Shown here piece after piece: positions 1 through 64,000 of a DNA stretch of 64,000 bases (the stretch's first letter is position 1; each line of letters begins with the position of its first letter). Origin of the DNA: a virus. The position numbers and the translations under genes are program-made. The notes beneath the pieces are model-generated. The model did no database searches, was not told where the DNA came from, and saw nothing but the letters and a program-made list of their open reading frames with translations. The stretch lies in the IMG/VR virus record IMGVR_UViG_3300042482_001698, positions 1-64,000 of that record, one strand, 5' to 3'.

Positions 1-1
1 A

Positions 2-373
2 TGGCAGAGGGAGAAATACGATTTTTGTTTAATTATTCCGATGGAATTGTGGACTACTATTTTGAAGGTTGATCAGAGGGAGGCGTATATTGATCTTATG
101 TTGACTCGTTGTGACATGGAATATGTACCAGAAGTTATCGAGGAGAATGGGAAAAAGATTAAGCTTACGGATGAATTTGGCAGGATTCAGTACAGTAAGG
201 TTCCCAAAGAGGACAAGGAAGGAAATGTAAAATGGAAAATAGATCCTTTAAATCTTGAAGTTTTTGCCAAGAATGTTCGTAAATATGGATTATGGCAAGA
301 AGATTTGTTGATTCTCAAAGAAGCGATCTTAGCCGTTGATGGGGGAACAAGTGGGCAAGTCAAAGATAATTGA
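2..373 (+). CDS. Hypothetical protein, 5' end outside window
   Basis: The reading frame is open from the left edge, so the gene probably begins upstream. An internal ATG at 41 has no ribosome-binding site in front of it. The visible part is charged and soluble, without membrane segments or a motif I recognise. The next gene starts 35 nt before this one stops, which suggests one transcript with translational coupling. Function unknown. Confidence 0.6.
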   Translation, partial: WQREKYDFCLIIPMELWTTILKVDQREAYIDLMLTRCDMEYVPEVIEENGKKIKLTDEFGRIQYSKVPKEDKEGNVKWKIDPLNLEVFAKNVRKYGLWQEDLLILKEAILAVDGGTSGQVKDN

Positions 374-770
374 ATTAATAGTTTTGGGTCTTTGGCTTAT
401 GATTGCAATAATTCTCTTTTTAAGGGTTCAATCGCCAACAACATATATTCCTTCTGGTGATAAAGAGATTAATTTGCCTATTGATAAATCTTATTCAGTT
501 AAAACCATAACAGTTGTCGATGCCAACTGTTATGATATAACTCTGATTGATAATGGTTCATCGCAGCGTATTATGGCAGAATTTCCAATAAATGCTGTGA
601 TTGATTCTAAGAAAAAACTTATAGAATTGTTTAACGATGGCACAAAACCAAGAGTTGTTTTGAAAGAAAAGAAAGATGGAAAATGGATAATTGATGCATT
701 TATTACTATTAATGGGAAAGAAATTTGTGTAGTTGAATGGATGAAGGAAAATAAATTAGTATATCAGTGA
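339..770 (+). CDS. Membrane-anchored SNase-like (OB-fold) protein
   Basis: 143 residues starting at ATG 339; the TTG three bases earlier is a weaker choice. One hydrophobic segment at about residues 9-27 is followed by a domain resembling the core of staphylococcal-nuclease-like proteins (VKTITVVDANCYDITL, then a KLVY ending). The catalytic Arg/Asp/Glu set of true thermonucleases is not evident, so it may be a non-catalytic OB-fold. It overlaps the preceding gene by 35 nt. The family call rests on pattern only. Confidence 0.55.
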   Translation: MGEQVGKSKIIELIVLGLWLMIAIILFLRVQSPTTYIPSGDKEINLPIDKSYSVKTITVVDANCYDITLIDNGSSQRIMAEFPINAVIDSKKKLIELFNDGTKPRVVLKEKKDGKWIIDAFITINGKEICVVEWMKENKLVYQ

Positions 771-782
771 CTAATTTAATTT

Positions 783-980
783 ATGGAAACACCAAAAAAC
801 TTTATGATTAGATGCCACAAGTGTAGATGGGCCAGATTGTCAACGGGTTTGACATCTGACTTAACTGATTTAACAGAAATAAAAAACAATTGTTCAACAT
901 GTGGGTCTAAAAGACAATTTAAATGCCCCAAATGTGGTCTACCTGCAAAGATGGATAGAATAAAGAGAACCGATGGATGA
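783..980 (+). CDS. Small zinc-ribbon protein
   Basis: 65 residues with three cysteine pairs: CHKC near residue 11, CSTC near 37 and CPKC near 48. This is typical of a compact zinc ribbon that binds nucleic acid or protein. Its stop overlaps the start of the following glycosyltransferase-like gene by 4 nt (ATGA), indicating coupled translation. No specific function can be assigned. Confidence 0.6.
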   Translation: METPKNFMIRCHKCRWARLSTGLTSDLTDLTEIKNNCSTCGSKRQFKCPKCGLPAKMDRIKRTDG

Positions 981-2149
981 GACTTTTAACTTCGTGTCGT
1001 CGTAATCAGGGCGATGGTAAATTATTACCAAGAGAATTTTTGTATAATGAAATAAATTTTCGTAAATATAAATTTAATAATCGTCCAAAGCCAGAAAACA
1101 TTAATCGTATTTTAATTATAACTTGTTTTAGTGAATTTGGCTGTGAAACAATTGGTTTGATGTATTGTATTCCAATGTTGATTGCGAACAATCCTAGTGC
1201 ATATGTAATTTGTGTTGGTTGGTATGGTCGTGAGTATTTGTACAGGCACTTAGTTGATGAATTTTGGGAGATAGAAGAGAGTGCCATGTGTTTGCGAGAA
1301 TATGCAAATGCCTTTATCAATAGTTCGATTAATATTCGTCGAATAGAAAAAAGTTTAGATAAATATGGTATGCTTTTCAAAGGTGCCAGTCTTGGTTATC
1401 TTTGTGTTGGCAACACATGTGAAGTGTGCAAGAAAATGTGGGCTTCTGCCGATGTGGATAAAGGTTGTCCAATTTGTCATTCAATGAAAGTAAAAAAGGG
1501 TTTTTTGTCGGATGTGTCGAATCATAGGGAAAATGCTGTAAAAATTCCTTTTCCTTGTCAAAAAGTGCAGGAGAGGGCGAGAAAGTATCTTAAGGAAAAT
1601 TCAGTTGGTATTTTCGCCAGATCAAGAAAAGCTTATGGAAGAAATTTACCATCTGAGTTTTACATTAATCTTATCAAGAATTTGGAAAAAAAGGGATATA
1701 ATCCAATTTGGCTAGGTGAAAAGCAAAGTGTATTGCCTTGTCCTGTGGATCACATTGTAGATTTTAGCAGGATGCCAGAATCAAGGGATTTAGAATTAAC
1801 TCTTGCGATTATTTCTAATTTAAAATTTACTGTTCAGTTTTGGACTGCTTCGACAAGATTGGCGAGTATTATTGGTATTCCTTGGATATTATTTGAGACG
1901 CCTGATCAAATTGCTGGCAATGGTCAGGAAGGTAAGCGAATAGCGTTGACGACTGATAGTAATAAGAAAAAATTGATATTGGCTCATTATTTTAATGTGT
2001 TGGAAAATCAGGACAGAGCATTAAAAGTTTTAGATGAAGCGATTGATGAAATGTGTCAAAATAATTGGGATGATGTTTTGGGTTTAATTGAAGACGAAGG
2101 CATAGTGAACGACATGTTGAAAAAACAAGAAAATTGGAGGCGATTGTGA
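977..2149 (+). CDS. GT-B glycosyltransferase-like protein with zinc-finger insertion
   Basis: 390 residues. The N-terminal half has a Rossmann-like beta/alpha opening (ILIITCFSEFGCETIGLMY). The C-terminal half resembles heptosyltransferase/GT9-type nucleotide-sugar domains: VGIFARS, then NPIWLGEK, then a region with TRLASIIGIPWILFE. Between the halves, at about residues 145-170, lies CEVCKKMW followed by CPIC, a probable zinc knuckle not usual in the family. The next gene is a paralogue that overlaps it by 4 nt. The sugar and acceptor are unknown; virion, DNA or cell-surface modification are all possible. Confidence 0.55.
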   Translation: MRLLTSCRRNQGDGKLLPREFLYNEINFRKYKFNNRPKPENINRILIITCFSEFGCETIGLMYCIPMLIANNPSAYVICVGWYGREYLYRHLVDEFWEIEESAMCLREYANAFINSSINIRRIEKSLDKYGMLFKGASLGYLCVGNTCEVCKKMWASADVDKGCPICHSMKVKKGFLSDVSNHRENAVKIPFPCQKVQERARKYLKENSVGIFARSRKAYGRNLPSEFYINLIKNLEKKGYNPIWLGEKQSVLPCPVDHIVDFSRMPESRDLELTLAIISNLKFTVQFWTASTRLASIIGIPWILFETPDQIAGNGQEGKRIALTTDSNKKKLILAHYFNVLENQDRALKVLDEAIDEMCQNNWDDVLGLIEDEGIVNDMLKKQENWRRL

Positions 2150-3288
2150 ATTCTGTTGCAGATTTTTTAAAACGGTCGGCAGAACGTAATGGTTTTAACA
2201 GAGATCGCTATGAAGAAAAGAGAATTCCAACTGACTTTACGAATGTTTGTATTTTACCTTTTTTTGGCGATTTAAGAAGCCTTACTATTCTTTCATCATA
2301 TATTTTACATCGATACAGGGAAGAGTATAGAGGCTCAAAATACTTCATAGTTGCTTCATGGCCCGGATTTCAAGGTTTATTTCCATATGCTGATGAGTAT
2401 TGGTCTTTGACAGATGATTCGATTATGAAAAAGTTTTATGAAAATTCCGAGGGAATGAAAAATAGGTCTGATATAAGTTTGTCTTATACTAGAAACATCA
2501 ATGAGTTTTTCAGGGATGTTATTGATGTTTCTGAAATGCAAAAATATTACAGGAATGGTTTTACCAATTTCTTTTTTGAAAAATTTAACAATGTAAAGAG
2601 ATTTTTGCCATTTGTGCCGAGTGCTTCTATTATAGGCAGAGATTTCAATAAGCTTTTGATGACAAAATCTGGTTATAAGGTTTTTATTCATCCATCAATT
2701 TATGGTAAATTTTGGCATAATGGGATTAGTGATCAGATTAAAGCCAAGCGTGAATTTTACATTGGTTTAGTTGATTATTTGGTTGAAAATAAAGTAACGC
2801 CTGTGTTGTGGCAGAATTTCTTGTCTTTTGATCTTTCTGAGGAATTGGGAGACAAGTGTATTTATTTGCGAGAGCCAGATGTGATAAAGGCTCTTGCTGC
2901 CATGCGTGCTACGGGTTGTGTTCTTGATACTTTCAATAGTATTTCTCGTTTGGCTATTTTGGCCAGATGTCCTTATTTGGTTTTGGATGAAAGATCGAGA
3001 TATGCTGGGACCAAAGAACATGAAATTGATGATTTAGGCGGATCACAATTGCCTAAGCAATATATTTTTTCATTTTCTACTATCATAAACAATGGCGATG
3101 CTGGTTTTTGGAATAAGGACACATATTCAACTATTATGAATAAGTTGGACTTATTTTTACCAGAATTAAATCGTGACAATTGGCCTTCTACGGCGGAATC
3201 GTACCAGATGACACCGTATGAAGAATATGTGCAGCCGCAGAAGAAAAAGAAGATAGGCACAAGATTCATCAAGGTAATTAAAGATTAA
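2146..3288 (+). CDS. GT-B glycosyltransferase-like protein (paralogue of preceding gene)
   Basis: The start is GTG 2146, overlapping the previous stop as GTGA, with GGAGG correctly spaced upstream. A TTG 12 nt earlier overlaps that Shine-Dalgarno site and is unlikely. The 380-residue product has the same order of elements as its neighbour: an opening VCILPFFGDLRSL, a middle KVFIHPSIYGKFW, then VTPVLWQ and a late SRLAILARCPYLVLDE. It lacks the zinc knuckle. The lysine-rich tail (KKKKK) is probably disordered. Substrate unknown. Confidence 0.5.
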   Translation: MNSVADFLKRSAERNGFNRDRYEEKRIPTDFTNVCILPFFGDLRSLTILSSYILHRYREEYRGSKYFIVASWPGFQGLFPYADEYWSLTDDSIMKKFYENSEGMKNRSDISLSYTRNINEFFRDVIDVSEMQKYYRNGFTNFFFEKFNNVKRFLPFVPSASIIGRDFNKLLMTKSGYKVFIHPSIYGKFWHNGISDQIKAKREFYIGLVDYLVENKVTPVLWQNFLSFDLSEELGDKCIYLREPDVIKALAAMRATGCVLDTFNSISRLAILARCPYLVLDERSRYAGTKEHEIDDLGGSQLPKQYIFSFSTIINNGDAGFWNKDTYSTIMNKLDLFLPELNRDNWPSTAESYQMTPYEEYVQPQKKKKIGTRFIKVIKD

Positions 3289-3299
3289 AGGAAAATAGC

Positions 3300-3587
3300 A
3301 TGGCTTGTAAGGTTGAACTTCGTGATTTGCCCTTAAATCCTAGTTGGTATGAGAGGGAAATAGCATTTAAGAAAATGTTCACAGCTTTTAAAAAGCAAGT
3401 GGCAGAGGCTGGAATTTTACATGATTATAAAGAAAGGGAGTATTATGAAACTCCCGGTCAGTTGCGTCGAAGAAAAAATCGTGAAGCTCAGAATGTTCGT
3501 CTCAAGGAAAAACTTCGTGAAAATTTTCCTGAACGAAGAAAGCCCAAAAAGAGTGATAACAAGAAGGCAAAAGCCAAAGGTGAATAA
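3300..3587 (+). CDS. rpsU: Ribosomal protein bS21
   Basis: 95 residues. The core FKKQVAEAGIL (about 30-40), then REYYETPGQLRRRKNREA, matches the conserved helix and basic stretch of bS21, the small-subunit protein next to the anti-Shine-Dalgarno end of 16S rRNA. Bacterial bS21 is usually 55-70 residues; this one has a long Lys/Arg tail. AAAGGA sits upstream of the ATG. It overlaps the ribbon-helix-helix gene by 1 nt, which in turn overlaps a deformylase. Phage bS21 is established in large phages; a role in favouring phage mRNA is inferred. Confidence 0.85.
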   Translation: MACKVELRDLPLNPSWYEREIAFKKMFTAFKKQVAEAGILHDYKEREYYETPGQLRRRKNREAQNVRLKEKLRENFPERRKPKKSDNKKAKAKGE

Positions 3588-3847
3588 TGACAGCTAAGAA
3601 GGGTACGATCATGAGCCTGAGTGTTGATCCAGACATTCAGGAGAAAATGAAGTTAGTTGCAAAGAAAAGAAATATTAGTGTTTCTAAATTAATCAGGGAT
3701 TTGGTTGAAAAGAATTTACCAGAAATTGACGAAGATGTCGATGTTGTTGTATTGAAAATTCCCGTTTCTTACAGGTCTAATCCTGATACACTGAAGCAGT
3801 GGCTTGGTTTGAGGATAGATGCTATTATAAAGGCATTGACTAGCTAA
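3587..3847 (+). CDS. Ribbon-helix-helix (CopG-like) DNA-binding protein
   Basis: 86 residues. Residues about 8-45 show the pattern of a ribbon-helix-helix repressor: a short strand (TIMSLSVDPDIQEKM), then VAKKRNISVSKLIRDLVEKN. The C-terminal half is a separate small domain. It lies between the bS21 and peptide deformylase genes with 1-nt overlaps on both sides, so it is co-translated with them and could autoregulate that operon. The target operator is unknown. Confidence 0.7.
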   Translation: MTAKKGTIMSLSVDPDIQEKMKLVAKKRNISVSKLIRDLVEKNLPEIDEDVDVVVLKIPVSYRSNPDTLKQWLGLRIDAIIKALTS

Positions 3848-4347
3848 TGATTAATATTAATGAACCGCTGAAGATTGTTGCTGAAAGTCAGATTCCAAAG
3901 GCAGAAAACATGCCTATTGATAATCTCATGAATATTTTTCGTCTTTGCAATAAGATGGAAAAGATTTGTGATGAAAATATTGGGATTGGTCTTTCGGCTG
4001 TACAAATCGGCATTCCGTGGAATCTGTTCATTGTAAAAAGGGGCAGATCCTACGAATATTACGTTAATTGCGAATACTCAGGATTGGGTGCTACAAGAAG
4101 GTCAATCGAAGGTTGCTTGTCCATTAAGAATGAAGATGGGAGCATGAGGCGATTTGAAGTTGAGAGATTTGAGAAAATTATGTTAAAGGGCAAGCAGCTT
4201 CGAGTTTCTGGGACGCCATCTTTGGTTCTTGATGATATTAATCGAGAAGAAAATAATTTAATGGCAATAGTATTTCAGCACGAGATTGATCATGGAAAAC
4301 AAATATTAATAAGTGATATAGGCAAAGAAATTGAATTGATGGAGTGA
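3847..4347 (+). CDS. def: Peptide deformylase
   Basis: Removes the N-formyl group from nascent proteins using a metal ion. All three family motifs are intact: GIGLSAVQIG at 46-55, EGCLS at 88-92 (metal-binding Cys90) and HEIDH at 145-149 (catalytic Glu146 between the metal-binding histidines). The 166-residue length is normal. Its ATG overlaps the stop of the ribbon-helix-helix gene (TAATG). Phage deformylases are known from marine phages; here it shares an operon with bS21, which suggests a translation-processing cassette. Confidence 0.92.
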   Translation: MININEPLKIVAESQIPKAENMPIDNLMNIFRLCNKMEKICDENIGIGLSAVQIGIPWNLFIVKRGRSYEYYVNCEYSGLGATRRSIEGCLSIKNEDGSMRRFEVERFEKIMLKGKQLRVSGTPSLVLDDINREENNLMAIVFQHEIDHGKQILISDIGKEIELME

Positions 4348-4351
4348 CAAA

Positions 4352-4630
4352 ATGTTGAGTTTAAAACAAATAAATGATGTTTGCTTGTCAAATGATTTAA
4401 CTTATAGGAAATGTCGTTATTTGTGTCAAGATGAAAGCGACAGGTCAAAATTTTATTGTTTAAAGTTATCTGTTAAGGGACAAAAGATTGATAGAGAAAT
4501 AGACATATATGTCGATAATTTAAAAGCCAAAGGGAAATCTATCATTCAAGACAATTTGCCTTTAGGAGACAATTGCTCTGGTTATCCTATGTTGCGATAT
4601 TTGCAGCAGGGTTATGATCAGAAGAATTAA
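4352..4630 (+). CDS. Hypothetical protein
   Basis: 92 residues with a good ribosome-binding site (GGAG) inside the end of the deformylase gene. There are five cysteines and no membrane segment. The first half suggests a small alpha/beta protein. Its stop overlaps the convergent lipoprotein gene by 4 nt, so it ends the bS21/deformylase transcription unit. Function unknown. Confidence 0.6.
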   Translation: MLSLKQINDVCLSNDLTYRKCRYLCQDESDRSKFYCLKLSVKGQKIDREIDIYVDNLKAKGKSIIQDNLPLGDNCSGYPMLRYLQQGYDQKN

Positions 4631-5127
4631 ATTTCTTCAATTCTTTTTTTAATTAGATCGTAAACATTTTTCCCTTGATTGATTTTTATGGCACTTTTAA
4701 ATATACTTTCATTAAGTGTGGCATTGTTGAATCTAGCAATTTCTATTGCCATAACTTCGGTTGTTTTTTCGCTTTTGATTGCTCGATCACGGTAGTAAAA
4801 CAAAAACATAGCTATGACGATGATGGCGAAAACAAATATCAATGCCCCATCTCCTTGAATGATTTGAATGCCAGTATTCTCATTGCGTGAAACTGCGGCA
4901 TTTATGTTGACTAGGCCGCTTTGTATCTCTTTCAGTTTACTGTTTTGAGCAGTTATATCTTGCCTAATTTTAGCAAGTTCCAGCATTAGCCCATTTTGAT
5001 TAGTTCGTATATCCTCTATTTTACCACTTTTATTTTCAATTTTTGGATTGTTTCTTGGGTTGAAGTTAGCGCATCCTGCCAAGCTTATCGAGATTGAAGT
5101 AATTATGATGATTAAAAATTTTGACAT
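4627..5127 (-). CDS. Lipoprotein with internal membrane segment (possible u-spanin-like)
   Basis: 166 residues preceded by AAAGGAGGAATC. Residues 1-18 form a lipoprotein signal with lipobox LAGC, then a polar and probably coiled-coil stretch (about 30-85), a hydrophobic segment at about 98-115 (ALIFVFAIIVIAMFLFYY), and a charged tail of about 50 residues. A lipidated N-terminus plus a later membrane span can join outer and inner membranes, as in single-gene spanins. The long tail is atypical, and no holin or endolysin lies nearby. The lipoprotein call is firm; the spanin idea is inference. Confidence 0.7.
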   Translation of the reverse strand: MSKFLIIIITSISISLAGCANFNPRNNPKIENKSGKIEDIRTNQNGLMLELAKIRQDITAQNSKLKEIQSGLVNINAAVSRNENTGIQIIQGDGALIFVFAIIVIAMFLFYYRDRAIKSEKTTEVMAIEIARFNNATLNESIFKSAIKINQGKNVYDLIKKRIEEI

Positions 5128-5146
5128 GATTCCTCCTTTCTATCTA

Positions 5147-5175
5147 TTTACAATTTACTGTTTTCCACATATGCT
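5147..5175 (+). promoter_or_regulatory. Promoter TTTACA-N17-TATGCT
   Basis: TTTACA at 5147-5152, a 17-nt spacer, and TATGCT at 5170-5175, about 35 nt upstream of the ATG at 5214. It lies between divergent genes and shares the TTTACA-17 spacing seen at four other sites in the window. Confidence 0.45.
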
Positions 5176-5213
5176 AGTACGGTCTTGTTCAATCGCTGGA
5201 GGGATTTGGCGTT

Positions 5214-5645
5214 ATGGATTACAAGGATGTTGGGTCATTAGATTTCGATGATTTTGAGAACGACGATCTTTCGTTAAATGAAAACGATAAGATTGTTAGT
5301 GAATTTAAGTGCAATGCTAAGTCATTAGCGAAGCAGTATGTCGAGCAATTTTTCAAGGATAAATCTTTACATATTGGTGGAAAAATACCGAATAAGTTTT
5401 TGCACAATGAAAAAAGAATTTCAATGATTTTGAACTATACTGTTTGTGATGGCATAGATCATTCTATAAAAGCTTTAGCAATGACATATCCAGAAATGGC
5501 AAATGATATAAATCAAAAGGTTAGTCGTGATAGTGAGTTGATCAAAGAAGTTCTAGTTAATATTGGTAATGCTAGAATTCCGAAAGAATTTGCTGGTGGT
5601 ATTTTATGTGTTTATTTAGAACTTATTGAAGGTGTTGATTTTTGA
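5214..5645 (+). CDS. Hypothetical protein
   Basis: 143 residues with GGAGGG upstream. An acidic N-terminus (about 1-25, rich in Asp/Glu/Asn) is followed by a mostly helical domain. No known motif. Its stop overlaps a TTG start of the next gene (TTGA), so the two are probably translated together. Function unknown. Confidence 0.65.
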   Translation: MDYKDVGSLDFDDFENDDLSLNENDKIVSEFKCNAKSLAKQYVEQFFKDKSLHIGGKIPNKFLHNEKRISMILNYTVCDGIDHSIKALAMTYPEMANDINQKVSRDSELIKEVLVNIGNARIPKEFAGGILCVYLELIEGVDF

Positions 5646-5956
5646 GTCGTGATTTATTTTTGTTGGGAAGGCAGTTTGATTTTTATGAACTGCCTAAAGA
5701 AAAAAAGTACCTCCTGAATTATTTTGACACGCCAATTCAGGAGGCTTTTCTTAAATATTTTTTTGTTTTTGGAGACTATAAAAACTTCACTGATCACACG
5801 GGAAATGTAGTTCAAATGCGATGGTTGAAGGTTTTACATGAAAAATTAATTACAATTGAAAAAGCTCATAAAGAAGCTCGTGCCAATATGGATATGGCTG
5901 GTTTAGTTGATATTGAAAAAGGAAAATTAAAATTTAGTAAAAAAAGTTCTAAATAG
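5642..5956 (+). CDS. Hypothetical protein
   Basis: 104 residues beginning with TTG that overlaps the previous stop; no in-frame ATG lies near the beginning. It is rich in aromatic residues (FFVFGDYKNF) with a basic C-terminus (KLKFSKKSSK). Such small Phe/Tyr-rich proteins occur among phage assembly chaperones, but there is no specific match. It sits in a run of small genes that end in lysine-rich tails. Confidence 0.6.
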   Translation: MSRDLFLLGRQFDFYELPKEKKYLLNYFDTPIQEAFLKYFFVFGDYKNFTDHTGNVVQMRWLKVLHEKLITIEKAHKEARANMDMAGLVDIEKGKLKFSKKSSK

Positions 5957-5959
5957 TAC

Positions 5960-6190
5960 ATGGCACTTTTATCATTTAAAGACTGGCGCAAAAAAATCTC
6001 AGAGGCTAGTCCCACGACTCGTCTTAGGGCAGGGATAATGATGGGTAACTATCCCATGTCTGCTGGCGTAGCAATGTCACGGTCTACTCCTAACCCTGAA
6101 TTTGTAAAAAAGGCGATTGAAGAATTTGGGACGCCTGATCATCCAAAGAAAAAGAAGAAGAAGCGTAAAAAGAAAAAAGGCAGTAGATGA
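5960..6190 (+). CDS. Small protein with poly-lysine tail
   Basis: 76 residues starting MALLSFKDWRKKI. The last 15 residues are almost all Lys/Arg (KKKKKKRKKKKGSR). The tail could bind nucleic acid. Its stop overlaps the ATG of the next gene (ATGA). Function unknown. Confidence 0.6.
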   Translation: MALLSFKDWRKKISEASPTTRLRAGIMMGNYPMSAGVAMSRSTPNPEFVKKAIEEFGTPDHPKKKKKKRKKKKGSR

Positions 6191-6717
6191 TTTTGTTTAT
6201 GGAATGGATGGATGAACTTAACGAGGCCCGTAAAAAGGGTAAGCCTCGTCATGCTCCCATTCCACATCATGATATTGAGCGTTGGCTGAAATCTGTTGAA
6301 TTACTGGCTAAGGATTTAGAGGATTTGAAAAAATCTAGAAAACAGGCTGCTGAACGGTTTGCTAAATTGGCTAAAAAGAAAAAAGAAGACGAAGAGAAAA
6401 AGAAAAAAGAAGACGAAGAGAAAAAGAAAAAAGAAAAAATAATTAAAAAATTAAAGAATGATGAAGAATCAGAAGAATCAGAAGAAGCAAAGAAAAAGTC
6501 AGATGCTTCTGACAAATTTAGGAACATTAAGAGTCAAAGACGCAAAGATGGCTCTCGAAATGAGCCTGAAGAATCAGATGTTCCTGAAAAATTTAGGAAC
6601 ATTAAGAGTCAAAGACGTAAAGATCTCTCTCGAAATGAGCCTGAAGAATCAGATGATTCACTCAAGCAAATTAAGAGTCAAAGACGCAAAGATAGGATTC
6701 CTAAAGATAAAAAATAG
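6187..6717 (+). CDS. Lys/Glu-rich repeat protein
   Basis: 176 residues from ATG 6187 (an in-frame ATG at 6199 is also possible). After a short N-terminal domain (about 1-55), the sequence becomes a charged helix of K/E blocks (about 60-95). Then come three copies of a motif ending IKSQRRKD, two of them in a 25-residue direct repeat (FRNIKSQRRKD...NEPEESD). It looks like a disordered or coiled scaffold or nucleic-acid-binding protein. The repeat count could vary by slippage. Confidence 0.65.
   Translation: MILFMEWMDELNEARKKGKPRHAPIPHHDIERWLKSVELLAKDLEDLKKSRKQAAERFAKLAKKKKEDEEKKKKEDEEKKKKEKIIKKLKNDEESEESEEAKKKSDASDKFRNIKSQRRKDGSRNEPEESDVPEKFRNIKSQRRKDLSRNEPEESDDSLKQIKSQRRKDRIPKDKK
6513..6693 (+). 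repeat. 75-bp in-frame direct repeat
   Basis: Two near-identical 75-bp units begin at about 6513 and 6588. A third partial copy, starting at ATTAAGAGTCAAAGACG, begins at 6670. All copies stay in frame, so copy-number change would lengthen or shorten the protein without breaking it. Confidence 0.85.
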
Positions 6718-6734
6718 ATTGATGGCTGTAAATT

Positions 6735-6743
6735 TGCTATAAT
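6735..6743 (+). promoter_or_regulatory. Extended -10 promoter element
   Basis: TGCTATAAT is an extended -10 (TGnTATAAT), about 22 nt upstream of the ATG at 6765. No good -35 is visible 17 nt away. The -10 is part of a short inverted repeat, TATAATAAATTATA. Confidence 0.4.
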
Positions 6744-6764
6744 AAATTATAGTGGGGTGTAGTC

Positions 6765-7211
6765 ATGAGCGAATTTATTGATACAAATGATTCTTTGGTT
6801 AAAGCGCAGCAAGTTAAAATTTTGAAGGAAGTACATAATGGTGTTTATGTTTTGAAAGAATTGCTAGAAACATATATCATTGTTGTTGCTACAAATAAAG
6901 ATTCAAATAAAAATTTCATTAATAGGATTAGCTGTAAAAAAGGCATTCCCATTGAGGGATATGTTTATGATGCACAATCAGATTGTTATTTTATTGAGTG
7001 TTCAGATTTTTTACATTTAGGGGTTATTCCATTTTCTTTTGTCATTAAGTCTAAAAGTAGTCAATATTGGAAGACAAATATACCGATTCCTGAATCTGTC
7101 ATTAAAAAGAATCTTACTGATTCGCAAAAAAAAGATTTGAGAAACTTTAAGAATCATTTTAAATCTGACGATTATATCATTAATTATGTACAAATGGTCA
7201 GTCCCAACTGA
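6765..7211 (+). CDS. Hypothetical protein
   Basis: 148 residues with a GGGGTG ribosome-binding site and its own extended -10 promoter. It appears soluble and alpha/beta with a Lys-rich C-terminal part. No family recognised. It overlaps the following deaminase-like gene by 1 nt, so the two proteins may act together. Confidence 0.65.
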   Translation: MSEFIDTNDSLVKAQQVKILKEVHNGVYVLKELLETYIIVVATNKDSNKNFINRISCKKGIPIEGYVYDAQSDCYFIECSDFLHLGVIPFSFVIKSKSSQYWKTNIPIPESVIKKNLTDSQKKDLRNFKNHFKSDDYIINYVQMVSPN

Positions 7212-7663
7212 TGAGTCAAATTAAAAAGAAAAAATATTGGTCACAGATTGAAAGTCATGACTATTGGATGGGAATGGCTTTCATGTATGCCATTAAATCA
7301 CGCACAGGAAATGCTAGTTTGATTATTGATGCATCTGGTAAAATGACTTCTTATGGTTTAGAGTCGCCTCCTTATATTTCTTCTTCGCAAAATTCTGTTG
7401 TAATTCCAAGTGAAATCAATGCAGTTTTGAATAATAAATCGGAATTAATTGATGGAACCATATATTCGACAAGTCCGCCAACATATGAGGCAGTTTTGAC
7501 AATTATCGCAAACTCTGGATTTAAAAAAATATATTATTATCCAAAATGCGATATAGATTCACGTTCAGTAGAGGCAATAAAGTCTGTTTTTATTGATATC
7601 GAAGAATATAAGTGTAATTTGAATTGGATTAGAGATTATTTTATGTGTTTAGAACATAAATAA
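7211..7663 (+). CDS. dCMP-deaminase-like protein without zinc ligands
   Basis: 150 residues arranged like a phage dCMP deaminase: DYWMGMAFMYAIKSR near the start, PSEINAVL at about 66-73 where active enzymes have HAExNAI, and TSPPTYEAV where they have SPCxxC. The metal-binding His is Pro, and the two Cys are Pro and Glu; the catalytic Glu position is kept. The following SGFKKIYYYP matches the usual S-G-I-x-x-V-x-Y stretch. The fold call is reasonable. Loss of zinc binding implies a regulatory or structural role, not catalysis. Confidence 0.6.
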   Translation: MSQIKKKKYWSQIESHDYWMGMAFMYAIKSRTGNASLIIDASGKMTSYGLESPPYISSSQNSVVIPSEINAVLNNKSELIDGTIYSTSPPTYEAVLTIIANSGFKKIYYYPKCDIDSRSVEAIKSVFIDIEEYKCNLNWIRDYFMCLEHK

Positions 7664-7667
7664 TTTT

Positions 7668-8492
7668 ATGGCATGTTCATCTACAGGAATCGGTTGTAGT
7701 TCTCCTCCTTCTGGCTGTCCAGACGAATATGGATGTATTGGTGGGTTATGCCCAGATTTTACTATTCGTAGACACGATACTAAGCCAGCATTTAAGGTTA
7801 AAATAGAAGATTGTGATGGTCCTTTGGATTTAACTGATCTTGTCTTAGAAGCCACTATGTGGGCCAAGGGCAAGATCAAAGTTAACCTAGATCAGGACGA
7901 CACTGTTATTGGCTTTGCTGATAACATTGGATTTGGTCAGATTATGGTTGGTGATGTTATTATTATGAATCAGGCTAGATTGCCTGAAAAAATGTTGGTT
8001 CTTGGTTTTGATGAAGTGAATAAATTGATTAATGTGCAGCGAGGCTATCATGGAACGCCTATTCAAACTTGGAAACGTGGCACAATTGTAAGAATCATAA
8101 AATTTTCTAATGCTGTAGCAACAAGTGAAATGGTTTATCAAGATATAATTAATATCGATGGCACTACTTCAAAAGATGTTTTGGTCAACAGTTATTTTGT
8201 TTATGAGTGGTCGTCTGGTGATACTTGTTTGCCCGGATGTTATTATTTGGAATTTAAGTTGTTGAAAATGGTTGTTGCTCCAATGTTAGCGATACAGTCA
8301 ACTGTGCCAAGCAATCAAATTCCAAGTAATTTATTGCCAGATGATATTGTTCCAAGTTTTACTGATTCGAGTTTAATACCATCAAATTTCTCTTGTGGAA
8401 TGGATGCGGCGATAGAATGGGTTAGAAGGTTCCCAGTTGATTCAGAAGGTTTTTATATTAAAATAGTTGATTCAATTACAATTGATGATTGA
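7668..8492 (+). CDS. Baseplate/fibre-like virion protein
   Basis: 274 residues. A Cys-rich N-terminus (six Cys in the first 28 residues) precedes an Ig-like domain (TKPAFKVKIEDCDGPLDLTD) reminiscent of the N-terminal domain of baseplate upper proteins. A central region with NVQRGYHGTPIQTW is typical of phage structural proteins. The C-terminal part has a P-S-N/P-D repeat. No signal peptide. A virion role is inferred from these patterns. Confidence 0.5.
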   Translation: MACSSTGIGCSSPPSGCPDEYGCIGGLCPDFTIRRHDTKPAFKVKIEDCDGPLDLTDLVLEATMWAKGKIKVNLDQDDTVIGFADNIGFGQIMVGDVIIMNQARLPEKMLVLGFDEVNKLINVQRGYHGTPIQTWKRGTIVRIIKFSNAVATSEMVYQDIINIDGTTSKDVLVNSYFVYEWSSGDTCLPGCYYLEFKLLKMVVAPMLAIQSTVPSNQIPSNLLPDDIVPSFTDSSLIPSNFSCGMDAAIEWVRRFPVDSEGFYIKIVDSITIDD

Positions 8493-8558
8493 CACGGCTT
8501 ATTATTGGTAGTATTTTTCTATAGGTTTATTTTTGTGGGGGCTAACAGGTTTCAAACG

Positions 8559-9113
8559 ATGAATATGAATAATGGAAATAAGTTCAACAAGGAAAGTCGT
8601 GATGATCAAAACAGAATTAATTGGCAGATAAGAGTACCACAAGTCAGAGTTGTCCATGACGATGAACAGCTTGGCATAATGTCAACAGAACAGGCAAGAA
8701 AAATTGCAATGGATCAAGGTCTTGATCTTGTTGAAATCGCTTCAACTGCAAAGCCACCAGTTTGTAGAATAATGGATTACGGTCGTTATAAATACGAACA
8801 AAACTTAAAGAAAAAAGAAACTGCTAAAAAACAAAGAGAATCACAGGCTCAAATAAAAGAAATTAGATTGCGTCCTGCAATTGCCAATCATGATGTAGAA
8901 ACAAAAGTCAATCAAGCCAAAAAGTTTTTAGAAGAAGGATGTAAAGTTCAATTTAATCTTCAATTTAAAGGTTATCGTGAATTAGGCCATAAAGAGCAAG
9001 GTTTTAGCGTGATGAAAAAGATCGTTGAACTCGTAGAGCAGTTTGGTATTGTTGAAAAGCAACCAACTATGGAAGGCAATAGAATTATATGCTTTTTTAC
9101 GCCCAAGGCCTGA
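8559..9113 (+). CDS. infC: Translation initiation factor IF-3
   Basis: 184 residues from ATG 8559. In-frame extension upstream (GTG 8535) adds only hydrophobic residues unlike the family. The N-terminal domain (QVRVVHDDEQLGIM) is followed by the IF-3 signature CRIMDYGRYKYE, the basic linker KKKETAKKQR and the C-terminal domain (IKEIRLRPAIANHD...FKGYRELGH). Full-length for IF-3. The protein binds 30S subunits and checks initiator-tRNA pairing. The bacterial infC-rpmI-rplT context is absent. The last base of the stop is the first base of the next ATG. Confidence 0.92.
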   Translation: MNMNNGNKFNKESRDDQNRINWQIRVPQVRVVHDDEQLGIMSTEQARKIAMDQGLDLVEIASTAKPPVCRIMDYGRYKYEQNLKKKETAKKQRESQAQIKEIRLRPAIANHDVETKVNQAKKFLEEGCKVQFNLQFKGYRELGHKEQGFSVMKKIVELVEQFGIVEKQPTMEGNRIICFFTPKA

Positions 9114-10330
9114 TGGATAATTTCATGAAAAACGAAATTCTCAATTGTAAAGTCTTTGATGTTCAGAATGAGTTTAATCGTCGTTTGTATTATAACCAAC
9201 AAAAAATTATTCCATCAAATCCTCCCCTTATTCTCAGAATAATTCATGATGCAAGTCAAGAGTTGCTTGAATTTGCATTTGGGCATTTTGGTAAAAAATT
9301 GGGTTATCTTGCCAGTATTCTTGACATGACACATCCAGATTTAGTTTCAATTTTTGATGGTAGTTTTTCCGATGATCAAGAGTTTTCAAAACAATGTGTT
9401 CAGTTTCTTGCTATGGCAGAATATGCTAAAAACAATGATTTAAATCATATTTTTCCACTTCTTGGATCGCTTCTTATTAAAGAATCTTTAGACAAAAATA
9501 TTGTTCGTAAAATTGATTCTATCAGTTGCAATAAATCTTATGCAAGAATGATATTGAATTCTGATGAACGTGAAGCTATTAGATTTTCTAAAAAAATGCA
9601 AACCATTGATTTGCAAGCTTTTTACAAGAAAGGCGAAGAAGCATGGAATTCTCAGCCTGATAATTTCAAACAATTCATTCGTTATGATGCGGCTTACTTG
9701 CGTGAATTAAAGCAAGCAGAGAGAAAAATGAAGCGTTATCAGGAGTTGGGCTGTCATAGTCTTGCTTCAGAAATATGTAAAAGTATTGATTTGTTTCGTG
9801 AAAACATGGAACAAGCTTATTATGGTTTTAACCGTATAACAATGACCAGTGCCGCAGTAATTTTGGCAAAATCATTAGGATATTCATTTAATCCTTCTTA
9901 CCAATTGTCGGTAGGCGGTCATGTAATGCGTGTGGAAGCACAAGTAACTATAAATCGTTCTTTCTTTACTGATTATTATTTTGATTCATCTTTGGTTGTT
10001 GACGCAAATTATCATTATGATCCAAAGGTTTATCCATTTCATGAATTGAAAGAAATAGCTTCTCCTGAAGTTATGCATACAATTAATATGTTGGAGAAGT
10101 TTCCAGAAGCAAACGATAAGCCAATATTTGATCATTTTGGAGTAATTGTTCCAACAATTGCTTATAAAAATAAAATGTTCAATAATGAAAATGGTATTTT
10201 GCAAGATTATGAAAATTTAGAAGATGCCACTAGGGATTTGGATAAGATATTCATTAAGAAAAAGTTTTTTTATCCAATCATTGTTGGTGAAAAAGATGGT
10301 AAGTGTTTCTTTATTTGCTATTGGACTTGA
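9113..10330 (+). CDS. Hypothetical protein, large
   Basis: 405 residues from ATG 9113, which overlaps the IF-3 stop by 1 nt (TGATG) and so is probably coupled to it. It appears soluble, mostly helical in the first 240 residues (ELKQAERKMKRYQEL) and alpha/beta afterwards. No motif recognised. Coupling with IF-3 makes it worth testing for a translation role, but nothing in the sequence shows one. Confidence 0.65.
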   Translation: MDNFMKNEILNCKVFDVQNEFNRRLYYNQQKIIPSNPPLILRIIHDASQELLEFAFGHFGKKLGYLASILDMTHPDLVSIFDGSFSDDQEFSKQCVQFLAMAEYAKNNDLNHIFPLLGSLLIKESLDKNIVRKIDSISCNKSYARMILNSDEREAIRFSKKMQTIDLQAFYKKGEEAWNSQPDNFKQFIRYDAAYLRELKQAERKMKRYQELGCHSLASEICKSIDLFRENMEQAYYGFNRITMTSAAVILAKSLGYSFNPSYQLSVGGHVMRVEAQVTINRSFFTDYYFDSSLVVDANYHYDPKVYPFHELKEIASPEVMHTINMLEKFPEANDKPIFDHFGVIVPTIAYKNKMFNNENGILQDYENLEDATRDLDKIFIKKKFFYPIIVGEKDGKCFFICYWT

Positions 10331-10339
10331 GGTTTTGCA

Positions 10340-10591
10340 ATGCTTTATAATTTAACAAAAGAAGAACTTCTTGAATTTGCACATATGATTTATGAGCAAT
10401 CTGTGAATGGCTACCTAGATCTGAAAGAAGGTACTTGTCACAAGTTGTTGGTAAATTTTCTAACAAACAAGAAAACTTCTATCCCAGATACTAATGTAAA
10501 CATGAGTACCAATTTTGTGGACACAAATCAGATTTTTAACTCTGATGTTTTCACAGTAACGGAAAGTTTTATCATCAATCAAACTCATTGA
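10340..10591 (+). CDS. Hypothetical protein
   Basis: 83 residues with GAGG upstream. It opens with LTKEELLEFAHMIYEQ, a helical pattern, and ends in an Asn/Thr-rich stretch. It lies directly before the GroES-like gene. Function unknown. Confidence 0.55.
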   Translation: MLYNLTKEELLEFAHMIYEQSVNGYLDLKEGTCHKLLVNFLTNKKTSIPDTNVNMSTNFVDTNQIFNSDVFTVTESFIINQTH

Positions 10592-10615
10592 GTTTGTAAA
10601 TTTACGGGGATAATT

Positions 10616-10987
10616 ATGTCGAAGAGTAAGATTCTTACACCTATGGGTTCAATTTATGATTCCACCATTATTGGCAGTGGAGCAAAAGTTCCTAAAATCA
10701 AATCTGTTAAGCCAACTGGCTCACAGGTTCTTATTGAATTTTTGACATCTCAGGAAATGCTTGGGACAAGTCTGGCTGTTAATGAAAAAACAGATTTGAA
10801 AGTTCCTTTGCAAGGTTATGTTCGTTCTGTAGGTCCTAACTTCAAGTCATCAGATTATGGCTTTAATATAGGCGACAGAGTCACTGTTTCAGGTCCCGGC
10901 ATTCATGTCCCTAATTGGGACAACATTCATCGTGATCGATTCTTGATGGAGCCTTCTTCAATCAAAGGTGTGATAATAGAAGAATGA
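10616..10987 (+). CDS. groES: GroES-like co-chaperonin
   Basis: 123 residues. The region KPTGSQVLIEFL (about 35-46), a mobile-loop-like segment (GTSLAVNEKTDLKVPLQG), VRSVGPN and FNIGDRVTV reproduce the Cpn10 order. The conserved ending is FLMEPSSIKGVI. Longer than bacterial GroES (about 97 residues) because of an N-terminal extension. It would cap a host GroEL-type chamber, as T4 Gp31 does, for folding phage proteins. It overlaps dnaJ by 4 nt. Confidence 0.8.
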   Translation: MSKSKILTPMGSIYDSTIIGSGAKVPKIKSVKPTGSQVLIEFLTSQEMLGTSLAVNEKTDLKVPLQGYVRSVGPNFKSSDYGFNIGDRVTVSGPGIHVPNWDNIHRDRFLMEPSSIKGVIIEE

Positions 10988-12051
10988 AAGACCCTTATGC
11001 CGTTCTAGGCGTTCCTAAAAATGCAACAAAAGATGATATAGTCAGGGCATACCGTAAGGGTGCCCTGAAGCATCATCCTGATAAAAATCCCGGCGATTCT
11101 GAAGCCGATGTTAGATTTCGTGAAATTCAAGAATCTTATGATATTTTAATTAATGATAATAAACGTGCCGAATATGATAGCGTTGGACCCTCAATGCATT
11201 TCCGCAGAAGAGGATTTGAAGGCGGTTCGTTTAATGGTTCCTTTGGCGACGTAATGAATGATTTTTTTCAGCACAGTACATTTCGTGGAAGAAATCTTAC
11301 AATCAGATTGGAAATTGATCTCCAAGAAGTCTATACAGGTTGCGATAAAGATTTAATTGTCAAAATGAAAAATACTTGTACCACTTGCAAAGGTCAAGGT
11401 CAGGTGAGCAATGAAGCTTGTGGAAATTGTAATGGAGAAGGTTTCACCAAAGTCAATAACGCTCCTTTTGAATTTAGAACAAATTGCTCTGTGTGCAATG
11501 GTCTTGGAAAAATAAATCCAATACTATGCGTTGATTGCAATGGTACGGGATTGCTCTCTGGCTACAAAGAAAAGAATATAAAAATTCAAATTCCATGTGG
11601 CATTGAAAGTGGAATGAATTTGAAAATTAGTGGTCAAGGCGAAGAATCGCTTCGTGGTGGAAAGTCTGGTGACTTAATTGTTCATGTTTTGGTTCGTGAA
11701 CATGAATGTTTTGATCGTGATGGAATTGATTTGTCGATTGATGTTCCAGTGAGTTATAGCCAATTGGTTTTAGGGTGTGATCTTTTGGTTCCTACCATTA
11801 CAGATGAAATGATTACGGTAAAAATACCAGAAGGAACTCAAAGTCACGCCAAATTCAAATTGCGAGGCAGAGGATTGCAACTGCCCAATGGAATATTGGG
11901 AGACATGTATGTTTCCGTAAAATTAGAAGTACCTAAGAAAATATCAAATGAATATATGCAATCAATAAAAAAAATCGAAGAATATGAAAAAACAACTATC
12001 GGTGAGCGTAGAGAAAAATGGATTAAAATTATCAATAAAAAACGTAAATAA
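10984..12051 (+). CDS. dnaJ: DnaJ (Hsp40) co-chaperone, type I
   Basis: 355 residues: J domain 1-66 with HPD at 31-33, a Gly/Phe-rich linker (about 77-100), and four zinc CxxCxGxG repeats at C132, C146, C168 and C182. Substrate-binding domains follow, with IPCGIESGMNLKISGQGE and LRGRGLQLPNG. All elements needed to stimulate DnaK are present. No DnaK gene is in the window, so a host Hsp70 is the likely partner. It shares a 4-nt overlap (ATGA) with groES. Confidence 0.93.
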   Translation: MKDPYAVLGVPKNATKDDIVRAYRKGALKHHPDKNPGDSEADVRFREIQESYDILINDNKRAEYDSVGPSMHFRRRGFEGGSFNGSFGDVMNDFFQHSTFRGRNLTIRLEIDLQEVYTGCDKDLIVKMKNTCTTCKGQGQVSNEACGNCNGEGFTKVNNAPFEFRTNCSVCNGLGKINPILCVDCNGTGLLSGYKEKNIKIQIPCGIESGMNLKISGQGEESLRGGKSGDLIVHVLVREHECFDRDGIDLSIDVPVSYSQLVLGCDLLVPTITDEMITVKIPEGTQSHAKFKLRGRGLQLPNGILGDMYVSVKLEVPKKISNEYMQSIKKIEEYEKTTIGERREKWIKIINKKRK

Positions 12052-12075
12052 ATTAAATCAATTATTGGAGTCACT

Positions 12076-12276
12076 ATGAAAGCTATGAATAATAAGTTTT
12101 TTTGGATTGTTGTGGGCTTGACAGGGGCTATGCTTTTGATAGGTGTTGGCGGTAAGTTTTTCGTAGATAGAGTCGCAGACGTTGTAATTGATAAGCTTAA
12201 AAAGGATTATAGCCCATCACCATATGGTCCCGGTATAGATCCTGATAAAATCGATGCCAATAAATTTAAGAAATAA
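12076..12276 (+). CDS. Small single-pass membrane protein
   Basis: 66 residues with GGAG upstream. One membrane segment at about 9-28 (FWIVVGLTGAMLLIGVGG) is followed by a basic helix and a Pro/Asp-rich tail. It could be an accessory inner-membrane protein; no family recognised. The end overlaps the convergent gene by 11 nt. Confidence 0.6.
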   Translation: MKAMNNKFFWIVVGLTGAMLLIGVGGKFFVDRVADVVIDKLKKDYSPSPYGPGIDPDKIDANKFKK

Positions 12277-12616
12277 TGTGACAACTTTTAATTTGCGAAG
12301 GCGCAAAACTATTGTCTGTTGGTAATCTCAGCATTTTAACTGCCATAATTTTTCCAATTTCTGGATTTCCATGAATTCTTCTAAACTCATCATGGGTAAA
12401 GAAAAGTTTTGTTCCATCGATTAGTTGTATGTAAATGGGATTTTTCTTACGAATAATCATATGAATTTTTGATTTTTTGTTTATAACTGGCAAATCTAAA
12501 TCTATTTTTGGCAAAACGAATGATTTGGCCCATGAGAAATTTTCTTGAACCGCAACGGCTCCATATTTCTCAACACAATCACGAAGATTGATAAATTCTA
12601 AAAAATTGTTGATCAT
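12266..12616 (-). CDS. Hypothetical protein
   Basis: 116 residues on the minus strand, convergent with the membrane protein and divergent from the next gene. An alpha/beta pattern with basic central strands (KIHMIIRKKNPIYIQLIDG). There is no strong ribosome-binding site. Function unknown. Confidence 0.5.
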   Translation of the reverse strand: MINNFLEFINLRDCVEKYGAVAVQENFSWAKSFVLPKIDLDLPVINKKSKIHMIIRKKNPIYIQLIDGTKLFFTHDEFRRIHGNPEIGKIMAVKMLRLPTDNSFAPSQIKSCHIIS

Positions 12617-12634
12617 TGTTACTTATTTAGAATA

Positions 12635-12937
12635 ATGAGCGAAAAATATAAAATAAACTCGGTGTCCAATATTCTCACCATGATTGTTGACTTCAAAGAC
12701 CAATCGGGTCAAAATAAAACAATTCATGTGGGTTTGGATTATTTACAAAGAAAAGTACATTTTGTTGGCGATATTCCAAAAGATATTGATATATCTGAAT
12801 TGGAACAATCTATTCTAATGTATGTGGAACCAGAATCCATTGATGAACTATCCGTTCCAAATGAAATTTGGCAGCGTGCGATGGAAATTAAAACAGGAAA
12901 ATTTGAAAATAATGAATTTATGAACTTTCAAGGATAA
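12635..12937 (+). CDS. Hypothetical protein
   Basis: 100 residues, acidic, with alternating beta strands at the start (ILTMIVDFKDQ, TIHVGLDYLQ) and helices later. It heads a run of coupled genes leading to dUTPase. Function unknown. Confidence 0.55.
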   Translation: MSEKYKINSVSNILTMIVDFKDQSGQNKTIHVGLDYLQRKVHFVGDIPKDIDISELEQSILMYVEPESIDELSVPNEIWQRAMEIKTGKFENNEFMNFQG

Positions 12938-12939
12938 AA

Positions 12940-13284
12940 ATGCCAACCAATAATACAGAAAAAATGGGATTTTCAGTTTCTATGGGACAAGAAAAAAGAG
13001 AGCCGTGCAATTTGAGAACTATTACTTTAGAGAGAGTTTATAAGTTTATTGAAAATAAAAATATTGATGCAAAATTAACTTTTCAATTAAAAAAAATGGC
13101 CGCTGTTTATCCACAACAAGCATTGGAAAATTGGATGAAAAATTTCAATATACACTTGCTTAAAGCAAGAAGTCTTGTAAAATTAAGTAAGCCAGAAATA
13201 AGTCCAGTTGAATTGGGTGATGAACCAAAAATACCATCAAGGGAAGAAATTGAACATGTCCCGCAAAATGAAGAATTTGAATGA
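12940..13284 (+). CDS. Hypothetical protein
   Basis: 114 residues with AAGGA upstream. Mostly helical, basic in the middle and acidic at the C-terminus (EIEHVPQNEEFE). Its last 29 nt overlap the dUTPase start. Function unknown. Confidence 0.55.
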   Translation: MPTNNTEKMGFSVSMGQEKREPCNLRTITLERVYKFIENKNIDAKLTFQLKKMAAVYPQQALENWMKNFNIHLLKARSLVKLSKPEISPVELGDEPKIPSREEIEHVPQNEEFE

Positions 13285-13762
13285 CGCTTTGCTTATGCAC
13301 GGGAACAAAATACCAGTTAAAATCATTGCTGATGATCCTATGTTTTTACCAAAATATAAAACATTTGGATCAGCAGCATGTGATTTAGTTGCAAATATTC
13401 CCACTAATGATGCTGGTCATACCTTTATCAGCGTTATGCCTAATCAAACTGAAGTTATTGATGTTGGTTTTAGAATGTCGATACCATTTGGTTGGGAAGT
13501 TCAAATCCGCATTAGAAGCAGCTTTGCCATACAAGGTCTTCAAGTGACTAACAGTCCCGGCACCATCGATAGTGATTATCAAGGCAGAATCAAGGTAATT
13601 GTTAATGGTGCAAGTAAAAATATTATCAGAATAAATCACGGTGATCGGTTTGCTCAAATGCTAATTAAACCAATTTGGCAAGTTGATTGGATTGAAACAG
13701 ATGCTTTTGATCCAACAGATCGTGGCGATAAAGGATTTGGATCAACAGGAATTAAATCATGA
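13256..13762 (+). CDS. dut: dUTPase (deoxyuridine triphosphatase)
   Basis: Hydrolyses dUTP to dUMP and PPi. From ATG 13256 (GGGAAG upstream), 168 residues with the five trimeric-dUTPase motifs in order: GSAACDLVA, RIRSSFA, GTIDSDYQGRIKV (catalytic Asp and Tyr), GDRFAQMLI and RGDKGFGSTG. Motif 2 has Ser where the family normally has Gly (RSS for RSG). In-frame ATGs further upstream lie deep in the previous gene. It overlaps the next gene by 4 nt. Confidence 0.9.
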   Translation: MSRKMKNLNDALLMHGNKIPVKIIADDPMFLPKYKTFGSAACDLVANIPTNDAGHTFISVMPNQTEVIDVGFRMSIPFGWEVQIRIRSSFAIQGLQVTNSPGTIDSDYQGRIKVIVNGASKNIIRINHGDRFAQMLIKPIWQVDWIETDAFDPTDRGDKGFGSTGIKS

Positions 13763-13968
13763 AAATATTTTTAGTTGTGAGCGTGGCTAGACAAATCGAT
13801 GGCGAATATGTCGTAGTAAAAGCCGAAAAGGCATTTAAAGAATCAACAAAGGCATCAGAATTCGCAAATGGTCTTGCGAAGCGTTATGCTGAAACAATAA
13901 ACACACCATCAGGACCGTTGCAATGTGTGTGTGAACGTGGCGTTCAAGAAGTTGATCTAGAAGAATAA
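13759..13968 (+). CDS. Hypothetical protein
   Basis: 69 residues starting inside the dUTPase stop (ATGA). Pattern beta-beta-alpha-beta with an acidic end; small and soluble. No motif recognised. Confidence 0.6.
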   Translation: MKIFLVVSVARQIDGEYVVVKAEKAFKESTKASEFANGLAKRYAETINTPSGPLQCVCERGVQEVDLEE

Positions 13969-13979
13969 AAGGAGCTATT

Positions 13980-14708
13980 ATGTCTGTTCACAATCCACTC
14001 GAAGGCGACCGTCCAGAAATGACGGTGAAGCTTCATGAAAATTCAGACGATCATATTTCGATTATTATCGTTCATAAAGATAGGCCAGAATATTTGAATA
14101 TATGCCTTCAATCCATTGCTGTTACTAGCTTTAACAATAATTACGAAATTATTGTTGTTGATAATGGCAGTGGCAAAGAAACTCAAGATTTTCTTAATGA
14201 TATTGAAAAAGAAGTTAAAGTTGTTCGTAATCAAAAGAATTTGTATTGGTCGGCAGCTTGCAACAAAGGCGTGCAAGCAGCCGATAAAAATAGTAAGTAT
14301 TTTATCTTCATGCATTGCGATGTGGTGATATTGAATCCAGCTTGGATTGATTTGATGATTAATGTTTCTGAGGCACAGAAATCTGGATTCGTTGGCGTTG
14401 ACACACAATCATACATGATGGGCAATCAGAAGGTTGACTTCTTACAAGATCATCTGTTACTATTTACTAGAGAATCATGGAATGATATTGGCCCTTGGCC
14501 AGAACAACTTCCTCAAATTGGGCCTTCTTTTATTTTAACACTTAGGGCGCAACAAAAGGGGCAAAGACCTCAAATTATGAAGAATACAATTATTCATCAC
14601 TATAAAATTTTTAGTATGGATATTTCAGAATATGAAAGAATGACCGAACAGGCAATGACAACTCTTCCTAAACTCATGACAGAAATAAATTCTAAGGCAG
14701 TAAAATGA
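13980..14708 (+). CDS. Glycosyltransferase family 2
   Basis: 242 residues with AGGAG upstream. GT-A fold: ISIIIVHKDRPEYLNICLQS at about 24-43, IIVVDNGS, then WSAACNKGVQ, and a metal-binding acidic motif HCDVV at about 109 in place of DxD. The sugar donor and acceptor cannot be told. The neighbouring 2OG oxygenase, coupled by a 4-nt overlap, suggests a shared modification pathway, for example hydroxylation followed by glycosylation; that is inference. Confidence 0.8.
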   Translation: MSVHNPLEGDRPEMTVKLHENSDDHISIIIVHKDRPEYLNICLQSIAVTSFNNNYEIIVVDNGSGKETQDFLNDIEKEVKVVRNQKNLYWSAACNKGVQAADKNSKYFIFMHCDVVILNPAWIDLMINVSEAQKSGFVGVDTQSYMMGNQKVDFLQDHLLLFTRESWNDIGPWPEQLPQIGPSFILTLRAQQKGQRPQIMKNTIIHHYKIFSMDISEYERMTEQAMTTLPKLMTEINSKAVK

Positions 14709-15370
14709 AATTAATTTTAAAAACAGCAAATTTTGGAATTCTTGATCAAGTATTACCTCAGGAAAACTTCAATGCTTTTGTGAAATTTTTTTGTGATTTG
14801 GATTTTGAAAGAAGTAGTCATAAATTATTGAAGGTTTGGCGTATTAATGATGGCGAGATTTTTGGTGGCACTTCCTATAAAGACAAAGGCTATCCCTTTA
14901 ACAATCCAATGGATTGGATTCACAAGAATGTTTACGGTCTAGCTAAAGATCAAATGAAAGAATTAGTCGGAGAAGAAGGCGTTGATTGGGAAGGAATATC
15001 TTATCGACCATACATTTATCCACCCGGTAGCAAGATCAGTTGGCACAATGATTGCGGCTATTCAGCAGCTTGTATTTTTTATTGTCATAAAAAATGGCAG
15101 CATTTTTGGGGTGGTGAATTAATGTTAGCAACTACAAAAGACAATGCAGTTCCCAAACTAACAGATGCAACTGATGATTTATTCTCACGAGATTATATGC
15201 AGCCAATTTTAGATCAATATGGATTTGGCCAATATATAACACCATTGCCAAATCGTATGGTTTTCACTAAAACTGGTGTTTGGCACTCAATAAATAGAGT
15301 CGATCCATCAGCAGGTGACAACAATCGCTTTTCAATCGTTGCTTTTTTTCATAAAAAGAAAAGTACTTAA
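14705..15370 (+). CDS. 2OG-Fe(II) dioxygenase (prolyl-4-hydroxylase-like)
   Basis: 221 residues. Iron ligands are visible as W-H-N-D (His114, Asp116) and G-V-W-H-S (His194), with Arg208 in NNRFSI for 2-oxoglutarate. The preceding YRPYIYPPGSKISWH and the central FWGGELML match prolyl-4-hydroxylase-type oxygenases. It starts within the glycosyltransferase stop (ATGA). Substrate unknown; a protein or carbohydrate on the virion or host are options. Confidence 0.8.
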   Translation: MKLILKTANFGILDQVLPQENFNAFVKFFCDLDFERSSHKLLKVWRINDGEIFGGTSYKDKGYPFNNPMDWIHKNVYGLAKDQMKELVGEEGVDWEGISYRPYIYPPGSKISWHNDCGYSAACIFYCHKKWQHFWGGELMLATTKDNAVPKLTDATDDLFSRDYMQPILDQYGFGQYITPLPNRMVFTKTGVWHSINRVDPSAGDNNRFSIVAFFHKKKST

Positions 15371-15847
15371 TTATTTTTTTAATTTTTCTATGCTTTTGAT
15401 AAATTTAATCCATTCCTCATTCACCCATATAATGGGCGAATGACTACAGTATGTTGCTGCATAGCTCATGCAGAAAATTTCTTCTGCATTTTGTCGCAAA
15501 GCATGTTTTTGTTCCTTATGTGGAAACTTATCTATTTGCTTTTGCTTAGTGCTTTTGACCAGTTCAGACCATTTATTTCTTAGTTCTTTGGTCATTAGGT
15601 GTTCCCAAACTAAGTGGGCGATTTCATGCAATGTTGTGAATGCTCTGCTATAGTTCCATGGAGCAGCAACAACTATCCTGTCCTTGAAAATATAACCAAT
15701 GTGATCCTTGTCATCATCTAAAGTGTTGCCACTCGTATATTTGAATTTATACCCATTCAGAAGATCACGATGTCCTTTAGGAAGAGAAGAAATTAACTTC
15801 TCAACATCTTTTTGTTCTTCAGATTCAAGAAAAGTTTTGAATTTCAT
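15371..15847 (-). CDS. Zincin-like protein with HExxH motif
   Basis: 158 residues from ATG 15847, chosen because GGAG precedes it; an upstream in-frame ATG at 15892 lacks such a site. It contains TLHEIAHLVWEH, an HExxH motif, in the order seen in small metallopeptidase-like phage proteins, and later AEEIFCMSYAATY, where a third ligand Glu would fall. The N-terminus (MKFKTFLESEEQ) resembles short head-associated phage proteins. Protease activity is inferred from the motif. Confidence 0.6.
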   Translation of the reverse strand: MKFKTFLESEEQKDVEKLISSLPKGHRDLLNGYKFKYTSGNTLDDDKDHIGYIFKDRIVVAAPWNYSRAFTTLHEIAHLVWEHLMTKELRNKWSELVKSTKQKQIDKFPHKEQKHALRQNAEEIFCMSYAATYCSHSPIIWVNEEWIKFIKSIEKLKK

Positions 15848-15978
15848 CTTTTTCTCCAAACATATAAATGATTCAACCATATTATTTAACAATAAATTCG
15901 ACTATATTGTTTCCAAATTACCAATACATAAAACAATATTTTTTAATCAAATGATTAAATAGGTAAAGGAGTCTATTT

Positions 15979-17541
15979 ATGACTATGGAATCAACTATCA
16001 ATTTCCCGAATGGAATCAATAATGGCAAACCAATTCCTGTTGGAATTGTTTCTGGAAACATTTCTGTTTCATCTGGAGCAATTTCTCTTTACACATCAAG
16101 CGGAATAATAAGCAACAGCAATCCTCTTCCTGTTGATATTGGCGGCGGAACAGTTAACATCAATGTTAATTCAGGCACAAATCTTAATGTTTCTGTTACA
16201 TCAGGTCTGTTTGCGATTTTATCAGGTAGGGTAAGCGTTTCATCTGGTAACACTTCAATTTACACAGCAAGCGGAACAGTTAGCCAATCAAATCCTTTCC
16301 CTGTATCAATTTCATCTGGTGCATTTTCAAATAATACTATTCCAGTTAGTTTTGCTGCTGGAACAAGTGATGCATTTGGAAGACTTAGGGTGAGCAATCC
16401 TTTTACCATTTTTGACAGTCAACATCGTTATCAAGTCAATGACAAATGGAATTATCAAACAACTGCTGGTGGTTCAACTTCTTACGATACAAACGGTAGC
16501 CTAGTGAACTTGAACACAAGTTTAGCATCTGGTGCTCAAGTAATTGCTGAAACCAAAAGGGTTATGCCTTATCAACCCGGCAAATCACTTCTTATCTACA
16601 ATACATTTACAATGTCATCTGTACAAGAAACTTTGAGACAAAGAATTGGTTATTTCGGCGAACAGAATGGAATTTATTTCGAGGTTGATGGGGAATCAGT
16701 AAGTTTTGTGAAAAGAAGTTATGTTAGTGGTAGCGTTGTTGAAACAAAAGCTACTAGAGGATCAGGATGGAATGTTGACAACCTTAACGGCAATGGACCT
16801 AGTGGATATAATATTTCAAATTACAGCAGTTCTTTTATCTTCTATATTGAAATAGAATGGCTCGGAGTAGGCGATGTTCGTGTTGGATTTGTTTTGAATG
16901 GTGCTTATGTTCCATGTCACGTTTTCAAACACACTCCAGCAGGAGGAAGCCCTATAAGCGGAACATATATGACAACCGCTTGTTTGCCTCTTAGGGCTGA
17001 AATTACAAATAAAGGACCAATTACTAATTCTGGTAATTTCAAACAAATTTGCAATAGTGTTATTTCAGAAGGTGGCTACGAAGGATTTAGCAGAAGATAT
17101 AATGTAGATTTAGGAACAACCCCTAAAAATCTTACAAATGATGATGAGTTATATCCAATTATTTCTTTGCGTCTCGCTTCAGGAAGATTAGATTCAATTA
17201 TTGTTCCTTCAAATTTGAATGCAATTGTGACAAGCAATCAAGATGTTCAATATAGAATTATTTTGGACGGCACCACTAGTGGCGCAGTTTGGACTACACA
17301 TTATAATGGCAATGTTCAATATGATACTTCAGCTACATCATTGGCAAGTGGAAGTGGAACAAATGTCATTGGCGGATATATCAACAAGCAAGGATCTATT
17401 GATATTACCAGCCTGAATCAATTTAACTTTCAAATAGGAAGATTACTAGATGGAACAAGTCAAGTGTTGACAATTGCTATGGCTCCTACATCAGCAAACA
17501 CGAAAGTTTTAGCTGATTTATCATGGTTTGAAATTATTTGA
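15979..17541 (+). CDS. Tail-fibre-like structural protein
   Basis: 520 residues with AAAGGAG upstream. Residues about 5-120 consist of short repeats built on V-S-S-G-x-I-S-x-Y-x-S-S-G, probably a beta-structured shaft. The rest begins AFGRLRVSNPFTIFDSQ, a phrase common in marine phage structural proteins, and forms a long beta-rich domain. A bidirectional terminator follows. No chaperone domain is visible. A virion location is likely; receptor binding is plausible. Confidence 0.65.
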   Translation: MTMESTINFPNGINNGKPIPVGIVSGNISVSSGAISLYTSSGIISNSNPLPVDIGGGTVNINVNSGTNLNVSVTSGLFAILSGRVSVSSGNTSIYTASGTVSQSNPFPVSISSGAFSNNTIPVSFAAGTSDAFGRLRVSNPFTIFDSQHRYQVNDKWNYQTTAGGSTSYDTNGSLVNLNTSLASGAQVIAETKRVMPYQPGKSLLIYNTFTMSSVQETLRQRIGYFGEQNGIYFEVDGESVSFVKRSYVSGSVVETKATRGSGWNVDNLNGNGPSGYNISNYSSSFIFYIEIEWLGVGDVRVGFVLNGAYVPCHVFKHTPAGGSPISGTYMTTACLPLRAEITNKGPITNSGNFKQICNSVISEGGYEGFSRRYNVDLGTTPKNLTNDDELYPIISLRLASGRLDSIIVPSNLNAIVTSNQDVQYRIILDGTTSGAVWTTHYNGNVQYDTSATSLASGSGTNVIGGYINKQGSIDITSLNQFNFQIGRLLDGTSQVLTIAMAPTSANTKVLADLSWFEII

Positions 17542-17551
17542 TAATTTCGTA

Positions 17552-17588
17552 AAAAAACCACTCAAATATTTTTATTTGAGTGGTTTTT
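17552..17588. terminator. Bidirectional terminator
   Basis: A 16-bp hairpin (ACCACTCAAATA / TATTTGAGTGGT) with A-run on the left and T-run on the right lies between two convergent fibre genes and can serve both strands. Confidence 0.9.
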
Positions 17589-17604
17589 CTGTAAAAATAA
17601 ATTT

Positions 17605-18558
17605 TTAGGCTATTACAGATGTGTCAACACTCTTCCATGCACCGCCAACATAGACCTCTATGTTGCTTGTGGCTGTGTTGTAGCAAATCATACCGTTGGT
17701 TGCAGTGCCAGCAGCAGCATCTCTTGCGGTAGCATTAGCATAGACTGGAATTCTTGGCATAGAGTTCAAATAAATATGACCATTTCTGCCAGCACCAGAA
17801 TTAGTGCCGCAAGTGATATTTATATCACCAGCACGATCTGTGCCAACGCTATTACCAGTAATCAAGGTTAAATCACCACCACGACCATCAACAGTACCAT
17901 CGCCAGCTTCGATAAAGATGTCTCCGCCATTCACATCCATAGTAGCGGTTGAATTACCAGCATATATGCCTATGTCGCCTGCTTCTGGATCATCTTCGTC
18001 GCCGCTGCTGCCATCTCCATTACCACTATTACCAGCACGAATAGTTACACCACCAGCTTGACCATCATCGCCAGCATGGCCAGCTTCAATATTAATATCA
18101 CCACCATCGCTGTCGCCAATGCCAGTAGATGCATCGCCACCATAGATGTTTACATCGCCAGCATCGCTGTTGTTTGCGCTGTCAGCATTGCCACCTCTAA
18201 TTGTTACATCTCCAGCGTCTGCATCTGGGCCATCTCCAGTATTGCCAGCTTCGATGTTGATGTTTCCGCCATCTCCGTCTCCATTTGCATTACCAGCATA
18301 AATATTTACATCGCCACCATCAGCATCTACAGGGTCTGCTGCATCAGGATGTCCATCACCTGCTTCGATTGTAATGTTTGCTGCATCAACGGAATTCACT
18401 GTTCCATCAGCGGTAGAAATGATTATTTCCCTACTCAAATTTTCAAGAATTTGGCTGACATTGACAAAGTTTTCTTGTCTTACAACATCGTTCACGATTT
18501 TCGGAATGATGTTTGCTACTGATCCCTTTCCTGTGCCCTCAGTTGTTTGTGCACCCAT
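17605..18558 (-). CDS. Repeat-rich (beta-solenoid-like) tail fibre protein
   Basis: 317 residues from ATG 18558 (TAGGAG upstream). A helical N-terminus (about 1-60) precedes eleven imperfect repeats of about 18-24 residues with core G-D-x-N-I-x-A-G-N-x, such as GGDVNIYAGNA and GGDINIEAGHA. Spacers are Asp/Gly-rich. The C-terminus (TNGMICYNTATSNIEVYVGG) matches the closing motif of many phage fibre tips. The repeats suggest a stacked-rung fibre, with Asp-rich turns that may bind Ca2+. Its codons are GC-richer than its neighbours because of Gly/Ala/Asp. Confidence 0.7.
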   Translation of the reverse strand: MGAQTTEGTGKGSVANIIPKIVNDVVRQENFVNVSQILENLSREIIISTADGTVNSVDAANITIEAGDGHPDAADPVDADGGDVNIYAGNANGDGDGGNINIEAGNTGDGPDADAGDVTIRGGNADSANNSDAGDVNIYGGDASTGIGDSDGGDINIEAGHAGDDGQAGGVTIRAGNSGNGDGSSGDEDDPEAGDIGIYAGNSTATMDVNGGDIFIEAGDGTVDGRGGDLTLITGNSVGTDRAGDINITCGTNSGAGRNGHIYLNSMPRIPVYANATARDAAAGTATNGMICYNTATSNIEVYVGGAWKSVDTSVIA

Positions 18559-18647
18559 ATTTTCTCCTAAATAAAATAAAATAAAATCATTGCCTTTATA
18601 TTTATTGTTTTGCATTAAAATAAATTACAGGACATCTAAATAACATC

Positions 18648-19379
18648 ATGGCAAAACCAAGAAAAAAACCCGTCAAGAACGAGAAGGCAAATACAACACC
18701 AGCACTACATGCTAGTAGTAAAAAGCCATTTCACATTGAGTTTATGAATGCAGCCCAAAAAATGGCTTGGGGCGCATTCGATCAACATGATGTTTTGTTT
18801 TTGTTGGGAGCGCCGGGGACAGGGAAGTCGCATCTCGGTTGCGCCTTTGCAATTAGTGAGATTTTATCTAAAAGAAAAGAAAAAATTGTTATAACAAGAC
18901 CAACCATTGAAGCTGGTGGCCGAGGACTTGGGTTTTTACCCGGATCGGCGGATGAAAAACTACATCCTTATATGCTTCCTCTTTTTGATTGCATGGACAG
19001 GTGTTTAGGCCGTCTTTCTCCACAGAGGGACATAATCAATAAAAGCGTAGAGCTTGCTCCTCTTCAGTTTATGCGTGGCAGAAGCTTCCATGATTCTGTT
19101 TGTATTCTCGATGAGGCTCAGAATTGTAATTATGCCGAAATCAAATTGTTTCTTACAAGGTTTGGACAGAACAGTAAAGTAATTATTACTGGTGATCCAA
19201 TGCAAAGCGATTTGCCTTGGAAGGACAGAGCTTTGATGAATGTCGTTGATAGGTTGTCAAGCTTAAAGGGAGTTGGAATAATAAACTTCAAGGCTAATTC
19301 TATTGTTCGACATCCATTGATTGCTGGTATTCTTGAAAGGTTGGAAGATAAGGAGGAAAATGGCACTAGTAGTTCCTGA
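18648..19379 (+). CDS. phoH: PhoH-like ATPase
   Basis: 243 residues. Walker A GAPGTGKS at 54-61, then VITRPTIEAG, LGFLPG...EKLHPYMLP, Walker B ILDEAQN at 153-159, and IITGDPMQSDLP. This is the full PhoH NTPase order. PhoH is common in large marine phages; its role (RNA metabolism or phosphate stress) is unsettled. The last 20 nt overlap the following structural gene. Confidence 0.92.
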   Translation: MAKPRKKPVKNEKANTTPALHASSKKPFHIEFMNAAQKMAWGAFDQHDVLFLLGAPGTGKSHLGCAFAISEILSKRKEKIVITRPTIEAGGRGLGFLPGSADEKLHPYMLPLFDCMDRCLGRLSPQRDIINKSVELAPLQFMRGRSFHDSVCILDEAQNCNYAEIKLFLTRFGQNSKVIITGDPMQSDLPWKDRALMNVVDRLSSLKGVGIINFKANSIVRHPLIAGILERLEDKEENGTSSS

Positions 19380-19770
19380 TGAAGGAGAAATTGAACTTTT
19401 AACCAAATTGTTAAAAAACACCGTTGATACAGAGGATTTTATTGTTCATTTGTATAAAAATGATTACAATCCAATTGCAGCTACAACTGGGACAGATTTT
19501 ACAGAAGCAAATTTTACAAATTATGTAGAAAAAACAATAGTTAGAGGCGATTGGGCAACACCATCAACAGTTAGTAATAAGGCAGAATCAAGCGTAACTG
19601 CTCAGTCTTGGACATGTGGAGCAACAGGCAACACTATCTATGGTTATTATATTCTGGGTTCTAACTCAGGTGTTGTTTTGTGGGCAGAAAAGTTTGCTGC
19701 CTCTAGAATTTTAGCTGATGGAGACATACTAAATCTTACTCCAAAATTTAATTTAAGTAGTGCAAACTAA
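19360..19770 (+). CDS. Probable virion protein
   Basis: 136 residues from ATG 19360, set by AAGGAGG. Small beta-rich protein with helical N-terminus (EIELLTKLLKNTV), then IVHLYKND and a central TSTVSNKAESSV-like stretch that recalls phage structural proteins. It overlaps phoH by 20 nt. Virion role inferred from composition and from the structural gene that follows. Confidence 0.55.
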   Translation: MALVVPDEGEIELLTKLLKNTVDTEDFIVHLYKNDYNPIAATTGTDFTEANFTNYVEKTIVRGDWATPSTVSNKAESSVTAQSWTCGATGNTIYGYYILGSNSGVVLWAEKFAASRILADGDILNLTPKFNLSSAN

Positions 19771-19871
19771 AATATTTTTTTTGAATATTATGAATCAGTG
19801 AGAAAAAATAAATATTCTTGGCCATTGCTTATTAATTGTTGGATTTTCCGTTTGTCCAATAAATAGTTTAT

Positions 19872-21398
19872 ATGACAATTTACAATGATACAATGTCTGA
19901 TGGCGTCTTGTTAGATGGCACTTCACTTGTTTCTAAGGAAACAAGTTTGGAAGCATCTGGAGGCGTACTTGCAAATGGAATTTTTAATTTTTATTTGATT
20001 TTTGACAAAATTTCAGAAGATGGCATTTCACTTGATGGCAGCATACTTCTTATTCAAGAATTCAGCAATGATCAATTAATCACATATGCCACAGACGCAC
20101 AGTTTGATTTTGATATTTCATTTGTTTGGACAACAGGTATTGTTGCTCAATATTGGTATGTAGTAGAGGGTTATGTTTGGCCTCCAGATGACACTCAATG
20201 TCTTGACATAACTGTTCAGGAAAGACAAAATTTTATTCAAACAATTTTGGCAACAAATGTTTCTGATTTGTGTTCGCAATTTTCTCGTCAGGATTTGAAC
20301 TGGGAAATTGTAAACATTAAGCGTTATGCTCGTCCTGCTGATTTTACTTTGCCTCGTCCAGATTCATATTGTAATAATTTAACCAAATTAGTTTCAGCGA
20401 CATGTCCTGAATTTTCAGTAAGTGTTAGAGCTTTGACGAAAATAGGCGCTCATTCGGTAGCAATGACAGTTTTAAAATATAGTGGTTCAGGAACTGCTAA
20501 ACTATCTGGCAATGCTGACACCATAATATCTAGCGGTGCTGTAACTCCAGTTGTTGGAAGTTATTTATATGATCCTAGTTTTGATCCTATTTATACTGGC
20601 GGTTCTGCCGAAGTGAGTTCTTCTTGGGATGCAATTCTTTTGACATATGCTGGTGTTTCTGCTACATTGTCACAAGAGCAAATTATTTTTGGTACTGGAG
20701 TATCTGTAAGTGATTTAGTGGCTCCCAAAAACACTATTGCAACTGCTTGTGGCTCATGTATAGCTTTCCCTTTGAATTTGTACATTGAACACAACATCAA
20801 TAATCAAAGTGTTTTTTATAATTTTATTCAGCGAAATGGGTTGACTTTGCCTATTTCTGTTTTAGTTTCGTATAATGCCAAACTAGGTATTTGGGTTGGT
20901 CATCAGCATTTTACTGGTTTATCTGATGATAATATAAATCAAGAAAATTGGAGATTTACATTTGAATGGTCGTGTTTAAGTGAATATGGCGGTGAAGAAA
21001 TTGGCACGCCAAATTTAAAGTTTGCTATTTCTGTCATCAAAAAGAATACTGGGACAGCTGTTAATATTGAAAGTCGTATTGTGGTATTATTTCCTTCTGA
21101 TGAAGTTTGTAATTTAGTTAGAAATTTTAAAGATAGTTTGTCTTTTAGCTTGAACACTAAGACAAATTTTATTTATAATTCAAATGGCATTACTGCAAAC
21201 AGTGTTTTTCTTAATGATAAGATTGGTTTGTTCAATTCTTTATATTGGACAAATAATCCGGGTTTAAATATAAGAATTTCTAGCAGCGGACTCAGCACAA
21301 AGGTTGAAATGAAAGACATTAGTTCTATATTCCCAGCCCCCGATACTTTTTATCAGCAAGGTCAAGTGTTCGGCAATTCCAATACTTTGGTTAAATAG
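19872..21398 (+). CDS. Probable structural/adhesin protein
   Basis: 508 residues. Beta-rich, with two short similar N-terminal phrases (DGVLLDGTSLV, DGISLDGSILL), many Ser/Thr/Gly turns, several Cys and no signal peptide. No enzyme motif. Size, composition and position among fibre genes suggest a virion protein. The family is not recognised. Confidence 0.5.
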   Translation: MTIYNDTMSDGVLLDGTSLVSKETSLEASGGVLANGIFNFYLIFDKISEDGISLDGSILLIQEFSNDQLITYATDAQFDFDISFVWTTGIVAQYWYVVEGYVWPPDDTQCLDITVQERQNFIQTILATNVSDLCSQFSRQDLNWEIVNIKRYARPADFTLPRPDSYCNNLTKLVSATCPEFSVSVRALTKIGAHSVAMTVLKYSGSGTAKLSGNADTIISSGAVTPVVGSYLYDPSFDPIYTGGSAEVSSSWDAILLTYAGVSATLSQEQIIFGTGVSVSDLVAPKNTIATACGSCIAFPLNLYIEHNINNQSVFYNFIQRNGLTLPISVLVSYNAKLGIWVGHQHFTGLSDDNINQENWRFTFEWSCLSEYGGEEIGTPNLKFAISVIKKNTGTAVNIESRIVVLFPSDEVCNLVRNFKDSLSFSLNTKTNFIYNSNGITANSVFLNDKIGLFNSLYWTNNPGLNIRISSSGLSTKVEMKDISSIFPAPDTFYQQGQVFGNSNTLVK

Positions 21399-21406
21399 AG
21401 GGATTT

Positions 21407-21712
21407 ATGGAATTAATTATTTATTCGTTAGTTTTGTTGATTGTGATTGTTAATTCAGTCTTCTTATTCTTTCTTGGTGTTTATCTTGTTAGATTGAGCG
21501 ACAGAATAAATTTAATGATGTCTGATCTTATAGCAATTATTTCTCAGGAACCTTCAGTTGCGCCTCCTACTCCTTCTGTTGCAAAGAAAAAACCAACAAC
21601 TTGGGATGAAAAATATGAAATGGAATTAGAATCAGTTCAAAGAAGATTGCGGATTGATTCAGGTCTTTCTGATTTGCCAAACAGTCCGTCTTATGATTTA
21701 CCGAACAAATAA
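21407..21712 (+). CDS. Small N-terminally anchored membrane protein
   Basis: 101 residues with GAGGG upstream. A membrane segment spans about 4-30 (IYSLVLLIVIVNSVFLFFLG). A Pro-rich linker and a charged helix follow (EKYEMELESVQRRLRI). Topology suggests a cytoplasmic tail. Function unknown. Confidence 0.6.
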   Translation: MELIIYSLVLLIVIVNSVFLFFLGVYLVRLSDRINLMMSDLIAIISQEPSVAPPTPSVAKKKPTTWDEKYEMELESVQRRLRIDSGLSDLPNSPSYDLPNK

Positions 21713-21748
21713 TAATCTTCAAAAAATTGCTTGCTTGTGCCGATCAAA

Positions 21749-22789
21749 ATGGCTATGATCCTGTGCATTCGGAGAAGTGAAGTGGATCAATTAAAATTGA
21801 AATACAAAAAATTTGATAGTCTCCGAAGATTCGGAGTCGAAATAGAGGTAGGCAGTGAAGTAAAAAAGAAAGTTGTGCAAACGGCTATTATGGCATCATC
21901 TAAATATGATGCTCATGTAAGCCGATACTCTCTTTCTACGAACAATCGTTACTGGCACATTAAAGATGATGCAACGTGTGGGATCAAGGGTCGTAAAGGT
22001 CCTAAAGGCGTAGAAATAGCTTCTTTTGTTGGCCATGGAATTAATGATATTAATCATATATCTTTCATTGCTTCCAAGTTGTCAGAAATAGGATGTCGTG
22101 TTAATGAAAATTGCGGTCTTCATGTTCATGCGGAAGTCAGCGATCTTTCTGTTGAGCAAGTGAGTATTTTCATGGCTCATTGGATAAAATTAGAAAAAAT
22201 TTTTAGTTTAATTTTACCGATGCGTAGAAATAAAAGCGAATATTGTAAGTTCATATTTCCAATTGATGTTGAAAAAAACGAAAATAATATTTGTCGGGAC
22301 AAGTTTTACTCACCTGATAATTTATGGAGTATGCTTTCTCCGAAAAATTTGAGTTATTACGACAACGATGATCGTCGATACAATTTAAATCTTGTCAATT
22401 TAGTTCGAGCAATTAAGTATAATCACAATAATAGAAAAACAATTGAATTGAGATGGCCAGAAGGAACTCTGGACCCTCGTGACATTCGTTGTTGGGTAAA
22501 ATTGTTTTTGATTTTTATAGAAAATTGTAAAAATAAAAAAATGCCTACCAATTTAAAATCTTGCAATTTAAAAGAGGCGCTTGATTATTTCGGATTATTG
22601 AATACGAACAATAATTTTTCAATCATGAGTGCTTCAATTCAAGAAACTAAAACATGGTTTCTTGAAAGAATTATTGATTATAACCCTGATGCAATCATTT
22701 TTCACAAAGATGAAAAATTGGTTAAAATAGCGGATGAGGCAAGATTGATCTTGAATGAAATGTGGAGGCCAATTCGTGTTTATTCTTGA
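21749..22789 (+). CDS. Amidoligase-family enzyme (ATP-grasp-like)
   Basis: 346 residues from ATG 21749; ATG 21755 is equally possible and neither has a good ribosome-binding site. Key amidoligase blocks are FGVEIEVG near the start, CGLHVHAEVSDLS in the middle, and RTIELRWPEGTLDP-like residues (KTIELRWPEGT) after NLVRAIKYN. These match glutamine-synthetase-like COOH-NH2 ligases that join amino groups to carboxylates. Substrate unknown; cell wall or protein tagging are possibilities. A sigma-factor gene follows with its own promoter. Confidence 0.75.
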   Translation: MAMILCIRRSEVDQLKLKYKKFDSLRRFGVEIEVGSEVKKKVVQTAIMASSKYDAHVSRYSLSTNNRYWHIKDDATCGIKGRKGPKGVEIASFVGHGINDINHISFIASKLSEIGCRVNENCGLHVHAEVSDLSVEQVSIFMAHWIKLEKIFSLILPMRRNKSEYCKFIFPIDVEKNENNICRDKFYSPDNLWSMLSPKNLSYYDNDDRRYNLNLVNLVRAIKYNHNNRKTIELRWPEGTLDPRDIRCWVKLFLIFIENCKNKKMPTNLKSCNLKEALDYFGLLNTNNNFSIMSASIQETKTWFLERIIDYNPDAIIFHKDEKLVKIADEARLILNEMWRPIRVYS

Positions 22790-22814
22790 TTTTTATTTAA
22801 AGCAACTATATAAT
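22786..22814 (+). promoter_or_regulatory. Sigma-70-type promoter TTGATT-N17-TATAAT
   Basis: TTGATT at 22786-22791, a 17-nt spacer and a perfect TATAAT at 22809-22814, about 40 nt before the sigma-factor ATG. A 10-bp palindrome TAACTAGTTA lies at the expected start of transcription, a possible operator. Confidence 0.65.
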
Positions 22815-22853
22815 CTAACTAGTTAACTACCAACCTACTTTTAAGGAACTTTC

Positions 22854-23369
22854 ATGAACACAAAAGAAATTAACAATCTTATTGTTTCAAACATTGGTTA
22901 TGCTGAAAAAATTGCTAAAATAAAAAAACGTAAAATAACTCATATACCATACGATGACCTTCGTTCTGCTGCTTTTTTTGGTTTAGTTCAAGCAGCAAAC
23001 CGCTTTAATCCAAAAAAAAATGATAATTTTTTGTTGTATGCTTATGCTCGAATAGTTGGCTCGATTAGTGATTATTTGCGTGAATTGAAGTGGTGTAAAA
23101 ATAATTTGGAGAAAAAAGAAGTTGATTTTGAAATGATACAATCTCGTAATGTTTTCATTTCGGATAATTTTACAGAAGATTTTGAAAAATTGATAGGCAA
23201 TGTTAATATTGTTAAATATAAAGAAATTTTAAGAGAATATTATTTAATGGGCAAAAACCTTCAATCAATTGCTTCTCAATATAATGTTAAAATATCAATG
23301 GCATCTCAAATGCTTTCAAGTGCTAGGGATAAGCTAAAAACTCAATTAGAGAAAAATCAAATAAACTAG
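22854..23369 (+). CDS. RNA polymerase sigma factor (sigma-70 family, compact)
   Basis: 171 residues with AAGGA upstream. Region 2 is visible as YDDLRSAAFFGLVQAANRF (about 37-55), then LYAYARIVGSISDYLREL, the -10-binding part. Region 4 is a helix-turn-helix near the C-terminus (NLQSIASQYNVKISMASQML). It lacks regions 1 and 3, like small alternative sigma factors. It would redirect host RNA polymerase to a subset of phage promoters. It has its own strong promoter. Confidence 0.8.
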   Translation: MNTKEINNLIVSNIGYAEKIAKIKKRKITHIPYDDLRSAAFFGLVQAANRFNPKKNDNFLLYAYARIVGSISDYLRELKWCKNNLEKKEVDFEMIQSRNVFISDNFTEDFEKLIGNVNIVKYKEILREYYLMGKNLQSIASQYNVKISMASQMLSSARDKLKTQLEKNQIN

Positions 23370-23408
23370 TGAGCAACTAAATAATTACAAATGTATTCAA
23401 GGTGAATT

Positions 23409-24281
23409 ATGAAAAAATCAATTTTTATATCATTAATTTTTATTCAATCTCTTATTGCTCAAGATAATTTACCAGCGACAACTGCAATTGATGTTGTTGC
23501 TGATGATCCTGAAATAAAAAATTTAGAATGGAATCGGTATGTTACAAATAATTTTACAATTTTAAGCATTGATGATAAAAAAGGGAAAGAAATTAGCGAA
23601 AACATTGAATCGATAAAGGCATCAGCCTTGATTCGTTGGGGCTTCCCAGATGTGAAATTCAACAAAGAATGTCGTATTTTTTGTGTTCCCAATTATAGTC
23701 TTCTAAAGAAGTTGTTTAATATAAACACTGGAAAGGTGCAGCTTAGAAAAGAAATCAATGTTATTTGGTGTATCGGTGATGACAATCCAAGCAGATCTCT
23801 TCTTCCTTTTGTTACTCAGGTTTGTTTGTCTGAATATGAAACATCTAAGTCAACAGTTCTGCCATTTTGGTTTAAACGTGGATGCATCGCTATCAATAAT
23901 TCTATTCCAGATGTTAAAGATTTATTGAAATCTTTCAATGATGTTGCTCGAAAAGAACAATTTACTTATTCTTCTGAGCAGATGTTTACAGTTGCCGAAG
24001 ATGATTATAATAAGCAGAACACAGAAAGTAAAAAGATTTTTGATCAGCAGGCGGCTTGTTTATGTTTAATGCTCCGTAAGGAATTTGGGGAAGCTAAGCT
24101 TCAGGGCTTTATAAGGTTGCAAATAAAGAATAAACCAGAAGATGTCTTAAGACTCATTTATGGTTTCAGCAGTTTTTCAAATTTTGACAAACAATATGTT
24201 CGGTACATGAAAGATTTGTGTTCTGATATTGTTGACGAAAAAACGCCAGATTCGTATCTGGAAATAAAACCGTCCAATTAA
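23409..24281 (+). CDS. Secreted protein, unknown (inactive-peptidase-like)
   Basis: 290 residues with AAGGTG upstream. Cleavable signal peptide at about 1-17 (ISLIFIQSLIAQ). The layout resembles secreted gluzincin-like proteins, with a long alpha/beta region and LPFWFKRGCIAI where peptidases continue after the active helix. No HExxH is present, so it would be inactive. The signal suggests export during infection or in a lysogen. Family uncertain. Confidence 0.55.
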   Translation: MKKSIFISLIFIQSLIAQDNLPATTAIDVVADDPEIKNLEWNRYVTNNFTILSIDDKKGKEISENIESIKASALIRWGFPDVKFNKECRIFCVPNYSLLKKLFNINTGKVQLRKEINVIWCIGDDNPSRSLLPFVTQVCLSEYETSKSTVLPFWFKRGCIAINNSIPDVKDLLKSFNDVARKEQFTYSSEQMFTVAEDDYNKQNTESKKIFDQQAACLCLMLRKEFGEAKLQGFIRLQIKNKPEDVLRLIYGFSSFSNFDKQYVRYMKDLCSDIVDEKTPDSYLEIKPSN

Positions 24282-24374
24282 ACGTCTCTGCCGACTGATT
24301 CTATGTTTGATTTAGCAAGTTTTATGGTTGATGCAAGAATTGCACAATTTTACACTTTTTAGAAAGCAGATTTT

Positions 24375-24674
24375 ATGTTTTTTATTTTTTCGTGGCTCAT
24401 TTTTGGTTTAATTGTTGGATGTCTTGCAAAATCTTTGCATCCCGGCGATGAGCCGATTGGATATGTGCCAACTTTGGCTATTGGCGTTGTTGGTTCTTTT
24501 ATTGGCGGTGGAATCAATTATGTTCTTGGAATGGGCCATAATCCCTTTCAGGCATCAGGTCTTTTGATGTCAATTATTGGCGGAATTATTTTTTGTGCAG
24601 CATGGAGATACTATAAACTTAAAAGTTCAGATGGTGGTCCTAAAAGTTTTTTGATGGGTAAAAAGATTCGATAA
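24375..24674 (+). CDS. GlsB/YeaQ/YmgE-family membrane protein
   Basis: 99 residues with three membrane segments: about 3-20, 30-52 and 60-78. The Gly-rich pattern IFGLIVGCLAKSLHPGDEP, then GVVGSFIGGG, is characteristic of the transglycosylase-associated (GlsB) family. Phage copies are unusual; a role in envelope stress is only inferred. A weak promoter-like TTGATG-N17-TACACT lies upstream. Confidence 0.75.
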   Translation: MFFIFSWLIFGLIVGCLAKSLHPGDEPIGYVPTLAIGVVGSFIGGGINYVLGMGHNPFQASGLLMSIIGGIIFCAAWRYYKLKSSDGGPKSFLMGKKIR

Positions 24675-24709
24675 TTTGTTTTCTTTCTTATAGATGAGTA
24701 CAATTTTAT

Positions 24710-24934
24710 ATGCTTGATCAAACAGTTGTAGCGAAATTAAAAGAAACATATTCACAATTGCATCCGCTTTTGTTCCATCGTTCTTTAGAGAGATCTAAAA
24801 CCAATGGAGATTTATTTGATATCATCGATACGGTTCCAAAGGTTTATCCCTTGCTGTGGAACGAAAAGGACAATAGGTGGTCAACTGTGAGTGACCCTTA
24901 TTTAATTGAACAGTTTTTAAGCGACTTTAAATAA
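24710..24934 (+). CDS. Hypothetical protein
   Basis: 74 residues, helical at both ends, with Trp/Pro-rich centre (YPLLWNEKDNRWSTV). No ribosome-binding site is evident. Function unknown. Confidence 0.5.
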   Translation: MLDQTVVAKLKETYSQLHPLLFHRSLERSKTNGDLFDIIDTVPKVYPLLWNEKDNRWSTVSDPYLIEQFLSDFK

Positions 24935-24942
24935 TAATCTAT

Positions 24943-25596
24943 ATGCGTTTATATGAAGAATATTTAAGTAGACATCAAATTAATGATGTGCCAATGGTAC
25001 ACCATGCATTAAATTCTTGTATATTTTTTAAATTAAAAGATATAAATTTGTGGGCTGAATTAGTTAATCAATCTTCAATCCAAACATATAAGCCTTTATA
25101 TGGAATTTTTCAAGTTCGATGGATTCAAAGTGATCACCATCCCGGCCATTACGAAGCCTCTATTTACAATCAAATTCACGATGGATATGCACAAGATAAA
25201 ATACTAAACACTTGTCAAATAGCAAACTTGAAGTGGCATGAATATGAAAACTTCATGCAGATTTATACAAAAAAATTCAAAAAATTTGAATTAATCAAAG
25301 GTCAAAACGAAACATTTTTGGCAGGATGGGAAATGTTCGTTGGTGCTTTTGATGGTTGGTTTGCCAAGCAAGGAGGAGATATAAAATATATGCTATTCCA
25401 ATCTTTAGATGAAGATGTTCCAGTTAATTTCAGAATGGAATATGCAAGTGAAATATTAAGAAAAATTTCTCATTTTCACACATCAGTTATGAGAAGTTGG
25501 AAAAACGAAGTTTTTCAAAAGATACAAAATTACTCTGAATGGCTTGTTAAATTAATTGAAAAAGATGAAAAAGAATTATTGCCCTGTAAAGATTAA
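24943..25596 (+). CDS. Hypothetical protein
   Basis: 217 residues, rich in aromatic residues and His, soluble. First of three consecutive unknown genes (to 27072) linked by overlaps, so they probably work together. No motif recognised. Confidence 0.6.
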   Translation: MRLYEEYLSRHQINDVPMVHHALNSCIFFKLKDINLWAELVNQSSIQTYKPLYGIFQVRWIQSDHHPGHYEASIYNQIHDGYAQDKILNTCQIANLKWHEYENFMQIYTKKFKKFELIKGQNETFLAGWEMFVGAFDGWFAKQGGDIKYMLFQSLDEDVPVNFRMEYASEILRKISHFHTSVMRSWKNEVFQKIQNYSEWLVKLIEKDEKELLPCKD

Positions 25597-26404
25597 GAAC
25601 CCTAGTTCTAAAAATTCTTTGGTCCAATTGTTATCGGGCCAAAAAATGAATATATTTTTTGATGGTAAAGACTATCAAGACTATAAAATTGATATTTTAG
25701 GTACATTTTTGAAAGTTGATGAAGTTTCTGAAACATCCAATGGTTGGATGACATCAATATCTCAAAAAAAAGATATTATCAAATACAATGAAAGTACATT
25801 GTTCCTTGGTGGAATTAATTTTTTTGATGGTAATAATGAGAATAAGTCTTCTCTTTGTGTTGTAAGTAATCATAAAAACGATGATTATCTTAGAGTCATT
25901 AATCCTAAAAACATTAGTTGCAACTTAAGACCCAATCAGGTTTTAGATGTTGTTGTTCATAGCGACATAGCCGAAAAATGGCAATGTTTTATTTCTTGCG
26001 GTGATTTGCACCTTGAACTGATTCAAAATTCAACCAGAGTTGAACGAAACATATGTGATGGTGAATTTGATTCACAACCTGCTTTTGAATATTTTTTTAG
26101 ATTTAGATTTGATCAAAAAAGCATTGAATACTTGTCAGAATTACCTTTTTCTAAATATGATGGCGGTCATATTATATTCATTAATTCAAATAATGAAAAA
26201 AGAATAATTAAAGTTTATTGTTCTTGGCGAGGTAAAAGTTCTATTTACAAGGCTTTACTTTTGCCTAAAATACCCACAACAAACATTAATTTTTTGGGCA
26301 AAAAACCTAAAAAATGTGTTCACTCAGTCGTTGTTGTAAGTAGAATTAAGTCAGAAGAATTAGAATTCGGATGCAATGTTTTATTTTCAAAGGTTGAAAA
26401 ATGA
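25565..26404 (+). CDS. Hypothetical protein
   Basis: 279 residues from ATG 25565, overlapping the previous gene by 32 nt; a later ATG at 25646 is an alternative. Beta-rich C-terminal half. The stop overlaps the next ATG by 4 nt. Function unknown. Confidence 0.55.
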   Translation: MKKNYCPVKIKNPSSKNSLVQLLSGQKMNIFFDGKDYQDYKIDILGTFLKVDEVSETSNGWMTSISQKKDIIKYNESTLFLGGINFFDGNNENKSSLCVVSNHKNDDYLRVINPKNISCNLRPNQVLDVVVHSDIAEKWQCFISCGDLHLELIQNSTRVERNICDGEFDSQPAFEYFFRFRFDQKSIEYLSELPFSKYDGGHIIFINSNNEKRIIKVYCSWRGKSSIYKALLLPKIPTTNINFLGKKPKKCVHSVVVVSRIKSEELEFGCNVLFSKVEK

Positions 26405-27072
26405 AAACACAAGCCAAAGTTATAAAATTGCCAATTAGGAATATAACTTTGGCCTATTGCAATCCAGCAATAAGTAGCTTTGGTTTAGAATCAGAAAACC
26501 ATAAAGTAAATCACTGGGATCATTGTAGAGAACAGTTTGCAGCTAAGTTTACTGAAAACACCAAAGGCTTTTATTTTTCTCATAAACCTGATATGGAAAA
26601 AGAAATTGTAGGACTAATCAAAAAATTTGAAAATGTTTTGCATAAAAGTAAAAATTTCTCTAACTTCCAATACACTAAATTTGCAAAAACAAATGTTCAA
26701 TCAATAATTTATATCGAGCCTTCGCCATTTTGGCTCGACTGCTACTTTAAGAGGTCAATTTACACTTTGATTGTAAGATGTGGTCATAATTATAAAATAA
26801 AAGAAGATAATTTCGATGAAGCTCTATTCGGCGTTCAATACAAAGAATCATCTTGTCTAATCGATACAAAGCCAGCCGTAATGAGATTTATGTTCGGCTT
26901 CACCAAATATACTGGAATCAGTCCTGTTGTCGGACAATCTACAGTAATAAAACATGGATGGAAAGAAGAATTTTACAAATTAGATGAAAATGAAATTAAA
27001 CAAAGATTAATTCTACCAGAAAATATAAAGAAAAAAATCAATATTGTTGGCGCAGATTCTCTGTGGGCTTAA
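26401..27072 (+). CDS. Hypothetical protein
   Basis: 223 residues starting within the stop of the preceding gene (ATGA). Alpha/beta, basic, with a Cys/His-containing central part (YTLIVRCGHNYKI). It precedes a metallophosphoesterase. No family recognised. Confidence 0.6.
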   Translation: MKTQAKVIKLPIRNITLAYCNPAISSFGLESENHKVNHWDHCREQFAAKFTENTKGFYFSHKPDMEKEIVGLIKKFENVLHKSKNFSNFQYTKFAKTNVQSIIYIEPSPFWLDCYFKRSIYTLIVRCGHNYKIKEDNFDEALFGVQYKESSCLIDTKPAVMRFMFGFTKYTGISPVVGQSTVIKHGWKEEFYKLDENEIKQRLILPENIKKKINIVGADSLWA

Positions 27073-27084
27073 CTGGAGACTTTT

Positions 27085-27858
27085 ATGTCGTGGTTTTTCA
27101 CTGCTGATACTCATTTTGGACACGGAAATATAATTAAATACTGCAAAAGACCATTTTTAAATAAAGAAGAATTAGATTTTTGCGATTTAATTAAGCGTGG
27201 CATTGTACCACATACTGAATTGAAAATTAGCAAAGAAACAATTGAATTGATGGACGAGACAATTATTCAAAATATTAACTATTCTGTTGGCAAAGATGAC
27301 AACCTAGTCATAATAGGAGATTTTTGCCATAATGGGAAAAAAGAAAAAATCAAAGAATATAGAAATCACATAAAATGTAAAAATGTATATCTGATTTTAG
27401 GAAATCATGATGATAGAAAAAATTCAATAGATGTTTTTAAATCTGTATATGAAAATTATCTTTTTAACATTGATGGGCAAAGCATTTTCACCAGTCACTA
27501 TCCAGCAAGATCTTGGGACAAAGCATCAAAAGGATCTTGGATGCTCTACGGACACGTTCATAATGCTTACTATGAAGAAGACAATGGCAGAATTTCTTCT
27601 TATCACAGTAGGATTTTCAACGATGGATTTGCCTCTGTTCTTGAAAGACATGGAATAAAAAATAAATTAATCATAAATGATCTGTTGGCAGTTTGTGCGT
27701 CAGTCAACGGAATTGATCTTACTCTCGATGTTGGCGTAGACAACATTCGTGAAGGTGTTGGATTTGGAACACCTTGGAGCATGAAAGACATTCGTGATTA
27801 CATGGCAAATAAAATGACAATGTGGCTGGCAAGGAAAACTATGTCAAAGTTGATTTAA
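27085..27858 (+). CDS. Metallophosphoesterase
   Basis: 257 residues with GGAG upstream. The calcineurin-type motifs are complete: DTHFGHGN at 8-15, GDFCHNG near 73, GNHDDR near 108, SHYPARSW and GHVH near 152. Two metal ions would be held by Asp/His/Asn. Similar phage proteins are predicted phosphoesterases; the substrate is unknown. The C-terminal 60 residues (from ALLAVCASVNGIDLTLDVG on) form an extra domain. Confidence 0.88.
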   Translation: MSWFFTADTHFGHGNIIKYCKRPFLNKEELDFCDLIKRGIVPHTELKISKETIELMDETIIQNINYSVGKDDNLVIIGDFCHNGKKEKIKEYRNHIKCKNVYLILGNHDDRKNSIDVFKSVYENYLFNIDGQSIFTSHYPARSWDKASKGSWMLYGHVHNAYYEEDNGRISSYHSRIFNDGFASVLERHGIKNKLIINDLLAVCASVNGIDLTLDVGVDNIREGVGFGTPWSMKDIRDYMANKMTMWLARKTMSKLI

Positions 27859-27877
27859 ATCTCACCTTGGTTTTTTC

Positions 27878-27906
27878 TTTACATTCATCGTCTACTGCTG
27901 TATAGT
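27878..27906 (+). promoter_or_regulatory. Promoter TTTACA-N17-TATAGT
   Basis: TTTACA at 27878-27883, a 17-nt spacer and TATAGT at 27901-27906, about 75 nt upstream of the secreted-protein start. It shares the longer string CTTTACATTCA with the promoter at 63409. Confidence 0.65.
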
Positions 27907-27981
27907 GTCTTTGCGTGTTGCAGAACACGGGGTTTAGCGTGAACCTGATATTACGCTTTTTTGGTATGGAAGTGCCACGAG

Positions 27982-28326
27982 ATGATTAAGAACTTGATCG
28001 CTTTGACTTTGACTATGGTTGTTGTCACCACTAGCATTCAAGCTAGACCATTCAATAAGACCACTAAGACAACCAATTCTAGTCGTCCTATTGCTAATGC
28101 TGTTTCTCACAGTCTTTCTTCTGCTCAAGCCGTAGCCAACCATATGTCTAAAATTGGAAGGATTGGACACTTTGGAGGCAACCCGTATTCCCGTGAAGGA
28201 GTTGGCATGGGCGGAACTGCACAACAAGCCATTCGCAACTGTTGCTTCTATGGGCAATATTCCATCAAAGATCAAGGTGTAGCTCAAGGAAGTAATGGCA
28301 TGTGGTATGCTTGCAATCGATATTAA
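27982..28326 (+). CDS. Small secreted cysteine-containing protein
   Basis: 114 residues from ATG 27982. Signal peptide at about 1-22 ending S-I-Q-A. The mature part has HFGGNPYSREGVGMGGT, AIRNCCFYG and a closing GVAQGSNGMWYACNRY. I have an impression of similar short exported proteins in some environmental bacteria but cannot confirm it. It has its own promoter and a strong hairpin/terminator behind it, so it forms a separate transcription unit of about 0.55 kb. Function unknown; envelope or superinfection effects are possible. Confidence 0.65.
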   Translation: MIKNLIALTLTMVVVTTSIQARPFNKTTKTTNSSRPIANAVSHSLSSAQAVANHMSKIGRIGHFGGNPYSREGVGMGGTAQQAIRNCCFYGQYSIKDQGVAQGSNGMWYACNRY

Positions 28327-28333
28327 TCGTATT

Positions 28334-28403
28334 GGGCCAGCAATACTGCATATTGTGTGTCTTGGGCAAGATGACATAGTGTGTTGTTAAGTGTTACTGG
28401 CCC
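28334..28403 (+). ncRNA. Structured RNA element (closed 13-bp stem)
   Basis: GGGCCAG (28334-28340) pairs with CTGGCCC (28397-28403). After one C-A mismatch, AATACT (28342-28347) pairs with AGTGTT (28390-28395). About 42 nt lie inside. It lies in the 3' leader of the secreted-protein transcript, just before the terminator. It does not fold as a tRNA (no D or T arm). It may be a stable mRNA 3' end or a processed small RNA. Confidence 0.45.
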
Positions 28404-28413
28404 GATTTATCCT

Positions 28414-28447
28414 AAAGATCGGGACTTTTGTCCCGATCTTTTTCGTT
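28414..28447 (+). terminator. Rho-independent terminator
   Basis: Perfect 12-bp stem AAAGATCGGGAC / GTCCCGATCTTT with a TTTT loop and a U-rich tail, ending the 27.9-28.4 kb transcription unit. Confidence 0.93.
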
Positions 28448-28484
28448 TCATACTATATTATTTTGTCAATCATCGAGGAATAAA

Positions 28485-29294
28485 ATGGAACCTAAATTTT
28501 TTATTGGTCAACGAGTTATTTTCCAAAATCAAATCTCAGTTATTCTTTCGCAAAAAGAAAATTCAGATGGCATCAATAAGTATTATTGTCAAATAGGAGA
28601 ATCTGGACTCACAATGTGGGTTCTTGAAAATAATTTAGAAGATGGCAATCCTACTGGACCACCTTTGACTCATTTTAATCGAAGAACACCTCACTTAATC
28701 ATTGTTGATAGTTTTTATAAAAATCCTGATGAAATTCGTTCTTTTGCCATGGAACAAGAATTTGAAGCTGATAATAGATTTTATAAGGGTAAGAGAACTA
28801 AAGAAAGATTCCTTTGGCCTTTCCTTAAAGAAGAATTTGAGCGTATTATCGGCAGGCCAATTATCGATTGGCTCAATCAGCCTGCTAACGGGTGCTTCCA
28901 AATTACAGGCTATAATGATCCACTTGTCTATCATAGCGATGCTCAAAGCTACGCAGCAGCAATTTATTTGACTCCATTTTCACCACCATCTGCTGGCACA
29001 AGTTTTTGGAGGGATAAAAAACATCATTCTCGTCGTCCAACAAATCATCCTTTAGAATTTGATAGATTCCAAACTGATGACCAACGCAGAGCAGCAGATG
29101 AAGAAATTTACAACGATTATAACATACTCCATCCAGATAATTGGGAATTAGTCGATAAGGTTGGAGCCATTTATAACAGATTGGCAATTTGGGATGCGAA
29201 AATGATTCACTCAGCAAGCACCTATGAAGGACTACAAAGTGATGTCGTTGACAAGGCAAGAATGGTTCAACTTTTCTTCTTTACTGTTAGATGA
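28485..29294 (+). CDS. 2OG-Fe(II) oxygenase-like protein (DUF6445-like)
   Basis: 269 residues from ATG 28485 (GAGGA upstream); an in-frame ATG at 28428 lies within the terminator stem. A small N-terminal beta domain is followed by PHLIIVDSFYKNPDEIRSF, then YHSDAQSYAAAIYLTP (HxD) and NRLAIWDAKMIHSAS (distal His), and a basic residue in RMVQLFFF. This order fits the DUF6445 group of 2OG-Fe(II)-type oxygenases found in large phages. Substrate unknown. Confidence 0.65.
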   Translation: MEPKFFIGQRVIFQNQISVILSQKENSDGINKYYCQIGESGLTMWVLENNLEDGNPTGPPLTHFNRRTPHLIIVDSFYKNPDEIRSFAMEQEFEADNRFYKGKRTKERFLWPFLKEEFERIIGRPIIDWLNQPANGCFQITGYNDPLVYHSDAQSYAAAIYLTPFSPPSAGTSFWRDKKHHSRRPTNHPLEFDRFQTDDQRRAADEEIYNDYNILHPDNWELVDKVGAIYNRLAIWDAKMIHSASTYEGLQSDVVDKARMVQLFFFTVR

Positions 29295-29318
29295 CGCTTT
29301 TGGTAATATTTTAATGTT

Positions 29319-29353
29319 AAAATATCTCTCTTTATGGAGAGATATTTTTTTTT
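29319..29353 (+). terminator. Rho-independent terminator
   Basis: 12-bp stem AAAATATCTCTC / GAGAGATATTTT with loop TTTATG and a T-run, ending the oxygenase gene. Confidence 0.9.
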
Positions 29354-29396
29354 AACATATATAATATAAGATAAAATTTTCCGTAGAGGAGTTTTC

Positions 29397-30104
29397 GTGG
29401 AAAATAATGAAGTACAAGCACAAGTTGAATTAATTCGTTCTGATGCATTGGCAGATCAGAACATTGGCGATACACCAATTAAATGGGATAGCTGTATGGG
29501 TGACCCCGAAGCAGTCGCAAACGCTGAATTTGATGGCAATAATTTTACTGCATATTATGATAATATAAATCAGGGCGTTTACCTAACAGAAGCCACAGCT
29601 GATACAAAAGGTTCTTTATATTGGGATAAAGATTTTGATTATACTAAAAACATTTATATTTCTGGTACATTTCTTGCTGGAGGAGAAGGAGCAGTAGATG
29701 ATGGAGACGGAATAACTGTTTTTTTTGGTGTAGATGATAGTCTAACAGTTTCAAGTGACGCAACAAATGGAATAGCTGTATTTTTTGATGAATATAATGA
29801 TGATGTTGTTAAAGTATACAAAAACGGAGTCTTGATTGACACAACATTTAACACAAATTTGACGTTAGATGATCTTCAGTGGAGAAAATTTGAAATTATC
29901 TATGAATACATAGACAGTTCAAGCGCCTTTGTTCAAGTCCAAATAGATAATGTATATGTTTGCCGTGTTGATGTTGGGTCTTGGGTAGGTGACGCAGGAA
30001 CATATATCGGCGCAAGCGGTTGGTGCGGTGCAGCAGATAACAATCACCAATGTAAATCATTTGATGTCAAAAACGCAAATCCTTGGCTGGCACTAAACAG
30101 ATAA
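29397..30104 (+). CDS. ConA-like lectin-type virion protein (paralogue 1)
   Basis: 235 residues, GTG start with GAGGAG upstream. Beta-sandwich pattern: NIGDTPIKWDSCMGDP, NINQGVYLTEATADTKGSLYWD-like strands (QGVYLTEATA, GSLYWDKDFDY), GDGITVFFGV, VVKVYKNGVLID, KFEIIYEYID and a closing CKSFDVKNANPWLALN. This is typical of legume-lectin-like domains. Two further copies follow. Carbohydrate binding by the virion is likely but inferred. Confidence 0.65.
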   Translation: MENNEVQAQVELIRSDALADQNIGDTPIKWDSCMGDPEAVANAEFDGNNFTAYYDNINQGVYLTEATADTKGSLYWDKDFDYTKNIYISGTFLAGGEGAVDDGDGITVFFGVDDSLTVSSDATNGIAVFFDEYNDDVVKVYKNGVLIDTTFNTNLTLDDLQWRKFEIIYEYIDSSSAFVQVQIDNVYVCRVDVGSWVGDAGTYIGASGWCGAADNNHQCKSFDVKNANPWLALNR

Positions 30105-30123
30105 TTTGATAAAGGAATAAATT

Positions 30124-31455
30124 ATGGAAAACAATCAAGAAGTCACTGCTCAGGGTGGCAAGATTGGTCATCGTAGCGGAAAAAGCAATCGTGATCCTCT
30201 TCGTCCTGTTAATATTGGAGATTCAAAAATATTTTGGAATGCTTGTCAAGGCGCTCCTTGGGATGTTGATCCCGATGCTAATTATGATGGAGATGCATCA
30301 TACGATAATCATAATACAGGTTTAATTCTTACTCCTAATAGTGCCAACCAATCTGGTGCGGTTTACTGGGATAGACAATATGATCTGACAAAAGATATTT
30401 ATCTCAAAGGAACATTTCTGGCTGGACTTGGAACTGGTGGCAATAATTGTGGAATTTATGTTTGTGGTGTTTATGTTTATTTTAATGACACAGATAATTC
30501 CATATATGTAGAAACAAGTGGATTTACTAGCGATGGTTATGATTCTGGTGATATTCTTGGCGATACCACTTGGCGTACTTTTGAAGTTATTTATGAATAC
30601 AAGAAAAGCGATGTGATATATGTAACAGTTTTAATGAACGGAAAACATATTTGCAGAGTAGATATTGGTGGCGGATACACCACTGAACCAACTGTTGGAG
30701 TATTTGCCAACACAGCAACTTTAACCAATATTCATTATTGCAAGTCTTTTGAAGTAAGAAGCGCAATTCCTTGGTTTTCAATAAATGTACCGAAAATTAC
30801 AAATAAAAATGATAAAATTTTTATTCTCATCAATGACACTTATGTTGATTATGTTGTTGGAGAATCGTTCTTTTCCAATGAACCAAACAATATTATTGCT
30901 TACTTAGATGCTAATACTATAGATTATGAAACATTTACAGATATATCTGAATCTGGATGGGATGATATATTTGTTTTAGGAAAAGCTGGTTATGTTATTA
31001 TTCCCGAACTTGAAACTAGTGACATTCTTCCAGATTTGACTTCAGGTGCTAAAAATAAAATTAACAATTTTGTTTCTTCTGGTGGTAATCTTTTGATGTT
31101 CAGCCCCGGAAATGGAGACTTGGTGCCTTTCTTGAATGATGTGTTTAGTTTTAGCATCACTGATGGTGGAGCTTCTGCGCCAATAAGCCTCACAGTTGAT
31201 GGTTCTGGTCTTTTCCCAAGTGAAAGTGCTACTATTCCAAATCTCAGTGATACTAATTCTTTAGACACTACTAGTTTGCCAGTAAATTCTGTAACAATTT
31301 ACGAGGGAAATGGTGCGGATGAATCTGTAGTAACCATGATTCCATATGGTTCTGGGAAAATATATGTTCTTGGCTGGGATTGGTATGATGCTGCGCCGAT
31401 AGGTCCAGAAGATGGTGGTTGGCTACATTTGCTTGAGTCTATTTTGCAATCTTGA
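30124..31455 (+). CDS. ConA-like lectin protein with C-terminal GATase-like domain (paralogue 2)
   Basis: 443 residues with AAAGGAA upstream. Residues about 25-220 repeat the lectin domain (NIGDSKIFWNACQG ... CKSFEVRSAIPWFSIN). Residues about 235-443 form an alpha/beta domain with KIFILINDTYVDYVVG, DDIFVLGKAGYVIIPE, INNFVSSGGNLLMFSPGNG and a final GWDWYDAAP. This looks like a class-I glutamine-amidotransferase-like/ThuA-type fold, without a clear catalytic Cys. The fusion is specific to this copy. Confidence 0.65.
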   Translation: MENNQEVTAQGGKIGHRSGKSNRDPLRPVNIGDSKIFWNACQGAPWDVDPDANYDGDASYDNHNTGLILTPNSANQSGAVYWDRQYDLTKDIYLKGTFLAGLGTGGNNCGIYVCGVYVYFNDTDNSIYVETSGFTSDGYDSGDILGDTTWRTFEVIYEYKKSDVIYVTVLMNGKHICRVDIGGGYTTEPTVGVFANTATLTNIHYCKSFEVRSAIPWFSINVPKITNKNDKIFILINDTYVDYVVGESFFSNEPNNIIAYLDANTIDYETFTDISESGWDDIFVLGKAGYVIIPELETSDILPDLTSGAKNKINNFVSSGGNLLMFSPGNGDLVPFLNDVFSFSITDGGASAPISLTVDGSGLFPSESATIPNLSDTNSLDTTSLPVNSVTIYEGNGADESVVTMIPYGSGKIYVLGWDWYDAAPIGPEDGGWLHLLESILQS

Positions 31456-31463
31456 GGAGTTAT

Positions 31464-32309
31464 ATGTTAAATATTGATGTATCAACGGATAAAATTGCAG
31501 ATTTGAAAAAACTATTCAACGATGCTAATGTTTATCATCGAATAGTTGGCACAAGCTCTGATGGTTTGACCACCACTTTGAAATTCAACAAAAAAGTTGA
31601 TTTTGAAAAAGCCAAAGAAATAATTGATGGCAAGGTTGCCATACAAGCAACTTTGAAACGTAGTAGCCCAGTTTCAAAAGTCAGTATTGGTGATACTCCA
31701 ATTGACTGGTGTGCTGATCAGGGAGATCCATCCATTGTTGCTGATGCAACTATATCTGACGATGCTTTTTATGACACTATAAATAATGGTGTTGTATTGA
31801 CAGAAGATATTGATGAGCAGCTTGGATATCTTTATTGGGAAAAAAATTATGATTACAATAAAAATATTTACATAAGGGCTACAACTTATTCTGGCGAAGG
31901 GGATGGCGCAGACAACATTACAATTTTCATGGGGTCAAATAGTGCTGGAGGTGGCGCTAATGGCTCAATATCTGTATACATCGATGAAGATGATGGTGAT
32001 ACTGTTAAGGTTTATAAAAATAACTCTTTAATAGAAGACGCAATCTCAACCAATCAAACACTTGATGATGCGACTTATAGAGTTTGGGAAATTATTTACG
32101 AATATGCTTCTGCAACAGAGCAATATCTTCATGTTTGTATGAATAATGTTAAGATTTTAAGATATAACATGTATCTTTCTGGTGGCGTGTGGATTCCCGG
32201 TGGCAATTATATTGGAATTTATGGTGTCACTGGTACAGATAATAATTTTCATATTTGCAGGTCATTCAAGGTAATGAGTGCAAATCCTTGGCTTGCAATC
32301 AATGGTTGA
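31464..32309 (+). CDS. ConA-like lectin protein (paralogue 3)
   Basis: 281 residues from ATG 31464, set by GAGGAG. A new N-terminal domain of about 70 residues (beta-alpha-beta, KIADLKKLFNDANVYHRI) precedes the lectin domain (SIGDTPIDWCADQGDP ... CRSFKVMSANPWLAING). It starts 8 nt after the preceding stop. A terminator follows. The three genes seem to have arisen by tandem duplication, with different N- and C-terminal additions. Confidence 0.65.
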   Translation: MLNIDVSTDKIADLKKLFNDANVYHRIVGTSSDGLTTTLKFNKKVDFEKAKEIIDGKVAIQATLKRSSPVSKVSIGDTPIDWCADQGDPSIVADATISDDAFYDTINNGVVLTEDIDEQLGYLYWEKNYDYNKNIYIRATTYSGEGDGADNITIFMGSNSAGGGANGSISVYIDEDDGDTVKVYKNNSLIEDAISTNQTLDDATYRVWEIIYEYASATEQYLHVCMNNVKILRYNMYLSGGVWIPGGNYIGIYGVTGTDNNFHICRSFKVMSANPWLAING

Positions 32310-32311
32310 TG

Positions 32312-32606
32312 TTAATCAATTTTGAATTGTTGTAATCCGCCTTCACAAGGCGGATTTTCTTTTTTGATTCTTTCTTGTGCCATGATACAATAATCAGGAT
32401 TAAGATCTATTCCAATAAAATTTCTTTTAAGTTTATTTGCAACTGCTGACGAACTCTTCTGGAGTCTTCTCTGTTCCGAGTTGATCTTTCTGGCCATAAT
32501 CTCTTAATTGCCAGTAAGGAGGAGATGTTATGCATGTTTGTACACTATTACGCTCGATTTGTTTTAATCCTTCGAGGCAATCTGAATTTATTATTTTTGA
32601 TTCCAT
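32312..32606 (-). pseudogene. Decayed N4-cytosine-type DNA methyltransferase
   Basis: Starting from ATG 32606 the minus strand encodes about 57 residues that match the start of an m4C/beta-class methylase: SDCLEGLKQI, catalytic TSPPYWQLRDYG, then QLGTEKTPEEFV. It ends in a stop at SSCK. In the +1 frame, the far C-terminal motif of the same family follows at once: LKRNFIGIDLNPDYCIMA. The middle (motif I region and target recognition, normally some 150-200 residues) is absent. This is an internal deletion with frameshift. The downstream end overlaps a terminator. Confidence 0.8.
32354..32386 (+). terminator. Rho-independent terminator
   Basis: 8-bp GC-rich stem AATCCGCC / GGCGGATT, loop TTCACAA and tail TTCTTTTTT, after the lectin paralogue array. 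It lies within the C-terminal codons of the decayed methylase on the opposite strand. Confidence 0.85.
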
Positions 32607-32684
32607 AAAATATTGAAGTTAGATTTCTAAATATTTCAGAGCATTCGTGCTTCGACACGCTGATGACAACCAGTCTTAGGATTA

Positions 32685-33161
32685 TTAAATTGTTTGTACT
32701 TCGGTGCTAAACAAGCTGGTCGAGGCGGTCTTTTCTTGATAGTTTCCAAGAATTGGTAATGTTAGATTTTTATTGTCATTTAGACTCCAAACAACATTCA
32801 TCAAATTAGATTTTTGCAATGCTATTTCGCATTTGTAACATGGTTTTGCCAGTCTGAATTTTCCATGTCTATTTATTTTCATGCTAAGTATTGTTGTCTT
32901 TCTGTTGTAATACTTTTCATCAAGTTTGAGGAGAAGGTCTGCTTCAGCATGAAGGAATGGGTATTTTTTCCAGTGTGCGATATTAAATTTTTGAGCTAAT
33001 TTATATGCTTTCGCTGACATCATGACGGGATTGTTCTTCCCCATTTCCATGATTCTATTTTTTCTTATTGCAAACGCATAGTGAAAACCAGTGCGGCTTT
33101 TGTCCTCTCCCCAATCTTCTAACATGAGGCAAACACATTTATGGAGAGTAGAGGCTTTCAT
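32685..33161 (-). CDS. Cytidine/dCMP deaminase-like protein (CDA fold)
   Basis: 158 residues. Zinc deaminase motifs are present: FLHAEADLLLKL (His and catalytic Glu, about residues 70-75) and KPCYKCEIAL (two zinc Cys, about 107-110). Spacing fits the CDA superfamily. No ribosome-binding site stands before the ATG. Unlike the deaminase-like gene at 7211, all metal ligands are kept. The base deaminated is unknown. It lies beside the tRNA-Arg promoter on the opposite strand. Confidence 0.7.
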   Translation of the reverse strand: MKASTLHKCVCLMLEDWGEDKSRTGFHYAFAIRKNRIMEMGKNNPVMMSAKAYKLAQKFNIAHWKKYPFLHAEADLLLKLDEKYYNRKTTILSMKINRHGKFRLAKPCYKCEIALQKSNLMNVVWSLNDNKNLTLPILGNYQEKTASTSLFSTEVQTI

Positions 33162-33183
33162 GAAAAATTATAACCACATTCAA

Positions 33184-33212
33184 TTGACATGGCCAACACT
33201 TCTTTGTAAAAT
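33184..33212 (+). promoter_or_regulatory. Sigma-70 promoter of tRNA-Arg, TTGACA-N17-TAAAAT
   Basis: Consensus TTGACA at 33184-33189, a 17-nt spacer and TAAAAT at 33207-33212. Transcription would start 3-4 nt before the tRNA. Confidence 0.85.
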
Positions 33213-33222
33213 TGAATGTATT

Positions 33223-33303
33223 GCCGCTGACCCAGAAATGGAACTGGATTGCTCTTCTAAAGCAACGGCGAAAGCCATGTGGGTTCGACTCCCGCCAGCG
33301 GTA
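33223..33303 (+). tRNA. tRNA-Arg(UCU) with extended variable arm
   Basis: 81 nt. Acceptor GCCGCTG (33223-33229) pairs with CAGCGGT (33296-33302), with one G-U pair. D stem CCAG/CTGG (loop with GG). Anticodon stem TTGCT/AGCAA, loop CTTCTAA with anticodon TCT at 33256-33258. T stem GTGGG/CCCGC with loop TTCGACT. The discriminator is A; CCA is not encoded. The variable region is 13 nt and contains a GGC-GAAA-GCC hairpin, longer than in normal tRNA-Arg. Positions 8-9 are A-C instead of the usual U-A/G. The tRNA would read AGA. A consensus promoter precedes it. Confidence 0.85.
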
Positions 33304-34092
33304 TTATTTTAGATCATAAAATTTAACCCATTTTCTTATGGAACTATCAGTAACTCCAAACATTATTCCCAATTGTGAAAAATTGTGTTTTTCTAAAAGT
33401 TTTTTTAATTCATCTCTTGTTGGACGATCAACTTTTCTTTTACTTGCAGCAGCACATTGAACAGAGCAATGTTTCGTGTTGTAGACATCAGTTTGACAAT
33501 TTGGACATTTTCCTGTTGGTTTCAAAGTATTAGTTAACAATGGGTTGGCTTCTCTTGTCTGTATCAATGATGCATCTGGATTGTGTGTTTCTCGATGACA
33601 ATTGGCACAAAGAAGAACACATTTTTTAAGTTCTTCAATAGTTTTATTCCACTTCATTTCTCTTGCTTTTACCCATGTCATTTCTTTAACTGATGGATCT
33701 AAATGGTGAAATTCCATTGCCGCATAGTTTTTGCAATATCCACAAATAACACACTTTCCTCCCATTAATTTTATTGCTTCCATTTTACGATCTAACCATC
33801 TATTTTTTTGTATTTCATACAAACAAACCTTGCAATAAGAATAATATTTTCTTTTTCCCTTTATCTTGTGAAAATAATTGACACATTTATATTCATTACA
33901 TTTAATACATTTTCTTTTTATTTCATTATTTTCTATTATTTGCTTTGCTTTTCCTGTTTCTAATTTTTTGGTATTGTGTTCCCCATATGGCGAGCAATCA
34001 AGACAATAACTTCTGTTGCCGAGATTTTTTTCTTTACCATCTATTTTGATGCGATTGGGGAAATTAGCTTGACACTTCTTGCATGTTGGCAT
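33304..34092 (-). CDS. HNH endonuclease with zinc-finger N-terminus (free-standing)
   Basis: 262 residues with AGGA upstream. Several CxxC pairs: CKKCQANFP at 4-12, CLDCSPYG, CIKCNEYKC and CKVC. The HNH core is CVICGYCKN ... AMEFHHLDPS ... CVLLCANCHRETHN, and a late CPNC zinc pair precedes a helix-turn-helix at the end (FSQLGIMFGVTDSSIRKWVKFY). This layout is typical of free-standing phage HNH (homing-type) nucleases. Its stop lies one base after the 3' end of tRNA-Arg, suggesting insertion next to the tRNA. Confidence 0.85.
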   Translation of the reverse strand: MPTCKKCQANFPNRIKIDGKEKNLGNRSYCLDCSPYGEHNTKKLETGKAKQIIENNEIKRKCIKCNEYKCVNYFHKIKGKRKYYSYCKVCLYEIQKNRWLDRKMEAIKLMGGKCVICGYCKNYAAMEFHHLDPSVKEMTWVKAREMKWNKTIEELKKCVLLCANCHRETHNPDASLIQTREANPLLTNTLKPTGKCPNCQTDVYNTKHCSVQCAAASKRKVDRPTRDELKKLLEKHNFSQLGIMFGVTDSSIRKWVKFYDLK

Positions 34093-34251
34093 GATAATCC
34101 TGTATCTTAATTGTTTTGTTACAATTATATATCCAACTGAGAAACAATTAGTAAAAATTAAAAATTATTTCTGCTTTTCTTGCCTTGCATTAACGATTCA
34201 AAAGTTTTAGAATCAAATTGATTTGAATTACCAACCCATTTTGGTGGCACG

Positions 34252-34503
34252 ATGAAAAAAGACATGGATGAAGACGATAAGATTGAAAAGATTCTTACTC
34301 CAGCAGGATCTTTTGTAATTGGCATTACTGCTGTTTTTTGCATGGCCTGTATTATGGCTTTCCCTTTTCAATATGCTTGGAATAATATTTGTGTTGAAGT
34401 TTTGACTTGTTGCAAGGAAATAAATTATTGGCAAAGCACAGGTATGATTTTTTTGATTTTCTTTACAGGAAGAATATTTAATTTCCCAATAGCTAAAGAT
34501 TAA
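34252..34503 (+). CDS. Small two-pass membrane protein
   Basis: 83 residues with GGTGG upstream. An acidic N-terminus is followed by membrane segments at about 19-40 (FVIGITAVFCMACIMAF) and 60-77 (GMIFLIFFTG). No family recognised; such proteins in phages can be holins or envelope-altering factors, but there is no specific evidence. Confidence 0.6.
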   Translation: MKKDMDEDDKIEKILTPAGSFVIGITAVFCMACIMAFPFQYAWNNICVEVLTCCKEINYWQSTGMIFLIFFTGRIFNFPIAKD

Positions 34504-34563
34504 CTTCTTGAATATGCAACGATTTTGCTTTGAATTATATATTATGTGTTTATATATAAGTTC

Positions 34564-34980
34564 ATGGAAAGACTATGTTCTTTTGATGAATTTGTTTTGC
34601 TTAAAGAAGGTAATAGCCGCACGGCATTGAAGTCTTTGCTTTACCCACTTTCTTATGGTGGGCTGGGTAATTATCCTCCTGCTCACTATCTTCCTCAAGC
34701 TGCTGATGCCATTCTATATGTATCGCAGGATGAGAGATTATGGTGTAATGGAGATGGAGCTCCTTGGGACATCACACATCTACCCGGACATAAGCAATAT
34801 GGCGATAAAATAAATAATGGTGAAGGTGAGCCGTGGAACATAAATGTTCTTCCCGGCAAATCTAAAAAACCATTAGATCATAATGTTCTCGGTAAAGAAG
34901 TGCCATATAAGGGATTTTTAAGGCTTGTGACTAAGATCAAATGTATAAGTCCTGAGTATTCAAACCTGCCACCTATTTGA
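34564..34980 (+). CDS. Hypothetical protein
   Basis: 138 residues from ATG 34564 (GTG 34546 also in frame). It contains two similar blocks: GDGAPWDITHLPGHKQYGDK and GEGEPWNINVLPGKSKK, a G-x-G-x-P-W-x-I-x-x-L-P-G repeat. Probably a small structural or binding protein. Function unknown. Confidence 0.55.
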   Translation: MERLCSFDEFVLLKEGNSRTALKSLLYPLSYGGLGNYPPAHYLPQAADAILYVSQDERLWCNGDGAPWDITHLPGHKQYGDKINNGEGEPWNINVLPGKSKKPLDHNVLGKEVPYKGFLRLVTKIKCISPEYSNLPPI

Positions 34981-35025
34981 CTTTAATTTTTAATTCCTTA
35001 ATAATTGAATTAAGGGGAAAACATT

Positions 35026-35253
35026 ATGAATGATAAACATATTCGCACCATTGCCGCATTTGAACAAGTTGGAGCATTTCTCAATATCTTTGCCAATTTT
35101 CTTTATTCTTATCATAAGGATTTGGTAAACGCTGGTTTTCAGCGTGATGAGGCTTTGAAGCTTGTTCGAGAGCTTCAAGCGACTATTTTCAAGGAATCTT
35201 TCAACAGCAGCACATCGTCTGAGAATAATGATCTTGAAAATGATGAAGAATAG
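35026..35253 (+). CDS. Hypothetical protein
   Basis: 75 residues with AAGGGG upstream. Helical (RTIAAFEQVGAFLNIFANFLYSY) with an acidic Ser/Asn-rich tail. May be amphipathic. Function unknown. Confidence 0.6.
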   Translation: MNDKHIRTIAAFEQVGAFLNIFANFLYSYHKDLVNAGFQRDEALKLVRELQATIFKESFNSSTSSENNDLENDEE

Positions 35254-35340
35254 TGTTTTTGGGAAAAATATTTCTGTAGGCATCAAACATATAAAAATAG
35301 TTCGCCTTCAATGTCTTAGATAGATTAAGCGGAGGTGCTT

Positions 35341-35928
35341 GTGTTGGCCGAGAGAAAAGTTCTTGTCCTTAACAAATCATGGCGTGCTATTGCGATTATT
35401 ACTCTTGAGAAGGCCCTTAGCAAGGTTTTTTCGACATATGATGATGGAACACCAAAAGCAAAAATTATTGATCCTAGCAATGATTTTATGATGTTTGAAT
35501 GGCATGAGTGGTCACAGATCATGCCAGATGATGACGAGTTAAAAATTAGGACTGTAAGTGCGTCCTATAAGGTTCCAGAGGTTATATTATACACAAAATA
35601 TGATAAAGTTCCATGTACTAAGGCGCAGTTTAACAGAAGAAGTATTTATCGAAGAGACAATAGTACTTGCCAATATTGTGGCGAGAAAAAAAAGAACGAT
35701 GAATTATCCTTGGATCATATTGTCCCTCGTTGTCAGGGCGGCAAAACTAATTGGGAAAACATTGTTGTTGCTTGTGTTGACTGTAATTCCCAAAAAGCTG
35801 GCAGAACGCCAAAGCAAGCTGGTATGAAGCTTCTTTGCGAACCCAAAAAACCTTTGTCTAACTTGCATTTGGATGAATCAAGGGCTGAATCTTGGGTTCA
35901 TTTTCTTGTTGCAGAAGATGTTGCTTGA
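35341..35928 (+). CDS. HNH endonuclease (McrA-like)
   Basis: 195 residues from GTG 35341, selected by GGAGG five bases upstream. The N-terminal part (KVLVLNKSWRAIAIITLEKAL) is the one usually attached to this HNH family. The core is CQYCGEKKKNDELSLDHIVPRCQGG-type: CQYCG near 116, LSLDHIVP near 128 and ENIVVACVDCNSQKAGRTP near 142. All nuclease and zinc residues are kept. Possible role in DNA packaging or host DNA cutting. Confidence 0.85.
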   Translation: MLAERKVLVLNKSWRAIAIITLEKALSKVFSTYDDGTPKAKIIDPSNDFMMFEWHEWSQIMPDDDELKIRTVSASYKVPEVILYTKYDKVPCTKAQFNRRSIYRRDNSTCQYCGEKKKNDELSLDHIVPRCQGGKTNWENIVVACVDCNSQKAGRTPKQAGMKLLCEPKKPLSNLHLDESRAESWVHFLVAEDVA

Positions 35929-35982
35929 TTAAATTCTTATTTTGACTACAATTGATTTGTTCGTTAATTTTTATTTTTTTTC

Positions 35983-36011
35983 AAAGAAATTCGTCCTCTG
36001 TTGACGGACGG
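35983..36011 (+). repeat. Dispersed 29-bp hairpin repeat, copy 1
   Basis: The sequence runs AAAGAAATTCGTCC then TCTGTTGACGGACGG. The inner GTCC/GGAC can pair around TCTGTTGAC. It stands just before the gene at 36027. Confidence 0.75.
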
Positions 36012-36026
36012 GAAAGCAGTTTTTAT

Positions 36027-36275
36027 ATGTGGTTGAAATTGTCGAATCAATGGGTTAACATGTCTCATATTGTGCGAGTTGAATTTAAGGTTGAAGGCAA
36101 CACTAAGGTAGCCACCTTTTATTCTACAAAAACAGGTGGTCAGGATCGAACATTTGTACAAGGTCCAGACGCAGATCTTGTAGAAAAATGGCTTAATGAT
36201 CAGATTGTGCCTCCTGTAGAAATCAAGGCTGTCAAGACCAAGACCAAGGGGTTTTTTAGTTCTGTCAAAAAGTGA
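36027..36275 (+). CDS. Hypothetical protein
   Basis: 82 residues from ATG 36027; upstream in-frame codons run through the hairpin repeat. Beta-rich start (WVNMSHIVRVEFKVEG), then FYSTKTGGQDRTF, and a basic C-terminus. Resembles small immunity-like or DUF single-domain proteins, but not assignable. Confidence 0.55.
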   Translation: MWLKLSNQWVNMSHIVRVEFKVEGNTKVATFYSTKTGGQDRTFVQGPDADLVEKWLNDQIVPPVEIKAVKTKTKGFFSSVKK

Positions 36276-36355
36276 TTGGATTTTTGTGTTTTTCGTCTAT
36301 GATTGCTAGGTGAATATGTCTCACGTTGACAGATAGGAAGGAAGGAGATTGTGAT

Positions 36356-36817
36356 ATGGCATTTCAGCCTATTGAAGAAAAGATTGCTGAAAGACGATTA
36401 ATTACAGACTTTGCAGAAAAAATCAAAGCTAAGGTAGTTAAATTACAAGAAGATGACGATGATGGTGAAACAGATGGTTTTATTGAATATGAAGGTAAGC
36501 CAAAAAGAGTTGAAGCAAGGCGGAAAGGATATCCTAACCATAGAGGAAGGACTTTCTTTTTTAGTAAAGGTTGGGAAACTAATTTTTTAATTAATGATGG
36601 TGGAATATTTCTTAATGAATTGACTATAAGAAAAAGCAAAGATAAGGGTTTTATTTTTGTGGTTGATATTATGGGAGATAAAAGGGCTGCTGTTATAAAT
36701 TCATCAAGGGTCGATGAATTGTTGAAACAGCCTCGTAGGGAAATGAAAAGCACAAATAGTGGGGTAATGCAATCTGTGAAAACAGTGCCATTAGCTTGGT
36801 TCAAGCTTAAATTTTAG
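36356..36817 (+). CDS. Hypothetical protein
   Basis: 153 residues from ATG 36356, set by AAGGAG. Basic and beta-rich in the second half, with an acidic patch (EDDDDGETDG) near residue 37. A TTGACA without a partner -10 occurs upstream. Function unknown. Confidence 0.55.
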   Translation: MAFQPIEEKIAERRLITDFAEKIKAKVVKLQEDDDDGETDGFIEYEGKPKRVEARRKGYPNHRGRTFFFSKGWETNFLINDGGIFLNELTIRKSKDKGFIFVVDIMGDKRAAVINSSRVDELLKQPRREMKSTNSGVMQSVKTVPLAWFKLKF

Positions 36818-36844
36818 ACTGTTTCAAATGCATATTGAGGTTTC

Positions 36845-37540
36845 ATGATGTTGCATCCGTTTTTTTCATACTTTGGCTCAAAATATAGAATGGCAAAACA
36901 TTATCCAAAGCCATTATATGATATTGTCATTGAGCCATTTGCTGGCGCTGCTGGATATTCTTTATTATACCCAGAAAAAAAAATAATCTTATATGATAAT
37001 TACGAACCAATAGTTGAGCTATGGGACTATTTAATTAAAGTAAAAAAGGAGGAAATACTAAGTCTTCCTCTTGACAATAATGGTCACCAGTTTTCTAAAG
37101 AGTATCCCGTTTCTGATTGCAATATTGCAGCAGAAGCCAAGCTCTTAATTGGCTTTTGGCTAACAGAATCTCAAACTTCTTCTTCTCGTTATCCTTTGTC
37201 AAAGTCAAGAGGCGGTAATTGGACGGAACGCAAAAGAAATATGATTGCAAATCAAGTTAATTGCATAAAACACTGGGAAGTAAAAAATAAGTCTTATGAT
37301 GAAATAGATTTCAACCAAAAATGCACTTGGTTTATTGATCCTCCATATTCACAGGCTGGTAAACGATACAGAAACAATAACATAAATTATGAACAACTTG
37401 CTTCGTGGTGCAAAGAAAGACATGGACAAACAATTGTGTGTGAACAAAGTGGAGCCAACTGGTTGGAGTTTTCTACTTTTCAAAAAACTTCTAATGCCAG
37501 TAACAAAAAATATGAAGAAGTCATATGGACCAATTTGTGA
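36845..37540 (+). CDS. dam: Dam-type N6-adenine DNA methyltransferase (D12 class)
   Basis: 231 residues. HPFFSYFGSKYRMAKHYP at the start, the SAM motif EPFAGAAGYSLLY (about 31-43), and catalytic motif IDPPYSQAG near 177 define the D12 alpha-class. Slightly short against E. coli Dam (278), with a reduced target-recognition region. GATC is the most common target but cannot be proven here. It precedes the intron-bearing tRNA. Confidence 0.85.
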   Translation: MMLHPFFSYFGSKYRMAKHYPKPLYDIVIEPFAGAAGYSLLYPEKKIILYDNYEPIVELWDYLIKVKKEEILSLPLDNNGHQFSKEYPVSDCNIAAEAKLLIGFWLTESQTSSSRYPLSKSRGGNWTERKRNMIANQVNCIKHWEVKNKSYDEIDFNQKCTWFIDPPYSQAGKRYRNNNINYEQLASWCKERHGQTIVCEQSGANWLEFSTFQKTSNASNKKYEEVIWTNL

Positions 37541-37585
37541 GAATCATAGTCAAATTAAATTCTGTTAAAAATTTATTTGATTCTT

Positions 37586-37610
37586 GAAAAAAATTTTCCT
37601 CCGTTGACGG
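37586..37610 (+). repeat. Dispersed hairpin repeat, diverged copy 2
   Basis: AAAAAAATTTTCCTC followed by CGTTGACGG, aligning with the other copies. About 48 nt upstream of the tRNA-Ile gene. Confidence 0.55.
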
Positions 37611-37657
37611 GATTGTTCTTGTATTTTTTTTTATTATGTGTATTATTAAATTGTTAA

Positions 37658-37979
37658 GGGCCTCTAGCTCAACTGGTTAGAGCAAACGACTTAGAAAGGA
37701 AGGCAACCTAAACAAGTTAAATCTTGCATGGTTGACTTCTATAGGGTTGCTAATTGTTTTCATATAATTATGTGGAAGCTATTAGTAGAATCTGTCAAAT
37801 TCGGTGAACCCTGTAAAATGGGAATACCGAGCCAAGCCTGAGAAATCGGGAAGGTGTAGAGACTAGACGGCAGACCCGAAAGGGAAGGTATAGTCCAGAC
37901 CACAAACCCGAAAGGGGCAACGAAAGTTGTAGTGGTAAGCATAATCGTTCGGTTCTGAGTTCAAGTCTCAGGAGGCCCA
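37658..37979 (+). tRNA. tRNA-Ile(CAU), interrupted by a group I intron
   Basis: The exons join 37658-37691 with 37940-37979. Acceptor GGGCCTC/GAGGCCC is perfect; D stem GCTC/GAGC with loop AACTGGTTA; anticodon stem AACGA/TCGTT; T stem CTGAG/CTCAG with loop TTCAAGT. The discriminator is A, and CCA is not encoded. The spliced anticodon loop is CTCATAA, anticodon CAT at 37940-37942. G1-C72 excludes an initiator. The stem-loop CGACTCATAATCG is the one found in minor tRNA-Ile, whose C34 becomes lysidine and reads AUA. Elongator Met is the alternative. Confidence 0.92.
37692..37939 (+). other. Group I intron (IC3-like) in the tRNA-Ile anticodon loop
   Basis: 248 nt, no ORF. It carries the bacterial tRNA-intron core: GTCAAATTCGGTGAA, ACCGAGCCAAGCC, GGTGTAGAGACTAGACGGC (about 37853-37871) and GGTATAGTCCAG (37887-37898). 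These match the Azoarcus and cyanobacterial tRNA introns as I recall them. CCCGAAAGGG and CAACGAAAGTTG hairpins with GAAA loops follow. The 5' exon ends in U and the intron in G, as group I splicing requires. The intron lies between loop positions 33 and 34. GGTTG at 37730 or 37745 could pair with exon CGACU as guide; I could not decide. Confidence 0.92.
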
Positions 37980-38017
37980 TTTCAGAATTTTGTCCGTCAA
38001 CAGAGGACAAACTGAAA
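37980..38017 (+). repeat. Inverted copy of the hairpin repeat after tRNA-Ile
   Basis: TTTGTCC (37989-37995) and GGACAAA (38005-38011) form a 7-bp stem with loop GTCAACAGA. TTTCAG and CTGAAA extend it by 6 bp after a small bulge. Its reverse complement contains the repeat core TCTGTTGACGGAC. It starts one base after the tRNA and may set the 3' processing end. Confidence 0.75.
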
Positions 38018-38036
38018 GGATTAAGGAAGGACAAGA

Positions 38037-38861
38037 ATGAAGTACCCAGAGGACTTTCTAAACAAAATCATCCACGGCGACTGCTTGGATTTGATGCAGA
38101 CGATGCCAGAAAACTGCATTGATCTGATAGTTACCAGCCCACCGTATAACATCGGCAAGCCGTATTCTGGGTACAACGATAGTCTGGATTTTGCCGACTA
38201 CCACCAATGGCTCAGGAAGATGTGCCATGCGATGTACAGGGTCATCAAGCCCAACAGCAACATCTTCGTGAACATCTGTGACGTTGGCATTTCCAACAAA
38301 GATGCGAAAGGCGAGCATAGGATTGGCGAGCGGGGAAACTTTTACGTTGTTCCCAATCACACGGTTGTCATCGGTGAAATGATTGCTTTGGGCGGTCAGT
38401 ACCTCAATCCGATCATCTGGAAGAAGCCAAGTAACCACAACGCTCAGTTTGGTGCGAATGCTCGGTTCTGTGGTACTTATCCATATCCCAAGAACTGCCA
38501 TGTCCCATCGGAGATAGAGTACATTCTGCATTTCCGAAAGAACGGCTTGTACGAGAAGGTTGACAAACAAAAGAAGGAGCAGAGCAAAATTACCAAGGAA
38601 CGGTGGATGCAGTTGTCGGGGCAGATTTGGGAGTTCAACGGAGTCGTCGGAAGTAAGGGCCATCCCGCACAGTTTCCGATGGAACTACCACTTCGTTGTA
38701 TTGAGGGTTGGAGTTTCATTGAAGATGTAGTCCTTGATCCGTTTTTGGGTGTGGGGACGACTGCTTTGGCTTGCAAAAAGATGAACAGGCAATACATCGG
38801 CATGGATATTTCCAAAGAGTATTGCGATATGGCGATCAAGCATTTGGAAGAGGCTGTATGA
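38037..38861 (+). CDS. DNA methyltransferase, beta class (N4-cytosine/N6-adenine)
   Basis: 274 residues with AAGGAAGG upstream. IIHGDCLDLMQTMP leads to the catalytic TSPPYNIGKPY (about 33-43). The target-recognition part is in the middle, and FPMELPLR and DPFLGVGTTALAC (SAM site, about 236) come late, with YIGMDIS. This order marks a beta-class enzyme, complete and intact. The gene is clearly GC-richer than its neighbours, with codons such as CTG, GGC and AAG, which suggests recent transfer. Recognition site unknown. Confidence 0.9.
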   Translation: MKYPEDFLNKIIHGDCLDLMQTMPENCIDLIVTSPPYNIGKPYSGYNDSLDFADYHQWLRKMCHAMYRVIKPNSNIFVNICDVGISNKDAKGEHRIGERGNFYVVPNHTVVIGEMIALGGQYLNPIIWKKPSNHNAQFGANARFCGTYPYPKNCHVPSEIEYILHFRKNGLYEKVDKQKKEQSKITKERWMQLSGQIWEFNGVVGSKGHPAQFPMELPLRCIEGWSFIEDVVLDPFLGVGTTALACKKMNRQYIGMDISKEYCDMAIKHLEEAV

Positions 38862-38932
38862 TACAGGTCATTCACGGCGAGATTTGGGGTGAAGCCTTCC
38901 TGCAAGAACTGCTCGCAGGGAGCAAAACTTAG
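38858..38932 (+). CDS. 24-codon ORF overlapping methyltransferase stop
   Basis: An ATG overlapping the methylase stop (ATGA) opens a 24-residue frame (MIQVIHGEIWGE...). It has the same higher GC as the methylase. It could be the remnant of a gene that arrived with the methylase, for instance a partner enzyme. It could also be chance. Confidence 0.3.
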   Translation: MIQVIHGEIWGEAFLQELLAGSKT

Positions 38933-38966
38933 GTTTGTAGCCCTTGAAAGAGGGCGATTTTGGAGT

Positions 38967-38987
38967 CCCATGATTTTCATGGGTTTT
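38967..38987 (+). terminator. Short hairpin, possible terminator
   Basis: CCCATGA/TCATGGG, a 7-bp stem with loop TTT, followed by TTTT, after the GC-richer methylase. The T-run is short. Confidence 0.5.
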
Positions 38988-38994
38988 AGAAAGC

Positions 38995-40173
38995 ATGATG
39001 TTTTCCACTATTTTAACTTTGGCTGCATCTTTTTTAGGAATATGGGCTTTCTGTAAGTATGTTGTTTTCATTGAAATGAGAGTAGACGGTAACACGTTCA
39101 AGACTCTTTATGATTATTTTAAGGATGAAAATAAATTTGTTTTGTATGAGGAATTTACTTCAGAAGCACAATATCCTGTTTTCTATTCTGTTTTCTGTTT
39201 GCCCAAGTCAGTTCCATTTTTTTTCTTGACTCGTAATGAGCGTCTATTTCAAGCAGGTTGGCAGAGCAAAGACTATTTAACGGTGATCACTTGTTTAAGG
39301 TGGGATTATAATAGATTCAAGAATTTTTTAAATGTTGGTTTGAAAGATGCCAGCTTCAAAATAAGTGGTGTTCCAATTCGATTGTTGTTGCCTTTTGGAA
39401 CTGATAAGATTGGTTCTCTGAAAATAAGAATGAATGAACCAATGATAGATCCTGTTTTATGGCGGGACTTCGACAATGAAGTTGGTGAAATGCTTGCTGG
39501 CAAGAGGATGAAGACAAGCGCACTTCTTCATGGTTTGCCGGGAACTGGTAAAACATCTTTAGTCAAATATTTGTCAACGAAATATGATTTGCCAATTATG
39601 ATTTTTACTTTGAATCCAGAGTGGAACAACCATGACCTTTTGTTTATGTTTTCAAACATTCCATCAAAATGCATAGTTCTTATGGAAGATTTTGATAATT
39701 ATTTTAATAAAAGACAATGCACTATGGGTAATGACAGGAATTATATTAAATTTACTTTTGATATAATTCTTAATGGTTTAGATGGCGTTTATAACACTTA
39801 TGATAAAGTCGTTTTCATTATGACTGTTAATGATATCGATAAGGTTGATGATGCTTTGAAGAATAGACCGAGTCGTTTCAAATTCGTCAAGCATTTTGAC
39901 AATCCATCTTTTGAGGCTAGGGACAGGATATTGGGAAGAGATTGGGCTGATTTGACAGCAGGAATGAATTTGGATCAAATCTATCGGATTAAGGAATACC
40001 AAGATCAAGGACTGACTTTCAAAGAAGTTATGCTGAAATTAGGAAAAAATATTGATTGTACGCAAATCAATAGAATTGCTGAAAACATTTATCGGCGTAG
40101 AATGGCGTTTAATTTGCCCGGAAACGACAGAGAAGATTGGTTTGCTGCCGAGAATATAATCACATCAAAGTAA
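38995..40173 (+). CDS. BCS1-like AAA ATPase with N-terminal membrane anchor
   Basis: 392 residues. Membrane segment at about 3-22, then a BCS1-type linker domain to about 165. The AAA module has Walker A HGLPGTGKTSL (about 182-192), Walker B CIVLMEDFDNYF (about 230), sensor MTVNDIDKVDDAL and an arginine-finger segment RPSRFKFV. The order of anchor, linker and AAA is as in mitochondrial BCS1 and its bacterial/viral relatives. BCS1 translocates folded proteins; the phage role is unknown. Its end overlaps the convergent methyltransferase by 14 nt. Confidence 0.75.
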   Translation: MMFSTILTLAASFLGIWAFCKYVVFIEMRVDGNTFKTLYDYFKDENKFVLYEEFTSEAQYPVFYSVFCLPKSVPFFFLTRNERLFQAGWQSKDYLTVITCLRWDYNRFKNFLNVGLKDASFKISGVPIRLLLPFGTDKIGSLKIRMNEPMIDPVLWRDFDNEVGEMLAGKRMKTSALLHGLPGTGKTSLVKYLSTKYDLPIMIFTLNPEWNNHDLLFMFSNIPSKCIVLMEDFDNYFNKRQCTMGNDRNYIKFTFDIILNGLDGVYNTYDKVVFIMTVNDIDKVDDALKNRPSRFKFVKHFDNPSFEARDRILGRDWADLTAGMNLDQIYRIKEYQDQGLTFKEVMLKLGKNIDCTQINRIAENIYRRRMAFNLPGNDREDWFAAENIITSK

Positions 40174-41107
40174 AATCTACATATTCTATTTCCATTATTT
40201 CTCTTGGAAATTTCTTACCGTTTGCTAAATCTTGATCATCACTTTTTTGCCATTTTTCTTTAATGCGGCGAAGAATTCTTGGGTTATGTGCGAAGAATAA
40301 TTCCACATCATGTTTGATGATATTTTCACGCATGATTGTTAGGCCAACGCTTTGAAACATTTTTTTATAACTTTTTATTGGATTTAGAAATGCTTGTGTT
40401 TTCAATGATTTTATTCCCATTTCGTATAATTCATTTTCTGTAAAAACGAGATGTATAAATGCTTTGTTTAGTGTTGTGTGAGTGTGGCATCCATGTCTGC
40501 TCGTCCATGGATGGCAGCGGATGAATATTCGACCAGCCTCTGATTTTATTTCATTTATTTTTTTGAGTGAATTTTCAAAATCTTGTGCATGATCTAAAAC
40601 ATCATTTATCACAATCACGTCATATGGACCATTTTCTATAATTTCTGACCATTTGGTTGTATAGATTAGATTGGGGTCTTTTTTAAAATTGGTCCATTTT
40701 TTTTCTTCAATATCATATCCAACAACTTTTTTAGTTCCGAATAGATTATTAGCAACATAACAGAGATGGCCTTCTCCGCAGCCAAAATCTAAAACTTTTT
40801 TATCTGTTATGTCAGTTGTGACTAATGAGTTTAATATTGCTGCTGCCTTGTGTAATTTTTCTTCATCATTGTCTCCAACAATTTCTGATTCATCAATTGC
40901 TTCGGGCCATGCGCCAGTTTTTGATAAAATTCTCAGTTCTGTTAATTCTCGAAGTTTTTCATCATTCGATTCTGGTTCGGCGATCAAAGCATTTTCTTGT
41001 TCAAGAAATCGATTCATAAAAACCAACATATTTTCAAGTGTGCTTATGAATTGCTTAACATTTTTTATTTCCATTGATACCTTTTGATTTGTTGGATTAT
41101 TTTTCAT
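40160..41107 (-). CDS. Class I SAM-dependent methyltransferase
   Basis: 315 residues. SAM motif VLDFGCGEGHLCYVA at about 107-121, VVGYDIEEKKW, and YDVIVINDVLDHAQDFENSL. An N-terminal helical region of about 95 residues precedes it, and a C-terminal part has IFIRCHPWTSRHG. It resembles small-molecule or sugar methyltransferases more than DNA methylases (no PPY motif). Substrate unknown; divergent from the SET gene cluster. Confidence 0.75.
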   Translation of the reverse strand: MKNNPTNQKVSMEIKNVKQFISTLENMLVFMNRFLEQENALIAEPESNDEKLRELTELRILSKTGAWPEAIDESEIVGDNDEEKLHKAAAILNSLVTTDITDKKVLDFGCGEGHLCYVANNLFGTKKVVGYDIEEKKWTNFKKDPNLIYTTKWSEIIENGPYDVIVINDVLDHAQDFENSLKKINEIKSEAGRIFIRCHPWTSRHGCHTHTTLNKAFIHLVFTENELYEMGIKSLKTQAFLNPIKSYKKMFQSVGLTIMRENIIKHDVELFFAHNPRILRRIKEKWQKSDDQDLANGKKFPREIMEIEYVDFTLM

Positions 41108-41169
41108 GATTTACACTCATATAGAAGTGATATAATTAATTTTATATAATATTTTATAATTGGCAAATC

Positions 41170-41436
41170 ATGAAAAAAATTGAATTAATGAAAATTTATA
41201 GTGAAGATTTTCAAAAAGAAGTCACAATGGTTTCTGTTGATGGAGAGGTTTTTGATTGGGGTATAGACCCTAATGCATTAGTTCAAGCGAAAGCAACTAT
41301 TTCTAATCATAATGAATTATCTGAGTCTATAGTTTTATCTATGATAGATCATTTTCTTGAATGTTTTTCAGAATTTATTGGAAGAGATATAAATCTTGAA
41401 GAATTCAATAATGCTGTGAGAGAGGGAAAATTATAA
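41170..41436 (+). CDS. Hypothetical protein
   Basis: 88 residues, acidic, beginning KKIELMKIYSEDFQ, with helical C-terminus. No ribosome-binding site is seen. A TTTACA at 41112 with TATAAT 15 nt away may be its promoter. Its stop overlaps the SET-domain ATG by 1 nt (TAATG), so they are coupled. Confidence 0.6.
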   Translation: MKKIELMKIYSEDFQKEVTMVSVDGEVFDWGIDPNALVQAKATISNHNELSESIVLSMIDHFLECFSEFIGRDINLEEFNNAVREGKL

Positions 41437-41969
41437 TGATTATTTTTGAAGAAAATGACGATAGATTTTACATCAAGGAATCAACCATAAAGACGGCGGG
41501 GAAAGGTCTTTTTGCTAAAAGAAAAATTGAAAAAGATGAATATTTGCCAATTAGTGGCATTATGGTCAAAAGAAATTCTATTGCTGATGAATGCACATAT
41601 TTTTTCAATTCATATAAATTCGCAGCTAATATGAAGAAAAAAGGTGATTTGGTTGATATTGGAGAATATGTTATTGTTCCTCTTGGCTATGCTGGAATTG
41701 TCAATCATATTGACAGTTTAACATTACAAGGTGTTGAAATTCGTTATTGTGGTGATCAATATCCGCAGAAAACTCCACATGCTGGCAAAGCTGTTTATTG
41801 GTTTTTACGAGACATTGAAAAGGATGAGGAAATATTTGGTAATTATGGACAAGGATGGAATAATGTTTTAGATTGGGTTAATGAAGTTCACAATAAAACT
41901 GGCTATGCTAAAAAGTCTTGGCAAGAATTTTTAGATTTTGATTTGTACAATATGAAAGAATTAATTTAG
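41436..41969 (+). CDS. SET-domain protein
   Basis: 177 residues. Opening strand and turn FYIKESTIKTAGKGLFAKRKIEKDEYL (only its ends are quoted as family marks: KGLFAKRKI, KDEYL). Then VPLGYAGIVNHID, where NH is the SAM-binding pair, and the end of the fold WFLRDIEKDEEIFGNYGQGW, with GNYG in place of the usual D-Y. This is the SET fold of protein lysine methyltransferases. Phage and algal-virus SET proteins are known. Target unknown. Confidence 0.75.
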   Translation: MIIFEENDDRFYIKESTIKTAGKGLFAKRKIEKDEYLPISGIMVKRNSIADECTYFFNSYKFAANMKKKGDLVDIGEYVIVPLGYAGIVNHIDSLTLQGVEIRYCGDQYPQKTPHAGKAVYWFLRDIEKDEEIFGNYGQGWNNVLDWVNEVHNKTGYAKKSWQEFLDFDLYNMKELI

Positions 41970-41984
41970 CTTAAGGCAAAATTT

Positions 41985-42506
41985 ATGGAAACATTTGATT
42001 TTGGGAAAACAAAGCTTATTGCTTTGGTTTTTGATTTATCTATAGCTCATGATAAAAAAGGGCGAAGAATTATCGATGGAATCAAAAGTCAAATTGTTAA
42101 AAAAATATCAAAAAGCAATGAAGAGGTTTTATTTTTTTTGAATAAAATACCAAAACATTGTGGGGAAAGTGTTCAAGAAGTTGCTTCATATCAAGATCCA
42201 ATTGATTTTAATATTGGTGAAACTGTTAAGAAAATAACTAAAATTATTGGAGAAACATCTGAAGATAAAGAAAAGTATGTTTTATTTATTACTGATCGAT
42301 TTAAGGATAAATTCAAAGGTCACTACAAGTCAATTTTTAATTTGAAGAAATATAAAAATTATGATTTTACCATTTCATTTGTCGGTTTTGGTAAAAACTA
42401 TGACCGTTCAATTTTAGAATCATTAGTATTAGAATGTGAAGGAAATTTTCAACATATTGATTTAGCAGAAGATTTGTCTTTTATTTTTGAAAAGATGGGA
42501 GTTTAA
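41985..42506 (+). CDS. vWA-like protein
   Basis: 173 residues with AAGG upstream. It opens KLIALVFDLSIAHDKKG, like a von Willebrand A domain whose MIDAS motif (DxSxS) is incomplete. It continues with YVLFITDRFKDK and FTISFVGFGKNYDRSILE. The ending EGNFQHIDLAEDL is also usual for vWA folds. Possibly a protein-binding subunit. Placed between SET and glycosyltransferase genes. Confidence 0.55.
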   Translation: METFDFGKTKLIALVFDLSIAHDKKGRRIIDGIKSQIVKKISKSNEEVLFFLNKIPKHCGESVQEVASYQDPIDFNIGETVKKITKIIGETSEDKEKYVLFITDRFKDKFKGHYKSIFNLKKYKNYDFTISFVGFGKNYDRSILESLVLECEGNFQHIDLAEDLSFIFEKMGV

Positions 42507-43292
42507 GTGGTAGATAAAATTTTTGTTGGTAAGCCGATTGAAAATAAACCGTTTTACATGTCGCCAGTTGAAATAATTATTCCTTTTCACAATGAGCAAT
42601 CAAAAGTAATTGACCTTATTAATGATATATTTATTACTGTGCAAAAGAACATGTATGTTATTACGCTTGTTGATGATGGTTCGGATAATAAGAATTTTTT
42701 AAAACAATTGCGAGAAAAAAAGGTTGAGGGTCTTCGTTTTTTGAGTCATGATAAATGCAAGGGTTTTGGAGCATCTGTAAATACTGCTTTGAGAAATCCT
42801 CACAATAAAAACATTCCCTTTGTTGTTATTATGCATTCTGACGTTAGAGTCAAAGATAACAACTGGTTGTTTAATCTTGGCCAAACACTTGTTTCAATGA
42901 AAAATAACGGCGTGAAAATGATTTCATCTTTGACAGATAATCCTATGGCTGATGTCGCAGCGTTATGTGGCGAAAAAGGTGTTGTGAAAAATGATGTTGT
43001 TTTGTCAAATGGTTATTTGCCTATGTATTGTGTTATTGCAAATAGAGAATTATTTAACAGAATCGGTTTTCTAAAAGAATTTCCATATGCTGGAACAGAA
43101 GCAGAAGAATTTGCCTACAGAATGCGATCCAAGGGGTTTAAACAAGGAGTTTGCGGCAGTAGTTGGGTTCATCACATTGGCGGCGCAACATTGAAACAAT
43201 ATGAAAATGATAAGAAAGTTAACAAAATATTGCGAAATACATATGAAGAGTATTTGCTGACACACAAAAACACAAACGATAATAATATATAA
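42507..43292 (+). CDS. Glycosyltransferase family 2
   Basis: 261 residues, GTG start directly after the previous stop with GGGAG upstream. GT-A motifs: VEIIIPFHNEQSKVIDLI, ITLVDDGSDN, GFGASVNTAL, and MHSDVRV as the metal-binding acidic motif. Later FPYAGTEAEEFAYRMRSKG resembles the GT2 acceptor region, with an E-E pair. Donor and acceptor unknown. Confidence 0.82.
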   Translation: MVDKIFVGKPIENKPFYMSPVEIIIPFHNEQSKVIDLINDIFITVQKNMYVITLVDDGSDNKNFLKQLREKKVEGLRFLSHDKCKGFGASVNTALRNPHNKNIPFVVIMHSDVRVKDNNWLFNLGQTLVSMKNNGVKMISSLTDNPMADVAALCGEKGVVKNDVVLSNGYLPMYCVIANRELFNRIGFLKEFPYAGTEAEEFAYRMRSKGFKQGVCGSSWVHHIGGATLKQYENDKKVNKILRNTYEEYLLTHKNTNDNNI

Positions 43293-43315
43293 TGTATCTT
43301 ACATAGGAGGTTTTC

Positions 43316-43471
43316 ATGCGTTGCAAAAAAGAAGACAACACTTATACCACTACGACTTGGAAATACTACACTGCTCAGTGTACTAGAAATCAACAGGCTC
43401 TTGGCATTTGTTCAGGAGTTTCTGGCGCATGGGTTGCAGCGACCGTCGTCTGTAGCTTAAGGCTTTTTTGA
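43316..43471 (+). CDS. Small Cys/Thr-rich protein
   Basis: 51 residues with TAGGAGG five bases before ATG. Contents: Thr cluster (YTTTTW), Cys at about 3, 22, 32 and 46, then GVSGAWVAATVV. Short intergenic ORF but with an excellent ribosome-binding site and a terminator 26 nt after the stop, so a real gene is likely. Function unknown. Confidence 0.6.
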   Translation: MRCKKEDNTYTTTTWKYYTAQCTRNQQALGICSGVSGAWVAATVVCSLRLF

Positions 43472-43497
43472 TTGATTTTAAAATAATTTTTTAAACG

Positions 43498-43528
43498 ATG
43501 ACTGGCTTTATGCCAGTCATTTTTTTTT
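43498..43528 (+). terminator. Rho-independent terminator
   Basis: 9-bp stem ATGACTGGC/GCCAGTCAT, loop TTTAT and eight T residues. It is followed after three bases by the next promoter. Confidence 0.93.
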
Positions 43529-43531
43529 GTC

Positions 43532-43560
43532 TTGACAATTAATTTAAATATTTGTAATAT
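43532..43560 (+). promoter_or_regulatory. Sigma-70 promoter TTGACA-N17-TAATAT
   Basis: TTGACA at 43532-43537, a 17-nt spacer and TAATAT at 43555-43560. The start would be about 20 nt before the GTG at 43586. Confidence 0.85.
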
Positions 43561-43585
43561 AAAAAAATCAACACGGAGAAGACTT

Positions 43586-44224
43586 GTGATTGACCTGATT
43601 AAGAAAATTTTTGCCGATCTAAATCAATTTTGTTTTTCAAATAAAATTATAATGCCTGAATTTCAATTGGACGTTGTGAGAAAATTTAATTTTCGTTGGA
43701 TTAGTGATGATGAAGTTTTATGTATTGGTTCAGCGTCAATTGACATGAATAAGCGTGAAATTTGTGTGGCTATGTTGCACGAAATGATTCACATGTATAA
43801 TTATTCACTTCGCATTCAAGATGTTAACGAAAATCAATATCATAACAAAAAATTTATGAATATGGCTATAAATTTGGGATTGGGAATATTTAAAGATAAA
43901 AACCAAGGATGGTCAATTACTACGCTCGATCAATCTAATGATAAAGATGTTAAGATTGATACTGCCAAGAATAAAGAACTTATTAATTATATAGAAAAGA
44001 TTAATATTGATACACACAAATTGTCTCTTGATTATAATGCTATGCGTGAATCAATTGCTTCCTTGAAGCCTTCAAAGGTTTTCTTTTTAAAGTACGAATG
44101 TCGTTGTCCCGCTCCTTTCAACAGTATTCGTTCTGGGAGAAGGCCAGACGGTAATAATGCTCCAGAGATTACATGTGAGCGATGCAAAAGTAAATTTACT
44201 TGTGTTTCCCCGCTTGATGATTAG
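43586..44224 (+). CDS. SprT-like zinc metalloprotein
   Basis: 212 residues from GTG 43586, as the promoter lies over the upstream in-frame codons and GGAGA precedes the GTG. MLHEMIHMYN carries the HExxH zinc site near residue 77, followed by a third ligand region (QYHNKKFMNM). C-terminal zinc ribbon: CRCPAPFNS ... CERCKSKF. This is the SprT/Spartan arrangement. Related cellular enzymes cut DNA-protein crosslinks; for phages the role is unknown. Confidence 0.75.
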   Translation: MIDLIKKIFADLNQFCFSNKIIMPEFQLDVVRKFNFRWISDDEVLCIGSASIDMNKREICVAMLHEMIHMYNYSLRIQDVNENQYHNKKFMNMAINLGLGIFKDKNQGWSITTLDQSNDKDVKIDTAKNKELINYIEKINIDTHKLSLDYNAMRESIASLKPSKVFFLKYECRCPAPFNSIRSGRRPDGNNAPEITCERCKSKFTCVSPLDD

Positions 44225-44603
44225 CATGAGGCAATTCCAATTCTGCTTCTGGATCGATTCTTTTGATTATTTTCTGAAAAACTAAATATAGCAATATTGT
44301 GATGATTGTGAATTCAAGAAATGAATTGAGAATTTTTCCTATTTCTATTTCCATGCCTTCCAAAGGAATAAAAATTAAGCTGCGCCAATTGCCATTCGTA
44401 GCAGATAGCGTGTAATTGATAATAGGCATAAGTAATGATTCTGTGATACAAGATGCAAACTTTTGTGTTTGAGTAGCAAGTATTAGTGCTAAAGCCATTA
44501 CAAAAAAGTTCTTCTTGTAAGCAAATTTCTTATAATCTTTAAATTCTTGTTGGATTTGTTCGCTTTTTATAAAATTTTTCTGATCCAATTCACATTCTTT
44601 CAT
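44196..44603 (-). CDS. mscL: MscL-like mechanosensitive channel protein
   Basis: 135 residues. EFKDYKKFAYKKNFFVMALALI corresponds to the MscL N-terminal helix and TM1, then SLLMPIIN where MscL has D-I-I-M-P. A periplasmic-type loop follows, then TM2 NSFLEFTIITILLYLVFQKI and a charged C-terminal bundle. TM1 lacks the Gly-rich A/G pattern, so gating may differ. It is convergent with the SprT gene with a 29-nt overlap. Might relieve osmotic stress or aid lysis; that is inference. Confidence 0.65.
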   Translation of the reverse strand: MKECELDQKNFIKSEQIQQEFKDYKKFAYKKNFFVMALALILATQTQKFASCITESLLMPIINYTLSATNGNWRSLIFIPLEGMEIEIGKILNSFLEFTIITILLYLVFQKIIKRIDPEAELELPHANHQAGKHK

Positions 44604-44661
44604 GGAATATCCTTAAAATTTTATCTATTTTTATTTTGCGAAATATTGGCAAATGGTTGTC

Positions 44662-44690
44662 TTGACTAATTAAATTAGTCGCCATTAAAA
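44662..44690 (+). promoter_or_regulatory. Promoter with palindromic operator
   Basis: TTGACT at 44662, a 17-nt spacer and TTAAAA at 44685. GACTAATT-A-AATTAGTC (44664-44680) is a perfect 8+8 inverted repeat covering the -35 and spacer, placed where a dimeric repressor could block polymerase. Confidence 0.5.
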
Positions 44691-44768
44691 AATTTTAAAA
44701 TTTTCTCAAACCAAATCACATATAGTGTCTAGAAGAAAATGATCGACCAATCTGAGGAGGTAAGACAT

Positions 44769-44864
44769 ATGTTTGTATATGGGTTTATATCAAAAGTTTC
44801 CCAAAATATTATTTCTTTGGACGATTTTTTTTGTCGTTTGGGACTAGCTTTGAGGAAGTTTTGA
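44769..44864 (+). CDS. Small ORF with strong ribosome-binding site
   Basis: 31 residues (starts MFVYGFISKVSQ), preceded by GAGGAGG. Hydrophobic/amphipathic. It is the first reading frame after the operator-bearing promoter and may be a leader peptide or small membrane-active protein. Function unknown. Confidence 0.4.
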   Translation: MFVYGFISKVSQNIISLDDFFCRLGLALRKF

Positions 44865-44961
44865 GTATACAACAAACACATGGTTTTTCGCCAAGGTGTT
44901 CGGGCAATCTTCTTGAATGTTTTGGCAAAGCCACTATGAAGCCATTGACGGGACTCATAGG

Positions 44962-44990
44962 AAAGAAATCCGTCTTCCGTTGACGGACGG
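44962..44990 (+). repeat. Dispersed 29-bp hairpin repeat, copy 3
   Basis: AAAGAAATCCGTC, TTCCGTT, GACGGACGG. CCGTC can pair with GACGG. GGAC GGAC GGAC repeats extend to the right. It lies 55 nt before the ParB-like gene. Confidence 0.75.
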
Positions 44991-45044
44991 ACGGACGCAT
45001 AGACGGATCGTTATGGTTTGTTTCCTTTACAGCGAGGTTTTATC

Positions 45045-46274
45045 ATGTCGAAGATCAAGGAAGATTTATCTGTGAGCAATTTACCTTTGCCAGAAGGTAG
45101 TCAGCATCTGACTGGGAATCTTTTCATGGTTCCGTTTTCCAGTATTAGGGCACCAGAAGGGAACCCTAGACTTTTGACAGAGAGTGGTCTTGCCAACATC
45201 ATTGATAAGCAGTTGGCGAATGAGCTTCGAGAAAGCATTAAGAATAATACACTGCTCAATCCTTTGGTTTGTCGTTGGACTAAAGACGAAAACGGTAATT
45301 TGTTTCCGATTGTCGAAGGCGGTGATCGTCGATATCGTTCGTTAGATTATTTGATCCGTCGCAAGGAAATTGTTGTTGATCCTCGCAACATCAAGGTGGA
45401 TGAAAATGGACAATGGCATCGAAGTATGGTCCCAGCCAACGAAGCTTACGAGTTTGTTCCGTGTCAAGTATTTTTCTGCAACAACGATTTAGAGGCTTTG
45501 GCACTAGCTTGGGCAGATAATAAAAATCGTGTAAATTTGACGGAAGGACATGAGATTGCTGAAGTTATTAAGCTTCGTGATGTAGGCGCTAAAGATGCTG
45601 ATATTATGAACATTCTTCAGCGAGATCAGAAATGGTTGGCCGATACTGATCGGTTAATCGGCTCTCTTGATCACAGTAGTTTGGCCGATCTCATCGAGGG
45701 TAGGCTTGATCGAAATGCAGCGATTGAACTTGCAGCAATCAATGATATAGAGATTAGGGACAAGGTAAGAATTGCTGCCAATGAATCCTCGACAGAGACA
45801 TGGGGTCGTAAGATTTATCGTTTGCAGCGGAGAATCACCCAAGTTGTTGAGGAGAACGAAAAGGCAAAGGGTGATCTTGTTTTTTCTGAAACATCTGAAG
45901 AAAAGCAAGAGGCACAAGAGCGGATTGATCAGACAGAAGCGCAAAGTCGGGCCATTGCTCGACAACGAGATGAAACTAGGCCTGTCACGACTTCGAGAGC
46001 GGTTATTGATGCCAGTAATCAAATTGCTGGCACAAGACCTCGCCCTGTAGGAAAACGAGGCCCTAAGGGTGGTCCTCGTCGCATGAGAGAAATCAAGATT
46101 AAAGAGGGTCGTGATCTTTTTGTTGAGCTTTTGAAAAACAATGGCGAAGCACCTGATGGTTCTTTTACAGCCAGTGTTGAATCACTCAAATTGTTAATCA
46201 AGGTCATAAACGACAATATTTTAAACAATAATCCTGATTGGGCTGCAACAATTAGAAAGCATTATTCTGCTTAA
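45045..46274 (+). CDS. ParB-like nuclease-fold protein
   Basis: 409 residues from ATG 45045. FMVPFSSIRAPEGNPRL, NNTLLNPLVCRW and PIVEGGDRRYRSLDYL match the ParB N-terminal (ParB/Srx) domain with its G-x-R-R-x-R box. A helix-turn-helix-like segment follows (RDVGAKDADIMNILQRDQKWL), then a coiled-coil (about 265-310) and a basic AT-hook-like GKRGPKGGPRR. No ParA is nearby, so partition is not shown; phage ParB-like proteins can be nucleases or regulators. It ends in a strong terminator. Confidence 0.75.
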   Translation: MSKIKEDLSVSNLPLPEGSQHLTGNLFMVPFSSIRAPEGNPRLLTESGLANIIDKQLANELRESIKNNTLLNPLVCRWTKDENGNLFPIVEGGDRRYRSLDYLIRRKEIVVDPRNIKVDENGQWHRSMVPANEAYEFVPCQVFFCNNDLEALALAWADNKNRVNLTEGHEIAEVIKLRDVGAKDADIMNILQRDQKWLADTDRLIGSLDHSSLADLIEGRLDRNAAIELAAINDIEIRDKVRIAANESSTETWGRKIYRLQRRITQVVEENEKAKGDLVFSETSEEKQEAQERIDQTEAQSRAIARQRDETRPVTTSRAVIDASNQIAGTRPRPVGKRGPKGGPRRMREIKIKEGRDLFVELLKNNGEAPDGSFTASVESLKLLIKVINDNILNNNPDWAATIRKHYSA

Positions 46275-46290
46275 AACATAGCTTTTAACA

Positions 46291-46337
46291 AAAACAACAC
46301 TGCTTTTTTTAAAAAGCAGTGTTGTTTTATTTTTTTA
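46291..46337 (+). terminator. Rho-independent terminator
   Basis: Perfect 18-bp inverted repeat AAAACAACACTGCTTTTT / AAAAAGCAGTGTTGTTTT, with a U-rich tail, after the ParB-like gene. Confidence 0.93.
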
Positions 46338-46353
46338 TTGCATAAATATATCA

Positions 46354-46662
46354 ATGATTATCGCTTGTCCACATTGTGGTCATGATTTACACGAAAAGCT
46401 TAATGACGGTTTATCTAACTGTGATAAATGTCATCAATTTTTTGATTCTAGCGATTTAAATCAACTTCTTTCGGCAGGATGGCTAATACGAAAGCATCAC
46501 TATAATCTTGAGCAATTGAAATGGCACACTAAAATAGAAGATGATATGGCAATATTAGTTTTTGCATATGTATTAGACAATGACTACTCTCATCAAGAAT
46601 TTTTTACAATCTTGACAAAACTAGGTGTCGCAAACAAATGTTACATTAATTACGAAAAATAA
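46354..46662 (+). CDS. Zinc-ribbon protein
   Basis: 102 residues. CPHCGHDL and CDKCHQFF in the first 30 residues form a zinc ribbon, then a helical domain (LSAGWLIRKHHYNLEQL). There is no evident ribosome-binding site 5' of the ATG, so the transcript may be leaderless. Convergent with csrA. Function unknown. Confidence 0.6.
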   Translation: MIIACPHCGHDLHEKLNDGLSNCDKCHQFFDSSDLNQLLSAGWLIRKHHYNLEQLKWHTKIEDDMAILVFAYVLDNDYSHQEFFTILTKLGVANKCYINYEK

Positions 46663-46908
46663 TCAATTTGATTGATCATCATCATCAGATGTAATTGCTG
46701 AAATTTGGCCAGTTGGCGCACGAGAATCAATCTCTACGACATTTGTTTCCAGTTCAGAACGAAGTACAGTTACCTCTTTCTGAGCCTGAATACCCAATCT
46801 GACTTTGTTCCTGTTGTCAATTCTTACAACCGTGATCCTTATGTCTTCTTTTAGACCCGGAACTTTTAGGATGATTTCTTCGTCCTTCTTTCGACTTAGC
46901 ACTAGCAT
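46663..46908 (-). CDS. csrA: CsrA-family translational regulator
   Basis: 81 residues from ATG 46908, fixed by AAAGGA upstream and the canonical N-terminus MLVLSRKKDEEIIL. IRITVVRIDNRNKVRLGIQA matches the CsrA beta strands, and the Arg in VRLGI is conserved. The C-terminus is longer and acidic (SDDDDQSN). CsrA dimers bind GGA-containing hairpins near ribosome-binding sites. A phage copy could control host or phage mRNAs; possible targets include the GGA-bearing leader repeats here, which is inference. Confidence 0.9.
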   Translation of the reverse strand: MLVLSRKKDEEIILKVPGLKEDIRITVVRIDNRNKVRLGIQAQKEVTVLRSELETNVVEIDSRAPTGQISAITSDDDDQSN

Positions 46909-47011
46909 TTTACGTCCTTTCGTTGCTTTCCATGTGTTGTCGTAGACCATATTAATTGAGTCGATCTTTTGAAATTTTTTGTTCTTTTTAAAATATTTCC
47001 CAAAATAGGGC

Positions 47012-47040
47012 TTTACAACCAAAAAGGATTTATATATTAA
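47012..47040 (+). promoter_or_regulatory. Promoter TTTACA-N17-TATTAA
   Basis: CTTTACA ending at 47017, a 17-nt spacer and TATTAA at 47035-47040, 50 nt upstream of the AT-hook gene and divergent from csrA. Confidence 0.55.
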
Positions 47041-47092
47041 TTACTTACTGGCATTAAAAATTAACAACGCCAGCTTTAACAGGAGCAGAGTG

Positions 47093-47572
47093 ATGAAGAT
47101 TAATGTATGGTCTGTTGAACTGAATAACCTTCGAGCCGAACATTCCAAGATTTCCAAGAAGATTTCGTTGCTGGAAGATCTTATTGAATTAGAAAACGAA
47201 CATGCATTTGATGCTCCCACATCAAATGAAAATCAATCGACTTCACATAGGCATGAAAATAATCCTCGAATTGTTGCAAATAATGATGGTAGCGAACCTC
47301 GTCGTCGTGGTCGTCCTCGCAAAAATCCATCGGATGAAGTTGCCGTGAAATCACTCAAGCTTCCAAATTTGCTTGAAACAATTGGTCAACAACATGGCAA
47401 ATCGATGAGGTATGATGATTTGGCCATATTGGTAAAATCTTCTGGCTATAAGACCAATAGTAAAGATTTTAACAACATGGTTTATCAGTGCCTCCAAAAG
47501 TTGTGCAAGAAGGGTGTGTTCGTCAGGAATCCAGAAACTCAAGAGTATCATTACGCTGGTAATAATGATTGA
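47093..47572 (+). CDS. AT-hook / winged-helix DNA-binding-like protein
   Basis: 159 residues from ATG 47093 (AGGAG upstream). An N-terminal coiled coil (LRAEHSKISKKISLLEDLIE), a Ser/Asn-rich linker, AT-hook RRRGRPRKNPS near 78, and a C-terminal winged-helix-like domain (MRYDDLAILVKSSGYKTNSK ... FVRNPETQEYHY). It probably binds AT-rich DNA and may organise the genome or regulate transcription. A perfect terminator follows. Confidence 0.65.
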   Translation: MKINVWSVELNNLRAEHSKISKKISLLEDLIELENEHAFDAPTSNENQSTSHRHENNPRIVANNDGSEPRRRGRPRKNPSDEVAVKSLKLPNLLETIGQQHGKSMRYDDLAILVKSSGYKTNSKDFNNMVYQCLQKLCKKGVFVRNPETQEYHYAGNND

Positions 47573-47586
47573 TGTCGATTTAATTT

Positions 47587-47633
47587 TTTACCAACAACCC
47601 TTTCTTAACAAAGGGTTGTTGGTAAATATTTTT
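47587..47633 (+). terminator. Rho-independent terminator
   Basis: Perfect 17-bp stem TTTACCAACAACCCTTT / AAAGGGTTGTTGGTAAA with a U-rich tail. Confidence 0.93.
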
Positions 47634-47784
47634 ACAGTTATCGATAGATATATGACACACATTTTTTTCGACAGTTGTATTTTTTAATATTCATTTCGAG
47701 AATAAATTTTGGAAATTATTTTATAAAAGCTGTTTTTTAATGTAAACTAGAGTTAGACGAGTCATCCACATCAAGGAGATTGTC

Positions 47785-49059
47785 ATGGCCAAGCGTAAGC
47801 AGACCTGTTGTGATTATTGTGGTAAAAGCAGCGCAGAAGTAAATGTTCTGGTCGAAGGACCAGTTACTGAACATGAGCAAAATGGCAGGCCTGTGGGCAG
47901 CAGAGTTTATATCTGCTCTGAATGTATTAACCTTTGCAAATCAATGGTTGATAAGCAAACAAAATCTCCATCACTAGTAAATCTTGCCAAAGGGATTCCA
48001 ACGCCAAAGCAACTTGTTGAGCATCTGGACAAAAGCATCATCGGTCAAGATAAGGCCAAGCGCACCCTTGCTGTTGCTATTACGAACCATTATAAGCGTT
48101 TGATGCAAAACACAATTAAATCTGATGACAATCCATTTTCTGATGTTAATATTGAGAAATCTAATATTTTGCTGATAGGTCCAACTGGTTCTGGTAAAAC
48201 TTCATTGGCTCGAACACTTGCTAAAATGCTTCAAGTGCCATTTGCAATTGGCGATGCTACGACTTTGACGGAAGCTGGTTATGTTGGTGAAGATGTTGAG
48301 AATTTGATCCTTAAATTGCTCCGTGAAGCTAGCTTTGAAGTCGAAGCGGCTCAGACAGGAATTATTTTTCTTGATGAAATAGATAAGATTGGCAAGACAA
48401 GTCAGAATGTAAGCATCACCCGTGATGTCAGCGGCGAAGGTGTTCAACAGGCTCTGCTTAAGATGATTGAAGGCACGATATGCAATGTGCCTCCCGGCGG
48501 TGGAAGAAAGCATCCAGAACAGCAATTTGTTCAGGTTGACACAACTAATGTTCTATTTATTTGTGGCGGTGCATTTGTTGGTTTGGAAGAAATAATTAAG
48601 CGTCGAATTGGTAAGAATGTCATGGGTTTTGGTGGTGTTAACAGCAAGCAAGATGACGATGAATGGATTTTAGAACACATTACCCATGACGACTTGATTG
48701 AATTTGGTATGATTCCAGAAATTGTTGGTCGCCTGCCAGTAATTACGCCATTAAAAGGACTTGACCAAGAAGCATTGCTTAAGATTTTGACCGAACCAAA
48801 AGATGCTTTGGTGAAGCAGTACCAGAAGATGTGTTGGCAAGACAATGTTAAGTTACTGTTCACCAATGAAGCGTTGGTTCAAATTGCAAGCAAGGCAATG
48901 GAAAAGGGTACAGGCGCTCGTGGACTTAGAACAGTCATAGAAGGATTCATGATTGACATTATGTACAATCTAACGGATCATAGTGGCGAAGAGATCACTG
49001 TGACTAAGGATGTGGTTCTTGGACAGCCTGCTGTTTTTAACAAGAAGTTTGCAGCCTAG
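47785..49059 (+). CDS. clpX: ClpX, ATPase subunit of the Clp protease
   Basis: 424 residues, full length. Zinc-binding domain with Cys9/Cys12 and Cys44/Cys47, Walker A GPTGSGKT at 132-139, pore loop GYVG at 165-168, Walker B IIFLDEID at 193-200 and sensor-2 region GARGLRT. MGFGG keeps the hydrophobic G-F loop that contacts ClpP. AAGGAG upstream. No clpP lies in the window, so it would use host ClpP or act alone as an unfoldase, possibly redirecting proteolysis. Confidence 0.95.
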
Positions 49060-49072
49060 TCTGTATGGATAC

Positions 49073-49138
49073 TGGTCAACTACCTTACTGGCGCACAATA
49101 CTTGAGAAGTTGACGGTCAGGTAGTTGACCAATTTTTC
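49073..49138 (+). terminator. Terminator of clpX
   Basis: TGGTCAACTACCT (49073-49085) pairs with AGGTAGTTGACCA (49119-49131), 13 bp, with a 33-nt interior that also folds, and a T-run. Confidence 0.85.
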
Positions 49139-49212
49139 TTCTAATTTTCTTAAATTTATTATTGTAAATTATGTTAATTATAGTTAGACTTGAATGATTA
49201 TGACTTTTATAA

Positions 49213-49228
49213 TCCGTTGACAAACGGA
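49213..49228 (+). repeat. Short related hairpin, TCCGTTGACAAACGGA
   Basis: The stem CCGTT/AACGG encloses GACA and includes the CCGTTGAC core of the dispersed repeat. It lies 15 nt before the ATG at 49243, next to that gene's ribosome-binding site. Confidence 0.55.
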
Positions 49229-49242
49229 AGAGGTATTTTTAC

Positions 49243-49839
49243 ATGAATTATATTGTCTCTACTTTTTTTGATGAGGAAGATTGGAATAAGTTCGGTTTGA
49301 ATTGGGTTCGCAATGCTAAATCCGCATCACTCGACGCTATAATTATAGGTAAGGATCTGCCAGAAGACGCAATTGCAAAAATCGCAGAATTAAATTTTCT
49401 TTATTTTCCTGTTTTAGACAAATTTAAAAAAAATTGCAATGCAATGCACACACTGGTATGCAATCTACCAAAAAATAGTAGATGTTTGTGGACAAAACCT
49501 GAAATTTTACCAAAAGCTGGTATTATAGGAGAAGCAGATTTGATATGTGGTCTTTCTGATTCCCCTATAAGTAAAATAGTCAGTTCTGTTATCAATCTCT
49601 ATGACAGAGCGGCGATGATAGAATCGTTGTCTCAACACATTGAGTCAGTTCATAATAAGTATTTGTCTGCCAATTATATGTTGGGAACGACAGATTTTTG
49701 GAACGGTTTTTTTGGTTGTAAGTCTTATTTGCACGAACGAGGTTATTTGGTTGAAAATTCAGAAGACGACGATCTCGTTTTAAACTTTTTTGTTGCATTC
49801 GCACATTCTTTTTCAGTAGAAATAAAGGACTATTGTTGA
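49243..49839 (+). CDS. Hypothetical protein (possible GT-A-like fold)
   Basis: 198 residues with GGAAGAGG upstream. IVSTFFDEEDWNKFGLNWVRNA at the start followed by LDAIIIGKDLPED resembles nucleotide-diphospho-sugar transferase-like proteins, but no acidic catalytic motif is clear. Soluble. Function unknown. Confidence 0.5.
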   Translation: MNYIVSTFFDEEDWNKFGLNWVRNAKSASLDAIIIGKDLPEDAIAKIAELNFLYFPVLDKFKKNCNAMHTLVCNLPKNSRCLWTKPEILPKAGIIGEADLICGLSDSPISKIVSSVINLYDRAAMIESLSQHIESVHNKYLSANYMLGTTDFWNGFFGCKSYLHERGYLVENSEDDDLVLNFFVAFAHSFSVEIKDYC

Positions 49840-49843
49840 AACT

Positions 49844-49975
49844 ATGGAATTAATACTCTATCACTTTGGTTCTTTTATGTTTTTCATGTTAAGCATGTTT
49901 GTAATTTGTGCTTTCATGGTTGCTCTTACAAGAACTAATAAAGAAGAAACAACAAGAATTAAGGAAGATGAATGA
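49844..49975 (+). CDS. Very small membrane protein
   Basis: 43 residues, one membrane segment (about 5-27, FGSFMFFMLSMFVICAFMV) and a charged cytoplasmic tail (TRTNKEETTRIKEDE). It overlaps the GGCT-like gene by 4 nt (ATGA). Function unknown. Confidence 0.5.
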   Translation: MELILYHFGSFMFFMLSMFVICAFMVALTRTNKEETTRIKEDE

Positions 49976-50400
49976 ACATATTGCTTTTTGTTTATGGAAC
50001 TCTAAAAATGGGGTTCTCTAGAAACTACGCTTTGAATGGACAGATTTATTTGGGTACTGCTAAAACAAAGCCCGAATACAGCATGTATGCACTAAATGGT
50101 TATCCAGCTTTGGTTGATCAAAGAATGGCTGAAAAAAATAAACTTCAAGTTTCTACTTCTGTATTTGGTGAAATTTGGGAGGTAGACGAAGAAGCAATTA
50201 CTAAAATCGATAAAATAGAAAGCACAGATATTGATTTGTTTGAAAGGAAAGCAATAAATATTGATGAGTTTACGCTTTCAAGATTGCCTCTTGATAAATC
50301 TGTATGGCGTTCAATAGAAGATAAAATAGCATTATCTTATATTTACAAACAGAATATATATGGTGCTGCTATCTGTGGTTCCTTTTGGCATAAAAGGTAG
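49972..50400 (+). CDS. Gamma-glutamylcyclotransferase-like (GGCT/AIG2) protein
   Basis: 142 residues. LLFVYGTLKMGFSRN is the family start, YPALVDQ is the expected second block, and VFGEIWEVDEEAITKIDKIE contains the family Glu position. Length fits GGCT-like enzymes, which release 5-oxoproline from gamma-glutamyl compounds. Possible relation to the amidoligase at 21.7 kb as opposite activities is inference. Confidence 0.75.
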   Translation: MNILLFVYGTLKMGFSRNYALNGQIYLGTAKTKPEYSMYALNGYPALVDQRMAEKNKLQVSTSVFGEIWEVDEEAITKIDKIESTDIDLFERKAINIDEFTLSRLPLDKSVWRSIEDKIALSYIYKQNIYGAAICGSFWHKR

Positions 50401-50407
50401 TGAAATA

Positions 50408-50776
50408 ATGAATATGAATTATTTATTATCTGGTTTTATTTTAGGTGTGTCGGTATTAACAATTTTTTTATTGATATATCGTTCTATTATGCTGCGTAAA
50501 ATTGAATCATTACAGTCACAAGCTGTTTTGGATGATTTGGAATTAGCAACGAAAGAACAGCTTCTTAATGAATTCCGCAAACGTCCCAATAATTCTTACA
50601 TTCTTTTGTTGCCAATGTCTAATAAAGATGAACAAGGAATAAAAATAGAATTAAATAGATTCACACCTTATGATAGTGTAGGATTATTACACTTGGCTAC
50701 CAGTCTTATTTTTCGTCAAATGAAAAATAAAGGTATGTCTTTACCTGAACTGCCATCTATTATTGACGAAGATTGA
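50408..50776 (+). CDS. N-terminally anchored membrane protein
   Basis: 122 residues from ATG 50408. Membrane segment at about 5-24 (LLSGFILGVSVLTIFLLIY), helical stalk, then a small soluble domain with NNSYILLLPMSNKDEQGI and FTPYDSVGLL. Function unknown. Confidence 0.6.
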   Translation: MNMNYLLSGFILGVSVLTIFLLIYRSIMLRKIESLQSQAVLDDLELATKEQLLNEFRKRPNNSYILLLPMSNKDEQGIKIELNRFTPYDSVGLLHLATSLIFRQMKNKGMSLPELPSIIDED

Positions 50777-50799
50777 CATTCAAAGTTTATTTCTTTGGG

Positions 50800-50826
50800 A
50801 AAGAAATCCGTCATCCGTTGACGGCG
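50800..50826 (+). repeat. Dispersed hairpin repeat, copy 4
   Basis: AAAGAAATCCGTCATCC followed by GTTGACGGCG. CCGTC (50808-50812) pairs with GACGG (50820-50824). It ends 6 nt before the ribosome-binding site of the glycosyltransferase gene. Confidence 0.75.
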
Positions 50827-50841
50827 AATAAGGATTGTATA

Positions 50842-51975
50842 ATGCTCAAGAAAGTAAAAATCTGTTTGAATACAATGGTTGCCAACGAGGCACATGTTAT
50901 TCACAGAATGCTAGAATCTTGTTACAAGTTTATTGATTATTGGGTCATTCAAGATAATGGATCTAATGATGGCACTCAAGATATAATTCGTAATTTTTTT
51001 AAAGAGAAAAATATACCCGGGTTCATTTATGAAATTCCTTGGCAATATCCCGGCTACAATCGTGATCATGCTCTACAAAAAGCTTTACAGGCCTCACATA
51101 ATTGCGATTGGATTTTAAGAATAGATGCCGACGAAATTATTCTAGTTGATGATGATTTCGATTGGACACCAATCAACGATACATCAAATCAAAGCTTTAA
51201 TATTACTGCACAACAAAACAATTGCGTTTATTATAGATGTTGGCTATGGAATTCTAAATTACCATGGAAATTTAAACACGATAAACGACATGAAACCATT
51301 TACATGGAAGAAGTTGGAGAAGATTTTGTCAGGAACAGTCTTTCATCAAAATTTAGACATGTTATTTATGGAGATGGCAAAACTTGGTTTAGTCCTTATA
51401 AATTTTATAGTGATGCTCTAGAAATTGAAAAAGATCTTTTGCTAGAAAATAAAATGAATATTGACATATATCATTTGTTTTATATTGCCAAAAGTTACCG
51501 AGATGCAGTTGTTGATAAAAAAAGCATATGGCCATTTGGTGACTCACACATGAAAGAATGTGCCAGAAGAGCTATTTTCTTTTTCCAACAATATCTTAAT
51601 ATTGTTCACAATTTCAACAACACATCAAAAGCAGATCGCTTAGATGAAATGGGCTACATGGTCTTGGTTTTCATTTCTGAGTGCCAAAGAAAACTGGGGG
51701 ATGATGAATCGGCTCTTTTGTCTTTGATGCAAGCAGAGCCTTTTTGCCCCGAAAGAAATGAACATCTTCTTGAAATTGCACAAATTTATTCCGATCATGG
51801 GCAAAAAATTGGATTTCTTAATACGACAGCAAAACTCGTTGATCCATTAAGAAAAAATCCATTTCCAAAATTTTGCTTCTTCATCAATAATGAAGCATAT
51901 TATGACACAGGAGAATATGTGAAATACCTTCATAATATCTCTTGCATATTCAATAATATTTCTACAGCTACTTGA
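50842..51975 (+). CDS. Glycosyltransferase family 2 with C-terminal helical extension
   Basis: 377 residues from ATG 50842, with AAGGA upstream; an upstream in-frame ATG at 50773 reads through the hairpin repeat. KICLNTMVANEAHVIHRMLES, VIQDNGSNDGTQDII, YNRDHALQKAL and ILRIDADEII are the GT2 donor site and DxD motifs. A helical C-terminal half may be TPR-like (ALLSLMQAEPFCPERNEHLL). This type of GT2 is common in large phages; acceptor unknown. Confidence 0.85.
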   Translation: MLKKVKICLNTMVANEAHVIHRMLESCYKFIDYWVIQDNGSNDGTQDIIRNFFKEKNIPGFIYEIPWQYPGYNRDHALQKALQASHNCDWILRIDADEIILVDDDFDWTPINDTSNQSFNITAQQNNCVYYRCWLWNSKLPWKFKHDKRHETIYMEEVGEDFVRNSLSSKFRHVIYGDGKTWFSPYKFYSDALEIEKDLLLENKMNIDIYHLFYIAKSYRDAVVDKKSIWPFGDSHMKECARRAIFFFQQYLNIVHNFNNTSKADRLDEMGYMVLVFISECQRKLGDDESALLSLMQAEPFCPERNEHLLEIAQIYSDHGQKIGFLNTTAKLVDPLRKNPFPKFCFFINNEAYYDTGEYVKYLHNISCIFNNISTAT

Positions 51976-52042
51976 CAAATCGTTGAATTTTTTACTAATG
52001 ATGCTATTGTCTAAAAAACAATAAATCATTATAGATAATTGT

Positions 52043-52603
52043 ATGGAAATTAGTTTTAGAAAATATATTGAATCGTATACTGATATGGGTTTACATATGG
52101 GGTCCAATAACATATTGGATGCTTGGGAAGAATTGGCAGCAGAAAAGCATATTAAAAAGGCATTGAGTTACGGCGAAAAAACTTTAAAAATAGCAGAAAA
52201 ATTAGATAAATTTATAGGGATGAAGAAGATGTTTTTTCTTTTGGGTCCCACAACACATGTTTTGGTTAGCAGTGGAATTTCTTTGTCAAAGATATTAAAT
52301 GAACCGAAAAAAATTTCAAATTGGATTGAATTGAAAGATCAACTTATTGAATTAGTCAAATTGGCAGCAATTAATCCATTAATTGCGGGACCAGCAGCAA
52401 TTGGAATAGCGCATTTGACAGGTTTTGCGGCAAATCAAGAAGCCATATTGCTAGTTGCCAAATTAGCATCGTCTGTTTATTTTTACTTAGAAAGCATTCT
52501 GAAGATCATGCAAACTAGCAAATTAGACTATGTTCAGAAAATTGCCGAATCATTAAAAGACAAATTAAAAATTTTAATGCCTAAGACTCAATTACCGAAT
52601 TGA
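52043..52603 (+). CDS. Hypothetical helical protein
   Basis: 186 residues, strongly helical, with Ala/Ile/Leu-rich segments (INPLIAGPAAIGIAHLTGF at about 112-130) that could insert into or lie on a membrane. No ribosome-binding site. A TTGACA at 51972 has only a weak -10. It is convergent with the HAD gene (12-nt overlap). Function unknown. Confidence 0.55.
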   Translation: MEISFRKYIESYTDMGLHMGSNNILDAWEELAAEKHIKKALSYGEKTLKIAEKLDKFIGMKKMFFLLGPTTHVLVSSGISLSKILNEPKKISNWIELKDQLIELVKLAAINPLIAGPAAIGIAHLTGFAANQEAILLVAKLASSVYFYLESILKIMQTSKLDYVQKIAESLKDKLKILMPKTQLPN

Positions 52604-53065
52604 TGTTAATGCTTTGATAGTGCTTTCTGCATTAACATGCAATATTCCATTCCCACCCCAATCACGCCATTCTTGAATGTTGATGTGAAGATCATCTATT
52701 AGTATTTTCCCTGCACTAGCGTAATATTTTTTCACCTTGCTTTTCTCGACACAGATGATTCTTTTACCAGAAACACCAATATGATTCTGGCACCATATGT
52801 TTTTCCCATCACATGCTTCCTTTGATTCCGAACATGATGTCAGGATATAAGGTTTATATTTTTTTATATAATTCCATAGAATTTGACAGTCTTTTGTTTC
52901 AGGTAAATTTGCCCAAAAATCAATTTTTTCTTTGCTTGTAAGCTTGTCAATATAATTGTTAAAATAATCTATAAATGTTTCTCCATTGTTAAGTTTAAAT
53001 CCATATATCTCACTTAGCTTTCCAACTAAATCAACAAGAACACCATCTAAATCACAATATATCAT
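52592..53065 (-). CDS. HAD-family phosphatase (5'-nucleotidase-like)
   Basis: 157 residues. Motif I DLDGVLVD at 5-12 (nucleophile Asp5, acid Asp7), motif II ILTSC near 74, motif III Lys around 111, and motif IV ILIDDLHINIQEWRDWGG near 122-138. Length and the W-x-x-x-G-G ending fit phage 5'(3')-nucleotidase-like HADs. It probably removes phosphate from nucleotides. Confidence 0.8.
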   Translation of the reverse strand: MIYCDLDGVLVDLVGKLSEIYGFKLNNGETFIDYFNNYIDKLTSKEKIDFWANLPETKDCQILWNYIKKYKPYILTSCSESKEACDGKNIWCQNHIGVSGKRIICVEKSKVKKYYASAGKILIDDLHINIQEWRDWGGNGILHVNAESTIKALTSIR

Positions 53066-53152
53066 AATTTTTTTTCATTTTCTGTTTACAAATTACCTTA
53101 AATTCTATAAGTTAATAGGGGATAAAACAAACTATCGAAGGGAATGGATAAA

Positions 53153-53413
53153 ATGAAAAACCCATTAGGCAAAAATGTCGATCTGAGATTATGCTTGGTT
53201 GACAGCACCTATGACAAGGAAGTCGATGAATGGATGATAGACAAGATTTCCGACACTGATTCAATCTTGCAAATTTCAAGTCCAAGTCAAGAAGAAATAT
53301 GCAGCAAGGTTAAACTTTGCAGGAAGAAGCATATTGCCTATATTTCCAAGAATGACATATTTGTCGTTCATCGTAATAGCAATAAACCAATAGTATGCTT
53401 GAGAAAAGTTTGA
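53153..53413 (+). CDS. Hypothetical protein
   Basis: 86 residues from ATG 53153; the ATG at 53144 has its Shine-Dalgarno too close. The pattern of alternating strands and helices (LRLCLVDS, SILQISSPS, KHIAYIS, FVVHRNSNKPIVCL) suggests a small alpha/beta fold. Function unknown. Confidence 0.55.
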   Translation: MKNPLGKNVDLRLCLVDSTYDKEVDEWMIDKISDTDSILQISSPSQEEICSKVKLCRKKHIAYISKNDIFVVHRNSNKPIVCLRKV

Positions 53414-53499
53414 TTTTTAGCAGAAGAATTTTATGAAATAACTGAGATTCAATCCGAATAAGAGATGTGGAGATCAGGGTAACAGACGGAGAACTGGAA

Positions 53500-54288
53500 A
53501 TGAACGTCAAGAAAGTTTGGTTTTACATCCATCGTTTCGATGCCGCCAAGACCGCACATGTGGCTAGCATAATTCTCAGGAAGTATCCGTTCATCAAGCC
53601 TACTGTCGAAGGTGACAAGTGCATCCTGTTGTGCAGTGATATGGGTAAAGACCCATCCTCTTGGGTCATCGAGAAGCTCGTTGAAAACAAAAAGTTTCTG
53701 GGTCATTTCCACTCAGGAAGCAAGCGATATAATGCCGAAAGGCATGAATATTTGACAGAAAAGCATCATGCTGCTGTCTGTCGGTTTGGTTTTTTTGACT
53801 TATATGATGTTCCCGATGATTTACAGTTTGCTAATTTTATTCTTGGGAAGTTGCAAAACACTCTTTCGGGACAGCCTGCTTATCTCGCTGAAGAGAATGC
53901 TTCTATCAGCAGTGGCCATAAATTGAATTTCTCAAATGAGATCAAAGTGGAAAGGAGGAAGATGTATATTTATAACCTCGTAAAATTCCACAATTATTCT
54001 AAGGAATTAGCAACATTGGTGATTGATCGAAGATTTCCAGAATGGAAAGACATAAAAATCGAGAAGAAAAAGATCATTCTTCGTGATGAAAGAAAAAGGG
54101 CTAGAGATGAGTACAGGAAAGCTTTAGAACTTGCTAAGAAGTTGGCTTTTATGTCACCTAAGAAGAGAAAGATTTATCTAGAAAGTGATAATTTTTTTGA
54201 ATATATACTTTTTATGATGCTCTGTAAGGTAAAGGGTAAAGAGTGGATTTTAGAGAATATTGGACCTGTACCCGGAATTGTCGAGTGA
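53500..54288 (+). CDS. Hypothetical protein
   Basis: 262 residues from ATG 53500 (GGAG upstream). N-terminal alpha/beta part (KVWFYIHRFDAAKTAHVASI) with Cys/Asp/His residues, and a basic helical C-terminal half (KIEKKKIILRDERKRARDEY). The first third is GC-richer than the rest. Ends in a strong terminator. Function unknown. Confidence 0.6.
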   Translation: MNVKKVWFYIHRFDAAKTAHVASIILRKYPFIKPTVEGDKCILLCSDMGKDPSSWVIEKLVENKKFLGHFHSGSKRYNAERHEYLTEKHHAAVCRFGFFDLYDVPDDLQFANFILGKLQNTLSGQPAYLAEENASISSGHKLNFSNEIKVERRKMYIYNLVKFHNYSKELATLVIDRRFPEWKDIKIEKKKIILRDERKRARDEYRKALELAKKLAFMSPKKRKIYLESDNFFEYILFMMLCKVKGKEWILENIGPVPGIVE

Positions 54289-54293
54289 TAATG

Positions 54294-54323
54294 AAAAGGC
54301 CAGCTAAAAAGCTGGCCTTTTTT
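54294..54323 (+). terminator. Rho-independent terminator
   Basis: 12-bp stem AAAAGGCCAGCT/AGCTGGCCTTTT, AAAA loop and T-run. Confidence 0.93.
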
Positions 54324-54343
54324 ATTCACTCTAAAAATTTCCA

Positions 54344-54682
54344 TTAGTTAATCATGTGGCCAATTTTCATGATTATTAAGCCTATAAACATTGTTATCAT
54401 TCCAAAAATTCCCCAATAGTCTAGTTTTACGTTGAAGAAAATTAAAGGGGTAAAGTAAAAAACCGCTATATAAACCAAGTCCCACATTAAAACAAATATG
54501 AAGAATTCTTCTTTATTGTCAACAATTTTGGTGGACCAATACCAAAGTAGACTGTAAAAAAAACCTATGATCATGCAAATCGTAAAATAATTATAACTGT
54601 TTTTATCAAAAAAATCATTAAATGCTATGTATGCATAAGAAAAATATACAATGCTAGCTAGAAATAAAAGTAAACATTCCAT
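54344..54682 (-). CDS. Four-pass membrane protein
   Basis: 112 residues from ATG 54682, preceded by AAGGAGG. Membrane segments at about 2-20, 33-52, 58-80 and 88-108. Size and four helices recall small multidrug-type or similar transporters, but the characteristic membrane Glu is absent. Function unknown. Confidence 0.65.
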   Translation of the reverse strand: MECLLLFLASIVYFSYAYIAFNDFFDKNSYNYFTICMIIGFFYSLLWYWSTKIVDNKEEFFIFVLMWDLVYIAVFYFTPLIFFNVKLDYWGIFGMITMFIGLIIMKIGHMIN

Positions 54683-54800
54683 ATACCTCCTTGTTATGGA
54701 CACTGGGCGAAAAATTCCATTCAACCATGATATTTATGCTTTTGACTGACAAAAACATAACATTTTGGCTTAAATTTGTGGCAGTTGCTTGGAAAATTGC

Positions 54801-54829
54801 TTTACAACTGGATCTTAATACCATATTAT
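54801..54829 (+). promoter_or_regulatory. Promoter TTTACA-N17-TATTAT
   Basis: GCTTTACA ending at 54806, a 17-nt spacer, and TATTAT at 54824-54829, 48 nt before the ATG at 54878. Confidence 0.65.
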
Positions 54830-54877
54830 CTTATTGTTGAGCTTTAGCTCCGACAGACACAAGATGAGGTTAGAGTC

Positions 54878-55894
54878 ATGACGCAAGACGAAAAGCAAGG
54901 CAATGATCGAACAATGATTTTTTGCAAGTTTTTGCAAACTTCTGGCATTCCTTCCTCTGGTGATATTGGATCTTTGGAACACGCTGCATTGCAGTGGATT
55001 AAAAATATTCGTAAAAATTGCAATAATTTGTTTGCATCTGATTTGAATATTATTCGCAAGCATGGTCTTTTTAACAAAATATTTGTTGATCAAATTAGAC
55101 AGAACAAGGTCGAAGAATTAGAAAAACAAATGCTTGAATTGTCTCATCAGCTTAGAGCCATTAAAGAAGGCATTCCTTCTGTTCCAGTTCCAAAAATTAC
55201 AGTTCCAAAAATTACCATTAAAAAAGATGTAGAAAAAAGTTTTAGCGAAAATCATAATAGATTTATAGCGGCCTACAAAGCAAATAGGAAAAAATATCGT
55301 ATGAAGTTATTGAGAGCAATTTCTGGAAACAAAGATGGTTTGTCAAAAGGAGAAATGCATATTGTGCTAGGTGGACACGCAACTGGAAAAATACTTCAGG
55401 ACTGTATCAGTTTTCTCGAAAATAAAAATTTGATTTTTATGAAGGCAGTTGAGAAGAGAACTGCAAAAGGTTGCAAGTCTGTTGTTCGTCATTGGTTTTC
55501 TGTTAAAGGCAACAATGAATTAGAAACAACAGAAAAAGCAGTTGTTCAAAAGCAGCTTTTTGATAATTTGCCTATTGCAGATAACTTTATTATCAATAAA
55601 AGGCCATACACATATAACCCCGAATGTGTTTGGGCGAAGAATGTTGAAGTATTTTCTTCGAGGTTGAATGAAGAAGATTTGATTGGCGCTGCAAAAATCA
55701 AAAGCATTAAAACTGGTTTAGTTAGAGATTGTGGCCTAGAAAACTATTGCATTTATCCAAGTGGCGCAATTAAGTATTATCTTCGCTGGCGTAGCCATGA
55801 CGGTAGCTTTGGCTACGCTTTTTGGAGATGGAGTACCTCCAAAGATATTGTTGAAATTAATCTCAAGCCAGAATTCGATTTTGGCGGCAACTAA
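54878..55894 (+). CDS. Hypothetical protein with coiled coil
   Basis: 338 residues. N-terminal helical domain, coiled coil at about 75-100 (VEELEKQMLELSHQL), a Val/Pro/Ile linker repeat (VPVPKITVPKITIKK), then a winged-helix-like domain (LSKGEMHIVLGGHATGKILQ). A C-terminal beta domain is rich in Trp (YYLRWRSHDGS). Own CTTTACA promoter. It might bind DNA; function unknown. Confidence 0.6.
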   Translation: MTQDEKQGNDRTMIFCKFLQTSGIPSSGDIGSLEHAALQWIKNIRKNCNNLFASDLNIIRKHGLFNKIFVDQIRQNKVEELEKQMLELSHQLRAIKEGIPSVPVPKITVPKITIKKDVEKSFSENHNRFIAAYKANRKKYRMKLLRAISGNKDGLSKGEMHIVLGGHATGKILQDCISFLENKNLIFMKAVEKRTAKGCKSVVRHWFSVKGNNELETTEKAVVQKQLFDNLPIADNFIINKRPYTYNPECVWAKNVEVFSSRLNEEDLIGAAKIKSIKTGLVRDCGLENYCIYPSGAIKYYLRWRSHDGSFGYAFWRWSTSKDIVEINLKPEFDFGGN

Positions 55895-55905
55895 CAGCGG
55901 CTAGT

Positions 55906-55921
55906 AAAGAAATACGTCCTC
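55906..55921 (+). repeat. Partial copy of the dispersed repeat
   Basis: AAAGAAATACGTCCTC matches the left half of the dispersed repeat; the GTTGACGG half is missing. It lies between two convergent genes. Confidence 0.5.
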
Positions 55922-57533
55922 ACCTGTTCGTATTCCAATCGCCTATTGTGGGTGGAAGACCAGCCCATTTGCGAGCATCCTTCCATGTTTTGGGTTTGAA
56001 ATCTTTAGGGAAAAAGCTGGCTGGTTCTTTTTTCGTATCTTTAGATGGTTCACGCTGAATTACAGGTTCAGGTTCAACAATGCTTTGGAAGTACTCTGCA
56101 TGAGGAATAAATTCGTCAAACATGTATATTTTGTTGTTAAAAAACACAATAGTTTTTAATGGGTCACGAAGTTCTCCATCTTCTTTTAATTTTTTGCAAG
56201 CTGCTGCTGCAACTGATATGGGTGTTTGAGGCCCCTGATAAATTGATATTAAATCAATTTGATCGAAAATTCTTTTGACCTTATTGGAAATAGCGTAAAA
56301 ATTTATAGTTTCAGGCCAATTTGTCTGATCATCTCCATATAAAAACTTTTTTAAATTATTTTCTGTAACTGTGAATTTTAATTGATCAAAATCAGTCCTA
56401 TAGCCTATCCTGCCAACAGCAGAAACAACATCGCCAAATCTAGAATAAATTCCATTATAAGCTTTGATAAGTTTTCTTCCTATATTTTCGTCTTTACGGG
56501 TTTCATTGTCAATTAATTGTCTGTGATATGTTTTATTTTCTCCTAAGTAATTTGTGTCTGTGGATTCAAGATAAATAAATGGTTTATGAGCCGCTGTAAG
56601 CTCCCCATCTATAATTTCAGCAGCTGAAATATCAATGATTTCGTCTGGTTTTTTGAATATTTCTAAACCATTTTCTATAGTAGGAAAATATTCATCAGCT
56701 TCTCGCAAATTAAACCATTTCTGATGGTTTGTGTTCCAATCACCTATTGTGGGTGGAAGACCTACCCATTTTTTGGCTTGTGGCCATGTTTCTGGCTTGA
56801 AATCCTTCGGATAAAGACTCATAGGTTTTTTAATATCTTTAGGTGGTTCAACATTAATTACAGGTTCTGGTTTATAAGGAGGCACATAATAAGAAATAAA
56901 TTCACTGAATATGTATGCTTTATTACCAAAAACAACAATGGTTTTTAATGGATCAATAATTTTACCATCTTGTTCTAATTTTTTACATGCTGCTGCACCA
57001 ACTGAGATGGTAGGGTGTCTAGAGGTAGCATAAATTGCTATTAAATCAATTTGATTGAATATTCTTTTGAATGAATCGCCTATAGCGTCTAAATTCACAC
57101 GTTCAGGCCAATTTGTCTGATCCTCTCCATATAAAAATCTTTTGATATTATCATTTGGAAGCCTTCTTTTTAATTTATCAAAATTAATCCTATAACCTAT
57201 CCTGCCAACAGCAGCAACCACATCAGGACGTGTTTGGTAAATTCCATCATAAGCTTTTCTAAGTTGTAGACCTATATTTGCGTCTTCTCGAATTTTTGCA
57301 TAAATTAAATTATCATGATAACCTTCAGTTATGCCCGAATAAATCGTGTCTGTAGATTCTAGATAAATAAATGGAACATGGGTATCTGTAAGATTTCCAT
57401 CTATAATCGAAGCGGCTGAAATCATAACATTGTCATCTGGCTTCATGAATATTTCTAAACCATTTTTTATATCAGGGGAATACTCATCAGCTTCTCTTAG
57501 ATCAAACCATTTATAAAAAGATAGATTATTCAT
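55920..57533 (-). CDS. Large protein of two tandem homologous halves
   Basis: 537 residues with GAGG upstream. Copy 1 (about 8-268) and copy 2 (about 270-537) align end to end: each starts KWF-[DN]-LREADEY, continues NGLEIF...KPD, FIYLESTDT, VGRIGYR, FLYG-[ED]-DQTNWPE and DPLKTIV, and ends K-W-[VA]-GLPPTIGDWNTN. No enzyme motif or signal peptide is visible. In-gene duplication is clear; function unknown. It heads a mostly minus-strand group of modular proteins. Confidence 0.75.
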   Translation of the reverse strand: MNNLSFYKWFDLREADEYSPDIKNGLEIFMKPDDNVMISAASIIDGNLTDTHVPFIYLESTDTIYSGITEGYHDNLIYAKIREDANIGLQLRKAYDGIYQTRPDVVAAVGRIGYRINFDKLKRRLPNDNIKRFLYGEDQTNWPERVNLDAIGDSFKRIFNQIDLIAIYATSRHPTISVGAAACKKLEQDGKIIDPLKTIVVFGNKAYIFSEFISYYVPPYKPEPVINVEPPKDIKKPMSLYPKDFKPETWPQAKKWVGLPPTIGDWNTNHQKWFNLREADEYFPTIENGLEIFKKPDEIIDISAAEIIDGELTAAHKPFIYLESTDTNYLGENKTYHRQLIDNETRKDENIGRKLIKAYNGIYSRFGDVVSAVGRIGYRTDFDQLKFTVTENNLKKFLYGDDQTNWPETINFYAISNKVKRIFDQIDLISIYQGPQTPISVAAAACKKLKEDGELRDPLKTIVFFNNKIYMFDEFIPHAEYFQSIVEPEPVIQREPSKDTKKEPASFFPKDFKPKTWKDARKWAGLPPTIGDWNTNR

Positions 57534-57540
57534 ATTTACC

Positions 57541-57795
57541 TCAAATTAATTCAAGAACTTTTGGTTCTTTGCCAATATAAGTTTCATAACATCTTATTGC
57601 CTTACTTCCATTAAGGGTGAATACATCACCATGTTTTAATGGTTTGTTCCAATAAGGAATAAGAACTTCAGCATTTTTTAATCCCAAAATAATATTCTCC
57701 ATGCTGTTCGGCAATGTTTGACTCGCCAAAGCAACAGGATCAATAGTATTGACACGAAAAGTGTATTCAGGAAAATTATCCATATTTTTAATCAT
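57541..57795 (-). CDS. Stand-alone copy of the shared C-terminal module
   Basis: 84 residues with AAGG upstream. From about residue 10 it is the same domain that ends the proteins at 59359 and 60437: TFRVNTIDPVALASQTLP, NIILGLKNAEVLIPYWNKPL, KHGDVFTLNGSKAIRCYE and YIGKEPKVLEL. It sits 7 nt from the tandem-copy gene. Probably an adaptor domain for virion assembly or a folding tip. Confidence 0.7.
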   Translation of the reverse strand: MIKNMDNFPEYTFRVNTIDPVALASQTLPNSMENIILGLKNAEVLIPYWNKPLKHGDVFTLNGSKAIRCYETYIGKEPKVLELI

Positions 57796-57892
57796 TAAAA
57801 ACCTTGAAACACAATTTGTTTTAAAAAATTATTTTTTTTACTAGCTTCACAATACAATATTATGTATCACAACAAAAATATTTTGGTCAAAA

Positions 57893-58342
57893 ATGAAAGC
57901 AAATCAAGAGTATTGGCGTAGCCCACAACCTCATCCACTTAATCCTAATACGAATGATGCAAAAATATATAAAGAATATATGCTTGATGGATCTACATTG
58001 CTTCTTGGATGCACAAAAAAGCTGGTTTCCATATCAGATTATCAGATGGATTTAGATCCTTGGCTCAAAGGTCCAAATGTCATAAAGGGCGATTGGATAG
58101 AGAACAATCAAGATTTTGTCAATATTATCGGCGATGGAGTTATGAATCTCACCAAAGATTTAGCAAATGGTCTTTTGAAAATGGCAAAAAAACATTCTAA
58201 AAACTTAGTCGTCAGAAGCTTCAAAAGAAAAGAATCTTGGATGAGAGTTGCAGATTATTTTCCCGAAGCTAAAGATTTTAAGATAACTCCATATATCTCA
58301 AGACAACTAATTGATTATAATTTTTATGTTTGGAGATTTTGA
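57893..58342 (+). CDS. Methyltransferase-like protein
   Basis: 149 residues. STLLLGCTKKLVSISDYQMD followed by VIKGDW and FVNIIGDGVMNLT recalls a class I SAM-fold protein with short motifs; the usual Gly-rich loop is reduced to LGCT. C-terminal KNLVVRSFKRKESW. Its stop overlaps the next ATG by 1 nt (TGATG), so it is translationally linked to the adenylating enzyme. Fold call tentative. Confidence 0.5.
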   Translation: MKANQEYWRSPQPHPLNPNTNDAKIYKEYMLDGSTLLLGCTKKLVSISDYQMDLDPWLKGPNVIKGDWIENNQDFVNIIGDGVMNLTKDLANGLLKMAKKHSKNLVVRSFKRKESWMRVADYFPEAKDFKITPYISRQLIDYNFYVWRF

Positions 58343-59376
58343 TGCATAATCCGAATGTTGATGTTAAGAATATAATAGACAAATTTGAAAAAAGCCAATG
58401 GATTTACAGCCCCAATTTTGATTCAATTAAACATTTCCCTGTTATTACGAGAGAAGAATTAAGAAATATGCCAATGGAAAAAGGCATGTTTGAATGTAGC
58501 ACTTCAGGCTCAACAGGCGAATCTCTTAAAGTACAAAAAAGTTATGCAGATTATGTCTGGTACACGGCTACGAACGTAAGGGAAATGATCTGGAGGAAAT
58601 GGGATTTCACAAAGAATATTGCCGTGATAAGGCCTGATTCAAAAATAAGAGACTTGAGTGGGTGGGGCATTCCACAAAACATTGCTCCAATACAAGGGAA
58701 TACATATCAAATAAATTTTGCACCTATTTCTCAAATCCAATCTTGGCTTGAGGAAAAGAATCCTCACTACATTCACAGTAGGCCATCTATTCTTGCTGAA
58801 CTAGATTTGACTAAAATACCAAACCTTATTGATGTTAAAAGCACAGGTGAACTCGGTGGGACAATGTTCAGCAGCGAAGAGTGCGGAACGATTTCAATTC
58901 AATGTCCTGACAATCCTTCCGTCCATCATGTGATGGAAAACCAAATCGTCGAAGTAGACGAATCTGGAAACATGATCATTACGACTATGACAAACAAATA
59001 CGTCAAAAGATATAAAAATGGCGATTGCATTGAGCTTGGAGAATGTAATTGTGGTAGAAAATTACAAACAATCAAAAAAATAAATGGTCGTGTAAGAAAT
59101 ATGTTCGTTCTGCCAAATGGTGACAAAAAGTGGCCATTGATTGGAAGTAAAGTCTATTATGAACAATTTGGCATTAAAAGGTATAAAGTAATTCAAAAAT
59201 CAATCGAAGAATTAGAGCTTCATATTATTGCGGAAAATCTTGGAGAAAGAGAAAAAGAGCTTCAAGCCGTTGTTAAAAAATGGCTTGAAGCAGAAGTAAA
59301 TGTGACAATTAAATATGTTGAATCATTCCCTAATTATAAGCATGAAGAATTCATCAGCTTAGTCAACTATCTCTAA
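58342..59376 (+). CDS. PaaK/CapK-like adenylate-forming enzyme
   Basis: 344 residues from ATG 58342. The phosphate-binding loop is ECSTSGSTGESLKVQKS at about 49-65. Later RYKNGDCIELGECNCGRKLQ contains the aromatic-GD motif and a zinc-like C-x-C near 232-245, and KINGRVRNMFVLPNG is the hinge region. These are phenylacetate-CoA-ligase-family features. It is shorter than PaaK (about 430), losing part of the N-terminal region. Acid substrate unknown. Very unusual for a phage. Convergent overlap of 18 nt with the next gene. Confidence 0.75.
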   Translation: MHNPNVDVKNIIDKFEKSQWIYSPNFDSIKHFPVITREELRNMPMEKGMFECSTSGSTGESLKVQKSYADYVWYTATNVREMIWRKWDFTKNIAVIRPDSKIRDLSGWGIPQNIAPIQGNTYQINFAPISQIQSWLEEKNPHYIHSRPSILAELDLTKIPNLIDVKSTGELGGTMFSSEECGTISIQCPDNPSVHHVMENQIVEVDESGNMIITTMTNKYVKRYKNGDCIELGECNCGRKLQTIKKINGRVRNMFVLPNGDKKWPLIGSKVYYEQFGIKRYKVIQKSIEELELHIIAENLGEREKELQAVVKKWLEAEVNVTIKYVESFPNYKHEEFISLVNYL

Positions 59377-60363
59377 TATTTTTGGCAATTTACCAATATA
59401 TTGCTGACTGCACTTAATTGCTTTTTGACCATACAAAGTAAATGTATCACCATGCTTCAAAGGCTTATCGACATAAGGAACATAAACACTTTGATTTTCA
59501 AGATTAAGAATAATATGTTCTAAACTGTCTGGAAGATTTTGACTGACTATAGCCGTGTAATCTATAACATTAACTCTAAATGTAATTGTTGGATTAAGAT
59601 AGGTTAGCCTGCTTGGTTCAACAATAAGGTCTAAAAAAGCCTGAGCAATAATTTGCCGCTCAGAATTGTCCATGTATTCGTTTTCGTCTTTTGCAATTAG
59701 TAGAAAATAAATTTCATCAATTCCAGTTAAATTTTGCAAACAATGATCATCATGCTCATTGTCGGCATCATAAAGATGAACAATTCCACTTCCGTTTCCG
59801 GGTACAAAAATAAAATGATTGATAGATGGATCGTTAGAGTCATAAACTTGCTTATTAAAACATGTAAATTGGCGACCTTTACTTGTCAAAGTAAACACAT
59901 TAACTTCATAATCACCATTGCCATCAGCGCCAATATCTCCTGTGATTGAAAATTCTTCAATATCAATACCAGTTGCCGCCATCACAAACATGTCTGGATA
60001 CATATTTGTAAAATATTGGCTCCCAGCACCAAAATATGAACTGCCATCGGCAATTATTCCATCCATGGGAGGATCAGTGTAATCTCCACTTCCTTCTGCA
60101 ACTGCAACAGTATGAGTGTATGGAATGGAATTAGCACGGGCAGTATCATTATCTACACCATCATTATCCATATTGGCATAAAGCTGAGTTAGATTTGTAT
60201 TTAGGCAATTTGCATCATCATACATGTCACCGCCACCATCAGAAATGTTGGTGTTAACTCCATCATCTTCTGGTTCGTCGCTGAAATAATATGGATTGAT
60301 AATGTTTTCAGTGATTGTTTGATATCCAAGATTCAATCTTGTCAAAACTGCTTCAATACCCAT
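59359..60363 (-). CDS. Modular virion-like protein with shared C-terminal module
   Basis: 334 residues with AAGGA upstream. The N-terminal 255 residues are acidic, Asn/Asp/Gly-rich and beta-structured (DGGGDMYDDANCLNT, FIFVPGNGSGIVHLYD). Residues about 260-334 are the shared module (ITFRVNVIDYTAIVSQNLP ... YIGKLPKILEI), nearly identical to that of the neighbouring RCC1 protein. Likely a tail-tip or decoration protein. Confidence 0.65.
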   Translation of the reverse strand: MGIEAVLTRLNLGYQTITENIINPYYFSDEPEDDGVNTNISDGGGDMYDDANCLNTNLTQLYANMDNDGVDNDTARANSIPYTHTVAVAEGSGDYTDPPMDGIIADGSSYFGAGSQYFTNMYPDMFVMAATGIDIEEFSITGDIGADGNGDYEVNVFTLTSKGRQFTCFNKQVYDSNDPSINHFIFVPGNGSGIVHLYDADNEHDDHCLQNLTGIDEIYFLLIAKDENEYMDNSERQIIAQAFLDLIVEPSRLTYLNPTITFRVNVIDYTAIVSQNLPDSLEHIILNLENQSVYVPYVDKPLKHGDTFTLYGQKAIKCSQQYIGKLPKILEIVD

Positions 60364-60436
60364 AATATTCCTTTTTCAATGTGATTTACAAATTCACTGT
60401 CTCAATATTTTTTGCAATGATTAATAATTCATCAGC

Positions 60437-61753
60437 TTAGTTAACTAGCTCTAGTATTTTCGGTAACTTGCCAATATACTGCTGATAACACTTAATTGCT
60501 TTTTGTCCATACAAGGTAAATGTATCGCCATGCTTCAAAGGTTTATCAACATAAGAAACATAAACAGTTTGATTTTCAAGATTAAGAACAATATGTTCTA
60601 TTCTATCTGGAAGATTCTGACTGACTATAGCCGTGTAATCTATAACATTAACTCTAAATGTGTAAGCTGGTAATGGATAATTTGTACTTGTATCATCCGT
60701 TATGGCCATAGTACTGCCGTAGCCTCCGGCTGAAACGAATTTCCAATTTTTGTCTGAAGCAATTTGAATTGGTGAAGAACTGTCATTTTCAGTTCCGTTT
60801 CCTAATTTACCGCTGTAGTTGTCTCCCCATACCCATAAAGTACCATTAGACTTTAATGCGACAACACTACTGGTTCCAGCAGAAGCACTTGCCCAATTAG
60901 AAGCATTTCCGACTTGAACTGGAGACGATACTATTGCTGTATATCCGTTCCCTAATGCTCCGCTGTCTCCCTCGCCCCATGCCCAGAGAGTGCCATTTTC
61001 TTTCAGTGCTACTGCATTATATAAACTGACAGAAACACTTGACCAATTACTTAGACTTCCAACTTGAGCAGGCGAAGACAAACTAATGGTATCGCCGTTT
61101 CCCAAAATTCCAAAATTTCCTTCTCCCCAAGACCAAAGAGTTCCATTGTTTTTTATGGCAAAAGAAGATAAAGCTGAAGCAGAAATTTGCTTCCAATCAT
61201 TATCTGTTGTTATTTGAACTGGGGAAGAATATGTAAATGTGTCATTTTGACCCAATTGTCCACTACTACCTTCTCCCCATCCCCAAAGAGTTCCATCTGT
61301 TTTGATTGCTAATGCATGGGCACCTGTATTTGAAATTTGATCCCAATTAGAATCACTTCCAACCTGCACAGGAGATGATCTAGCATCGGTATCATTTAAT
61401 CCAAGAATACCAGAATAATTAACTCCCCATGTCCACAAAGTGCCATCTGATCTAATAGCAGAATTATTGAAAAATCCTGCTGAAATTTCTTTCCATGAAA
61501 AACTTCCTATTTGAACTGGAGATGAATAACTAATGTTTTCGTTATTTCCAATTGATCCTCCTGAGCCTTCGCCCCAAGACCAAAGTGTTCCATTTGTTTT
61601 AATGCCAAGAGTATGAGTGGAACTGGTAGAAACTTTTGCCCAAACGCCTCCAGATAGTATGTTTTGAACTGGAGAAGATCTGTTAATAACAGTTCCATCT
61701 CCTAATACACCAGAATTGTTAATCCCCCACGCCCAAAGCTCATTGCCAGCCAT
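60437..61753 (-). CDS. RCC1-repeat (seven-bladed propeller) protein with shared module
   Basis: 438 residues with AAAGGAG upstream. Seven RCC1 repeats of about 50 residues, each with W-[AWSTGV]-W-G-x-x-x-x-G-x-L/I-G, for example LWAWGEGDSGALGNG; seven copies make a closed propeller. They fill about residues 1-350. The last 75 residues are the shared module (YTFRVNVIDYTAIVSQNLP). No signal peptide. Likely a receptor-binding or adhesion protein carried by the virion. Confidence 0.85.
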   Translation of the reverse strand: MAGNELWAWGINNSGVLGDGTVINRSSPVQNILSGGVWAKVSTSSTHTLGIKTNGTLWSWGEGSGGSIGNNENISYSSPVQIGSFSWKEISAGFFNNSAIRSDGTLWTWGVNYSGILGLNDTDARSSPVQVGSDSNWDQISNTGAHALAIKTDGTLWGWGEGSSGQLGQNDTFTYSSPVQITTDNDWKQISASALSSFAIKNNGTLWSWGEGNFGILGNGDTISLSSPAQVGSLSNWSSVSVSLYNAVALKENGTLWAWGEGDSGALGNGYTAIVSSPVQVGNASNWASASAGTSSVVALKSNGTLWVWGDNYSGKLGNGTENDSSSPIQIASDKNWKFVSAGGYGSTMAITDDTSTNYPLPAYTFRVNVIDYTAIVSQNLPDRIEHIVLNLENQTVYVSYVDKPLKHGDTFTLYGQKAIKCYQQYIGKLPKILELVN

Positions 61754-61762
61754 AATGCTCCT

Positions 61763-62341
61763 TTACTTTATTTTCTTGAAAACAGAATATGGATAATTTT
61801 CATTATATTTCTTGTTATCTTTTCCAAATTTTACAAATGTGCCGCTATCATTTTTCACTGATAATGGTTCAAATGAATCAGCAATACTTGTATCTGTCAT
61901 CTTGAAATTTGAATTATAAATTACAAAATAACCATCCTTGTTGAGCTTATTGGACAATTCAATAACAGCTTTCTCAAATTTAGAGAAAGGATAAATTTCA
62001 CTGCAATCTTCTTTATTTTCCAATTGTGGATATCGACAGAAAACAGATAATGCAAAAATAAAATCAAATGTACCATGACCTTCAACCGTTGTATCATAAG
62101 ATATTTTATCACTATTTTTCATTCTATTAGCAACTTTTATAAGTCTTTTATTAATATCAACTCCAACAATTTCCGATTCTGGGAAGTAATTTTTTAATGT
62201 TTTGCATTCTAATCCAATTGAACATCCGAAAGACATAATTCGGATTTTTCCTGTTTTTAATTTTGAACAGTAATCAAACAAATCAGGATAACGATTGTTT
62301 TTCGTTATTCCAATATATTGATGTGTTTTATTTCTATCCAT
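61763..62341 (-). CDS. Class I SAM-dependent methyltransferase
   Basis: 192 residues with AAGGA upstream. IRIMSFGCSIGLECKTLKNYFP is a SAM-binding loop, EIVGVDINKRLIKVA the acidic motif II, and FDFIFALSVFCRYP motif IV. Resembles small bacterial methyltransferases of uncertain substrate. It precedes the RCC1 gene by 9 nt and may modify a virion protein or a host component. Confidence 0.75.
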   Translation of the reverse strand: MDRNKTHQYIGITKNNRYPDLFDYCSKLKTGKIRIMSFGCSIGLECKTLKNYFPESEIVGVDINKRLIKVANRMKNSDKISYDTTVEGHGTFDFIFALSVFCRYPQLENKEDCSEIYPFSKFEKAVIELSNKLNKDGYFVIYNSNFKMTDTSIADSFEPLSVKNDSGTFVKFGKDNKKYNENYPYSVFKKIK

Positions 62342-62432
62342 AATATTCCTTAAAATAAGTTTTAATTCACTTCTTTATCCTAAATGCATAAAAAATCACC
62401 TATGTATTTATAAAATTTTCTTCAGATTTAAT

Positions 62433-62461
62433 TTGACAACAGACTTTATTGGTAATATTTT
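62433..62461 (+). promoter_or_regulatory. Sigma-70 promoter TTGACA-N17-TATTTT
   Basis: TTGACA at 62433-62438, a 17-nt spacer and TATTTT at 62456-62461, 37 nt upstream of the second sigma-factor gene. Confidence 0.7.
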
Positions 62462-62497
62462 ATGTATATGGCTATTTATTTTTGATCAGAGGCATCT

Positions 62498-63400
62498 ATG
62501 AATAAGTCTGATTTTTCTCACGAAAAAATTAAATTCTTTCATCATGTTAGTTTTGATGACATTAATCAACGTATGAAAATAATGGGAATAATTCCCGAAC
62601 ACAAAGAATTCCAGAAAAGTCTAAACAAAGTTCAAAAAATCAAGACTGATAAAATAAACCCAGAAATGCTTCCATGTTATCAATCTGCTCTCCTCAACTT
62701 CCCACAAGAACAACATCTTTTCAGAAAACTTAATTTTTTGAAATATCGTGCAAAGAATTTATTTGCTAATACAGACGTAAAATACCCAGAAGCGAAAAAA
62801 AAACTTGCAAATCATATTCATCGAAAATCTCTCGAAGTCAGAAACCAAATTGCTGAATGCAATTTCCGTTTAGCAACGCAAATCATGAAACATAAAAATG
62901 CAATGCAAGATGGCAACAGCACTGAACAAATGCTAAGTGATGCTTATTTCGATGTTTTGAAAGCTGTTGATTACTTCAACTGGACACTTGGCCACAGGTT
63001 TTCAACATATGCTACTTGGGTAGTGAAAAAGAATTTCTTTCGAGACGCTAAGACCAAAATGAATCAGGCTGAAAAAGTTGCCTACCTCGATGATTCCCGT
63101 GCGGAAATGATCGAGGACAGAGGAACTGGAGAAGCTGATGAAAAGAACCATGAGTCGAGACAATGTCTAATTAAACGACTGATTGGAATGCTGGTTCGTG
63201 AGAATATTGGCACAGACAGAGTGAGACAGGCATATGTGCTTGAAAAATACTTCGGGGTTAACGGTCGTGATAAAATGACGCTTGAACAAATCAGCGAAGA
63301 AGTAGGAGTCACGAAAGAAAGAGTCCGACAGTTAAAAGAAAAAGGCTTAGAATGGATTAGGGAAAAGGTGCTGGAATTAGGACTTTCTATTGATGATTAG
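62498..63400 (+). CDS. RNA polymerase sigma factor (sigma-70 family)
   Basis: 300 residues, GAGG upstream. An N-terminal 115-residue extension without a clear domain, region 2 (DAYFDVLKAVDYFNWTLGHRF, then STYATWVVKKNFFRDA), and region 4 with a helix-turn-helix (MTLEQISEEVGVTKERVRQL). Regions 2 and 4 are complete. Distinct from the compact factor at 22854. It likely directs a temporal class of phage genes. Confidence 0.85.
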   Translation: MNKSDFSHEKIKFFHHVSFDDINQRMKIMGIIPEHKEFQKSLNKVQKIKTDKINPEMLPCYQSALLNFPQEQHLFRKLNFLKYRAKNLFANTDVKYPEAKKKLANHIHRKSLEVRNQIAECNFRLATQIMKHKNAMQDGNSTEQMLSDAYFDVLKAVDYFNWTLGHRFSTYATWVVKKNFFRDAKTKMNQAEKVAYLDDSRAEMIEDRGTGEADEKNHESRQCLIKRLIGMLVRENIGTDRVRQAYVLEKYFGVNGRDKMTLEQISEEVGVTKERVRQLKEKGLEWIREKVLELGLSIDD

Positions 63401-63408
63401 ATTTTTGC

Positions 63409-63437
63409 TTTACATTCAATAAAAAGACGAGTATACT
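63409..63437 (+). promoter_or_regulatory. Promoter TTTACA-N17-TATACT
   Basis: TTTACA at 63409-63414, a 17-nt spacer and TATACT at 63432-63437, before the gene at 63533. It shares CTTTACATTCA with the promoter at 27878. The leader holds a CTGACT...AGTCAG hairpin. Confidence 0.65.
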
Positions 63438-63532
63438 GATTTTGTTGACGCAAACGATGTGGTCCTGACTCACAATGTGTGGTAAGTCAGGTCAACCTTC
63501 GCAAAGTATGTGTCAGCAAAGGGTTAGATGAC

Positions 63533-64000
63533 ATGTCAACTAAGCGTGCTGTTTCTTCGCAACAGATTTCCTCTACTGTTGCCTCTGTGGGTGTCAAAAA
63601 AACTGGTCTGGCTGGTCTTGCCAATATTGCCAGTAAGTCATCGTCGTCAAACAACAAGCCCCAGAAATGGGAAATGCCTTTGACTCCTGAGTCTCAATTG
63701 CAGGCTCAACGATGGATCGCCGCCAAAAGCGTCCTTGAGCCTGTGATGGCTCGTGTCGAGAACAGCAAGGACGAATTCGTCCAATATGCCATGGGTGTGA
63801 TGGCCCAGAAGCTTTTCGACAGCAAGAGCAAACCCTCCAACCCAGTTGTTGTCATCCGCAAAGAGGATGGGAGCATCGATAGCACTTTTCAGTTTTTGAT
63901 GACAGACAAGTTCAAAGTGAAGCTGCCTGAAGCTCCAGTTGATCAGGATGTAGCAGAATTTTACGCTACCATCTTTTCTGATTTGGGTTTGCATCCTCAC
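63533..64000 (+). CDS. Unknown protein, 3' end outside window
   Basis: The plus-strand frame is open from ATG 63533 to the window edge (156 codons). The Ser/Lys-rich start (STKRAVSSQQISSTVASVG) precedes a soluble domain with LTPESQLQAQRWIAAKSVLE and PSNPVVVIRKEDGSID. Its codons are GC-richer and biased to C-ending forms, unlike most of the window, which suggests strong expression. No family recognised. The opposite strand is also open but has poor codon use. Confidence 0.7.
   Translation, partial: MSTKRAVSSQQISSTVASVGVKKTGLAGLANIASKSSSSNNKPQKWEMPLTPESQLQAQRWIAAKSVLEPVMARVENSKDEFVQYAMGVMAQKLFDSKSKPSNPVVVIRKEDGSIDSTFQFLMTDKFKVKLPEAPVDQDVAEFYATIFSDLGLHPH

Follow-up and report, generated by a model that had tools for sequence, protein, structure and literature searches.

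What does a protein of unrecognised family do when its gene lies directly behind a phage gene for IF-3, and does it act together with IF-3 on the ribosomes of the host? We addressed this question in a stretch of 64,000 nucleotides (hereafter referred to as the window) from an IMG/VR record of 83.7 kb (IMGVR_UViG_3300042482_001698). According to the original prediction, the window encodes a full-length IF-3 coupled to a protein of 405 residues (hereafter, the partner), and IF-3, in the company of bS21, deformylase, CsrA and tRNAs, points to an attempt to change the selection of start codons or messages on host ribosomes, in which the partner may take part. The features relevant to this proposal are as follows.

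3300..3587, plus strand: bS21 homologue (PF01165, 1.8e-12; TIGR00030 above cut-off)
3587..3847, plus strand: ribbon-helix-helix-like (RHH) small protein between S21 and deformylase (PF19891, 9e-7; weak RHH matches)
3847..4347, plus strand: peptide deformylase homologue (PF01327, 1.6e-17; below the NCBIfam curated cut-offs)
7668..8492, plus strand: upstream neighbour of 274 aa, conserved in the clade, with a weak tail-protein resemblance (PHROG 6284 tail, E 0.007)
8489..8517, plus strand: promoter-like match before IF-3, TTGACA-17-TATTTT (consensus match only)
8559..9113, plus strand: IF-3 (infC-like), 184 aa (PF05198, PF00707 and TIGR00168 above cut-off; PDB sequence matches)
9113..10330, plus strand: partner ORF, 405 codons if read from the ATG that overlaps the IF-3 stop; no match to a known family or fold, relatives in a further 26 phages, purifying selection
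9125..9127, plus strand: alternative partner start ATG, in-frame, 11 nt past the IF-3 stop; recurs in relatives
10340..10591, plus strand: downstream neighbour of 83 aa without a Pfam family, present in part of the clade
10616..10987, plus strand: Cpn10-like protein (PF00166, E 0.0049, below cut-off), conserved in place
10984..12051, plus strand: DnaJ-like chaperone (NCBIfam DnaJ models, best 1.1e-91)
46663-47022, minus strand: CsrA (TIGR00202, 8.6e-12, below its curated cut-off)

IF-3 and the translation genes of the window

Both Pfam domains of IF-3 were matched nearly in their entirety, IF3_N (PF05198) with 2.8e-30 over positions 1-69 of 70 and IF3_C (PF00707) with 2.4e-28 over positions 2-86 of 86. 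The infC model of NCBIfam, TIGR00168, scored 181.5 bits, about three times its cut-off of 60, and 11 solved IF-3 proteins were matched among the PDB sequences (best 2.6e-39, up to 138 bits). The motif at the border of the N-domain and the linker, CRIMDYGRYKYE, aligns to CRIMDYGKFLYE of E. coli. When aligned with the solved bacterial IF-3s, the window IF-3 has two additional residues in the linker and, in common with its closer relatives, one extra residue just ahead of the conserved Arg-Glu in the C-domain. As judged from its sequence, the window IF-3 is a complete and intact two-domain protein of the bacterial type, in agreement with the prediction that it is full-length and keeps its signature.

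The predicted company of IF-3 was confirmed in part. The matches to bS21 and deformylase are real, CsrA stays below its curated cut-off, and the window contains a single tRNA, tRNA-Arg(TCT), rather than several; an Rfam scan of the window returned nothing besides tRNA. IF-3, bS21 and deformylase thus occur together in one large phage, as in the translation-takeover gene set of huge phages. Al-Shayeb et al. (2020; PMC7162821) list IF1, IF3, rpS21 and peptide deformylase as such takeover genes. That huge phages encode IF-3, S21 and deformylase is already published, as is the takeover idea. Of 60 starts, picked by hand and almost all ATG, 36 have a Shine-Dalgarno-like motif in front of them, as compared with 10% of random positions. 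Because this signal is ordinary, we rejected the idea of unusual message leaders, and the predicted change in start-codon or message selection gained no support; altered start-codon selection is speculation.

TTGAC and TTTTTnTATAGG stretches at 8485-8530 of the window are common to L005 and, in part, to L007, L008 and L020, and they possibly represent a phage promoter. A consensus scan for promoters and terminators gave no promoter-like match on the plus strand between IF-3 and the partner.

The window also encodes a putative amidoligase (21731-22789; PF12224, 3.5e-18), a SET-domain protein (41436-41969; PF00856, 1.3e-5), a sigma-70-like factor (62498-63400) in which regions 2 and 4 are present and, on the minus strand, an RCC1-repeat propeller protein (60437-61753; PF00415, 9.7e-59, seven stretches), whose C-terminal end is similar to the end of the adjoining ORF 59359-60363. 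The product of 58330-59376 looks by eye like an AMP-forming enzyme of the CoA-ligase type, and Pfam gave no match to it.

The partner gene and its product

The junction of the two genes reads GCCTGATGG and contains the overlap TGATG, in which the ATG at 9113 uses the last base of the TGA stop codon. The predicted overlap is therefore literally present in the window; that the overlapping start is the one used is not certain. It has no counterpart in L007, L012 and L026, which possess an in-frame ATG 7-11 nt past the IF-3 stop, and it is the sole start candidate in L025. An ATG 11 nt past the IF-3 stop occurs in the window and in L005, L007, L010, L011, L013, L020 and L026, and TGGAG or TGGAA often precedes an ATG at this distance. 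Since several relatives are devoid of an overlapping start codon, the true start of the partner may be the ATG at 9125 and not that at 9113. Depending on the start, the partner may have 405 (9113) or 401 (9125) amino acids. A candidate start lies between -56 and +50 nt from the IF-3 stop in 27 of 27 phages and between -4 and +16 nt in 22 of them.

The partner had no significant match in Pfam, PHROGs, NCBIfam or the PDB sequences. Family scans with the partner alone and with 5 to 24 relatives, as well as PDB profile searches, gave matches at the level of chance. An alignment of 24 partner sequences contains nine invariant residues and two conserved blocks, YGFNRI...ILAK and, toward the C-terminus, FDHF.VIVP...GEKDGKCYFI.YW. 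Codon comparison with L005 yielded a dN/dS of about 0.09, with dS near saturation; this low ratio marks the partner as a real protein, subject to purifying selection.

Structure prediction, which had been proposed as a check on the partner, gave confident AlphaFold models without identifying a fold. The window partner was modelled with a pLDDT of 86 and a pTM of 0.82, and the 310-aa relative from L015 with a pLDDT of 89 and a pTM of 0.80. In these models the N-terminal half is helical, and the C-terminal half is mixed alpha/beta. Foldseek found no match for the window partner (best E 0.7 in PDB and 0.5 in BFVD) or for the L015 relative (best E 1.1 in PDB), and no RNA-binding or ribosome-related fold was recognised in these searches. 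The partner apparently represents an undescribed, phage-restricted protein family.

Association of the partner with IF-3 in related phages

Related phages were collected by searches with the partner, IF-3 and the upstream 274-aa protein, and removal of duplicates left 32 distinct phages, including the window and the metagenomic phage record LR756511.1 (595 kb). All 32 have IF-3 within a conserved neighbourhood of S21, deformylase, IF-3, Cpn10 and DnaJ, and those with a long enough locus share, with few gaps, the order S21, deformylase, 274-aa gene, IF-3, Cpn10, DnaJ. Every locus found with the 274-aa protein, a search independent of IF-3 and the partner, carries IF-3 if it has room downstream.

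With an iterated profile, 27 of the 32 phages proved to have the partner, in each case immediately behind IF-3. The two genes were never separated by another one, although genes have been gained or lost on both flanks of the pair. On the upstream side, 15 of the 32 phages have a thiamine-pyrophosphate (TPP) enzyme between the 274-aa gene and IF-3; some of these 15 have an Fe-S carrier, an aldehyde dehydrogenase and a sugar dehydrogenase downstream of the pair. The window and its close relatives have none of these enzymes. That the flanking genes change while the pair stays together favours a joint role of IF-3 and the partner. Adjacency alone is weak evidence, because other gene junctions nearby, g977-g2134 and Cpn10-DnaJ among them, show about the same stability as that of IF-3 and the partner.

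The TPP enzyme upstream of IF-3 and/or the aldehyde dehydrogenase downstream of the partner occur in L001, L011, L013, L014, L015, L016, L048 and L052, and some of these loci also have an A-type Fe-S carrier and a UDP-glucose/GDP-mannose dehydrogenase, which make up a metabolic cluster around IF-3. The TPP enzyme/aldehyde dehydrogenase cluster has the following coordinates in two loci.

L001: 13310-14959 and 20367-21872
L011: 5792-7423 and 9921-11435

We rejected the partner as a member of this set; it persists in phages without the TPP enzyme and aldehyde dehydrogenase genes, and they persist without it.

If the two proteins function together, they should be conserved together, and this held in one direction. 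The partner was never seen without IF-3 among the related phages, whereas in five of the 32 IF-3 stands without the partner and is followed by other genes: L046, L053 (the same phage as L054), L078, L088 and L089. Searches of their whole records, which may be incomplete, did not reveal the partner elsewhere. IF-3 also occurs without the partner in many other phages, and three other huge phages (L027-L029) have no partner-like gene beside IF-3. The pairing is thus one-way and not obligate for both. A pattern search, within the limits of its sensitivity, gave no relative of the partner in 84,980 species genomes of bacteria and archaea, and none was found in plasmids; LR756511.1 was the only record with one in the phage collection. 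In a mirror-tree analysis, the partial distance correlation of the partner was 0.44 with IF-3, 0.37 with DnaJ, 0.21 with deformylase, 0.13 with S21 and 0.12 with the 274-aa gene. IF-3 is the best correlate of the partner, not clearly above DnaJ.

We compared this arrangement with those described for other phages. The combination of IF-3, bS21 and deformylase is shared with the huge phages of Al-Shayeb et al., and LR756511.1 has both the gene order of the window and a relative of the partner; the passages of that paper on these genes name IF3 and no conserved downstream partner. Chen et al. (2022; PMC9723584) described phage bS21 in a fixed neighbourhood, as in the window, and proposed that it redirects host ribosomes late in infection. 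In their phages bS21 adjoins the genes for capsid and terminase, whereas here the terminase matches are more than 100 kb away and IF-3 and deformylase are nearby. Phage IF-3 has been suggested to serve in ribosome rescue or in the support of phage translation (Iyer et al. 2021; PMC7824862). The jumbo phages Munch, XaC1, Atu_ph07 and Phosso encode IF-3 like the window, but IF-3 is followed by ClpS in Munch and XaC1 and preceded by a Clp ATPase in Atu_ph07 and Phosso, and no relative of the partner was found in these four. The IF-3-ClpS adaptor pair recurs at 3983-5053 of L033 (Salmonella phage Munch) and 4983-6090 of L032 (Xanthomonas phage XaC1).

Possible roles of the partner

Our leading guess is a joint role of the partner with IF-3, to which we give somewhat less than an even chance. 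It may be that IF-3 and the partner form a small co-expressed unit, and that the partner tunes or uses the IF-3/30S step on host ribosomes; this, too, we rate a little below even. The two genes would be co-transcribed in this clade of huge phages. During infection, and along with the phage bS21 and deformylase, the phage IF-3 would act on the 30S subunits of the host and would supplement or compete with the host IF-3. The partner, translated from the message of IF-3, would most likely be an accessory phage protein that serves to tune or use this step, and the two proteins might make physical or functional contact.

We regard as unlikely the more specific proposal that the partner is a phage-specific initiation or ribosome-associated factor of new fold, which would cooperate with the phage IF-3 on the host 30S subunit to favour phage messages. 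The phage-specific, non-essential protein gp014 of phiKZ (gp335 of Churi) acts with host ribosomes in jumbo phages (PMC11849849). We cite it as a precedent only, claiming no homology to the partner; unlike the partner, it has no link to a phage IF-3.

A function unrelated to IF-3, in host takeover, defence or metabolism, comes next after the joint role and is a serious possibility, although we would not call it probable. The partner would then merely share a transcript with IF-3, in a late or middle operon whose gene order changes slowly. The colinearity of the whole neighbourhood, the equal stability of several unrelated junctions, the five relatives that keep IF-3 alone and the failure to find a translation-related fold are all consistent with this explanation, as is the mixture of neighbours, which includes a possible tail protein, the TPP enzyme, the aldehyde dehydrogenase and chaperones. 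It accounts less readily for the observation that in all 27 phages the partner has kept its place right behind IF-3 while the flanking neighbours come and go.

A virion or assembly function of the partner, with its place behind IF-3 due to chance, is improbable. The pair is adjoined upstream by the possible tail gene (274 aa, weak PHROG matches), and phage bS21 genes often lie beside structural genes and are often expressed late (PMC9723584). We found no structural-protein homology in the partner, however, and five relatives do without it, unlike what is expected of a core virion part. Moreover, in seven large relatives or fragments the pair is separated by more than 100 kb from terminase or sheath matches, although all records are linear assemblies in which true distances may differ; at such distances, the pair does not appear to belong to the core virion module.

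Regulation of IF-3 itself by the partner, as an inhibitor or through control of their own operon rather than host initiation, is very improbable: the one-way dependence of the partner on IF-3 and the tight spacing, which allows translational coupling, agree with it, but the same pattern is compatible with the other readings and no fold supports it.

Components of the translation machinery are encoded in huge phages, and we found no test in the literature of how a phage IF-3 is used. The relatives that naturally keep IF-3 without the partner provide a ready comparison. With no recognised fold and a place directly behind the phage IF-3 over large evolutionary distances, the partner qualifies as a concrete candidate for a second component.
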